This document shows positions 1 through 38,037 of a stretch of 38,037 nt of DNA, one piece after another. The stretch is from an uncultured Lachnospiraceae bacterium (GTDB taxonomy: Bacteria; Bacillota; Clostridia; Lachnospirales; Lachnospiraceae): contig CACZZH010000032.1 in the NCBI GenBank assembly GCA_902785635.1, positions 4,995 to 43,031 on the forward strand, in the 5' to 3' direction. Each line of letters opens with the position of its first letter. Positions within the stretch are counted from its first letter, which is position 1. Under the pieces are notes generated by a model, which worked only from the letters and a program-made list of their open reading frames with translations, was not told where the DNA came from and did no database searches. Both the position numbers and the translations under genes were made by a program.

Positions 1-96
1 ATTCTTCATCGCGAGCTTGAACTACACGATGAAGACAAGTTTGTTGTTACGCGCGTATCCCATGACTGAAGTCACGGGTATTGCGCGATGAAGAAT
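1..96. repeat. 96-bp palindrome-bounded repeat (module A, copy 1)
   Basis: The element is bounded by perfect 13-bp inverted ends (ATTCTTCATCGCG / CGCGATGAAGAAT) and holds an inner imperfect hairpin, CCCATGACTGAAGTCACGGG. Its reverse complement recurs at 23309-23404 with only two differences in 96 positions, so the same element sits here in the opposite orientation. It encodes no protein. The inner hairpin resembles the terminal hairpins of IS200/IS605 elements, so a non-autonomous palindromic element is a reasonable guess, but no transposase is present. The left flank is cut by the window edge. Confidence 0.85.
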
Positions 97-116
97 AAAT
101 ATTCGGAGGGTTTCTG

Positions 117-968
117 ATGAGACTGTATCTGCTTACGGCGGCACAGGAAAGAAGCGGTGATCCACCGCTTCCGGTGATGGTGATCATTGCCATGCTGCTG
201 CTGATGCTTCCCTACCTGATCCGGGTGAAGACCGGAAGATCGATCACGGAATGGCTGAGCTTCAGCGCTGCCCGGGACTGGATCTGGTCAAAGCTTCCTT
301 TCGGAAAGGATGAAAAGAAAAAGGGAACTGCCGCGGAGACCGCCAAAAGCAGGAATGCAGTCGCTGTTTCCAAAAACTTCGGACAAAAAGGAAAAAACGG
401 CTCTTCCCAGACCCAGGCGCAGCGGGTCCTTGACAAGAAGCCTGAGAAGGCAGCTTCCAACGGAATGATGCAGTTTGTGTCGGATGCGCTGAACTATACC
501 CGCCGTAAAAAACTGTTTCTGATTCTGCCCGGCAACGTACAGTATCAGGAACAGACCGCTGAGCTGACGATGCTGGTGGTCACCAGGGCAAGGGTCATCG
601 GTGTGCTCTGCTATGCAGGTACCGGAAGGGTACACTGCCGGAAGGACGGCGGGGCATGGCAGGAGACCAGGGGCAATAAGACGACCTCTCTGGGCCCCCT
701 CTGTACGATCGCCAGGGAACAGACGGCGATTCTGCGCTCGGCACTGGACTCTAAGGATCTGAAACAGGTTCCATATGAGACAATGCTGGTATTCACGAGC
801 CCGTCAGCAGTGCTCGCGGGAGACGTGCCGGAATATGCCTGTAAGGCAGAGGCCTTTTTCAAAAGGCTGGAGACCGACAGGGATCAAAACAGCGGACCTC
901 TGGTACCAAAGGAGGTCGGCAGGGTCTGCAGTCAGCTGCGCTCGAAAGAGAAAAAAAAGCAAAAATAA
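117..968 (+). CDS. Membrane-anchored protein of unknown function, NERD-like C-terminal domain possible
   Basis: A 283-residue protein with one N-terminal membrane segment (about residues 18-36, VMVIIAMLLLMLPYLI), a basic Lys/Gln/Ser-rich linker (about 60-115) and a C-terminal globular domain (about 120-265). That domain has the order expected of a NERD (nuclease-related) fold: a buried strand (LILPG), an ELTMLVVT strand, GTGRVHC, a Trp (GGAWQ), then a helix and an MLVFTSP strand. The catalytic-type Glu-x-Lys of typical NERD proteins is not visible; the corresponding stretch reads VIGVLCYAG. Start: GGAGGG at 105-110 lies 6 bases before ATG 117. It stands alone between two copies of the structured repeats, and a weak hairpin follows. 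Function is unknown; the NERD resemblance is inference from pattern only. Confidence 0.75.
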   Translation: MRLYLLTAAQERSGDPPLPVMVIIAMLLLMLPYLIRVKTGRSITEWLSFSAARDWIWSKLPFGKDEKKKGTAAETAKSRNAVAVSKNFGQKGKNGSSQTQAQRVLDKKPEKAASNGMMQFVSDALNYTRRKKLFLILPGNVQYQEQTAELTMLVVTRARVIGVLCYAGTGRVHCRKDGGAWQETRGNKTTSLGPLCTIAREQTAILRSALDSKDLKQVPYETMLVFTSPSAVLAGDVPEYACKAEAFFKRLETDRDQNSGPLVPKEVGRVCSQLRSKEKKKQK

Positions 969-979
969 CTCACATGGGA

Positions 980-1004
980 AGCGGTCTGCCGGAGGCAGGC
1001 CGCT
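980..1004 (+). terminator. Hairpin after the NERD-like gene
   Basis: An 11-bp stem, AGCGGTCTGCC / GGCAGGCCGCT with one T-G wobble and loop GGA, begins 11 bases after the stop codon. The downstream tract is poor in T, so it may be a weak or factor-aided terminator. Confidence 0.5.
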
Positions 1005-1009
1005 GTGTG

Positions 1010-1120
1010 ATTCTTCATTCCTGCGATGAAGAATAAAGCCTCCGGCGGATCGCAGACGCGCACAGTGGAAGGTGCTTACGCACCGTGCGCGTCGCGGCAA
1101 GAACGCCAAGGCGTTCTTGA
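1010..1120 (+). repeat. Structured intergenic repeat (short module A plus module B, copy 1)
   Basis: A short palindrome (ATTCTTCAT ... GATGAAGAAT, 1010-1034) is followed by a conserved block, GCCTCCGGCGG (1038-1048). Next comes a long stem GACGCGCAC / GTGCGCGTC enclosing GGAAGGTGC and an inner GGTGC/GCACC stem. It ends in the hairpin CAAGAACGCC / GGCGTTCTTG (about 1098-1119). The same order of parts occurs at 23405-23499, where the long stem has a different sequence but is still perfectly paired. That points to selection on, or replication of, an RNA or DNA secondary structure. Confidence 0.8.
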
Positions 1121-1213
1121 AGTGCACCGGATTTACGGAGTAGATACGGACCTATAATGTCCGGATTGTCCAGATATGGTAATCAGAATAGTATTCTTTA
1201 CAAATACAAGTGG

Positions 1214-1242
1214 TTGACGCAAAGTCGAAATAAACATATAAT
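1214..1242 (+). promoter_or_regulatory. Sigma-A promoter of the LRR surface protein
   Basis: TTGACG (1214-1219), 17-bp spacer, TATAAT (1237-1242), an almost perfect housekeeping promoter 58 bases before the GTG start. No operator-like palindrome was seen around it. Confidence 0.85.
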
Positions 1243-1299
1243 AATTTCGTAATATTTTCTGTATTAGTATCTTTATAAATAGAAACAGGGGGTACAGTT

Positions 1300-4296
1300 G
1301 TGCGTAGGTCTATGAAATATCTGGCTGTGTTGCTGGCTGGTGCAATGGCACTGCAGGGGACATCTGTTCTGACCGTGGCTGATGAGATTCTGGAAACGGA
1401 TCTTGTAATGGAGGAGGAGTATATCCAGGAAGAGGTTTCCCCTGAGGAAGCTCCGCTTTCGGCGGAACTGTCGGAAATCGACGTTGACGGACTCTTCGGA
1501 GAGGATGATGTGCAGGACGAACTGACGGTCTCTGTACCGGATGACGTACAGGACGAACTGACGATCTCCGTACCGGAGGATGAGCAGGATGAACTGGCAG
1601 TCTCTGCGCCGGAGGATGTACAGGAAGAAATTCTCGAATTGGAAAGCCTGGAGGAAGAAGAGCAGACAGAACCGGCTGAAGCGGAAATAGAAGATCCGTC
1701 TGAGGGATTCTTTGAAGAGACTCTGGAAGAAGATCTTCCGGAACTGGAGGACGGATTTGCTGTGGTCGAAGAAGATCTTCCGCAGATAGCAGAGCTTGAG
1801 ATGGAATCTTCTGCACAGGAAGATGCCGGTGACGGCTTTGTTGAAGAAGAAGCCGCTCAGGAAGAAGCCGCGGCGGAATCTGTCATGGAAGAGGAGGCAG
1901 AGGAACTGCTTCCTGAGGACGAGGCTGGGCTTACGGAAGAAGAAACACAGACAGAGCTCCTCGGGATCGCTGAAGAGGAAGAGGAGGCAGAGGACGCTTC
2001 CGTGAACAACGCGGCAGATCCTACAACTGTATCCGGCGCCTTCCCGGATGCAAAATTCCAGGAGTATGTAAAGAAAATCTACACAGCCGGAAGCAATACC
2101 ATTACTGCTGCCCAGCTGAATACGATCAAAGCAGCGAAGACTGTGGATCTGTCCGGATATGCGGTCACAAATCTGGCCGGACTCGAGTACTTTACACAGG
2201 CGGAGACCCTGAAGCTGTCCGGAAATACTGCGATCAAGGCGGTCAATTTAAGCAAGAATACTGCCCTGGTACTTGTGGATCTGTCGGGTGATACAGCACT
2301 GAAGACACTTACCCTGTCCGGCTGTGCCAAGATTCAACAGCTGAATATTTCCGGCTGCGGCAGCCTGGAGAGTGTGGATATTTCCCCGTGCACAGCACTT
2401 ACGACCCTGAACGCGAAAAGATCCGGACTGAAGAGTCTTTCTGTGGCTAAGAACACAAAGCTTCAGACACTCAACTGCTCCGACACCCAGATCGAGACCC
2501 TTGATGTTTCAGCAAATACGGCTCTGCGGGAACTGAACTGCAGCAATGCGATGCTCTCTGCCGTTACCCTCGGGACCAATACGAATCTGTTTTATCTGAA
2601 CCTGAGTGATAACAAACGGCTGACCAAGATCGATGTGAGCAAGGTGACGGCTCTTCGTGAACTGCAGCTGCAGAATACGGCGGTGGTCAGTCTTGATCTG
2701 AGCAATCATGCAAGCTTATATAAACTGGACCTGTCCAACACGCCGCTGAAGACGCTCAATCTGAGCGGATGCAAAGCGATCGAATCGCTGGATGTGAACA
2801 ACCGGACCGGAAACGGATGGAATGTAACTACGATCACGACCCTGAATGTGAGCAACTGTACCGCACTGCGTTATCTGTACTGCAATGAGACTGCAGTGAA
2901 CAGCCTTACCATCACCGGCTGCACCACTCTGGAAGAGCTGGACTGCAATAATACTGCGGTCAGCAGCCTGGCTCTCGCAGACTGCAGTGCACTTCATTTC
3001 CTGGACTGCAGTGATACTGCGGTGACGGCTCTGGATGTTTCCAAGAATAAGAACCTGCGTACACTCAACTGCTCCAACACAGGCATCAGTTCCCTGGATG
3101 TTACGAATAATGAAAGTCTTTCTTATCTGAATGTGGAAGAGACCGGCATTGTATCCCTGGATCTCCGGAAAAACCCGAATCTGTCCAAACTGTACTGCGG
3201 ACGGACGATGACAAAGATCTACCTGAACGAACTGAAGAATAATGCTCCGGGAACCGGGAGAGTGATTCTGGAGACCGGCAATTACAACAACGCGTCCGCG
3301 AAGATCATTGCTTATTTCCCGCTGAACGGGACATCCTGGAATAAGACGACACGGAATACGTACAGCGCCAAGAGCGCAAACATCACCTGGTGGCCTTATG
3401 ATCCGCAGACCGGAACGGTCTACTGCAAAGGCGCAGAGGATGAGAACGGCAAAAAGACCGGTGAACACAACTGGGTAACGGTCTATGATGTCAGGCCCAA
3501 CTGCTCCACATCCGGCAAGACACATGTGGAATGCAAAGCCTGCGGAGAGGTAAAGGCAGGTACCAGTAAGGTAGTAAAGGCGACCGGTAAGCATTCCTAC
3601 GGAAAGTGGACCGTCAAGACGCCGGCAAACGCGTACAGCCCGACCGTAGAACACAAAGTGTGCAAGGTGTGCAAGCACGAAGTGACCCGTACGAAAGGCA
3701 AGGCACTCAAGGCTTCCACCACGATCTTCCGGAACCTGCAGCCCCATGCGACTGCAACCGCTTCAACTAAGGTAAAACTTACATGGAATACGCTTCCGAC
3801 TGCCGCTGTTTATTATGTGTACGGTGCAAAGTGCGGAAGTAAGATCAAGCTCCTGAAAGCGGTTAAACAGCCGGCAAAGGCAGCCAAGACTCTCAGCTAT
3901 ACACACAGCGGCCTCAAGGCAGGTACCTATTATAAATACGCAGTTGCAGCGTATGCAAAGGATGCCGCCGGAAACTATGTCCTGATCGAGGCTTCATCGA
4001 TGGTGCATGTGCCTACAACAGGCGGAAAATACACAGAATACAAAAAGACGGTCGCAAGCAGGAAGAAGGTATCGCTGAAGATTGCCAAAACTGTCAAGGT
4101 GAGAGCGGCAGGAGACAAGAAGGTGGCTTCCAAAGCGATTCAGAAGCATGTGGCAGTCCGGTTCGAATCCAGCGACAAGTCGGTCGTAACTGTTAATAAA
4201 AAAGGAAAGATCACTGCAAAGAAGGCAGGAACAGCAATAGTGTACGCCTATATGCAGGACGGCACATATGCAAAGATCAAAGTGACTGTAAAGTGA
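1300..4296 (+). CDS. Secreted leucine-rich-repeat surface protein with Ig-like C-terminus
   Basis: A 998-residue exported protein. A signal peptide (about residues 1-28) precedes a very acidic stretch (about 30-235). This contains three near-perfect 12-residue repeats (DDVQDELTVSVP type, from residue 69; 36-bp DNA repeats from 1504). About residues 250-640 are leucine-rich repeats of roughly 21-23 residues (pattern T-A-L-x-x-L-N-C-S-x-T ... L-D-V-S). A Cys-x-x-Cys segment follows (CKACGE, CKVCKH; about 740-800), then a fibronectin-like part and a Big2-like domain ending in TVK. There is no LPXTG/NPQTN sorting signal or C-terminal anchor, so attachment is unclear. GTG 1300 is chosen over ATG 1312 because the GGGGG ribosome site (1288-1292) is 7 bases upstream. 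A role in adhesion or polymer binding is inference. Confidence 0.88.
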   Translation: MRRSMKYLAVLLAGAMALQGTSVLTVADEILETDLVMEEEYIQEEVSPEEAPLSAELSEIDVDGLFGEDDVQDELTVSVPDDVQDELTISVPEDEQDELAVSAPEDVQEEILELESLEEEEQTEPAEAEIEDPSEGFFEETLEEDLPELEDGFAVVEEDLPQIAELEMESSAQEDAGDGFVEEEAAQEEAAAESVMEEEAEELLPEDEAGLTEEETQTELLGIAEEEEEAEDASVNNAADPTTVSGAFPDAKFQEYVKKIYTAGSNTITAAQLNTIKAAKTVDLSGYAVTNLAGLEYFTQAETLKLSGNTAIKAVNLSKNTALVLVDLSGDTALKTLTLSGCAKIQQLNISGCGSLESVDISPCTALTTLNAKRSGLKSLSVAKNTKLQTLNCSDTQIETLDVSANTALRELNCSNAMLSAVTLGTNTNLFYLNLSDNKRLTKIDVSKVTALRELQLQNTAVVSLDLSNHASLYKLDLSNTPLKTLNLSGCKAIESLDVNNRTGNGWNVTTITTLNVSNCTALRYLYCNETAVNSLTITGCTTLEELDCNNTAVSSLALADCSALHFLDCSDTAVTALDVSKNKNLRTLNCSNTGISSLDVTNNESLSYLNVEETGIVSLDLRKNPNLSKLYCGRTMTKIYLNELKNNAPGTGRVILETGNYNNASAKIIAYFPLNGTSWNKTTRNTYSAKSANITWWPYDPQTGTVYCKGAEDENGKKTGEHNWVTVYDVRPNCSTSGKTHVECKACGEVKAGTSKVVKATGKHSYGKWTVKTPANAYSPTVEHKVCKVCKHEVTRTKGKALKASTTIFRNLQPHATATASTKVKLTWNTLPTAAVYYVYGAKCGSKIKLLKAVKQPAKAAKTLSYTHSGLKAGTYYKYAVAAYAKDAAGNYVLIEASSMVHVPTTGGKYTEYKKTVASRKKVSLKIAKTVKVRAAGDKKVASKAIQKHVAVRFESSDKSVVTVNKKGKITAKKAGTAIVYAYMQDGTYAKIKVTVK

Positions 4297-4351
4297 GTAT
4301 CTCATTAGCGGGGATGAAAACAGTCATAAGAAGCAGGGAGGATATGGAAAA

Positions 4352-6163
4352 ATGAAAAAAAGAGCCGGACTGGCAGTGATACTGCTCTTTCTGATCAGTG
4401 CTCTTGGCGGGATTGCCCAGGCAAAAACGCTGACGGCCGCAGAGAAAGCAAAACTGAAGTATGCACAGTATCTGAACAGTCATTCTACCGAGGGAATGGA
4501 TGGGTATGTCGAGTATTTTGCAGCAGTGCTGCTGGACGACAATACGACTCCGGATCTGTTTGAGATGACGGACAAAGTGGCTTCCGTTTCATTCCTCAAC
4601 GGGGGCGCCTATAAGGGAACAGAGCGTGCCTGGGCGGACATGAAGGTCTTGTATTATATCTATCCGAAGACCGGTGTGTTTTCCTACAGCGTCTATGATT
4701 CGGACGGAAGCACACGGCCGGAATTCCTGTACCGCAGGCTGGTAGTGCGTACGAACGGGAAAAAAGATGTGTATGTTGCGAGCATGGTGCGCAATGACAA
4801 CGATGAGGATAAGTATTTTGACGGACCGAAAGAAAATACGGCCGCGCTTATCACAAAAGCAGAATTCAACAGCAACATTAAAGGATATACCGGCTCTGTA
4901 AAAGCGAAGAGGATCGTATTCTATGAGAATACGATCGAGAACCGCAAGAAATATCTCGGGGATACCGGTGAGATCGCATCGATCAGTCTGAGTCCTGTAT
5001 CGAAGACACTGGCGCTTAAAGAGACAGCCGTATTGACTGCAGCAGTAAAGAATGCGGATTCGTCTATAGTGTCCTGGGTATCCGATAATCCTAAGGTGGT
5101 CAGCGTAGAACCGGATTCCGAAAATGAGAATACGGCAGTCATCACTGCCAAAAAAGGAGGAATCGCTACCGTTACAGCATCCGTGAGCGGTGTGAGTGCA
5201 AGCTGCAAAGTGACAGTGGATGCGCCTTCGATCGAACTGGATCAGACATCCGCCGATCTGTTCATGGGGAAGACCCTTAAGCTGACGGCAGCTGTCACCG
5301 GTCCGTCCAAGACCGTCACATGGAAGAGCTCAAATGCTGCAGCAGCATCCGTGAGCGGCGGCGTGGTAACGGCAAAAAATGCTGGGAAGACCACGATCAC
5401 TGCGACTGCAAACGGCCTCACTGCCTCCTGCACAGTCAATGTGCGGGCCATGAAGGAAAACGTCACAAAGCTTACAGCTGTGAAAGCGGGCAAGACCTAC
5501 ATCATCAAATTCAGTGCTTCCGCAAATCCGGTCATCGTGACCCGGAAGGGCAATAAGCTTTATGTCGATGATAAAGCAGTCCTTACACTGCATGACGACT
5601 ATCCGGCATATGAGATCTATCTTACAGACCTCGATACCGATGACAGCACGAAGGAAGTGCTTGAACTGTACCGGGATGACAGCGGAAGATCTGCAGTGAA
5701 TGTTTACCGCTATGCTTCCGGAAAGCTTGCAAAGCAGGCGGGACTTTCCGGAAAGAAGGGGGCATCGGTCAGGACCGGTTTCGCCTATAAGAAAGGGCAG
5801 GTCGTAAAGACTCCCGGAAACGGCACGATCGTAACGCAGCAGGATCTCCTGCTGGGCGGCAAAGAGAAAGTCACCGTACAGATGAAGTATGAAGTGAACG
5901 GGAAAAAGATGCAGGTCATCCAGTACGATGAGGATGAAAGCATGACGCTCATGAGTGTCAAATCCACAAAAAATAAGCTGGGGAAGGCGCTGACGCTTCT
6001 GAAAAAACCGGGCAGTAAGACCGGCACTGTGAAATATAAGAAGAATACTTCCTATAAGCCGATGAAGCTGGCAGTCATGAACGGGAAAGCTTACCTGAAG
6101 GTCACGATCAAAGGAAAGAAAGGCTGGTTCGGGTTCGGCCTTTCAAATGTGGTCTATCAATAA
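4352..6163 (+). CDS. Secreted protein with two Big2 (Ig-like) domains
   Basis: A 603-residue exported protein with an N-terminal signal peptide (KKRAGLAVILLFLISALGGIAQA). A unique domain of about 180 residues follows, rich in Tyr and Asp, with no family recognised. Two bacterial Ig-like Big2 domains (about 208-290 and 291-365) carry the usual VSW.SDNP / VTWKSSNA and AGKTTITA patterns. The C-terminal part (about 370-603) begins with beta-rich segments containing an Asp-rich strand (LTDLDTDD). It lies 55 bases behind the LRR protein, with GGGAGG (4336-4341) before its ATG, so the two are probably co-transcribed and may act together at the cell surface. No sorting signal is present. Function not known. 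Confidence 0.85.
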   Translation: MKKRAGLAVILLFLISALGGIAQAKTLTAAEKAKLKYAQYLNSHSTEGMDGYVEYFAAVLLDDNTTPDLFEMTDKVASVSFLNGGAYKGTERAWADMKVLYYIYPKTGVFSYSVYDSDGSTRPEFLYRRLVVRTNGKKDVYVASMVRNDNDEDKYFDGPKENTAALITKAEFNSNIKGYTGSVKAKRIVFYENTIENRKKYLGDTGEIASISLSPVSKTLALKETAVLTAAVKNADSSIVSWVSDNPKVVSVEPDSENENTAVITAKKGGIATVTASVSGVSASCKVTVDAPSIELDQTSADLFMGKTLKLTAAVTGPSKTVTWKSSNAAAASVSGGVVTAKNAGKTTITATANGLTASCTVNVRAMKENVTKLTAVKAGKTYIIKFSASANPVIVTRKGNKLYVDDKAVLTLHDDYPAYEIYLTDLDTDDSTKEVLELYRDDSGRSAVNVYRYASGKLAKQAGLSGKKGASVRTGFAYKKGQVVKTPGNGTIVTQQDLLLGGKEKVTVQMKYEVNGKKMQVIQYDEDESMTLMSVKSTKNKLGKALTLLKKPGSKTGTVKYKKNTSYKPMKLAVMNGKAYLKVTIKGKKGWFGFGLSNVVYQ

Positions 6164-6204
6164 GGAGCCAAAGAGCCGTGGGGACAGGTCCCCCGACCCA
6201 AAAA

Positions 6205-6238
6205 GAGCCATGGGGACAGGTCCCCATGGCTCTCTTTT
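6205..6238. terminator. Bidirectional terminator between convergent genes, GTCCC-repeat type
   Basis: A perfect 12-bp stem, GAGCCATGGGGA / TCCCCATGGCTC with loop CAGG, is followed by TCTTTT on the + strand and preceded by AAAAA (6200-6204), a U-tract for the minus strand. A partial copy of the same GGGGACAGGTCCCC core lies just upstream (6178-6192). It separates the Big2 protein from the TSCPD gene. Confidence 0.85.
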
Positions 6239-6491
6239 ATGCACTTTTCTGCTCTTCCAGAGCCAGGCGCAGCGCTTTGGCCAGCTGATCGGGACATGAC
6301 GTGCCGCGGCCGGCGCAGTCCGTCCCCTCCAGAAGATCGATCACCTGCCGGGCGTTCTGCCCTTTGACAAGCTTGGCAACGCCCTGGGTGTTGCCGCTGC
6401 ATCCTCCGATGAAGGTGACTTCACGGATGGTCTCACCATCCAGTTCGACCTCGATGAAACGCGAACAGGTTCCACGCGTCTGATATGTCAT
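6237..6491 (-). CDS. TSCPD-domain protein (TIGR03905-type)
   Basis: An 84-residue protein that matches the small TSCPD family. It shows YQTRGTCSR at the N-terminus, a conserved GGCSGN turn (about 29-34) and the name-giving GTSCPDQL motif (about 63-70). The four conserved cysteines suggest metal or cofactor binding. The same domain occurs in some B12-dependent ribonucleotide reductases, but the stand-alone family has no established function. Start ATG at 6491; the upstream minus strand carries AAGGAGAG. It is transcribed alone, convergent with the Big2 gene. Confidence 0.88.
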   Translation of the reverse strand: MTYQTRGTCSRFIEVELDGETIREVTFIGGCSGNTQGVAKLVKGQNARQVIDLLEGTDCAGRGTSCPDQLAKALRLALEEQKSA

Positions 6492-6655
6492 ACAAAACTC
6501 TCCTTATATCCTATGTTTAATGCAGCCGGGGGAATATACTCCGTCTGTGATCAAAAGGTGCGGTATTCAGCCGGATCGCGGAGACCCGGCGGAAGTATCC
6601 GCACTATTATATCGGGTCACAGGTGTAATTGCAAGGGATTGGTGAAAGGAAAAAA

Positions 6656-6684
6656 TTGCAATATGAAGGGAAGTACATTATAAT
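6656..6684 (+). promoter_or_regulatory. Promoter of the asnS operon
   Basis: TTGCAA (6656-6661), 17-bp spacer, TATAAT (6679-6684). The leader that follows can form an 8-bp hairpin, GCATTTAC / GTAAATGT (6713-6720 with 6739-6746), but no T-box sequence is present. Confidence 0.8.
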
Positions 6685-6783
6685 CGTAGTTATCGTAAAG
6701 TATGGATGCTTTGCATTTACACATACCCTGATGGCACAGTAAATGTACCGGGCAGAAGAAAAGTATGAAGGGAGATGGGTCCT

Positions 6784-8172
6784 ATGGACTTTGTAACAGT
6801 AAAAGAATTATATCGGGAACGCGAATCCTTTATTGACAAGGAGATCACAGTCGGAGGATGGCTGAGGAGCGTGCGTGCTTCGAAGTCCTTCGGTTTTCTG
6901 GTGCTGCATGACGGCACGTTTTTTGAGACGCTGCAGGTGGTCTATTCCGACCAGCTGGATAATTTCGCGAAGATCAGCAAGCTGAATGTAGGCTCTGCTG
7001 TGATCGTAACGGGTACTCTGGTGGCTACGCCTCAGGCGAAGCAGCCCTTTGAGATCCAGGCGAAAGAGGTACAGATCGAAGGGGAATCCACACCGGATTA
7101 TCCGATGCAGAAGAAGCGCCACAGTCTGGAGTTCCTGCGTACGGTCCCGCATCTTCGCGTGCGCACCAATACTTTCCAGGCGGTCTTCCGTGTCCGCTCC
7201 CTGGCAGCCTATGCGATCCATCGCTTCTTCCAGGAGAGGAACTTTGTATATGTACATACTCCGCTGATCACAGCCAGTGATGCGGAGGGAGCAGGCGAAA
7301 TGTTCCAGGTGACGACGCTGGATCTGAATGATCTGCCCAGGACCGATGAAGGCAAGGTCGATTTCACGAAGGACTTTTTCGGGAAGAGCGTCAACCTGAC
7401 CGTGAGCGGCCAGCTGGACAACGAGCCGTTTGCCCAGGCATTCCGCAATATCTATACCTTCGGACCGACTTTCCGCGCGGAGAATTCCAACACCACCCGT
7501 CATGCGGCGGAGTTCTGGATGATCGAACCGGAGATCTCGTTCGCGGATCTGCAGGATGATATGATCCTGGCGGAATCCATGCTGAAGTATGTGATCCGCT
7601 ATGTCATGGAGAATGCGCCGGAGGAGATGCAGTTCTTCAATTCCTTTGTCGACAAGGGCCTGATCGAGCGCCTTACCCATGTGTGTGAGTCGGATTTCGG
7701 CCGTGTGACTTATACGGAGGCAGTGGAGCTTCTGGAGAAGCACAACGATGAGTTTGAGTACAAGGTTTCCTGGGGATGTGATCTGCAGACGGAGCATGAG
7801 CGCTATCTTACCGAGAAAGTGTTCAAACGCCCGGTATTTGTTACGGACTATCCGAAGGAGATCAAAGCATTCTATATGAAACTGAACGAAGACGGAAAGA
7901 CCGTTGCGGCAATGGACTGCCTGGTACCGGGAATCGGCGAGATCATCGGCGGCAGCCAGAGAGAGGAAAACTATGACGTACTCATCGATCGCATCCATAC
8001 GCTGGGCATGAGTGAGGAAGAGTATCATAAGTATCTGGATCTGCGCAAATACGGAACATCACGTCACGCCGGGTTCGGACTGGGATTTGAACGTCTGGTA
8101 ATGTATCTTACCGGAATGGGCAACATCCGCGACGTCCTGCCGTATCCGCGCACAGTGGGCAACTGCGAATAA
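6784..8172 (+). CDS. asnS: Asparaginyl-tRNA synthetase
   Basis: Class IIb aminoacyl-tRNA synthetase that charges tRNA-Asn with asparagine; 462 residues, the usual length for the family. An N-terminal OB-fold anticodon-binding domain (about 12-105, [11 protein letters not shown] ... FGFLVLHDG) is followed by the catalytic core. Motif 2 is [11 protein letters not shown] from residue 230; motif 3 is GFGLGFER at 430-437. The sequence FRAENSNT, rather than an aspartate-type signature, favours AsnRS. An earlier ATG at 6775 abuts the AAGGGAG ribosome site (6768-6774) and leaves no spacing, so ATG 6784 is preferred. It heads an apparent operon with the sortase and pncB (gaps of 21 and 23 bases). Confidence 0.96.
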
Positions 8173-8193
8173 GAAAGGATCACAGGAAAAAGA

Positions 8194-9186
8194 GTGTCAA
8201 AGAATAAAAAGAAGGGAAGCGCAGTGGGATCTTTTTTCACCACGCTTGTCCTGATCGCGGCGATCGGTGTGTTCTGCTATGCAGCCTGGACGCTGTACGG
8301 ATATTATCGGGATTACAAGGCCGGAACCGATGAGTACAACAAGCTGGAAGGGCAGTATACCACGATGGACGGGGAAGCTCCGGATGAAGAGCACACTCCC
8401 GGAGAAGAACAGACTCCCGGAAGCGAAGCAGGCACCGAGGAGGCTGAAGGCAGCGGGATCTATGTCCCGGAGGAATACGGAGAGACCGGAAAGAGCGGTA
8501 TCGTGCTGAAAAGGATAGAAGAGCTGGAAGATCCGGACACCCTGGATGAAAAGGTGGAGGAAGCAGCCGCGGTGGATACCGAGGAAAACAAGGAGAAGAA
8601 GCGTCTTCCCCTGCTTCGCAATCCGATCGATTTTGACCAGCTGGGCGAGATCAATCCCGAGATCATCGGCTGGATCCGAATCGGGGCTCTGGAAAAGTCC
8701 TATCCGGTGGCGCAGGCAAAGGACAATTCATTTTATCTGCACCGCACCTTTGAGAAGCAGGACAATTTTGCGGGATGCATCTTCCTGAACTGTGACAATT
8801 CCAGATTCTTCACGGACCAGAATTCGATCGTATACGGGCATAATATGAAAAACGGATCCATGTTCGGAACCCTGAAGAATTTCACGAATCAGGAGACGTA
8901 TGACAAGAATCCGTACTTCTGGATCTTCACACCGCAGTATATCTATCAGTATCAGATCTTCTCGTGCTCGATCGTGAGCAAGATCGGGGATCCGTACCGG
9001 ACACGGTTTACCACAAAGGATTTTGATGCGTTTCTTAAAAAATGTGTGGAGAGCTCCCAGGTGGATGCCCATGGTCTGAAGCCGGATACGGACGACCGGA
9101 TCGTAACGCTTTCCACCTGTACAGGGGATGAGAGCACCCGGTTTATAGCGCAGGGCGTGCTGCGGCAGATCTACCTGTCAAGATAA
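8194..9186 (+). CDS. srtB: Class B sortase
   Basis: A 330-residue membrane-anchored transpeptidase that would join sorting-signal proteins to peptidoglycan or pilin subunits. It has a short basic N-terminus and one membrane helix (about 13-35). A long acidic, Pro/Glu-rich linker (about 50-140) is followed by the sortase beta-barrel, which starts near NPIDFDQLGEINPEIIGWI. Catalytic residues are visible: His216 in YGHNMKNGSMF, Cys309 in TLSTC and Arg316 in STRF. The NMKNGSMF segment is characteristic of class B. GTG 8194 is used, with AGG at 8184-8186. No sortase substrate or pilin gene lies in the window, and the linker is longer than in typical SrtB. Position behind asnS looks incidental. Confidence 0.93.
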   Translation: MSKNKKKGSAVGSFFTTLVLIAAIGVFCYAAWTLYGYYRDYKAGTDEYNKLEGQYTTMDGEAPDEEHTPGEEQTPGSEAGTEEAEGSGIYVPEEYGETGKSGIVLKRIEELEDPDTLDEKVEEAAAVDTEENKEKKRLPLLRNPIDFDQLGEINPEIIGWIRIGALEKSYPVAQAKDNSFYLHRTFEKQDNFAGCIFLNCDNSRFFTDQNSIVYGHNMKNGSMFGTLKNFTNQETYDKNPYFWIFTPQYIYQYQIFSCSIVSKIGDPYRTRFTTKDFDAFLKKCVESSQVDAHGLKPDTDDRIVTLSTCTGDESTRFIAQGVLRQIYLSR

Positions 9187-9209
9187 TCGGACTGACCGGA
9201 GAGGGAAAA

Positions 9210-10667
9210 ATGAAAAAACAGAGCGATGAACGGAATATTACAATGATGATGGACCTGTATGAGCTGACCATGGCCAATGGTTATTTCCTGCAGGAGAACC
9301 AGGGGGAGCGGGTGGCATTCGATGTGTTTTTCCGCAGGAACCCTGACGGGGGAGGCTTTTCGGTCTTTGCCGGACTGGAGCAGATCATCGAATATATCGA
9401 AAACATGCATTTTGCTGAGGAAGATATCGATTATCTCCGGGGATTGAATCTGTTCGATGACCGTTTCCTGGAGTATCTGAAAGAGTTCCGTTTCCACGGG
9501 GATGTGTATGCATTCCCGGAAGGTACAGTGATGTATCCCAATGAGCCGGTGATCACGGTGGTCGCGGGGCTTGTGGAAGCGCAGATCGTGGAGACGGAGA
9601 TTCTGGCGCAGATCAACCATCAGAGTCTGATCGCAACGAAAGCCCGCCGCATCGTTCGGGCTGCGAAGGGCCGTCCGGTCTCTGATTTCGGTGCAAGGCG
9701 TGCGCACAACAACGACGCTGCGATCTACGGAGCCCGTGCGGCAGTGATCGGCGGTGTGAACGGCACAGCCACCGTGTCAGCCGGGCAGTATTTCAATATT
9801 CCGGTAGGCGGCACGATGGCCCACAGCTGGGTGATGTATTATAAGGATGAACTGACGGCATTCCGGAAGTTTGCCCAGATCTATCCGCATAACTGCGTCC
9901 TCCTGGTGGACACATATGATGTGCTGGATTCGGGAATTCCGAATGCGGTAAAGGTATTCCGGGAGATGCGGGATGCCGGGATCCGGTCCCGGAATTTCGG
10001 TATCCGGATCGACAGCGGCGACCTTGCTTATCTGACAAAGAAGAGCAGGGCCATGCTGGATGACGCCGGTTTCCCGGACGCGAAGATCGTGATCTCCAAC
10101 AGCCTGGACGAATACACGATCACCTCCATTCTGCACCAGGGAGGAGAGGTGAGCTCCTTTGGCGTAGGCGAGCGCCTGATCACTTCCCGCTCCGAGCCGG
10201 TGTTCGGAGCTGTATACAAGCTGTGTGCGGTGGAGGAGAACGGCGAGTGGAAGCCGCGAATCAAGCTGTCGGAGACGGTGGAGAAGATCACCAACCCCGG
10301 ACTGAAGGACGTGTACCGGGTGTACAGCTCCAATGGCGAGGCAGTCGCCGACCTGATCACGCTCGCCGGCGAAGAAGTGGACTTCTCTCAGCCGTATCAG
10401 TTCGTAGATCCGGAAAAGCCGTGGAAGAAACGCAAATTTGAGAACTGCACGATCCGTAAGCTTCAGAAACCGGTGATCCTCGGCGGAAAGCGGTGTGAAC
10501 CGCCGGTGCCGACCATGGATATCGCGGCTTATGTGAAGCGCCAGATGCGCAGGGAAGTATGGGAAGAGGAACAGCGTTTCGAGAATCCCCACAGGCATTA
10601 CCTGGATTTCTCACCGGCATATTATCAGATGAAGATGAAGATGCTGGGCGAGCCTGCGAAGGAGTGA
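9210..10667 (+). CDS. pncB: Nicotinate phosphoribosyltransferase
   Basis: A 485-residue enzyme of NAD salvage (Preiss-Handler route) that converts nicotinate and PRPP to nicotinate mononucleotide in the cytoplasm, coupled to ATP hydrolysis. Family signatures are clear: DLYELTMANGYF near the N-terminus, DFGARRAH (159-166), and GGTMAHSW with His205, the position expected for the phosphorylated histidine. RIDSGDLAYL follows in the barrel. The C-terminal part (PVPTMDIAAYVKRQ) is typical of the Gram-positive form. It starts 23 bases after the sortase with GGAGAGGG upstream. A sirtuin gene 154 bases downstream suggests a link to NAD turnover. Confidence 0.95.
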   Translation: MKKQSDERNITMMMDLYELTMANGYFLQENQGERVAFDVFFRRNPDGGGFSVFAGLEQIIEYIENMHFAEEDIDYLRGLNLFDDRFLEYLKEFRFHGDVYAFPEGTVMYPNEPVITVVAGLVEAQIVETEILAQINHQSLIATKARRIVRAAKGRPVSDFGARRAHNNDAAIYGARAAVIGGVNGTATVSAGQYFNIPVGGTMAHSWVMYYKDELTAFRKFAQIYPHNCVLLVDTYDVLDSGIPNAVKVFREMRDAGIRSRNFGIRIDSGDLAYLTKKSRAMLDDAGFPDAKIVISNSLDEYTITSILHQGGEVSSFGVGERLITSRSEPVFGAVYKLCAVEENGEWKPRIKLSETVEKITNPGLKDVYRVYSSNGEAVADLITLAGEEVDFSQPYQFVDPEKPWKKRKFENCTIRKLQKPVILGGKRCEPPVPTMDIAAYVKRQMRREVWEEEQRFENPHRHYLDFSPAYYQMKMKMLGEPAKE

Positions 10668-10821
10668 GACAACATTCATAATGATGTTCCGGGCGGAGCG
10701 GATCCGGAAAAGCACAGGCAGATCGCCGGAAAAGCCGGCGGACAGGAAGACCAAAAGTGATCCGCATTTGACCGGAAACCCCTTGTGAAGAAATCAGAAG
10801 AAAGAAGGGAGGCTGCTCAAT

Positions 10822-11571
10822 ATGGAGGAATCGATCCAGAAACTGCATGAGATACTGAAGGAAAGTGACAATATTGTATTTTTCGGCGGGGCCGGTGTGT
10901 CGACCGAGAGCGGCATTCCGGATTTCCGCAGTGTGGACGGGCTGTACCATATGAAATATGACTATCCGCCCGAGACGATCCTGAGCCATACCTTCTTTAT
11001 GAATCAGCCCGGAGAGTTTTACCGGTTCTACAAGGACAAAATGCTCTGCCTGGACAAAAAGCCCAATGCGGCGCATCTGGCTCTCGCAAAGCTTGAGGCG
11101 ATGGGAAAGCTGAAAGCGGTCGTGACGCAGAACATTGACGGGCTGCATCAGGCAGCGGGCAGCAAAAACGTGCAGGAGCTGCACGGCAGTGTGCTGCGCA
11201 ATTACTGCATGAAGTGCGGTGCGTTTTATGATGCGCAGTATATCAAGGATTCCAAAGGGGTGCCGAAGTGCTGTGCCAAAGTAAACGGAAAAGAGTGCGG
11301 CGGTATGGTGAAGCCGGATGTGGTACTGTATGAAGAAGGGCTGGATCAGAATACCATCAGCCAGAGTGTGCAGGCCATCTCCCGGGCAGACACGCTCATC
11401 ATCGGCGGGACGTCCCTGGCGGTCTATCCGGCGGCCGGGCTGATCGATTATTTCCGCGGAAATCATCTGGTAGTCATCAATAAATCCCCGACGCCCCGCG
11501 ACCGGTATGCCGATCTGCTTATCCAGGACAGCATCGGAAAGGCGCTCGGCGAAGCAGTAGAAGGACTGTAA
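10822..11571 (+). CDS. cobB: NAD-dependent protein deacylase, sirtuin (Sir2/CobB family)
   Basis: A 249-residue sirtuin that removes acyl groups from lysines, consuming NAD and releasing nicotinamide. Motifs include GGAGVSTESGIPDFRS (NAD-binding), TQNIDGLHQAAG, catalytic His121 in ELHGS, and a structural zinc site. The zinc site has Cys129 and Cys132 (CMKC) plus Cys150 or Cys151 and Cys159; the extra cysteine (CC) makes the third ligand ambiguous. Length is typical. AAGGGAGG precedes the ATG. It lies downstream of pncB, so one transcript could couple NAD supply to an NAD consumer, although the 154-base gap, with a small CGCCGG/CCGGCG hairpin at 10724-10740, could hold a separate promoter. Confidence 0.94.
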   Translation: MEESIQKLHEILKESDNIVFFGGAGVSTESGIPDFRSVDGLYHMKYDYPPETILSHTFFMNQPGEFYRFYKDKMLCLDKKPNAAHLALAKLEAMGKLKAVVTQNIDGLHQAAGSKNVQELHGSVLRNYCMKCGAFYDAQYIKDSKGVPKCCAKVNGKECGGMVKPDVVLYEEGLDQNTISQSVQAISRADTLIIGGTSLAVYPAAGLIDYFRGNHLVVINKSPTPRDRYADLLIQDSIGKALGEAVEGL

Positions 11572-11593
11572 GGGCCGATAGGGTCCCGGCACC

Positions 11594-11605
11594 GTCCCCT
11601 GTCCC
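11594..11605. repeat. GTCCCCTGTCCC dispersed motif
   Basis: Twelve bases identical to 36865-36876 and one base different from the corresponding stretch at 22265-22276. Each lies just outside a gene end. It is a member of the scattered GTCCC-type palindrome family noted under findings. Confidence 0.6.
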
Positions 11606-11613
11606 GACAAAAG

Positions 11614-11638
11614 CGGCATACCCATTCCGGGTATGCCG
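11614..11638. terminator. Hairpin between sirtuin and LacI, tail on the minus strand
   Basis: A perfect 10-bp stem, CGGCATACCC / GGGTATGCCG with a 5-base loop. ACAAAAG just upstream gives CTTTTGT after the stem on the minus strand, so it suits termination of the LacI transcript. Confidence 0.7.
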
Positions 11639-11646
11639 TTTACACT

Positions 11647-11675
11647 GTGCGCCTTGCGGCGCACTTTTCTTTTTT
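11647..11675 (+). terminator. Intrinsic terminator of the pncB-sirtuin transcript
   Basis: GTGCGCC / GGCGCAC stem with loop TTGC, followed by TTTTCTTTTTT. It lies 5 bases before the stop codon of the convergent LacI gene. Confidence 0.85.
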
Positions 11676-11679
11676 AGAT

Positions 11680-12729
11680 TCAATCTCCTGTGGATTCGCG
11701 GTAGACGAGGTGTGTTTCGGCATAAACGGTGCGGTAGTTTATGTCCGGGGACAGGATACGGGAGTAGAGCAGCTCTACCGCAATACGGCCCATAGACTGC
11801 GTATGAATATGAATGCTCGTGAGCCTGGGGGTGACGATTCTGGATTCAGGGGCATCGTCAAACCCGCATATCCAGACATCCTCCGGAACAGAAAGCTGCT
11901 TTTTTTTCAGAACATGAAGCAGTTCCAGAGCGACAAAATCGTTGGCACAGATAAATACCTCCGGCAGAGCGCTCATGTCAAGAGCTTCCTCAATATAAGA
12001 TTCGTATGTCCGGATATTCTCTACCCTTCCGGTCAGACTGCATGGATCCTCAAAACCAAGAATAGCTGCGCACTGGCGGACCGCACTGTAACGTTCGTAG
12101 AAGGAACGGCAGTGGTGAATATCACCGATGTAGCTGATCTTTGTCTTTCCACGTCGCTTCATTTCCTGCATGAATTCATACATGCGGACCTGGTTATCCA
12201 TGAGCAGAACATCCGCATCGAAGGAACCTTCAAAGATGTTCACAGGACTGTCCACGAACAGCAGAGGGATATTCAGGCTGCTGAGCATTCTGCAATATGC
12301 AGCATTGAACACCTCGATGCACATGATACCGGCTGTTGAACCCAGGTTCAGTGCATTTGGCAGGCGGCATGCATCCAGCTCTTCCGGCATGATCCGATAC
12401 AGAGCCACGCTGAAACCAAGCGCGGACAGGTCACTCTGGAAACGGTCGAGCATGGAAGTCGCAAAATGGGAAGCGCCCAGAAGACCGGCAAAAATCACTG
12501 CGATTTTTCTGTTTTGAGTCGCCGGTTCTTTCCACTGCAGTTTCAGAGGACCGTCCTCATTTAAACGCAGATAGGAGAATTGTTTGTATCCCATCTCCTG
12601 TGCTTTCAAAAGGATACGCTCTCTGGTCGCATCCGCGAGAGTTCCTGTATTGTTGATCGCTTTGGAGACGGTATTGCGTGACAGGCCAAGAGCGTCAGCG
12701 ATATCCTGAATGGTTACTTTTGAAGGCAT
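11680..12729 (-). CDS. LacI-family transcriptional regulator (fructan locus)
   Basis: A 349-residue repressor-type protein. An N-terminal LacI helix-turn-helix (residues about 5-50, VTIQDIADALGLSRNTVSKAIN) precedes a periplasmic-binding-protein-like effector domain (about 65-345). The effector domain includes FVDSPVN, DADVLLMDN and the conserved late segment EVFICANDFVALELL ... WICGFDDAPESRIVTPRLTSIHI. GGAGGAATGCC precedes ATG 12729. The gene sits next to DUF624, ABC permeases, a binding protein and a GH32 enzyme, so a sugar such as a fructo-oligosaccharide is its probable effector. Its own minus-strand promoter is seen at 12848-12875. Confidence 0.92.
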   Translation of the reverse strand: MPSKVTIQDIADALGLSRNTVSKAINNTGTLADATRERILLKAQEMGYKQFSYLRLNEDGPLKLQWKEPATQNRKIAVIFAGLLGASHFATSMLDRFQSDLSALGFSVALYRIMPEELDACRLPNALNLGSTAGIMCIEVFNAAYCRMLSSLNIPLLFVDSPVNIFEGSFDADVLLMDNQVRMYEFMQEMKRRGKTKISYIGDIHHCRSFYERYSAVRQCAAILGFEDPCSLTGRVENIRTYESYIEEALDMSALPEVFICANDFVALELLHVLKKKQLSVPEDVWICGFDDAPESRIVTPRLTSIHIHTQSMGRIAVELLYSRILSPDINYRTVYAETHLVYRESTGD

Positions 12730-12847
12730 GGCATTCCTCCGGTTTTTAACATTATGAATTGATATACGGTTCCGTTCAGGTCAGCATACCGGAAAACGGG
12801 GGATATCCGGGCAAGGTAAAGGCTGAACATTTCTCCATACACTTCAA

Positions 12848-12875
12848 ATTATAACATAGAGCAGGATTCCTGCAA
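12848..12875 (-). promoter_or_regulatory. Promoter of the LacI gene
   Basis: On the minus strand: TTGCAG (12870-12875), 16-bp spacer, TATAAT (12848-12853), about 120 bases before the start codon. The long leader holds no structure I recognise. Confidence 0.65.
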
Positions 12876-12910
12876 AGACCAAAGGGGGTTTATAAGCTGT
12901 ACCATGAGCG

Positions 12911-12934
12911 CTTTGTCAAAACTGACTGACAAAG
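12911..12934. promoter_or_regulatory. 8-bp inverted repeat, CTTTGTCA / TGACAAAG
   Basis: A perfect inverted repeat with an 8-base centre (AAACTGAC), 14 bases past the stop of the upstream minus-strand gene and about 36 bases upstream of the LacI promoter's -35. There is no U-tract, so it may be an operator for LacI autoregulation or a weak terminator. Confidence 0.45.
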
Positions 12935-12948
12935 GCAAGCCTTAAGAC

Positions 12949-13668
12949 TCAGGAGATGCCGGCGAGATAGTTTACGAAGGAGGCTGCATTGCCGGCGCGT
13001 TCGGTGTTCGCTATGATACCGAGAAAAACATGATCCGGAAAACCGGCTTCCTGTATCAAAGGAAACGAAGTGATCTCGATCCCCATGGGATAAGTTGTTG
13101 TTTCTGAATGGTATGTGACTGTGGGATCCGTCATGACTTCCGTTGCATTATCGGTCAGGATCTCAATATTATCAACAAAATAAGGCTCCAGCCCAGTCAG
13201 CGAATGTTCTTTGCTGAAGGACGCAAGATCGAGAAGAAGACCATTCTGAGAAAAGGCATCGAATGCTTCCTGATTCATCAGGACAACATCCAGCTGCTGG
13301 TTGTCAACGGCTGCCAGAAGTTTGACCTGTGAAGCATATACATAAGACCCGTCTACTTCCTGCAGGTTTTCGGTAAGCGCCAGATTTCGCATGGTCAATA
13401 CAACGCTGTTTTTTTCCTCGGGATGAAGGTAATCGATAAAGCCTTCGGTGAGGTTATGATCAAGGGTCTCCCCTACTTCCAGATTGACATAGGCGAGATA
13501 GAGCTGAGGGTGCTGGACATTCACATTTCGCCAGATCAGATACCCGGCTCCGTAAATAAAGACACAGATCAGAAACAGGGGAAGCTTATAATAATCCCAG
13601 ATGTACTGGAGCTTTGCAGTGCCTTTCAAATTCCGCCATATATTCCGGTCCGTTTTTTCCGTTTGCAT
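12949..13668 (-). CDS. Membrane-anchored solute-binding-like protein next to DUF624
   Basis: About 239 residues. One membrane segment (near LPLFLICVFIYGAGYLIW) follows a short cytoplasmic basic N-terminus and precedes an extracytoplasmic domain. That domain contains LDVVLMNQEAFDAF and GLLLDLASF, phrases typical of the first lobe of extracellular solute-binding proteins. The second lobe seems missing, so it looks like a half-size, membrane-tethered relative rather than a functional importer component. A TTG at 13695 would give a longer form, but ATG 13668 has AAAGGA nine bases upstream and is preferred. It follows the DUF624 gene directly. Function unknown; a sensing or assembly role for the ABC importer is conjecture. 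Confidence 0.7.
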   Translation of the reverse strand: MQTEKTDRNIWRNLKGTAKLQYIWDYYKLPLFLICVFIYGAGYLIWRNVNVQHPQLYLAYVNLEVGETLDHNLTEGFIDYLHPEEKNSVVLTMRNLALTENLQEVDGSYVYASQVKLLAAVDNQQLDVVLMNQEAFDAFSQNGLLLDLASFSKEHSLTGLEPYFVDNIEILTDNATEVMTDPTVTYHSETTTYPMGIEITSFPLIQEAGFPDHVFLGIIANTERAGNAASFVNYLAGIS

Positions 13669-13696
13669 GAGCATATTTCCTTTGATCTTTTCCAAA

Positions 13697-14356
13697 TCAT
13701 TCCATATTATCGCCGGCCTGATCTTCTTCAGCCGGGTTCTCTTCGGTTTTTCCTTCGCACTGGATAAGAATATTTTTCAGAAGAAGGGAATTGAGAAAAG
13801 CACAGGTCCCCATCCCGAAGATGATGAGCGGCGTCATCACATGGATAATGAGGAGCGCCATGATGATGTAAATGGCTGCCATGAATGCAGTGCACAGGAG
13901 AAAACGCATCCCGAGCATGATCGCATTTTTGAACATGGCGGTCGTTGTGTTGTCAAAATGAGCCAGAAGTGGAAAGATCCACATAAAGATGATCAGCCAG
14001 GCAACGCAGGCAACGATAAAAACAGCGGTCAGGATCGCCCAGAAAGCAGACGTTTTATAAAGACGCAGCAGGACAAACCCGTCGAAGACAAGAACCGCTC
14101 CCGAAATGGTCATGATCATACCGATCAAAACGCCCTGTTTAAAGTTCATCCGGAAGGAATGGAAGAATGACCGGGTGATATGTCCTTCTTCATCACGTGC
14201 CATCTTCTGGCAGCAATAAAACAAAGCCGTCGTAGCCGGTCCGATGGTAATGACGGGTATGCAGCAGACGAACCATAAGATGTTCAGCCATACACTGTAA
14301 ACCAGCTTTGTGATAAATTGAAGGACCGGGCTTTCCGGATCAAGGATATTACGCAT
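13697..14356 (-). CDS. DUF624 (YesL-family) integral membrane protein
   Basis: A 219-residue protein with about five hydrophobic segments (near 18-40, 75-97, 105-130, 148-172, 175-195) and a charged C-terminus. The N-terminal LNILWFVCCIPVITIGPATTALFYCCQKMARDE pattern is the hallmark of DUF624/YesL. These proteins accompany LplB/YtcP-type carbohydrate importers in Firmicutes; their biochemical role is not established. GGGGAGAG sits 7 bases before ATG 14356. It is transcribed divergently from the permeases from a strong promoter at 14422-14450, followed by the solute-binding-like gene. Confidence 0.9.
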   Translation of the reverse strand: MRNILDPESPVLQFITKLVYSVWLNILWFVCCIPVITIGPATTALFYCCQKMARDEEGHITRSFFHSFRMNFKQGVLIGMIMTISGAVLVFDGFVLLRLYKTSAFWAILTAVFIVACVAWLIIFMWIFPLLAHFDNTTTAMFKNAIMLGMRFLLCTAFMAAIYIIMALLIIHVMTPLIIFGMGTCAFLNSLLLKNILIQCEGKTEENPAEEDQAGDNME

Positions 14357-14421
14357 CGTTGAACTCTCCCCTATCGAAAGTGATTTTCATAATAATAATG
14401 AGCCATAGCTGATTTTACTAA

Positions 14422-14450
14422 ATGATAAGATAAAACCAATGAAATGTCAA
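14422..14450 (-). promoter_or_regulatory. Divergent promoter for DUF624
   Basis: On the minus strand: TTGACA (14445-14450), 17-bp spacer, TATCAT (14422-14427). Confidence 0.8.
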
Positions 14451-14479
14451 ATATTATGGTGCAAATACACAAATAAATA

Positions 14480-14523
14480 TTGACACAAATGTAAAATAGT
14501 GATAGTTTAAAATCACCATTGGT
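14480..14523 (+). promoter_or_regulatory. Probable promoter and palindrome ahead of the ABC importer
   Basis: TTGACA (14480-14485) with a poor -10, TAGTTT (14503-14508), at 17-bp spacing. The palindrome ACCATTGGT (14515-14523) lies just downstream, where a repressor would block transcription. Assignment to the LacI protein is inference. Confidence 0.5.
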
Positions 14524-14593
14524 CGAGATGGATTGTGCAAATGTAAATGTTCGAACACTTCAATTCACGTCTCTCTTGGGGAAAGGAGTAAAA

Positions 14594-15535
14594 ATGGGTA
14601 GTAACAGGCAGACTACAGCCGTAAAAGGTTCACCCGGACGTCTTCACAATACCTGGATCTATTTGAAGCAGCACTGGCAGCTTTATCTGTTCTTCCTCGG
14701 GCCTGCATTAGTGCTGACACTTATTTTCAGATATGGACCGATGGGCGGCATTCTGATCGCGTTTCAAAAGTACAACCCGATCAAGGGTATTCTGGGCAGT
14801 AAGTGGGTAGGCTTAAAATATTTTAAACAATTTCTTTCTTCGCCGGATTTCCTCAGATATCTGGCCAACACATTGAAATTGAGTATTTTCGGCCTGCTTT
14901 TTGGGTTCCCGGTTCCGATCATCCTCGCACTTTTGCTGAACAGGATAGAAAGTTCAAAAATTAAACAGAGAATACAGCTTGTTCTTTACATGCCGAATTT
15001 CATTTCAGTCATTGTACTGTGCGGTATGGTTCGTATTCTGCTTTCCGTAACCGGTCCCCTGAATATGCTGATGGGAACCAGCATCAACTTCCTGACGATA
15101 CCGGCTGCTTTCCGACCGATCTATATCATCAGCGGAATCTGGCAAGGCGCAGGATGGGCGTCCATCATGTATACAGCATCTCTTTCCAATGCCAGTAAGG
15201 AATTGAAGGAAGCTGCTCAGATTGACGGAGCAAACATCTTCCAGCAGATCAAAACCGTTGAATGGCCTGCCATCAAGGATATGGTCGTTATCCAGTTTAT
15301 TCTGCAGGCAGGAAACATTATGAGCATCGGCTTTGAAAAAGCCTATGCCCTTCAGACAGATCTTAACCTTGCTTCATCCGAAATCATTGCCACCTACGTA
15401 TACAAAAAAGGTCTTCTGAGCGGTGACTACAGTTTTTCAACTGCGGTAGGCCTGTTTAATACGGTGATCAATGTCATTTTCCTGTTGACCGTTAATCAGA
15501 TCGTAAAGAAGATGAACGAAGGTCAGGGTTTATAA
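14594..15535 (+). CDS. Carbohydrate ABC transporter permease, LplB type
   Basis: About 313 residues with six membrane segments and the inner-membrane permease EAA loop (EAAQIDGANIFQQIKTVEWP, from about residue 206), which contacts the ATPase. YGPMGGILIAFQKYNP near the N-terminus is typical of the LplB branch of family-1 sugar importers. ATG 14594 follows AAAGGAG (14582-14588) at 5 bases; an upstream ATG at 14519 lacks a ribosome site. It is the first gene of the importer operon, followed after 18 bases by the second permease. No ATPase gene is present, so a shared MsmX-like ATPase encoded elsewhere is expected. Confidence 0.93.
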   Translation: MGSNRQTTAVKGSPGRLHNTWIYLKQHWQLYLFFLGPALVLTLIFRYGPMGGILIAFQKYNPIKGILGSKWVGLKYFKQFLSSPDFLRYLANTLKLSIFGLLFGFPVPIILALLLNRIESSKIKQRIQLVLYMPNFISVIVLCGMVRILLSVTGPLNMLMGTSINFLTIPAAFRPIYIISGIWQGAGWASIMYTASLSNASKELKEAAQIDGANIFQQIKTVEWPAIKDMVVIQFILQAGNIMSIGFEKAYALQTDLNLASSEIIATYVYKKGLLSGDYSFSTAVGLFNTVINVIFLLTVNQIVKKMNEGQGL

Positions 15536-15553
15536 GAGAGGAGAAAAGGAAAA

Positions 15554-16456
15554 ATGGGAAAGAAGAAATCGGCATTTTCCAGACATTCAGCCGGTGACAA
15601 AGCATTCCTGATAACCGGATATGTTCTTCTCGGGCTCTTTGTCCTGGCAATCGTTATTCCTGTGATTTACATTATCATTGCTTCCTTTATGGATCCCATT
15701 ACGCTTCAGAACAAAGGAATCGTGTTTGACCTGGAAAAGTGGACGCTTACGGCCTATGAGCGCGTCATGGGGAATAAGCAGATATGGATCGGTTTCAAGA
15801 ACGCCATGATCTATTCTCTGTTGTTCACGTTCCTTTCCGTTCTGATCACGATGCTTTGCGCGTATCCTATGTCCAGAGCGGATTTCAAGGGAAGAGGCTT
15901 TTTCAATACGCTGTTTATGATCACAATGTTCTTCGGCGGCGGCCTGATCCCGACCTATTTGCTGATCAGCAGCCTGGGAATGCTTGATTCCATGTGGGCA
16001 GTCATTCTTCCCGGTGCATTCAGCGTCTGGAACATGACGATCGCGAGAACCTATTACAGGGGAATCCCGTCTGAACTGCGTGAGGCAGCGGATGTTGACG
16101 GAGCAAATGAGCTGACATTCTATTTCAAGATCCTGCTGCCGGTATGTACACCGATCATCGCGGTGCTCGCACTGTGGCAGTTCGTCGGAATGTGGAACAG
16201 CTATTTTGATGCCATGATCTATCTGAATTCTTCGTCGAAGCAGCCTCTTCAGCTGGTGATGCGCGCTATTCTTATTCAGAACCAGCCGGAGTCAGGCATG
16301 ATCGCAGACATGCAGAGTACAGCGCAGAGGGCGCAGCTTGCGGAACTGCTGAAATATGCAACCATTATCATTTCCAGTTTTCCGCTGATGTTTATGTACC
16401 CGTTCTTCCAAAAGTACTTTGATTCCGGAATCATGGCAGGATCCGTGAAGGGCTAA
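15554..16456 (+). CDS. Carbohydrate ABC transporter permease, YtcP/MalG type
   Basis: A 300-residue permease with six membrane segments. The EAA loop (EAADVDGANELTFYFKILLP) starts near residue 177. The N-terminal VIPVIYIIIASFMDP and the C-terminal PLMFMYPFFQKYFDSGIMAGSVKG are the standard ends of the YtcP group that pairs with LplB. GAGAGGAGAAAAGG precedes the start. Together with the preceding gene it forms the heteromeric transmembrane channel of the importer. Confidence 0.93.
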   Translation: MGKKKSAFSRHSAGDKAFLITGYVLLGLFVLAIVIPVIYIIIASFMDPITLQNKGIVFDLEKWTLTAYERVMGNKQIWIGFKNAMIYSLLFTFLSVLITMLCAYPMSRADFKGRGFFNTLFMITMFFGGGLIPTYLLISSLGMLDSMWAVILPGAFSVWNMTIARTYYRGIPSELREAADVDGANELTFYFKILLPVCTPIIAVLALWQFVGMWNSYFDAMIYLNSSSKQPLQLVMRAILIQNQPESGMIADMQSTAQRAQLAELLKYATIIISSFPLMFMYPFFQKYFDSGIMAGSVKG

Positions 16457-16509
16457 CTAAAGTGTGAAAACACTCAATTATGTTTCCATATTATTACAAG
16501 GAGGATATC

Positions 16510-18126
16510 ATGAGAACGAAAAAAACCGTATCCGCATTGTTAACAACAGCTGTTGCGATCGGTATGCTCTCCGGCGCAGTAATGGCAGATGAAATCACAT
16601 TCCCGCTGGAAGAAACAGCTACTTTTACCGGTATGATCAGCTATCCTTCCGGCACGGAAGAGGATCAGAACAAACGCACGATCTTCAAACGCCTGGAGGA
16701 AGAAACGAATGTGCATATTGAGTGGACTGCAATTTCTTCGGATCAGTGGGGAGATAAGATCGGTCTGAACATGGCAAACATCAACTCCCTGACAGATTTT
16801 GTCTGGAATGCAGGTTTCAGTGACAGCGATCTTCTGCGCTATGCGGATCAGGGCATCCTTCTCGAGCTGGAGGATTACATTGATGAGTATATGCCGAATC
16901 TGTGTAAGGTATTTGAAGCCTATCCCGAATACAGAACGATGTGCGAAGATGAGGATGGACACATCTGGGCACTTCCCTGGATCGAGCAGCTCGGCTCCGG
17001 CAAGACAGCCATTCAGACAGTTGGCAATAACATGAGTTTTATCAACAAGAAATGGCTTGATTTCCTCGGACTTGAAGTTCCGACCACCATTGATGAGTTT
17101 GAACAGACGATGCTTGCCTTCAAGGAGAATGAAGCAAAACTTCAGGAAGAATTCGGTATTGAGGGTTCGATCATTCCGATCTCCTGCATCGTGAACGACA
17201 ACGATCTGAACATCCTGATCAATGGCTTTGGCGATGGAATCGGCGACGTGGATATGGGGAACCATATTGCGGTAAATGATGACAGGGAAGTTATCTGCAC
17301 TGCGATCACAGACGGTTTCAGAAGAGGCCTGGAATGGCTCCATAAGCTTTACGATGAGGGCCTGATCGATCCGGAATGCTTCACACAGGATTGGTCCACC
17401 TATGTTGCAAAGGGTAAATCTCACCGCTATGGCGTGTGCTTCACATGGGATGTGGCGAATATTGACAACATTGAAGATTATGTTCCCTTCTCTCCGCTCG
17501 AAGCAGACTGCAGGAGCGTAACACCGCAGAATTTCTCTTTCACTTCCGGATTTGACCGCGGCCGCTGTGTAATTACCGGTGTTTGCGATGAGCCCGAACT
17601 GCTGTGCGCATGGATGGATAAGATGTATGATCCGTTCCAGTCTCCGCAGAACAACTGGGGAACCTACGGTGAAGACGACGAGTTTGATATCTTTGTTCTT
17701 GGCGAAAACGCAGACGGAGAGCCGATGCTGCAGCATGCTCCGCTTGGAGATGCTTCTCCTGTTGAGGTCCGTGAAGCTGAGTGCGTAAGCGGCCCGCTGG
17801 CGATCCTGGATGACTATTATGGCGTGTATGTGACCTGCCCGGATGATGCTCAGTATCGTCTGGACTGGATCAAAGAGTATTATACTCCTTACATGATTCA
17901 CGACTATGTATATCCGAAGGTGCTGATGACGAGCGACGACACCGATGAGCTGACCTATATCCAGCCGGATCTGATCTCCTACATTAATTCCAGCAAGTCC
18001 GCGTTCATTATGGACGGTGTGACAGATGACTCCTGGAACGAGTATGTTTCTCAGGTTGAAGCATACGGTCTGGAAGATTATCTCGCTATTTATCAGAAAT
18101 ATCTGGATGAATACTATGCTGAATGA
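16510..18126 (+). CDS. Extracellular solute-binding protein of the sugar importer
   Basis: About 538 residues, the large LplA-like size usual for this importer group. The signal peptide (about residues 1-27) ends in GAVMA-DE; there is no lipobox cysteine, which is unusual for a Gram-positive binding protein. The mature part has the TGMISYPSG start, LNMANINSLTDFVW and ALPW patterns of the family and many Asp and aromatic residues. An in-frame ATG at 16480 is upstream, but AAGGAGGA directly before ATG 16510 decides the start. A strong terminator follows. The GH32 gene downstream suggests fructo-oligosaccharide or sucrose as ligand. Confidence 0.92.
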   Translation: MRTKKTVSALLTTAVAIGMLSGAVMADEITFPLEETATFTGMISYPSGTEEDQNKRTIFKRLEEETNVHIEWTAISSDQWGDKIGLNMANINSLTDFVWNAGFSDSDLLRYADQGILLELEDYIDEYMPNLCKVFEAYPEYRTMCEDEDGHIWALPWIEQLGSGKTAIQTVGNNMSFINKKWLDFLGLEVPTTIDEFEQTMLAFKENEAKLQEEFGIEGSIIPISCIVNDNDLNILINGFGDGIGDVDMGNHIAVNDDREVICTAITDGFRRGLEWLHKLYDEGLIDPECFTQDWSTYVAKGKSHRYGVCFTWDVANIDNIEDYVPFSPLEADCRSVTPQNFSFTSGFDRGRCVITGVCDEPELLCAWMDKMYDPFQSPQNNWGTYGEDDEFDIFVLGENADGEPMLQHAPLGDASPVEVREAECVSGPLAILDDYYGVYVTCPDDAQYRLDWIKEYYTPYMIHDYVYPKVLMTSDDTDELTYIQPDLISYINSSKSAFIMDGVTDDSWNEYVSQVEAYGLEDYLAIYQKYLDEYYAE

Positions 18127-18144
18127 TCCTGGCTGAAGCAGACT

Positions 18145-18181
18145 GAAAGTTCAGGCGCCGCAAAAGCGCCTGAACTTTCTT
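18145..18181 (+). terminator. Intrinsic terminator after the binding protein
   Basis: A perfect 14-bp stem, GAAAGTTCAGGCGC / GCGCCTGAACTTTC, with a 7-base loop, 19 bases after the stop codon. The stem top is GC-rich but only a short TT follows. Confidence 0.85.
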
Positions 18182-18211
18182 CAAAAATACATAGAAAAAA
18201 GAGATGCTTTG

Positions 18212-18253
18212 CTGTATGATAAAAGTCTGTAGCCTATATCATACAGTTTTTTT
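18212..18253 (+). terminator. Terminator-like hairpin in the GH32 leader
   Basis: A perfect 10-bp stem, CTGTATGATA / TATCATACAG, with a 15-base centre, directly followed by TTTTTTT. It lies 41 bases before the GH32 start codon. It could be an attenuator, a backup terminator or, because it is AT-rich and symmetric, an operator. Confidence 0.65.
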
Positions 18254-18294
18254 GCAGAACCAGGACCATAAATATTATAGAAATGAGGATAGCC

Positions 18295-19785
18295 ATGATC
18301 ATAAGCCAGACGCTGCGCGAGGCAAGAAAAACCGAAGAAGTGTGGGAGAAGACCATTCGGGAGGAGGAACGGCCGCTCTTTCATCTTACCGCACGTACCG
18401 GATGGATGAATGACCCGAACGGATTTTGCTGTTACGGCGGGAAATATCATATGTTTTACCAGTATAATCCGTACTCTTCGTACTGGGACAGCATGCATTG
18501 GGGACATGCAGTAAGCAGTGATCTGCTGCACTGGGAATTCCTTCCGGCTGCGCTGGCGCCCGATGAGACCTATGATTACAACGGATGTTTCTCGGGAAGC
18601 GCGATCGAAATGCCGGACGGACAGATGCTTCTGATGTACACCGGTGTACGGCTGGAACATGGAAAAGACGGAAGACCCATGGAGGTCCAGACGCAGAACA
18701 TCGCCATCGGCGACGGGATCGATTTCGAGAAATACCAGGGAAACCCGGTGATCGACGAAAAGCAGCTTCCGGAGGGCGGAAGCCGCAATGACTTTCGTGA
18801 TCCCAAGATCATGCGTGCATCAGACGGGAGTTATCTGGCGCTGATCGCAAACCGTCCTGAAGACGGGAGCGGCCAGATACTGGCGTATTCCAGTACAGAC
18901 TGCCTGCACTGGACCTATAAGGGGAAGCTGGCAGAGAACCACTGCCGGTTCGGCCGGATGTGGGAATGCCCGGACTTCTTTTTCCTGGACGGAAGCTGGG
19001 TACTGCTCACCAGCCCGCAGGATATGCTGCCGCAGGGATTTGAGTATCACAACGGCAACGGGACTTTGTGCCTGATCGGAGATTACGATGAGGCAGCATG
19101 CCGTTTTGACGAAAAGCATGATCAGGCCATCGATTACGGCATCGACTTTTATGCACCGCAGACGGTGCTGATGCCGGACGGACGCCGCGTGATGATCGGC
19201 TGGCTCCAGAACTGGGACGCGATCGCGATTCGTGAAAAGAGTGATCCCTGGGCCGGCCAGATGAGCATTCCCAGAGAACTCTCCATCAGGGACGGCCGTC
19301 TTTGGCAGTGGCCGCTGCGCGAACTGGAAGACCATCGCGGTCCGCTCATCGAACACTGCGGGCAGGAAATCTCCGGCGTCACACGGCTGGAAGGTATCCG
19401 GGGAAGAGTTCTGGACATGGAGCTGACCCTTCATGTGGCAGAGAATGAGGAAGGCTTCCACCGGTTTGCCATGTGGTTCGCAGAAGATGAGGAATTCCAC
19501 ACCGGGATCAGCTACCGGCCGCATGAAAAGACATTGAAGATCGACCGGAAATTCTCCGGTTCGCGAAGGGCCATCATTCATCAGCGCAGGGCGAAGGCCT
19601 ATCCAAAGAATGACGAGCTGAAGCTTCGGATCGTGCTCGATCGGTTCAGCGTCGAGATCTTCGTGAACGGCGGCGAACAGGTGATGAGCGCTGCATTGTT
19701 CACGCCGCTGTCCGCCGACGGAATCAGCTTCCGCTGTGACGGCAAAGCAGTGATCGATGTACGCTGCTGGGAACTGGAACGATAA
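18295..19785 (+). CDS. Glycoside hydrolase family 32 beta-fructosidase
   Basis: About 496 residues without a signal peptide, so it acts in the cytoplasm on imported fructosides, sucrose or phosphorylated sucrose. The five-bladed propeller carries the GH32 residues: nucleophile Asp40 in WMNDPNG, Asp169 in FRDPK (transition-state stabiliser) and acid/base Glu224 in WECPD. The C-terminal beta-sandwich (about 350-495) includes DRFSVEIFVNGGEQVMS. ATG 18295 follows GAGGA at 5 bases and is preferred to ATG 18283. Specificity between sucrose-6-phosphate, sucrose and fructo-oligosaccharide cannot be read from sequence; an ABC importer rather than a PTS argues for unphosphorylated oligosaccharides. Confidence 0.94.
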   Translation: MIISQTLREARKTEEVWEKTIREEERPLFHLTARTGWMNDPNGFCCYGGKYHMFYQYNPYSSYWDSMHWGHAVSSDLLHWEFLPAALAPDETYDYNGCFSGSAIEMPDGQMLLMYTGVRLEHGKDGRPMEVQTQNIAIGDGIDFEKYQGNPVIDEKQLPEGGSRNDFRDPKIMRASDGSYLALIANRPEDGSGQILAYSSTDCLHWTYKGKLAENHCRFGRMWECPDFFFLDGSWVLLTSPQDMLPQGFEYHNGNGTLCLIGDYDEAACRFDEKHDQAIDYGIDFYAPQTVLMPDGRRVMIGWLQNWDAIAIREKSDPWAGQMSIPRELSIRDGRLWQWPLRELEDHRGPLIEHCGQEISGVTRLEGIRGRVLDMELTLHVAENEEGFHRFAMWFAEDEEFHTGISYRPHEKTLKIDRKFSGSRRAIIHQRRAKAYPKNDELKLRIVLDRFSVEIFVNGGEQVMSAALFTPLSADGISFRCDGKAVIDVRCWELER

Positions 19786-19901
19786 TGGGACAAGGGACGT
19801 GTGAGTCATAGGGACGTTGTATTCCACAGAAACAGAGACAAAGAACCGTCTACTGTTACTATGACCCACCATTCGGAAGTATCTGTTTATAATATTATAA
19901 A

Positions 19902-19959
19902 GGGCATAAAACGAGGCAGGGAAAGAGAGAACTCAATACCCTGCCTTCTTTTTATGCCC
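19902..19959. terminator. Bidirectional terminator between GH32 and the toxin gene
   Basis: Outer arms GGGCATAAAA (19902-19911) and TTTTATGCCC (19950-19959) enclose inner arms GGCAGGG (19915-19921) and CCCTGCC (19939-19945). It can fold identically on both strands. The preceding 19789-19865 contains decayed GGGAC-type repeat fragments and no gene. Confidence 0.8.
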
Positions 19960-19965
19960 TGTTCG

Positions 19966-20277
19966 TTATGCATGAGGAACATAATCGAAAATACTCTGTA
20001 CGCGAAAAACAATTTCCAGAAGAGGACTTCCGGACAAATGATCCTTTATACTAAAGGCTCTTTCTGCTGTCGATACGACAGCAATTTGTTCACAGAGAAC
20101 GGTTCCTGAAACATATGCAGTCTCAATCTGAATATGCATCGCATCAGATGAAGCTTCCTGTACGATCGGGCATACGATCGCCAATCCTGACTGATTATAG
20201 AAGGCAGAACTGACAACCAGAAACGGAACACGACCATGTGCTACGCGAATGATATCTCCCTGATCAATCGCTTTCAT
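19966..20277 (-). CDS. mazF: MazF/PemK-family toxin
   Basis: A 103-residue endoribonuclease-type toxin. The family core is visible: QGDIIRV at the N-terminus, PFLVVSSAFYNQSGLAIVCPI (about 18-38), and GTVLCEQI followed by a helix. The loop between GDII and the VVSS strand is short: the usual Asp-Pro/Gly-Glu stretch before the Arg-Pro is reduced to VAHGRVP. Activity or target may therefore differ. GGGAGG precedes ATG 20277 on the minus strand; a longer upstream frame is discarded. It overlaps the antitoxin gene by 14 bases, the usual translational coupling. Confidence 0.88.
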   Translation of the reverse strand: MKAIDQGDIIRVAHGRVPFLVVSSAFYNQSGLAIVCPIVQEASSDAMHIQIETAYVSGTVLCEQIAVVSTAERAFSIKDHLSGSPLLEIVFRVQSIFDYVPHA

Positions 20278-20533
20278 CCAGCCACCTCCCGATCCCGATC
20301 CCGTCACCAAAATCAAATTCACTGTACGGACCAAGCTTCCCACCATACGGTTCGGCATATTCCTCCAAAGACTTTCTTTGAACTATTTTGCTGATGATCA
20401 GACGATTATTATCGATGGATAAAGCAACTTCTTCATTAACGGCTATCCCTAACAGATTTAACAACTCCCTGGAGATACGAATCCCCTGACTGTTGCCCCA
20501 TGGCCTTACAAGTGTTTTCATAGTCTTATCCAT
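20264..20533 (-). CDS. mazE: MazE/AbrB-family antitoxin
   Basis: An 89-residue protein. The N-terminal AbrB/SpoVT-type swapped-hairpin DNA-binding domain (about 5-50; VRPWGNSQGIRISRELLNLLG ... LIISKI) matches MazE. The C-terminal tail (about 52-89) is acidic and aromatic (EEYAEPYGG, YSEFDFGDG) and would fill the toxin's active site. GAGGAGG lies about 7 bases before ATG 20533; ATG 20521 is an alternative. It is first in the operon, as in classic mazEF, with promoter and operator just upstream. Confidence 0.88.
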   Translation of the reverse strand: MDKTMKTLVRPWGNSQGIRISRELLNLLGIAVNEEVALSIDNNRLIISKIVQRKSLEEYAEPYGGKLGPYSEFDFGDGIGIGRWLDESD

Positions 20534-20554
20534 GCGTTCTTTCCTCCTCATGAT

Positions 20555-20594
20555 GGGATATCCATAGTATATCCCGGTATGGCAAATGATGCAA
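20555..20594 (-). promoter_or_regulatory. mazEF promoter with overlapping operator
   Basis: Minus-strand promoter TTGCAT (20589-20594), 17-bp spacer, TATACT (20566-20571). The -10 lies inside the perfect inverted repeat GGGATAT / ATATCCC (20555-20561 and 20569-20575, 7-base centre). That is the layout expected for repression by the MazE-MazF complex. Confidence 0.78.
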
Positions 20595-20720
20595 GGGGTG
20601 AGGCAGAAGAAGGATTGTTGTTTTTTTATGTTCCACACACTAGGGATATCAGTTTTGCACGAAATTGTGCAGTTTTTGCACCATCGGTATTTTGGGGAAG
20701 ATAGTAATGGTAGAATTATA

Positions 20721-21202
20721 AACAGTAACATAATTGTTTTGTACAGCGCAAAAGACAGGAATGTGAGGAACAGGGGATCGGGTTCAGCTTTAAAATCTTC
20801 CGGGGAGATGGAGATACGGGGCAGTTGACTGATGTACAGGAAATAGATACCTTCCCTGCTTCCGTGATATCTGAGGAGGATCTTGCCAGTTTGCTTCAAA
20901 ACTTGCTGGATAATGCAATGGAAGCGAATCTGCGGCTGCCGGAAGGGAAGAAGAAGGAGATTGAAGCACAACTGATGATGGGTCACGAATTGGAACTGGT
21001 GGTCCGAAACAGAGCTGTCGTCTCCGAAAAAATGGAGTTTCGAACCGAGAAGGAAGATCCGCAGCTTCACGGAATCGGACTGCAGTTGATTCGGGAGATC
21101 GCACAGAAGTATCATGGGGATATGCACATGGAGGCAGATCCGGCGCAGGGCTGGGTGACAACGAGGATCCGAATTCCGGCTTCGCCATCCGCCTTGAATT
21201 GA
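20721..21202 (+). pseudogene. Remnant of an AgrC-like GHKL sensor histidine kinase
   Basis: Only the C-terminal ATPase domain survives. The main frame (from about 20759) reads EQGIGFSFKI, then the N-box EEDLASLLQNLLDNAMEAN and the G-box GIGLQLIREIAQKYHG, ending at 21202. No plausible start codon with a ribosome site exists. A preceding segment (20721-20756, NSNIIVLYSAKDR) resembles the usual linker before the ATPase domain but lies in another frame, implying a one-base frameshift near 20757. The membrane sensor part and any response regulator are absent. The neighbourhood is AT-rich, and the mazEF module abuts it, suggesting insertion or deletion at this point. Confidence 0.75.
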
Positions 21203-21321
21203 CAGATCCTGAAAAACCTGAGAAAATACTTATCATAATCAATGGATCAAACAGATCATCGGGTCCCGGGCGGCGGTGCCTTGCGGGAATGGAACCGGGC
21301 GTGAATGCAGGAGGAAGTACC

Positions 21322-21588
21322 ATGAGCGGAGATAAGGAGATCATTTACAAACTGAATCCGCAGGAGACGTTTCTGCTGCGGGTGGGAGACATTGCCTGGA
21401 TGAAAAAACAGCATCCCTGCGGATCCCATGAGTGGGAGATCCTGAGAATCGGTTCGGACCTGAAGCTGCGCTGCATGGGCTGCGGAAGGCAGATCATGAC
21501 AGAGCGCAGAAAGATCGAGAAGAATATCCGCAGTGTGCGCAGGATCCTGAAAGATTCGGAGAAAAACGTGAAGACGGAGGGAGAATAA
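21322..21588 (+). CDS. DUF951 family protein
   Basis: An 88-residue protein with the DUF951 signature [20 protein letters not shown] followed by CMGCGRQIM and a basic helix. The cysteine pairs suggest a small zinc-binding or nucleic-acid-binding fold. The family is widespread in Firmicutes and its function is not established. ATG 21322 follows GGAGGAAGTACC; the longer frame from 21199 overlaps the kinase remnant and lacks a ribosome site. It ends 4 bases before deoC, so the two are probably translated from one mRNA. Confidence 0.87.
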
Positions 21589-21592
21589 AAAG

Positions 21593-22246
21593 ATGACGAA
21601 CGAACAGATCTTTGCAATGGTTGACCATACGCTGCTGGCGCAGACAGCGACCTGGGAGCAGATCCGCGCGATCTGTGATGATGCGCTGCGTTTCCATACA
21701 GCGTCGGTGTGTATTCCTCCCTGCTATGTGCGGGCGGCAAAGGAATACCTGGGAGAACGCATGAAGGTGTGTACGGTGATCGGTTTCCCGAACGGCAATC
21801 ACACCACTGCTGCAAAGGTATTTGAAACGAAGGATGCGCTTGAAAACGGCGCCGATGAGATCGACATGGTGATCAACGTCGGTATGCTCAAGGCGGGGGA
21901 GACCGGATACGTGCTGGATGAGATCAAAGCCGTGCGGGAAGCGTGTGAAGGAAAGATCCTCAAGGTGATCATCGAGACCTGCCTGCTCACGGATGAGGAA
22001 AAGATCACAATGTGCGATCTGGTGACACGTTCGGGGGCGGATTTCATCAAGACATCTACCGGCTTCTCCACAGGCGGAGCGACCTTCGCCGATGTGGAGC
22101 TGTTCGCGAAGCATGTGGGAGAGGGTGTGAAGATCAAGGCAGCCGGAGGGATCTCTTCCTTTGCAGATGCGGAGCAGTTTATAGCGCTGGGGGCTTCGCG
22201 CCTGGGGACCAGCCGCCTGGTCAAGATCGCGAAGGCGCAGGAGTAA
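21593..22246 (+). CDS. deoC: Deoxyribose-phosphate aldolase
   Basis: A 217-residue class I aldolase that splits 2-deoxyribose-5-phosphate into acetaldehyde and glyceraldehyde-3-phosphate in deoxynucleoside breakdown. The TIM-barrel signatures are DHTLL near the N-terminus, [13 protein letters not shown], Schiff-base Lys153 in [10 protein letters not shown], and second active-site Lys182 in VKIKAAGGI. Length is typical. GGAGAAT precedes the start. No deoxynucleoside phosphorylase or kinase is adjacent on this strand, but a ribokinase gene is convergent just downstream. Confidence 0.96.
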
Positions 22247-22297
22247 GCAGAGGGAGCCACGGGGCTCCCCTGTCCCGCCTCTGTCAGAAAGAAAAAA

Positions 22298-22341
22298 GAA
22301 CGCTTCCGGGCAAATGATATGCCGGAAAGCGTTCTCTTTTT
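22298..22341. terminator. Bidirectional terminator between deoC and ribokinase
   Basis: Stem AACGCTTCCGG / CCGGAAAGCGTT with one bulge, followed by CTTTTTAT and preceded by GAAAAAAG. A GTCCC-type motif (CTCCCCTGTCCC, 22265-22276) lies just before it. Confidence 0.8.
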
Positions 22342-22389
22342 ATACTGTTTTTTGAGCTGTCTTCCGCCCGGTGCGGATCCCTTATGGTC

Positions 22390-23286
22390 TCAGTGCTCCT
22401 TCAGGAACGCCTCTACCTCTTCACGCACCGGAATGCTCGGGGATGCGCCGCTGCGGCTTACGGAGATGGCGCTGGCTGCAGATGCATGCCGGAGACATTC
22501 GGGGATGGAAAGGCCCTGTGCCATGGAGGAGAGGAAATAGCCGCAGAAGGTATCGCCGGCTGCGGTGGTATCCACTGCCTTCACGGGGTAGATCGGCTGG
22601 AAGTATTCTTCGCTGCCTTTGAAATAGCAGGAACCTGCTTCGCCCAGAGTGAGTACGAAGGCGGCGTTGGGATATGCCTTCTTCAGGCACTCTCGGATCA
22701 CAGCGGGATCCTCGCTGTCACAGCCTGCCATCAGGCGGCCTTCCACTTCATTGACCATGAAGATGTCGACCTTGCTGTAATCGCATTCATCCAGGCGGCT
22801 GTCATAGGGGGAGGGATTGAGCACGACCGTCATCCCTTTTTCATGGCCCTTTTCGATGGCGTATCCGTTGCCGCTGATCTCATTCTGCAGCAGGAGGACA
22901 TCACCCTTTTCGAATCCTTCCATCACTTCGTCAATATACGCAGGCGTGATGCAGCGGTTGGAGCCGCCGAAGATGATGATGCAGTTCTGGGCGTGCGGAT
23001 CGATCTGGATCACCGCATGGCCGGAGGGCCCCTTCACTGTGCGCAGCAGTTCCATGCCTACACCGCTTTCCCGCAGGGCATCGGCCAGCATGGCACCGTC
23101 TTCGCCGATCATTCCGGCATGGGATACATTGGCACCGGCACGGGCCAGAGCGATGGACTGATTGAGTCCTTTGCCGCCGCAGAAGTTATTGTAGGAAGTG
23201 CTTTCGATGGTCTCCTTCGGATTGATGATATGATCTACCGAGTAGACTTTATCAATATTCAGGGAGCCTAAGGATAATACTTTCAT
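22390..23286 (-). CDS. rbsK: Ribokinase (PfkB family)
   Basis: A 298-residue sugar kinase that phosphorylates ribose, or possibly deoxyribose, at O-5 using ATP. The N-terminal GSLNIDKVYSVDHI and the substrate-binding GGKGLNQSIALARAG are ribokinase-type. The C-terminal PfkB signature DTTAAGDTFCGYF holds catalytic Asp245. CAGGAGGAAACAC precedes ATG 23286. No ribose transporter is adjacent. Convergence with deoC, which uses deoxyribose-5-phosphate, makes a deoxyribokinase role conceivable, but nothing in the sequence decides it. Confidence 0.92.
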   Translation of the reverse strand: MKVLSLGSLNIDKVYSVDHIINPKETIESTSYNNFCGGKGLNQSIALARAGANVSHAGMIGEDGAMLADALRESGVGMELLRTVKGPSGHAVIQIDPHAQNCIIIFGGSNRCITPAYIDEVMEGFEKGDVLLLQNEISGNGYAIEKGHEKGMTVVLNPSPYDSRLDECDYSKVDIFMVNEVEGRLMAGCDSEDPAVIRECLKKAYPNAAFVLTLGEAGSCYFKGSEEYFQPIYPVKAVDTTAAGDTFCGYFLSSMAQGLSIPECLRHASAASAISVSRSGASPSIPVREEVEAFLKEH

Positions 23287-23308
23287 GATGTGTTTCCTCC
23301 TGTTGTTT

Positions 23309-23404
23309 ATTCTTCATCGCGCAATACCCGTGACTTCAGTCATGGGATACGCGCGTAGCAACAAACTTATCTTCATCGTGTAGTTCAAGCTCGCGATGAA
23401 GAAT
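23309..23404. repeat. 96-bp palindrome-bounded repeat (module A, copy 2, inverted)
   Basis: The reverse complement of 1-96 with two substitutions, bounded by the same perfect 13-bp inverted ends. It starts 22 bases upstream of the ribokinase start codon and runs directly into module B. Confidence 0.85.
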
Positions 23405-23499
23405 AAAAGCCTCCGGCGGGATGCCAGGGCTGCGCAAAGGAAGGTGCCAGCGGAACTGGCGCGCAGCCCGGCAGCAAGAACGCCGGATGGCGTTCTTGA
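23405..23499 (+). repeat. Structured intergenic repeat (module B, copy 2)
   Basis: After GCCTCCGGCGG (23409-23419) comes the stem GGGCTGCGC / GCGCAGCCC enclosing GGAAGGTGC and an inner GCCAG/CTGGC stem. The 3' hairpin CAAGAACGCC / GGCGTTCTTG (loop GGAT) closes it. The helix sequences differ from the copy at 1035-1120 but pairing is kept. Confidence 0.8.
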
Positions 23500-23571
23500 C
23501 TTTCCGGGTGTTGAATCTGCAGATCAGATCGATTGAAATCTCAAATGTGAAATATTATCATACAGGTGTCT

Positions 23572-23600
23572 TTACTTTGCTGTTTGTTATAGTTTACAAT
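23572..23600 (+). promoter_or_regulatory. Candidate promoter of the 86-residue gene
   Basis: TTACTT (23572-23577), 17-bp spacer, TACAAT (23595-23600), 46 bases before the start codon. Confidence 0.5.
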
Positions 23601-23646
23601 AATTCGGTGTTCCGGTCAACGAAAGAGCGGCGATGGGAGAAGAGCC

Positions 23647-23907
23647 ATGAAAATGTGGGGAAAACTGTGGAAAAACAATCACATGCTGCGTGATACGGTC
23701 GTCACGATCGACGATGACGATACGCGCACACATAAGGTGTTCAAGGCGCTGGACGAGATCTGTCTGCAGTTTGATCTGGAGCGCCCGATCTGGCTTGAGA
23801 GCACCATCAAAGACTTTCAGCGGCGCAGCAAATGCCGGTTCGGCAGGGACTGCTTTATCGAGGAGAAGGACTTCGACTATCTTGAACTTCAGGTGCTGGA
23901 GGAGTAG
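23647..23907 (+). CDS. Small conserved-looking hypothetical protein
   Basis: An 86-residue acidic protein with no signal peptide or membrane segment. It has a basic start (MKMWGKLWKNNHML), an Asp-rich strand (VVTIDDDDTRTHK), a helix (KALDEICLQFDLERPIWLE), the motif RRSKCRFGRDCF with two cysteines, and an acidic end. I do not recognise a family. GGGAGAAGAGCC precedes the ATG and a plausible promoter lies upstream, which supports a real gene. Its last 19 bases overlap the end of the convergent AraC gene, so the two stop codons lie inside each other's reading frames. Confidence 0.72.
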   Translation: MKMWGKLWKNNHMLRDTVVTIDDDDTRTHKVFKALDEICLQFDLERPIWLESTIKDFQRRSKCRFGRDCFIEEKDFDYLELQVLEE

Positions 23908-24944
23908 GAGAGCGGGTTTCTGTTCTGCTGCTTTTTACGGTACTGCAGCGGGGTGACGCCGGTCCTGGCTTTGAAGACTCTCGAAAAGGAACTGATATTG
24001 CCGTAGCCTGCCATCTGGCTGATGATCTCCACCGAGTAATCTGTGTTGATCAGCAGTGCCTTTGCCTGTGTGATGCGTACGTGGGTAAGATAATCACTCA
24101 CGGACATATGCATCACTTCTTTGAAAAGATTGTAGAGCATCGTACGGGACATCAGAAACTCCCGTGCAATGTTGTCAACGGCAAGCTCTTCGGAATAATG
24201 TGTGTCAATATACTGGCGGATATCGGATACCGCCCGGGAATGTGCCTGATAGGAGGCCGTTTCCGGGCTTTTTTCCGTTCTGCGGATGATCCGGTGGATC
24301 AGCAGGAGCAGATGTCCCAGCTCCAGTCTTAAGAACAGGCGGTCCTCCGGAGGAAGGACAGAGGCATCTCCTTTAAGCGCATGGGGAAGCCCCTGGGAAA
24401 GCGCCGGAGAAGCTTCCGGGGAAAGTGCCGGGGAATCCTCCCGGGATGACAAAGCGGCCGGAACGGATGAAGGATCATGCTTATATGAAGACAGGTCTTC
24501 TGCGGCTGACGAGATCTGCGGATAGCAGGCGATCATCCGCTCCAGGATATCCCGGATAATGGAACGCTGCTGCGCATCCGGCAGAAGGATCTGGGCATCT
24601 CCGCGCCGGCGCAGAAAACAGTCCAGAAGATTGATCTCCGGGATTTGCAGATCCGAGATCAGATTGGACCGGAAATAGAGTACATACCGGTCGCAGTTTT
24701 TCCGGTCGTGTGTACAGTCGATATAGTGCAGCGACATGGAATCGAGCAGCAGGATCGCACCGGCCGGAATGCGCTGCGCTTTCGACTCGGTAAACAGAAC
24801 AAGGTTGTCCGACACGGTAAAGATGATCTCCAGATGGGAGTGAAGATGATACGTATTCTTTTCCGTAGAGAGCGCGATTTTGTGCTGAAGGTTCAGATCA
24901 CCGGGCAATATTTCCTGAAATTCCTGATAATCTCTGCGCGGCAT
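23889..24944 (-). CDS. AraC-family transcriptional regulator (hexuronate locus)
   Basis: About 351 residues. An N-terminal cupin-like sensor domain (about 1-140; HLHSHLEIIFTVSDNLVLF and AGAILLLDSMSLHYIDC) is linked to a C-terminal AraC double helix-turn-helix (about 245-345; DNIAREFLMSRTMLYNLFKEV and SVEIISQMAGYGNISSFSRVFK). Between them lies a low-complexity Ser/Pro/Ala/Leu stretch (SPALSPEASPALSQG), encoded by locally repetitive DNA and unusual for the family. ATG 24944 follows GAGAGGAT; the longer frame from 25070 runs through its own promoter. It is divergent from dctP and is the best candidate for the activator recognising the direct repeats at 25057-25088 and 29320-29351. Confidence 0.9.
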   Translation of the reverse strand: MPRRDYQEFQEILPGDLNLQHKIALSTEKNTYHLHSHLEIIFTVSDNLVLFTESKAQRIPAGAILLLDSMSLHYIDCTHDRKNCDRYVLYFRSNLISDLQIPEINLLDCFLRRRGDAQILLPDAQQRSIIRDILERMIACYPQISSAAEDLSSYKHDPSSVPAALSSREDSPALSPEASPALSQGLPHALKGDASVLPPEDRLFLRLELGHLLLLIHRIIRRTEKSPETASYQAHSRAVSDIRQYIDTHYSEELAVDNIAREFLMSRTMLYNLFKEVMHMSVSDYLTHVRITQAKALLINTDYSVEIISQMAGYGNISSFSRVFKARTGVTPLQYRKKQQNRNPLSYSSST

Positions 24945-25011
24945 AAGGATCCTCTCTTTCTGTGAGACCGGCGCTTTCCGCTGCCGGGGGAGCTGCGTAC
25001 GACTTACAGCT

Positions 25012-25040
25012 ATTATAACGAATTCGGTATGTTTTGTCCC
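25012..25040 (-). promoter_or_regulatory. Promoter of the AraC gene
   Basis: On the minus strand: GGGACA (25035-25040), 17-bp spacer, TATAAT (25012-25017). The -35 lies 16 bases from the first activator half-site of the divergent dctP promoter, so autoregulation is plausible. Confidence 0.6.
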
Positions 25041-25056
25041 AAAAACTGTGAACGAT

Positions 25057-25111
25057 CTGCAAAAAATCAAAGCAGTACTGCAAATTATTCCGGAGGATAG
25101 TTGGCTATCAT
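25057..25111 (+). promoter_or_regulatory. Activator-type promoter of dctPQM with two direct-repeat half-sites
   Basis: Half-sites CTGCAAAAAAT (25057-25067) and CTGCAAATTAT (25078-25088) are 21 bp apart. The second overlaps a non-consensus -35 (AATTAT, 25083-25088). A 17-bp spacer and TATCAT (25106-25111) follow. The whole arrangement is repeated ahead of the gene at 29470. Direct repeats about two helical turns apart next to the -35 are typical of AraC-type activators. Confidence 0.75.
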
Positions 25112-25162
25112 GTAATCACATAGAGTAAACGTTTTCCTAAAATGATTACAGGAGGTAAACAA

Positions 25163-26164
25163 ATGAACGCAAGAAAGATGACGGCAGTGATGTTTGCAGC
25201 AGCTGCGCTGGCAGGAATGGGAACCATGACGGCGATGGCCGATGATCCGGTCGTACTGGTGTTCTCCGAGACCAATTCCATTGATTCGATCGACGGACAG
25301 TATGCACAGTTTTTTAAGGACAAGGTAGAGGAACTGACGGACGGCGCGGTGACGATCGACATTCAGGCCAGCGGCGTGCTTGGTACGGAAGCTGATGTTC
25401 TGGACGGTATGATCTCCATGAGCGGTACAGTGGACATCGTGCGTTTCTCCTGCTACGCATTCAGCAACTACGGCTGCAAGGAATCCGCGCTTCTGGGCCT
25501 GCCCTTTGTGTTTGAGAGCAGCGAGCATTTCTGGAATTTCGCCAATTCCGATCTGGGACAGGAGATCCTGGCGGAGCCGCAGAACAACGGTCTGGGCGTG
25601 ACTGGCCTGTACTATCTGGAGGATGGTTTCCGCAGCTTTTTCTTCAAGGATGAGGTTGCAGGGATCGAGGATCTGAAGGGTAAGAAGCTCCGTGTATCCA
25701 GCGACCAGATCATGACCGGTATGGTGGAAGGTCTTGGCGCATCTCCGACGGTCGTAAACTTCAATGAGCTGTACACCAGCCTGCAGTCCGGTGTTGTGGA
25801 CGGTGCGGAGCAGCCGATCCCGCAGTATGAGTCCAATGCGTTCAACGAAGTTGCCCCTTACATGCTGCTTGATGAGCACACCCTGGCTACCTCCTCTGTT
25901 GTGATCGCGGATGACTCTCTGGCGAAGCTTACGCAGGAGCAGCAGGATGCTCTGTTCGAGGCAGGAAAAGCGACCGAAGAGTTCTGCCGCCAGATGTCTG
26001 TGGAAGAAGCTGAGAAGGCAAAGGCAAGCCTGACCGAAAAGGGCGTTACCTTTATCGAAGTGGAAGACAAGACTCCTTATCGTGAAGCCTGCGCCGACCT
26101 GATCGGACAGTTCACCAGCGGCATTGAAGATAAATATGAGGGGATCCTCACCCTGGCAGAGTGA
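25163..26164 (+). CDS. dctP: TRAP transporter substrate-binding protein, DctP
   Basis: A 334-residue extracytoplasmic receptor of a tripartite ion-driven importer. The signal peptide (about 1-25) ends in TAMA-DD, with no lipobox cysteine. The DctP core is clear: DGAVTIDIQASGVLGTE, IEDLKGKKLRVSSDQIMTG with the conserved carboxylate-binding Arg, GASPTVVNFNELYTSLQSGVVDGAEQP, and LTQEQQDALFEAGK. CAGGAGGTAAAC precedes ATG 25163. The neighbouring galacturonate genes suggest a hexuronate as substrate. It is separated from dctQ by a large hairpin, which may set the receptor in excess over the membrane subunits. Confidence 0.95.
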   Translation: MNARKMTAVMFAAAALAGMGTMTAMADDPVVLVFSETNSIDSIDGQYAQFFKDKVEELTDGAVTIDIQASGVLGTEADVLDGMISMSGTVDIVRFSCYAFSNYGCKESALLGLPFVFESSEHFWNFANSDLGQEILAEPQNNGLGVTGLYYLEDGFRSFFFKDEVAGIEDLKGKKLRVSSDQIMTGMVEGLGASPTVVNFNELYTSLQSGVVDGAEQPIPQYESNAFNEVAPYMLLDEHTLATSSVVIADDSLAKLTQEQQDALFEAGKATEEFCRQMSVEEAEKAKASLTEKGVTFIEVEDKTPYREACADLIGQFTSGIEDKYEGILTLAE

Positions 26165-26237
26165 TCGATCCGACGGATCCGGTGATCTGACAGACTGATG
26201 TATTTGCTGCGGAAGCCTTAGAAAATGAGCCGGAGTA

Positions 26238-26294
26238 AAAATGCCCTGCATTCATTCCCATATGACGCATATGAAAGTGGATGCAGGGCATTTT
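26238..26294 (+). terminator. Intercistronic hairpin between dctP and dctQ
   Basis: A perfect 14-bp stem, AAAATGCCCTGCAT / ATGCAGGGCATTTT, encloses an inner CATATG/CATATG palindrome. A short T tract forms the end of the stem. It is likely a partial terminator or mRNA stabiliser. Confidence 0.75.
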
Positions 26295-26347
26295 CTGCCG
26301 AAACGAAGGTGCGGTATAAACTGCTGCTTTAGAAAGGAAAGAGCTGT

Positions 26348-26860
26348 ATGGCGGATAAAATCGAATCTTTATTTGACAAACTGTATGCGGCGGTCATGGT
26401 CCTGTGCAAACTGTTCCTGATCGCGGACGTACTGATCACTTCATATGCCGTGCTCGGAAGATATGTCGGAAAGTATATTCCGTTCCTCGATGATCCGTCC
26501 TGGAGCGAAGAGATCGTACTGACCTGTATGGTCTATATGGCGTTTCTGAGTGCAGCGCTGGCGATCCGGAAAGGAACGCATATCCGTATGACATCCCTGG
26601 ACCAGTATCTTCCGAAGAAGGTCCTGTTCGTACTGGATCTGCTGGCCTACATCCTTGTGCTGGCATTTTCTGTGATCCTGGTGTACCAGGGCTTTAAGTT
26701 CGCAACGACCATCGGAGCCAGAGCTTCCTATACGAGTCTGCCCTGGCTGTCCAAGTTCTGGCAGTACGCACCGGTACCGCTCTCAGGCATCGCGATGGTG
26801 CTGTTTCAGCTGGAAGTGATCTATAAACATATCACCGGGAGAGGGGGAAAAGAAGAATGA
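26348..26860 (+). CDS. dctQ: TRAP transporter small permease, DctQ
   Basis: A 170-residue membrane protein with four predicted helices (near 13-35, 53-75, 93-115, 133-153). It carries the DctQ features YVGKYIPFLDDPSWSEEIVL and ALAIRKGTHIRM. It pairs with DctM to form the membrane part of the importer, driven by a sodium or proton gradient. GAAAGGAAAGAGCTGT precedes the start. Its end overlaps the dctM start by 4 bases (ATGA). Confidence 0.93.
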   Translation: MADKIESLFDKLYAAVMVLCKLFLIADVLITSYAVLGRYVGKYIPFLDDPSWSEEIVLTCMVYMAFLSAALAIRKGTHIRMTSLDQYLPKKVLFVLDLLAYILVLAFSVILVYQGFKFATTIGARASYTSLPWLSKFWQYAPVPLSGIAMVLFQLEVIYKHITGRGGKEE

Positions 26861-28152
26861 CGACTAATCCGACCGCGATCGCTATTCTGGTAGGGTCATT
26901 TCTGATCATGATCCTGCTGAGGATCCACATTGCCTATGCAGTAGGAATCGCCTCCACGCTCTGTCTGCTGTACCTGGGCATTCCCCTGAGCAATATCTGT
27001 CAGCAGATGGTGAAGGGACTGTTTTCCTTTTCTCTGATGGCAGTGCCGTTCTTTATTACGATGGGATGCCTGATGGGCCAGGGAGGTATTTCGGACAAAC
27101 TGATCGCACTGGCGAATTCCCTGGTGGGATGGATGCACGGCGGGCTTGCAATGGTCAATATCGTTGCGTCCTATTTCTTTGGCGGGATCTCCGGTTCGGC
27201 TACGGCGGACACGGCATCCATCGGAAAGCTGATGATCCCGATGATGGTAGACGCCGGCTACGATGATGACTTTTCCACAGCCGTAACGATCACATCCTCT
27301 GTGGAGGGCCTGCTGGTCCCGCCCAGCCATAATATGGTGATCTATGCGACCGCTGCAGGCGGCGTTTCGGTGGGTGCCCTGTTCATGGCCGGATATCTGC
27401 CCGGCGCGCTGCTGGCTATTTCCCTGATGATCGGCTCCTATGTGATCTCCATGAAACGGAACTACCCCCGCGGGGACCGTTTCTCAATGAAGGTGTTTTT
27501 AAAGCAGCTCGGCAAGTCCATTTGGGCACTGCTGGCGATCCTGATCGTAGTGGTCGGTGTGGTGTGCGGCGTATTTACCGCTACGGAATCGGCTGCGATC
27601 GCAGTTATATACAGTCTGGTCATCAGCCTTGCGGTCTACCGCGAAATGAACTGGAAAGGCGTATGGAAGGTCCTGGGAGACTGCATTGATACGCTGGCGA
27701 TCGTCCTGATCCTGTGCGGGACATCGAGTATTTTCGGATACTGCCTGACCTATCTGCATGTGCCGGATCTGGCGGCAAATGCGATTACCAGCCTTACCTC
27801 CAACAAGATCCTTCTGACGCTGCTGATCAACGCGATCCTGCTTTTCCTGGGCTGCATCATGGATATGGCTCCGATCATTCTGATCGCCACGCCCATCCTG
27901 TATCCGCTGGCATCCTCCATCGGGATCGGTGCCGTTCAATTCGGTGTGATGATGATCCTGAACTGCGGTATCGGACTGCTGACGCCTCCGGTGGGAAGCT
28001 GCCTGTTCATCGGATCTGCCGTATCCGGCGTGAAGATCGAGCGGATCGTAAAAGCAACGCTGCCGTTTTATCTGTGCATGATCGCTGTACTGATGCTGAT
28101 CAGCTTCGTACCGGCGATCAGTATGGTCATCCCGCATCTGTTCGGATACTGA
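26857..28152 (+). CDS. dctM: TRAP transporter large permease, DctM
   Basis: A 431-residue protein with about twelve membrane helices of the ion-transporter superfamily. Family features are GGISGSATADTASIGKLMIPMM, VPPSHNMVIYA and the late NCGIGLLTPPVGSCLFIGSAV. It forms the translocation channel with DctQ and the receptor DctP. GGGAGAGGGGGAAAAGA precedes the start. The LacI-type regulator follows 54 bases later and may be co-transcribed. Confidence 0.95.
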   Translation: MTTNPTAIAILVGSFLIMILLRIHIAYAVGIASTLCLLYLGIPLSNICQQMVKGLFSFSLMAVPFFITMGCLMGQGGISDKLIALANSLVGWMHGGLAMVNIVASYFFGGISGSATADTASIGKLMIPMMVDAGYDDDFSTAVTITSSVEGLLVPPSHNMVIYATAAGGVSVGALFMAGYLPGALLAISLMIGSYVISMKRNYPRGDRFSMKVFLKQLGKSIWALLAILIVVVGVVCGVFTATESAAIAVIYSLVISLAVYREMNWKGVWKVLGDCIDTLAIVLILCGTSSIFGYCLTYLHVPDLAANAITSLTSNKILLTLLINAILLFLGCIMDMAPIILIATPILYPLASSIGIGAVQFGVMMILNCGIGLLTPPVGSCLFIGSAVSGVKIERIVKATLPFYLCMIAVLMLISFVPAISMVIPHLFGY

Positions 28153-28206
28153 TACAGGATCTGCAATTTTTGACACATTGATACAGGATTTACGAAGAGG
28201 CTTTAC

Positions 28207-29346
28207 ATGGGAAGCAGAGTGACGATCAAAGACATAGCCAGGAGTACCGGCACATCTGTTGCATCCGTCCACCGTGCGCTGCACGGAGGAAGCGGCGTGG
28301 GAGAAGATCTTCGGCGGCGCATCCTGGAGGAAGCACAGCGGAGCCACTATCAGATCGATGAATCCGCATCGCTTCTGAGGCGGAGTATGATACAGATCAC
28401 CGTACTCCTGCCGAAACCCGAAAAAAACGAGCGGTTTTACTACGGCGGACTGTGGCAGGGAATCACCCGGGAAGCAGCACGGCTGCAGAAGGCAAAAGCC
28501 CGGATCCGGATGATCGGGACCGATTACGGGGTGGATCAGTTCTCCCATGCACTTGAGAAGCTTTACGACGAGTCCGCTATGATGAATGAGAAGATCGACG
28601 GGCTCGTGACCATCTGTGATGATGAAGAATCCGCTGCATGGATCACCAGATTTATCCGGAGGGGAACAGCGGTGGCGCTTGTGGACCGCTCTCTGCCGAT
28701 CAATGGAATCACCTGCTGTGCAGAGGTATCCGTGGAGGATATGGGAAAGACGGCAATGGAGCTGGCCGGTCTGTACAGCCGCGGGAAAGGCACCCCAAAA
28801 GATATCCGGGACGGACGGAGGAAGATCATCCTGATCAACAGCTCCAGGCACCGCAGCAGTACGAAGGTTTTTTCCGGAGCTGCCAGAAAAAGGCTGCAGG
28901 AGGAATGGCATGCAGATCCGCCCAGTCTGGTCGAGTACCATGAAACGGAGGAAGCCAGGGTGAGAGCGAATCTGCGCAGTATGCTGCAGGATGACCCGCC
29001 TGAGGCGGTGATCTCGGCAAGCGCGCGAGCGACCTTCTGGGTGTGTGATGAGATCGCGCGTTTTTACAGGGAGAATCCCGGAAGGATCCGGGAACGGCCG
29101 CCGGTGATCGGTACGGATCTGTTTCCCGAACAGGAGGAGTTCTTTGAAGACGGGACACTCAAAGCTGTGATCTACCAGTCTCATCTGACCAGCGGTGAGC
29201 ATTGCCTGAGCCACCTGTTTGACCATCTGGTCGGCCTGGACCGCTCCTGCGGGACGATCCTTCACCAGCCGCTGTGCATTATCATGAAGGACAACTACCG
29301 GTCGTTTCTTCCGGACGATCTGCAAAAAAACAAAGTGATTTCGTAA
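28207..29346 (+). CDS. LacI-family transcriptional regulator behind the TRAP genes
   Basis: A 379-residue protein. An N-terminal LacI helix-turn-helix (VTIKDIARSTGTSVASVHRALHGG, about 5-28) precedes a substrate-binding domain (ITVLLPKPEKNERFYYGGLWQGI ..., from about 62). The ASVHRALHG form of the recognition helix and the YYGGLWQGI segment suggest the subgroup with a LacI DNA-binding domain and a sugar-binding periplasmic type 4 domain. GAAGAGGCTTTAC lies before ATG 28207. It may act as repressor or co-regulator of the galacturonate operon. Its last codons contain the first activator half-site, and its stop codon the second half-site, of the promoter driving the next gene. Confidence 0.9.
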   Translation: MGSRVTIKDIARSTGTSVASVHRALHGGSGVGEDLRRRILEEAQRSHYQIDESASLLRRSMIQITVLLPKPEKNERFYYGGLWQGITREAARLQKAKARIRMIGTDYGVDQFSHALEKLYDESAMMNEKIDGLVTICDDEESAAWITRFIRRGTAVALVDRSLPINGITCCAEVSVEDMGKTAMELAGLYSRGKGTPKDIRDGRRKIILINSSRHRSSTKVFSGAARKRLQEEWHADPPSLVEYHETEEARVRANLRSMLQDDPPEAVISASARATFWVCDEIARFYRENPGRIRERPPVIGTDLFPEQEEFFEDGTLKAVIYQSHLTSGEHCLSHLFDHLVGLDRSCGTILHQPLCIIMKDNYRSFLPDDLQKNKVIS

Positions 29347-29374
29347 ATTATCGGAAGACGGCTTTTCATATAAT
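29320..29374 (+). promoter_or_regulatory. Activator-type promoter of the UroD-like/uxa operon
   Basis: Half-sites CTGCAAAAAAA (29320-29330) and TCGTAAATTAT (29341-29351) are 21 bp apart; -35 AATTAT (29346-29351), 17-bp spacer, TATAAT (29369-29374). Bases 29315-29335 match 25052-25072 at 20 of 21 positions, and AAATTAT follows after 9 bases in both. It overlaps the 3' end of the LacI-type gene. Confidence 0.75.
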
Positions 29375-29469
29375 CATATTCAGAAGCACTCACAGAAGCT
29401 CGGCAGCTGAAAAATGATGCAGGTGCATGGAGCAGCTAAAGATCAGATAATAAAATAAGGAGAAGGCAT

Positions 29470-30600
29470 ATGGACATTCGCAAATATCTGGAGGATCTGG
29501 AGAACCGTCTGGATGAGCAGCAGGAGGAGCGGCTTCTTGCCGATTATTACCGGTTTGCTGACCGGCAGATGAAGGACGTAAGCTATTTCAAACCGGAGCG
29601 TGTTCCTGCTCCGAGTCTTGTGGAATGGGAGCCGGTCTTTTTCAACGATACCTTTGAAGACTATGACATGATGCTCTACAAGCAACTGCTTCGGGCTAAT
29701 GACCAGCTCGCGAGCGGGGGAGGAGAACTCCTTTCCTTCCGCTCCAACTTCGGGATCGGGCTGATTCCGAGCATGCTTGGCTGTGAAGTGCGGCTTATGC
29801 CCAGGGAGCAGGACGCCCTTCCCGGAGCGATCCATCTGGAATGGGATCAGATCCTGAAGATCAATGAAGATTTCCACGCCGGGATCAAACCGGATGTACG
29901 CAGCGGTCTGGGACAGAAAACGATCGATGCTGCCCACCATGCGGAAAAACTGCTGGAAGACTATCCGAAGCTGAAAAAGTACCTGCATATTTACCAGCCG
30001 GATACGCAGGGCCCCTGCTCGCTGGTGGAAGCGATCGTGGGCAGCGATTTTTATCTGATGCTGCTGGAGGAAGAGGATGAGATCAATGACTTCATCGAGG
30101 TAGTGACCGACACCTTCATCCGCTACATGCAGTTGTGGAAGGAAGAATTCCCCTTCTGCAAAGGGGAATATGCCTGGGACTACGGTCTGCTTTACAAGGG
30201 CGGCATCATGATCCGTGAAGATGCCTGCACGAATATCTCCGGAAGCATGTATGAGGAATTTTTCCAGGAGGCGGACCAGAAGATCCTGGATGCATTCGGC
30301 GGCGGAGCTGCGCATTTCTGCGGACACGGCGATCATCTTCTGAAAGCGTTCTCTCAGTTGAAAGGACTTACCGCCATCAATATGTCCCAGCCGGACATGA
30401 ATGATATGGACGGGATCGTATATCCCAACACGATCGAGAAGGACATTCAGATCATCGGCATGCCGAAATTCGAAGCAAGACGCTGTGACCGCAAAGGAAT
30501 CGACCTGAAGGGAATGGTGCATGTGGGCATCTGCGTGGCTGCATGGATGGGAGAACCGGAAGTCGATCCCCGCGGAAAACCACTTCTATACTATTATTAA
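29470..30600 (+). CDS. Uroporphyrinogen-decarboxylase-like protein of unknown role
   Basis: A 376-residue soluble protein whose overall pattern fits the URO-D/corrinoid-methyltransferase superfamily. It has an N-terminal helical part, the barrel strand SFRSNFGIGLIPSMLGC, then HIYQPDTQGPCSLVEAIVG, and AHFCGHGDH (His282, Cys284, His286) at the position where methyltransferases of this group bind zinc. It is not a heme-pathway UroD: no heme genes are near. No corrinoid protein is encoded in the window. It is the first gene after the conserved activator promoter, ahead of uxaB, uxaC, uxaA and kdgK, so a task in hexuronate use is likely, for example handling a methylated or otherwise modified uronate. 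That role is inference. Confidence 0.68.
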   Translation: MDIRKYLEDLENRLDEQQEERLLADYYRFADRQMKDVSYFKPERVPAPSLVEWEPVFFNDTFEDYDMMLYKQLLRANDQLASGGGELLSFRSNFGIGLIPSMLGCEVRLMPREQDALPGAIHLEWDQILKINEDFHAGIKPDVRSGLGQKTIDAAHHAEKLLEDYPKLKKYLHIYQPDTQGPCSLVEAIVGSDFYLMLLEEEDEINDFIEVVTDTFIRYMQLWKEEFPFCKGEYAWDYGLLYKGGIMIREDACTNISGSMYEEFFQEADQKILDAFGGGAAHFCGHGDHLLKAFSQLKGLTAINMSQPDMNDMDGIVYPNTIEKDIQIIGMPKFEARRCDRKGIDLKGMVHVGICVAAWMGEPEVDPRGKPLLYYY

Positions 30601-30614
30601 AAAGTACAGAGAAA

Positions 30615-30644
30615 CTGTGTCGTACGGGCTTTCGTATGGCACAG
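30615..30644 (+). terminator. Intercistronic hairpin before uxaB
   Basis: A 12-bp stem, CTGTGTCGTACG / CGTATGGCACAG (two G-U pairs), with a short GGCTTT loop, followed by AACTTTT. A partial terminator or processing site is likely, since the same-strand uxa genes continue downstream. Confidence 0.6.
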
Positions 30645-30694
30645 AACTTTTATCCGGAATTATGGTTTCAGGGTAGGAACAGGAGAAAAACGTT

Positions 30695-32185
30695 ATGGAA
30701 AAGCTTAATTACAAGGTTCTGGAAGGTTCCGGCTATCAGGGATATATTCTGAAGGACGCGCCGGAGAAGATCATGCAGTTCGGGGAAGGCAATTTCCTCC
30801 GGGCATTCGTGGATTACTGGTTCGATATGTCCAACGAACGCGTGGGATGGAACGGAAAAGCAGTACTGGTACAGCCCATCGCGATGGGATTGACAAAGCT
30901 GATCAATGAGCAGGAGGGTCTGTATACGCTGTATCTGCGCGGATCCGAAAAGGGTCAGAAAGTGGATGACAAGCGTGTGATCTCCTCTGTGAGCCGCTGC
31001 ATCAACCCCTATGATGAAGATGGCTGGAAGGCCATGATGGAACTGGCGGTATCGGATGACCTGGAATATGTGGTTTCCAATACGACCGAGGCCGGTATTG
31101 TATATGATCCGGCCTGCCAGCCGGAGGACAGACCGGCATCTTCCTTCCCGGGCAAGCTTACACAGGTGCTGTACGAGCGTTTTAAGGCAGGCAAAGCTCC
31201 GCTGGTGATCCTCTCCTGTGAGCTGATCGACAACAACGGCAAGGAGCTGGAGAAATGCGTCGGTCAGTATATTGATCAGTGGGGACTGCCGGAGGCATTT
31301 AAGGAGTGGTGTGCGTCCTGCACCTTCTGCTCCACACTGGTGGACCGTATCGTGCCCGGACGTATCCGCGACCCGAAGGAAAAGGAAGCCCTGGATCAGG
31401 CGAACGGATATCTGGATGAACTGCTCGACGTCGGCGAGTGCTTCGGCGTATGGATCATCGAGGGACCGCAGTGGCTGGAGGAGAAGCTTCCCTTCAAGGC
31501 AGCCGGCCTGAATGTACATGTGGTGCCGGATGTGACGCCCTATAAGAAGAGAAAGGTGCGCATCCTGAATGGTGCCCACACCGGTTTCGTGCTTGGCGCC
31601 TACCTGGCGGGCTTCGACATCGTGCGTGACTGCATGCATGATGAGACCGTGAAGGGCTTCATGAACAAAATGCTGAATGAGGAGATCATCCCTACTCTGC
31701 CGCTGGACAAGAAGGATCTGATGGAATTCGCCGCGGCGGTGGAAGACCGCTTCAACAATCCGTTCGTAAACCATGAGCTGATGAGCATCAGCCTGAATTC
31801 CACCTCCAAGTGGAAAGCCCGCAATATGCCGTCCTTCCTGGCATACATCGAGGAAAAGGGTGAACTGCCGGTGTGCCTGACCATGTCTCTGGCAGCCTAT
31901 ATCGCATTTTATTCCAATGACATTCAGGAGCGGACCGAGAAAGGCCTTGTGTGCCGCAGAAGCGCAGGCAATGAATACACGGTCAGTGATGATGCCTGGG
32001 CACTGGATTTCTATTATGCGCACAAGGATGACACTCCGGAGGAGCTGGTACATGCAGTGCTGACCAATGAGCAGATGTGGGATCAGGATCTTACAAAGAT
32101 CGCGGGCCTGGAAGAAGCCGTCGTATGTGACCTGAAGAAGATCCGCAGCGAAGGCGCAAAAGCTGCCTACGCATCCTGTCTGTAA
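30695..32185 (+). CDS. uxaB: Tagaturonate reductase (altronate oxidoreductase)
   Basis: A 496-residue enzyme of the mannitol dehydrogenase family that reduces D-tagaturonate to D-altronate with NADH. QFGEGNFLRAFVDYW (about 26-40) is the nucleotide-binding start used by UxaB. VHVVPDVTPYKKRKVRILNGAHTGFV carries the conserved Lys and Asn-Gly-x-His catalytic segment (about 275-300). The C-terminal half has FNNPFVNHEL and SLNSTSKWKARNMPSF, typical of this branch rather than UxuB. GGAACAGGAG precedes the start. It is followed by uxaC and uxaA in pathway-relevant order. Confidence 0.94.
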   Translation: MEKLNYKVLEGSGYQGYILKDAPEKIMQFGEGNFLRAFVDYWFDMSNERVGWNGKAVLVQPIAMGLTKLINEQEGLYTLYLRGSEKGQKVDDKRVISSVSRCINPYDEDGWKAMMELAVSDDLEYVVSNTTEAGIVYDPACQPEDRPASSFPGKLTQVLYERFKAGKAPLVILSCELIDNNGKELEKCVGQYIDQWGLPEAFKEWCASCTFCSTLVDRIVPGRIRDPKEKEALDQANGYLDELLDVGECFGVWIIEGPQWLEEKLPFKAAGLNVHVVPDVTPYKKRKVRILNGAHTGFVLGAYLAGFDIVRDCMHDETVKGFMNKMLNEEIIPTLPLDKKDLMEFAAAVEDRFNNPFVNHELMSISLNSTSKWKARNMPSFLAYIEEKGELPVCLTMSLAAYIAFYSNDIQERTEKGLVCRRSAGNEYTVSDDAWALDFYYAHKDDTPEELVHAVLTNEQMWDQDLTKIAGLEEAVVCDLKKIRSEGAKAAYASCL

Positions 32186-32193
32186 ATAAAGGA

Positions 32194-32218
32194 GTCAGAG
32201 GGAACGGTTCTTTCTGAC
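32194..32218. repeat. Palindrome between uxaB and uxaC
   Basis: GTCAGAGGGAAC / GTTCTTTCTGAC, a 12-bp stem with two G-U pairs and a very small loop. Its GGGAACGGTTC core resembles the GTCCC-type palindromes elsewhere in the window; it could also act as a processing hairpin. Confidence 0.6.
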
Positions 32219-32252
32219 GGACCCTTGAATTGAGAATAAAGAGGATAAGAAC

Positions 32253-33671
32253 ATGAAGCGTTTTATGGATGAAGAATTTTTGCTGACAACTCCGGCAGCA
32301 CAGAAGCTTTATCACAGCTATGCGGAGCATATGCCGATCCTGGATTATCATTGCCACATCAATCCGCAGGAGATCTGCGAGGATCGCCGGTTTGATAATA
32401 TCACCCAGGTGTGGCTGGGCGGAGATCATTATAAATGGCGTCTGATGCGCAGCGCCGGTGTGGATGAAAAATACATCACGGGCGATGCCAGCGACCGCGA
32501 AAAATTCCAGAAATGGGCGGAAACGATCGAAATGGGCATCGGAAACCCGCTCTATCACTGGAGCCATCTGGAACTGAAGCGCTACTTCGGTTACGAAGGC
32601 ATCCTGAACGGCCGCACTGCGCAGGAGGTGTGGGACCTTTGCAACGACAAGCTGCAAAATGATCCGAATATGACCGTGCGCGGCCTGATCCGCCAGTCCG
32701 GCGTGACACTGATCTGCACCACCGATGATCCGGTGGATACACTGGAATATCACGAGCGCCTGGCGAAGGATGACAGCTTTGAAGTACAGGTGCTGCCGGC
32801 CTGGCGTCCGGATAAGGCAATGAACCTGGAGCAGGAGCCGTATCCGGAATATATCGCAAAGCTCGAAAGCGTGAGCGGCGTGAAGATCGACAGCTTCAAA
32901 GCCCTGATGGAAGCGCTGAAGGTACGTATGGAATTCTTCGCGCAGCATGGCTGCAGTGTGTCGGATCATGCGCTGGAATATGTCATGTACGCTCCGGCCG
33001 GTGAGGAGGAGATCGAAGCGATCTTCCGTAAGAGACTGGAAGGCGGAAAGATCTCCCGTGAAGAGGAGATGAAGTTCAAGACTGCCTACATGATCTGCCT
33101 CGGAAAAGAATATCACCGCCGCGGCTGGGTGATGCAGCTGCACTACGGCTGCAAGCGCAACAACAATGCGCAGATGTATCAGCAGCTGGGTCCGGACACC
33201 GGGTACGACTGCATCAACAACTACGCGCCGAGCGCGCAGATGGCGGATTTCCTGAATGCCCTCATCTCAACGGATGATCTGCCCAGGACGATCCTTTATT
33301 CGCTCAATCCGTACGACAACGCATCCATCGGCACCATCCTCGGATGCTTCCAGGACAGCAGCGCAGTGGCGAAGATTCAGCAGGGAAGCGCCTGGTGGTT
33401 CAATGATCACAAGGTAGGCATGACGGAACAGATGACGACCCTGGCAAACCTTGGATATCTGGCCGGCTTTGTGGGAATGCTCACGGATTCGCGCAGCTTC
33501 CTGTCCTACACCCGTCATGAGTACTTCCGCCGCGTCATGTGCGCGCTGCTCGGACGGTGGGTAGAGGACGGAGAGTATCCGGATGATGAAGTTGCACTGG
33601 AGAAGATCGTCAAAGGCATCTGCTATAATAATGCCGTGAAATACTTCGGATTTGATCTGGAGACGAAATAA
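32253..33671 (+). CDS. uxaC: Uronate isomerase
   Basis: A 472-residue metal-dependent isomerase of the amidohydrolase superfamily. It converts galacturonate to tagaturonate, and glucuronate to fructuronate. The N-terminal metal-binding HxH is seen at His33 and His35 in DYHCHINPQEI. Other family features are GGDHYKWRLMR, TTDDPVDTLEYH, and RGWVMQLHYGCKRNNN. Length is as usual. GAGGATAAGAAC lies before the ATG. No uxuA/uxuB genes are adjacent, so the galacturonate branch is the one encoded here. Confidence 0.96.
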   Translation: MKRFMDEEFLLTTPAAQKLYHSYAEHMPILDYHCHINPQEICEDRRFDNITQVWLGGDHYKWRLMRSAGVDEKYITGDASDREKFQKWAETIEMGIGNPLYHWSHLELKRYFGYEGILNGRTAQEVWDLCNDKLQNDPNMTVRGLIRQSGVTLICTTDDPVDTLEYHERLAKDDSFEVQVLPAWRPDKAMNLEQEPYPEYIAKLESVSGVKIDSFKALMEALKVRMEFFAQHGCSVSDHALEYVMYAPAGEEEIEAIFRKRLEGGKISREEEMKFKTAYMICLGKEYHRRGWVMQLHYGCKRNNNAQMYQQLGPDTGYDCINNYAPSAQMADFLNALISTDDLPRTILYSLNPYDNASIGTILGCFQDSSAVAKIQQGSAWWFNDHKVGMTEQMTTLANLGYLAGFVGMLTDSRSFLSYTRHEYFRRVMCALLGRWVEDGEYPDDEVALEKIVKGICYNNAVKYFGFDLETK

Positions 33672-33726
33672 GAGACAGCGGTCATCCCTGCGCGGGGTGA
33701 CTGCTTTTCATAGAAGGGAGAACAGC

Positions 33727-35259
33727 ATGGGAAACCTGCTTCGAATCCATGAAAGAGACAATGTTGCAGTAGCGCTCTCCCCCATTGAGGCGGGGGAGTG
33801 CCTGCCCTTTGGCGGGCAGGGAACCGCAAAGGAGCGACAGGACGCGGCCCTGACCGTGACAGCGGCGGAGGCGATTCCGCAGGGCCATAAGGTTGCGCTG
33901 GAGGATATCCCGGCCGGAGCACCGGTCATCAAATACGGTTTTCCGATCGGGCATGCCACAAAGGATATTCCGAAGGGAAGCTGGGTGCATACACACAATA
34001 TGGCCACCAATCTGGAGGGAGAGGTGGAGTATACATACGATCCGGAAAAGGCGCCTGCCTGGGATCCTTCACAGGTGCCTGGCGGTGAAGTTCCGACCTT
34101 CCGGGGGTATCTGCGTCCGGACGGGCGGGCAGCGATCCGCAATGAGATCTGGATCATCCCCACGGTGGGCTGCGTAAACGGCGTGATCAAGTCCCTGACG
34201 GAACAGAATCAGGACCTGGTGACCGGAAACATTGACGGACTTTACGCATTCCCGCACCCCTTCGGCTGCTCTCAGACCGGGGCGGATCATGCACAGACCA
34301 GAAAGCTTCTCGCGGCGCTGGTCAATCATCCGAACGCCGGAGCCGTACTGGTGGTCGGCCTTGGCTGCGAAAACCTCACCCACGAGCAGTTCGTCGCGGA
34401 ACTGGGGGATTATGATCCGGAACGAGTGAAATTCATGATCTGCCAGGAAGAGGAGGATGAGCTTGCAAAAGGCGCAGAGCTCCTGAAAGAATGTGCTGCA
34501 TACGCCGGGCAGTTTTCCAGACAGAGCATTCCGGCCGATAAGCTTGTGATCGGCATGAAGTGCGGCGGCTCGGACGGCCTCTCCGGAATCACAGCCAATC
34601 CGGCTGTAGGCGCATTCAGCGATATGCTTTGCGCGCAGGGAGGGACGACCATCCTGACGGAGGTTCCCGAGATGTTCGGCGCAGAGGGAATGCTGATGTG
34701 CCGGTGCGCGGATAAAGAGGTCTTTGAAAAGGCAGTGGCGATGCTCAACGGCTTTAAACAGTATTTTATCCGGCACGGCGAGGTCGTTTATGACAATCCA
34801 AGCCCCGGCAACAAGCAGGGCGGCATCACAACGCTCGAGGACAAGAGCTGCGGATGTGTACAGAAGGGCGGCGACGCTCCGATAGTGGATGTACTGGGTT
34901 ACGGCGATCAGGTGCACACAAAGGGACTGAACCTGCTGTACGGCCCGGGCAACGATCTGGTGTCCTCGACGGCCCTGACCGCGGCGGGATGCCACATGGT
35001 GCTTTTTACCACCGGACGCGGTACGCCGTTCGGAGCTCCCGCACCGACCGTAAAGGTGGCGACCAATCAGCGCCTGTTCCATCATAAGGGCAGCTGGATG
35101 GACTTCAATGCCGGTACGATCGCGGAAGGAGAGAGCGTGGCCGATGCCGGAAAGCGGCTCTATGAGCTGGTACTGGAGGTGGCTTCGGGCAAAAAGACCT
35201 GGTCGGAGCAGAAAGGATACAGGGAGATCTCCATATTTAAAGACGGAATCGTCCTGTAA
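33727..35259 (+). CDS. uxaA: Altronate dehydratase
   Basis: A 510-residue iron-dependent dehydratase that turns D-altronate into 2-keto-3-deoxygluconate. It has an N-terminal SAF domain (about 1-95; GHKVALEDIPAG, GWVHTHNMATNLEG). The UxaA catalytic part follows, with TVGCVNGVIK, HPFGCSQTGADHAQT, MKCGGSDGLSGITANPAVG and VFTTGRG-like segments. Cys and His residues for metal binding are plentiful. ATG 33727 follows GAAGGGAG; an upstream in-frame ATG inside uxaC (33652) lacks a ribosome site. It sits between uxaC and kdgK. Confidence 0.95.
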   Translation: MGNLLRIHERDNVAVALSPIEAGECLPFGGQGTAKERQDAALTVTAAEAIPQGHKVALEDIPAGAPVIKYGFPIGHATKDIPKGSWVHTHNMATNLEGEVEYTYDPEKAPAWDPSQVPGGEVPTFRGYLRPDGRAAIRNEIWIIPTVGCVNGVIKSLTEQNQDLVTGNIDGLYAFPHPFGCSQTGADHAQTRKLLAALVNHPNAGAVLVVGLGCENLTHEQFVAELGDYDPERVKFMICQEEEDELAKGAELLKECAAYAGQFSRQSIPADKLVIGMKCGGSDGLSGITANPAVGAFSDMLCAQGGTTILTEVPEMFGAEGMLMCRCADKEVFEKAVAMLNGFKQYFIRHGEVVYDNPSPGNKQGGITTLEDKSCGCVQKGGDAPIVDVLGYGDQVHTKGLNLLYGPGNDLVSSTALTAAGCHMVLFTTGRGTPFGAPAPTVKVATNQRLFHHKGSWMDFNAGTIAEGESVADAGKRLYELVLEVASGKKTWSEQKGYREISIFKDGIVL

Positions 35260-35267
35260 ACAGGAAA

Positions 35268-35386
35268 TACAGGAAACGGTGCACATCCGGAAGATGTGGA
35301 CATGGAGTACAGGAAACGGTGCACATCCGGAAGATGCGGACGTGGGATACAGGAAACGGTGCACATCCGGAAATGTGGACGTGGAA
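35268..35386. repeat. Three 40-bp direct tandem repeats between uxaA and kdgK
   Basis: Units start at 35268, 35308 and 35348 (40, 40 and 39 bp; the third lacks one base). Each contains TACAGGAAACGGTGCACATC and can form a small hairpin, CACATC / GATGTG with centre CGGAA, weaker in the second unit. There is no spacer variation, so it is not a CRISPR. The array fills most of the gap before the kdgK ribosome site. Confidence 0.9.
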
Positions 35387-35455
35387 TAACGGCAGGACAG
35401 TCACGTGATCGTGGAATGTCCGGAGGATCTGCGGGAGAGGAGAAGGAGGAAGAAT

Positions 35456-36553
35456 ATGGAATTCCATCTGAAACCGGAAGGAACCTATAAATATGATGCA
35501 GTCAGTCTCGGGGAGATCATGCTCAGGCTGGATCCGGGAGAAGGCCGGATCCGTACAGCCCGTTCTTTCCGCGCATGGGAAGGCGGCGGTGAGTACAATG
35601 TGGTACGCGGACTGCACAAGTGCTTCGGCATGAACACCGGCGTCATCACAGCCTTTGCGGACAATGAAGTCGGAAAGCTGATGAAGGATCTCATCGAGCA
35701 GGGCGGGGTGGACACAGACCTGATCTACTGGAAGAAGACGGACGGGATCGGACGCACCTGCAGAAACGGACTGAACTTTACCGAGAGAGGCTTTGGCATC
35801 CGCGGTGCGCTCGGCTGTTCCGACCGTGCCAATACAGCCATCTCCCAGGCGACGCCAGAGGAGCTGAACCTGGAGTACATCTTCGGTGAGCTGGGCGTTC
35901 GCTGGCTGCACACCGGCGGAATCTATGCCGCGCTTTCCGAGCAGTCCTGCCAGACCGTGATCGAGGCGTGCAAGATCGCCAAGAAGTACGGTACCATGAT
36001 CTCCTACGATCTGAATTACCGTCCCTCCATGTGGAGTGCCATCGGCGGAATCGAGAAAGCCCGGGAAGTGAACCGCGAAGTGGCAAAATATGTGGATGTA
36101 ATGATCGGAAATGAGGAAGACTTTACGGCCTGCCTCGGGTTTGCAGTCGAAGGAAATGACGAGAACCTGAAGGAGCTGAACCTGGAGGGCTACAGGAAAA
36201 TGATCCAGGAAGCAGCGAAGACGTATCCGAATTTCAAGGCAGTCGCCACTACTCTGCGTACGGTAAAGACAGCTACCGTCAACGACTGGAGAGCCATCTG
36301 CTGGGCAGACGGCGAGATCTTCCAGTCCAAGGAATATCCGGCACTTGAGATCATGGACCGTGTAGGCGGCGGCGATTCATTCGCTTCCGGACTGATCTAC
36401 GGCCTGATGACCACCGGTGACGCTTTGCAGGCAGTCAACTACGGCGCAGCGCACGGCGCACTGGCCATGACCACGCCGGGTGATACCTCCATGGCAAGCA
36501 AGGAAGAGGTCGAAGCGATCATGGGCGGAAAAGGAGCCCGCGTGAAGCGCTGA
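35456..36553 (+). CDS. kdgK: 2-Keto-3-deoxygluconate kinase (PfkB family)
   Basis: A 365-residue PfkB kinase that phosphorylates KDG to KDPG with ATP, the last step of the galacturonate route encoded here. YDAVSLGEIMLRLDPGEGRI at the N-terminus, GGGEYNVVRGL (substrate loop), and RVGGGDSFASGLIYGL with catalytic Asp307 identify the family; the SLGEIMLRLDP start favours KdgK. ATG 35456 follows GGAGAAGGAGGAAGAAT; a GTG at 35405 has no ribosome site. KDPG aldolase is not in the window. Confidence 0.92.
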   Translation: MEFHLKPEGTYKYDAVSLGEIMLRLDPGEGRIRTARSFRAWEGGGEYNVVRGLHKCFGMNTGVITAFADNEVGKLMKDLIEQGGVDTDLIYWKKTDGIGRTCRNGLNFTERGFGIRGALGCSDRANTAISQATPEELNLEYIFGELGVRWLHTGGIYAALSEQSCQTVIEACKIAKKYGTMISYDLNYRPSMWSAIGGIEKAREVNREVAKYVDVMIGNEEDFTACLGFAVEGNDENLKELNLEGYRKMIQEAAKTYPNFKAVATTLRTVKTATVNDWRAICWADGEIFQSKEYPALEIMDRVGGGDSFASGLIYGLMTTGDALQAVNYGAAHGALAMTTPGDTSMASKEEVEAIMGGKGARVKR

Positions 36554-36600
36554 ATAAGAGGGCGGCTGAGAGATTCTGTCCTGACAGCCGCTGATACATA

Positions 36601-36750
36601 CCGGAAATGTCCCATGTACAGGTAAAAAATCTTTTTCTGCAGATCTTACCTGTATGATCTGCCATTCCAGGTCTGTCACAGGACTCGTATTCTGTGCCGG
36701 AAACGCAAAATGTACAGGTAAAAAAGCTCCTTAGAATGATTTTGCCTGTA
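36601..36750. repeat. Two similar hairpins in the 414-bp gap after kdgK
   Basis: TACAGGTAA / TTACCTGTA (36617-36625 with 36646-36654) and TACAGGTAAAA / TTTTGCCTGTA (36713-36723 with 36740-36750) lie about 96 bp apart. Each follows a CCGGAAA...ATGTACAGGTAAAAAA stretch, so the region is a decayed direct duplication. No gene is supported here; an open frame on the minus strand (36519-36791) merely reflects the duplication. Confidence 0.7.
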
Positions 36751-36851
36751 TACTGAGAATCAGACAAGATTCCAGGTGTATTTGAGGACATTGTATGTCA
36801 CCAGATATGAACAGGGATGCGCCTCCTTTCTGTGCGCATGCCGTTCTTTTT

Positions 36852-36876
36852 GGGACAGAGAATCGTCCCCTGTCCC
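36852..36876. repeat. GTCCC-type palindromic motif
   Basis: GGGACAG / CTGTCCC inverted arms around AGAATCGTCCC. The 12-mer GTCCCCTGTCCC (36865-36876) is identical to 11594-11605. Confidence 0.65.
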
Positions 36877-36890
36877 GGAATGTATAAGAA

Positions 36891-36945
36891 CCCCGGAGAG
36901 ATCCGCATTCAGGCCTCAGGCCGATGCCAATCCCTCCGGGGTCTT
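36891..36945. terminator. Terminator hairpin between kdgK and the DMT transporter
   Basis: CCCCGGAG (36891-36898) pairs with CTCCGGGG (36934-36941), with a GGCC-containing inner hairpin, followed by TCTTT. It lies 23 bases past the stop codon of the minus-strand transporter and may serve both genes. Confidence 0.7.
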
Positions 36946-36967
36946 TGTGATTCCCTGTGATTCTATT

Positions 36968-37840
36968 TTACTTTGTACCGCCTGCTTTCGCGGGAAGATT
37001 TACCATCACGATTCCGGTCAGGAACATCGCCGATCCGGCGATCACATAAGTGGTGAGCGGGTCGCCGTACAGAAGCACGCCCCACACGATGTTCAGAATC
37101 ACAGATGAGCTCTGGATGATCGTTGCGCTCAGCAAAGGCACTGTTTTGACGGCGGCGGCCTGCAGAAGAAAGCCGAAGCAGGTGATGGCGCCGAGGGCGA
37201 TCATGCTGATCAGGCCTGCCCAGGTGAAGCGCCCGGAAAGATGGGGGCCTGTAGGGATGAGTACGATGCATACGGTGATCAGTCCGTACAGGAACATGGA
37301 GGTATTCAGTTCCACGATATCCATCTTGTCAACCAGCTTTTTCTGGGAGATCGAGAAGCCGGCGGCGCCGATGCCGGCCAGAACAAAGGCAAGCAGCGTG
37401 ACCGCCTGCGTTGTCAGGAAGATCTGCGGTGAAGCGCCGTTCCAGGACACCACGCCGATGCCGGAAACGCAAAGCGCCGTGCCTGCCAGCATCCGGGCGG
37501 AGAAACGCTCCCTCCGGAAAAGCGCGGAAAACACGAGGATGACGACGGTCTGCACCGGCCAGACGAGAATACCGCCGTAGGAGAAACCGCGCATGATCCC
37601 GAAGTTTTCCGGGAGATAGTGGAGTGCCTTGCACACTCCGCCGGCGAGGAGAATCCGGCTGGCCATGGACAGCCGGAAGTGTCCGCTGCGGACTTTCAGA
37701 ATGATCAGAAGGATCGCGACGCCGATCGCAAATCGCAGGCCGGAGATCAGGAAAGGAGAAAACATTCCTCCCGCGGCTTTGATCATCAGTCCGCCGAAGC
37801 TGAATATGAATGCCTGCAGGATCAGATAGAAATAGCCCAT
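36968..37840 (-). CDS. DMT-superfamily transporter (EamA family)
   Basis: A 290-residue protein with about ten membrane helices in two EamA repeats. The first half has FGGLMIKAAGGMFSPFLISGLRFAIG. The second half carries IVELNTSMFLYGLI, VPLLSATIIQSSSVILNIVWGVLLYGDPLT and a short basic end. Such proteins export amino acids, metabolites or drugs; the substrate cannot be told. AGAGGTG precedes ATG 37840. A terminator-like hairpin separates it from the upstream minus-strand gene, so it probably has its own promoter close to the start. Confidence 0.9.
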   Translation of the reverse strand: MGYFYLILQAFIFSFGGLMIKAAGGMFSPFLISGLRFAIGVAILLIILKVRSGHFRLSMASRILLAGGVCKALHYLPENFGIMRGFSYGGILVWPVQTVVILVFSALFRRERFSARMLAGTALCVSGIGVVSWNGASPQIFLTTQAVTLLAFVLAGIGAAGFSISQKKLVDKMDIVELNTSMFLYGLITVCIVLIPTGPHLSGRFTWAGLISMIALGAITCFGFLLQAAAVKTVPLLSATIIQSSSVILNIVWGVLLYGDPLTTYVIAGSAMFLTGIVMVNLPAKAGGTK

Positions 37841-37871
37841 TTAAAACACCTCTGGGTATTTGATGACAGAG

Positions 37872-37895
37872 AAAAACGCTGATATAGGATCAGCG
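37872..37895 (-). terminator. Terminator of the truncated gene at the window end
   Basis: On the minus strand CGCTGAT / ATCAGCG with a 5-base loop, followed by TTTTT (AAAAA at 37872-37876 on the + strand). Confidence 0.8.
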
Positions 37896-37909
37896 CTTTC
37901 CGGGAAGGA

Positions 37910-38037
37910 TCAGGCATTTGCCTGTTTACATGCATCGAGAAAAGCAAGAATGTTCTTCTCGGGCGTGTTCTTATCCATGCCGACGCAGGAGATGGAGATC
38001 TTTCCTTCCTCCGCTTTTCCAAGCTCCAGCATATGGC
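37910..38037 (-). CDS. C-terminal end of an unrecognised protein (cut by the window edge)
   Basis: The last 42 codons of a gene entering from the right: a helix (HMLELGKAEEG), a strand (KISISCVGM) and a final helix (PEKNILAFLDACKQANA), ending at TGA 37910-37912. A terminator follows at the expected distance, which supports a real gene end. The fragment is too short to name. The end of a LysR-type regulator of the neighbouring exporter would be compatible, but this is a guess. Confidence 0.6.
   Translation of the reverse strand, partial: HMLELGKAEEGKISISCVGMDKNTPEKNILAFLDACKQANA

Follow-up and report, generated by a model that had tools for sequence, protein, structure and literature searches.

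The window analysed here, a stretch of 38,037 nucleotides, carries a uronate cluster in which two promoters, one ahead of dctP (site A) and one ahead of a UroD-like gene (site B), share the same layout. Judged from sequence, a single AraC-type switch very probably activates uronate uptake and breakdown together. The best explanation overall, which we regard as highly likely, is that A and B are predicted sites of the AraC-type protein encoded at 23889-24944, which would co-activate both units.

The regulator gene, araC (23889..24944, minus strand), encodes an AraC/XylS-type protein with a cupin-like N-terminal domain and two helix-turn-helix motifs, and lies divergent from dctP (25142..26164, plus strand), as the preliminary description had it. 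The dctP product is the solute-binding protein of a TRAP transporter (Pfam DctP, 1.4e-59). It is followed on the plus strand by dctQ (26348..26860; Pfam, 2.6e-28), dctM (26857..28152; Pfam, 9.9e-113) and a LacI/GalR-type regulator gene (28207..29346), whose product matched Pfam Peripla_BP_4 above cutoff (1.9e-11) and Pfam LacI below the curated cutoff (E 8.6e-5). The UroD-like gene (29470..30600, plus strand) is weakly like MtaA/CmuA methyltransferases (NCBIfam 2.2e-6, below cutoff), and its product had no Pfam match at 0.001. Also on the plus strand are genes for a tagaturonate reductase (uxaB-like, 30695..32185; NCBIfam NF002969, 1.2e-168), glucuronate isomerase (uxaC, 32253..33671; Pfam UxaC, 2.6e-209) and a member of the altronate/galactarate dehydratase family (uxaA-like, 33652..35259; Pfam GD_AH_C, 4.4e-101, with the NCBIfam galactarate dehydratase match below cutoff).

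The 60-base stretches that make up A (25052-25111) and B (29315-29374) have the shared layout first reported for them, with all coordinates exact. Their initial 21-base blocks (25052..25072 and 29315..29335, plus strand) are identical at 20/21 positions; the 9-base gap sequences are unlike, the following AAATTAT is identical, and 36 of the full 60 positions agree. The distal block of site A, which has counterparts in L061, L063 and G398, contains the half-site CTGCAAA (25057-25063), an A-tract and CAAAG, and the proximal half-site, also CTGCAAA (25078-25084), runs into AATTAT at the -35 position (25083-25088; together 25078..25088, plus strand); site A contains TGCA-N6-CAAAG-N6-TGCA. Site B has CTGCAAA at 29320-29326 and a proximal TCGTAAA (29341-29347) that runs into AATTAT at 29346-29351 (together 29341..29351, plus strand). 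Half-sites are 21 bp apart in both A and B, as claimed, but in B the proximal copy is weaker than the claim implied. A 17-base spacer leads from AATTAT to the plus-strand -10 box, TATCAT (25106-25111) for dctP and TATAAT (29369-29374) for the UroD-like gene. The -35 had been called poor, and by our count by eye AATTAT agrees with TTGACA at 0/6 positions. A -10-like hexamer is likewise present at offset 28-29 of the dctP site in L061, L063 and G398. Beside site A, a consensus scan (the only source for this feature) gave a promoter-like site for araC, GGGACA-17-TATAAT (25012..25040, minus strand).

The likeness between A and B exceeds chance. In 30 randomised windows drawn from a first-order Markov model, the best same-strand matches covered 21-24 of the same 28 positions, versus 27/28 for A and B; among the matches listed for the real window, another 27/28 pair was in a 40-bp tandem repeat (35266-35388). 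The pattern CTGCAAA-N14-HNGNAAATTAT matched only sites A and B in the host assembly, which is 79% complete. When spacings were compared over 11 regions, 21 bp was an outlier (z 6.45; runner-up z 3.55), being top in just 4/11; it was not top at lacI in L062 and L063, at the UroD-like gene in L062, L064, L065 and L066, or at dctP in L065. This periodicity bears on a rival reading of the A-rich distal block as an UP element, contacted by the RNA polymerase alpha subunit, with a promoter next to it and no regulator site. The A-tract is placed as in an UP element, ~20 bases ahead of the -35 position, and the distal block is A-rich in all seven versions compared. However, the TGC preceding each A-run repeats at exactly 21 bp in four dctP sites, which an UP element does not require, and the essentially missing -35 hexamer suits an activator-dependent promoter, making the UP-element reading very unlikely.

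The pair CTGCAAA-N14-YTGCAAA was found upstream of dctP in four of the seven genomes compared (the window, L061, L063 and G398), which are those with the cluster's LacI gene. Ahead of the UroD-like gene, a repeat pair occurs in 3/7: the window, L063 and L061, where it is degenerate (CTGCATA...GTGTAAA). The transport and catabolic units thus both have sites in the window and L063, and in L061 with one of them degenerate. G398 is a blind case, in which the genome-wide pattern matched on a previously unseen contig, upstream of a dctP orthologue with 87-89% identity; elsewhere in that genome only weak candidates were seen. Failure to find the half-sites in close relatives had been named as the observation that would count against the proposal. 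Among the nearer relatives, retention at dctP in L061, L063 and G398, and at the UroD-like gene in L063 and in degenerate form in L061, speaks for it, but L064, L065 and L066 showed no clear CTGCAAA pair although an araC orthologue is present. In L065, dctP stands downstream of the UroD-like gene and no CTGCAAA pair was found upstream of it; by eye, none was seen within 189 bases upstream of dctP in G402. In G400, a contig end cuts dctP. In L062, L065 and L066, GTCA-type pairs spaced by 21 bp were picked post hoc and not counted as evidence, and none was seen by eye in L064.

The AraC-type interpretation gained support from the protein itself. It matched Pfam HTH_18 (2.4e-22) and HTH_AraC (2e-18), both above cutoffs, and the helix-turn-helix was detected in 7/7 orthologues. 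AraC_binding was also found in 7/7 (E 1 or lower, best 1.6e-8), the window protein scoring 0.0054, below cutoff. The predicted N-domain model resembles AraC (2arc_A, TMt 0.71) and RhaR, and the model also matches AraC-type DNA-binding domains. The gene lies within the cluster in 7/7 loci, at varying positions, and the site layout is repeated in a distant relative. A and B might instead be bound by another AraC-type protein or a response regulator from elsewhere in the genome, since 33 loose AraC-profile candidates were counted in the host genome at first look. Against such a regulator, the cluster araC is rare yet constantly in place: orthologues were found in 2/13 genus genomes (E 1e-40, all candidates scored) and, with at most five first-look candidates per genome scored, in at least 3/397 and at least 1/391 genomes. 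In two further genomes, G256 and G149, a similar site accompanies a gene related to the cluster araC, and a regulator from elsewhere is accordingly given little probability.

The G256 site came from a scan of 833,764 positions that gave eight matches, six of which were the window, L061 and L063 sites, including the two window sites used for training. It lies between an AraC relative, more distant than the orthologues, and a divergent operon containing dctP, which the AraC-type layout heads 3.6 kb upstream of dctP. The eighth match, L062:569, is inside a 288-codon reading frame and was taken as chance. G149 encodes an AraC cousin (49% over residues 202-339); its similar pair has a direct-repeat period of 20 bp, versus 21 bp in the window sites, L061, L063 and G398; the pair fits only if 20-bp spacing is permitted (p 0.48 at 21 bp, 0.002 with 20-22 bp allowed).

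Searches at family scale set limits on the motif. The strict pattern with a -10 box gave 31 matches in 30/397 genomes, and its reversed control gave 0 matches but contains CpG, which makes it a poor control. Among the 30 of 31 loci fetched, 27/30 matches, like the window's own, were inside a stop-free stretch of at least 136 codons, and the local profile found an AraC-type gene within ~1.5 kb flanks only at the window's own locus; the motif alone is therefore not diagnostic and does not find the regulon. A binomial test on 6/14 genome-wide matches (G000, G397, G398, G399) gave P ~3e-21, a value that is partly circular, some of those sites having served to shape the pattern, that excludes the 12 matches of G401 and G402, and in which the G398 match is the only blind one. 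Two of the genome-wide matches, L094 (G402) and L084 (G401), were inspected and no connection to uronate cluster genes was seen. Relatives of dctP were detected in 33/397 family genomes (E 1e-50); 30 loci were fetched, and the 29 other than the window's had no matching site directly upstream of dctP (best composite 17/24, versus 23 for the window).

Site B runs into the end of the LacI-type gene, covering its last codons and the stop codon TAA (29344-29346). The overlap noted in the preliminary description is real, but the shared coding and regulatory constraint proposed for it is weak, since the LacI tail lacks conservation and the L063 site is past the gene. The same facts bear on a reading without regulatory meaning, in which site B simply reflects LacI coding sequence or the A and B blocks stem from a recent duplication. 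Site B does encode the LacI tail DDLQKNKVIS, and a 20/21 match could arise by duplication. In L063, however, the protein ends earlier and the site is in non-coding DNA ~70 bases past the LacI stop and keeps the offset to a -10-like hexamer, which already weakens this reading; paired sites also recur across separate genomes, and we consider it the least probable of the alternatives.

The clear CTGCAAA pairs are confounded with LacI, being confined to the 4/7 genomes with the LacI gene, and the cluster's LacI-type protein, rather than AraC, could be what binds the direct repeats. Operators of the LacI/GalR type, however, are palindromes centred on CG. A better candidate operator, the LacI/cre-like TAAACGTTTTCCT (25126..25138, plus strand), was identified in the dctP leader by alignment and genome searches and has the same distribution, with one exact copy in each of the four LacI-gene genomes and none in the three without the gene. 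It thereby tracks LacI gene presence or absence in 7/7 genomes; a near-palindrome scan of 14 leaders, over-strict for a LacI operator, gave a full one only at L062 lacI and a weak match in L064. With the reversed pattern as control, G000 and G397 each gave one match and the other five none, so each genome could hold one match by chance, and it is the position at dctP in 4/4 that carries the argument. This second, LacI-linked candidate had no place in the preliminary description. G149 favours AraC: it has the AraC cousin and the similar pair, whereas a search at E 1e-10 or better gave no LacI orthologue; the G256 site adjoins an AraC relative; and, in the part of the source available, a galacturonate-linked LacI of a relative has cre-like palindromes. 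Binding of the repeats by LacI is hence judged highly unlikely.

A and B are laid out like the sites of XylS- and AraC-type activators. E. coli AraC acts at araBAD I1/I2 in a 21-bp register that touches the -35. Its same-direction half-sites are like those described here, and the predicted N-domain resembles 2arc, but the half-site sequence (TAGC-N7 motifs, in the portion of the source available) and the ligand differ from those of the uronate cluster. The XylS site is given, in the available parts of PMC4514859 and PMC5481539, as TGCA-N6-GGNTA-N6-TGCA-N6-GGNTA, two direct 15-bp repeats with a 21-bp period, and a title cited in PMC5481539 states that the XylS and RNA polymerase sites overlap. 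XylS/Pm of Pseudomonas putida thus shares the TGCA plus second box, the direct repeats and the period, whereas its second box is GGNTA, unlike the one here, it responds to aromatics rather than uronates, and the host here is Lachnospiraceae-like. In Caldicellulosiruptor, AraC-family repeats were sought at 21- or 32-bp periodicity, and the tandem-repeat sites of C. bescii PecR, PecR2 and HemR upstream of promoters were read as activator sites (PMC8579813, available sections); their targets are pectate lyases and ABC transporters, while the tagaturonate genes are assigned there to the DeoR-type UxaR. Cphy2742 of Clostridium phytofermentans, also of the Lachnospiraceae, is a galacturonate-linked LacI/GalR protein whose cre-like operators coincide with or follow start points (PMC5171806, available sections). 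Its operator position is like that of TAAACGTTTTCCT, a likeness at the level of description, and the portion of that description available mentions no AraC partner, unlike the uronate cluster here.

Under the preferred explanation, the AraC-type protein would bind both A and B as a dimer on two same-orientation half-sites 21 bp, or two helical turns, apart. The proximal half-site would cover the -35 position of a promoter without a usable -35 hexamer, and the dimer would recruit RNA polymerase. It would jointly activate dctPQM for uptake, with lacI downstream, and a UroD-like-uxaB-uxaC-uxaA unit for breakdown, both being predicted operons. Because uxaB, uxaC and uxaA are in the cluster, the signal is most likely a hexuronate or a hexuronate product. 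A LacI-type operator shortly past the dctP start point may add repression.

Control of uronate genes from an AraC site is a well-supported yet ordinary type of gene control, and the picture of how AraC-type activators act is unchanged by these sites. The case illustrates that a site pair spotted in raw sequence can be confirmed via footprinting across related genomes. There is an even chance that a rare Lachnospiraceae AraC subclade reads ~21-bp TGCAAA tandem repeats and accompanies sugar-acid TRAP transport units (plus one ABC unit), with four genomes adding a local LacI repressor and an operator past the start point; no description of such a subclade was found in literature searches. If this pairing holds, uronate uptake would need activation plus relief of repression. 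Pectin-derived uronates are an important food for gut-type Lachnospiraceae, and the cluster offers a concrete candidate regulator, site and regulon for their uptake and breakdown in uncultured members of this group.

The two 60-base stretches that the preliminary description placed ahead of dctP (site A, window positions 25052-25111) and of the UroD-like gene (site B, 29315-29374) are present at those coordinates, and their layout was confirmed. Site A is composed of ACGATCTGCAAAAAATCAAAG, CAGTACTGC, AAATTAT, 17 bases and TATCAT, and site B of ACGATCTGCAAAAAAACAAAG, TGATTTCGT, AAATTAT, 17 bases and TATAAT; the 21-base blocks agree at 20/21 positions and AAATTAT at 7/7, as claimed. The 21-bp distance between half-sites was found in both (CTGCAAA-N14-CTGCAAA in A, CTGCAAA-N14-TCGTAAA in B), but the second half of B is only a weak copy. 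Over one set of 28 positions the sites match at 27, and at these positions the best pairs in 30 Markov copies generated from the window reached 21 to 24; the single top pair returned for the real window, with further ties unlisted, also matched at 27 and lies inside a 40-bp tandem repeat (35266-35388). This repeat has three copies (90% matches) and is located directly 3' of the uxaA-like gene. Within the host assembly containing the window (3.64 Mb, 328 contigs, 79% complete), the strict pattern was found only at sites A and B.

Pfam and NCBIfam assignments in the cluster comprised araC (23889..24944, minus strand), divergent from dctP, followed by dctP, dctQ, dctM, the LacI-type gene (28207..29346, plus strand), tagaturonate reductase, uxaC and a relative of altronate/galactarate dehydratase; the assignment of the UroD-like gene was weak and below cutoffs. 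The UroD-like protein (29470-30600), entered as a two-row alignment, was used to search for relatives and gave 21 loci, six of them close (L061 to L066, 77 to 94% identical); four of these six are labelled Lachnospiraceae, one Blautia sp. and one Eubacterium sp. Among the 15 further loci, with relatives of 31-42%, were MAGs of Phycisphaerae, Lentisphaerae, Verrucomicrobia and Chloroflexi. In L061-L064 the UroD-like gene has hexuronate genes next to it. An araC orthologue was present in 7/7 loci (the window and the six, 40 to 83% by tblastn in the latter), located divergent from dctP (window, L061), lacI (L062, L063) or the UroD-like gene (L064, L065, L066).

The half-sites are conserved in close relatives: L061 and L063 retain CTGCAAA-N14-YTGCAAA ahead of dctP, and the UroD-like gene is preceded by CTGCAAA-N14-GCGTAAA in L063 and by a degenerate pair in L061 (CTGCATA-N14-GTGTAAA). 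The araC-dctP region of L061 carries large insertions relative to the window, yet the stretch reaching from the site as far as the ribosome-binding site is conserved. A genome-wide pattern search of seven genomes gave 26 matches, six of which precede dctP or the UroD-like gene (two in the window's own genome, G000, one each in G397 and G398, two in G399), including a previously unknown site ahead of a dctP orthologue on another contig of G398, the genome of L062. For the remaining 20 (11 in G402), tblastn of the flanking sequence revealed no link to these genes. Seven sites (two each from the window, L061 and L063, one from G398) were scanned for their best -10-like hexamer at offsets 26 to 32, and all had one with at least 5/6 matches at 28 or 29 bases from the start of the second half-site. 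The -35 is poor, as first described: with spacers of 16 to 18 allowed, the best fit in these sites is 1 to 3 of 6 positions. No CTGCAAA pair was found upstream of the UroD-like gene in L064 and L066, ahead of either gene in L065, where dctP lies 3' of the UroD-like gene, or by eye in the 189 bases available upstream of dctP in G402; in G400 the contig ends within dctP. The genomes without found pairs are the more diverged ones, which lack the LacI gene.

A matrix built from the window's four half-sites only was applied to 11 upstream regions of L061 to L066 at spacings of 12 to 33, with 500 shuffles each. Spacing 21 stood out (summed z 6.45; runner-up 17 at 3.55), and it was the best spacing in 4/11 regions, those of dctP and the UroD-like gene in L061 and L063 (p 0.002 to 0.012); in seven regions it was not the best. 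The G398 site scored alone gave p 0.001. A wider scan, in which a -10 box was added to this matrix, covered 833,764 positions on both strands (window, L061-L081, L054-L057) and gave eight hits: two in the window, which arise by construction, two each in L061 and L063, one in G256 and one that falls within a reading frame of L062.

The overlap of coding and regulatory constraint proposed for site B is weak. Both in the window and in L061 the site spans the final codons and stop of the LacI-type gene, but the encoded tail lacks conservation, and the L063 gene stops ~70 bases upstream of the site; conservation falls on the site rather than on the tail.

The main confounder is that the direct repeats could belong to LacI rather than AraC, since the CTGCAAA pairs in the cluster share the distribution of the LacI gene (the same 4/7 genomes). 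However, their direct-repeat symmetry favours AraC, and G149 has an AraC cousin (49% over residues 202-339, preceding an ABC transporter permease gene) and a similar site with no LacI orthologue. In this site ACGCAAA and CTGCAAA have a spacing of 20 bp, TATAAT follows 28 bases from the second half-site start, and significance is reached only with 20 to 22 bp allowed (p 0.002; p 0.48 at 21). The G256 site (ACGCAAA-N14-ATGCAAA with TACAAT) has on one side a gene for an AraC relative that runs off the contig end (38% over query residues 5-140) and on the other a divergent gene run containing dctP; in the family search the product of this dctP (57%) scored highest of those from outside the window's genome. 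Besides dctP, this run (L054 1239-6408) holds genes for a class-V aminotransferase, a SufE-domain protein and a fucose-isomerase-like protein, as well as a further small TRAP-like gene. In both genomes a small gene with no Pfam hit is divergent from the AraC relative (L022 432-1106 in G149, L054 5995-6408 in G256), and the two look alike by eye.

The AraC protein is rare, found in at least 3/397 family genomes at E 1e-25 (window, G149, G256) and at least 1/391 class genomes at E 1e-42, with up to five candidates scored per genome, and in 2/13 genomes of the genus, the second apparently that of L061. Its model, from seven sequences, is of moderate confidence (mean pLDDT 72, pTM 0.59). Its N-terminal part matches regulatory domains, those of E. 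coli AraC and of RhaR (TMt mostly 0.6 to 0.7), and its C-terminal part matches DNA-binding domains of the AraC type (TMt 0.74 to 0.93). Over the whole length the top-ranked matches were Rns, ToxT and CsvR, with a high rmsd and TMt of at most 0.40, so the model does not fix how the domains are arranged.

A candidate LacI-type operator, TAAACGTTTTCCT, lies in the dctP leader (25126-25138), 15 bases past the -10 box. One exact copy was found in each of G000, G397, G398 and G399, always in the dctP leader, and none in G400, G401 or G402; the LacI orthologue was found in the same four of seven genomes and not in the other three, which ties TAAACGTTTTCCT to the local LacI as its putative operator, a second control layer missed in the preliminary description. 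Besides the window, it occurs in the dctP leaders of L061, L063 and L109, and L062 has a variant of it in the leader of lacI. The reversed-pattern control matched once in G000 and once in G397, and TAAACGTTTTCCT may instead be a CcpA site. Its placement agrees with LacI operators at or after start points, as described for the galacturonate genes of Clostridium phytofermentans (PMC5171806) and for Caldicellulosiruptor bescii (PMC8579813). Past the operator, the dctP leader of L063 (about 4553-4587) contains by eye a perfect 15-base inverted repeat, CCTAAAATGATTACG-GAACA-CGTAATCATTTTAGG, absent from the window, which could be a hairpin or a doubled operator.

A literature search limited to open-access papers found no published AraC regulator of uronate TRAP genes. 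XylS sites follow TGCA-N6-GGNTA-N6-TGCA-N6-GGNTA with a 21-bp period (PMC4514859; PMC5481539), to which site A, rewritten as TGCA-N6-CAAAG-N6-TGCA, can be compared; MtlR is described as having an A-tract after its first repeat, as in the present sites, and regulon work in Caldicellulosiruptor looked for repeats with a periodicity of 21 or 32 bp and interpreted sites of the AraC type as those of activators (PMC8579813). Given these parallels, sites A and B fall within a known kind of AraC/XylS-type control. The interpretation of both as AraC activator sites, serving dctPQM uptake and uronate breakdown, is supported, with AraC binding, activation and the inducer being putative.
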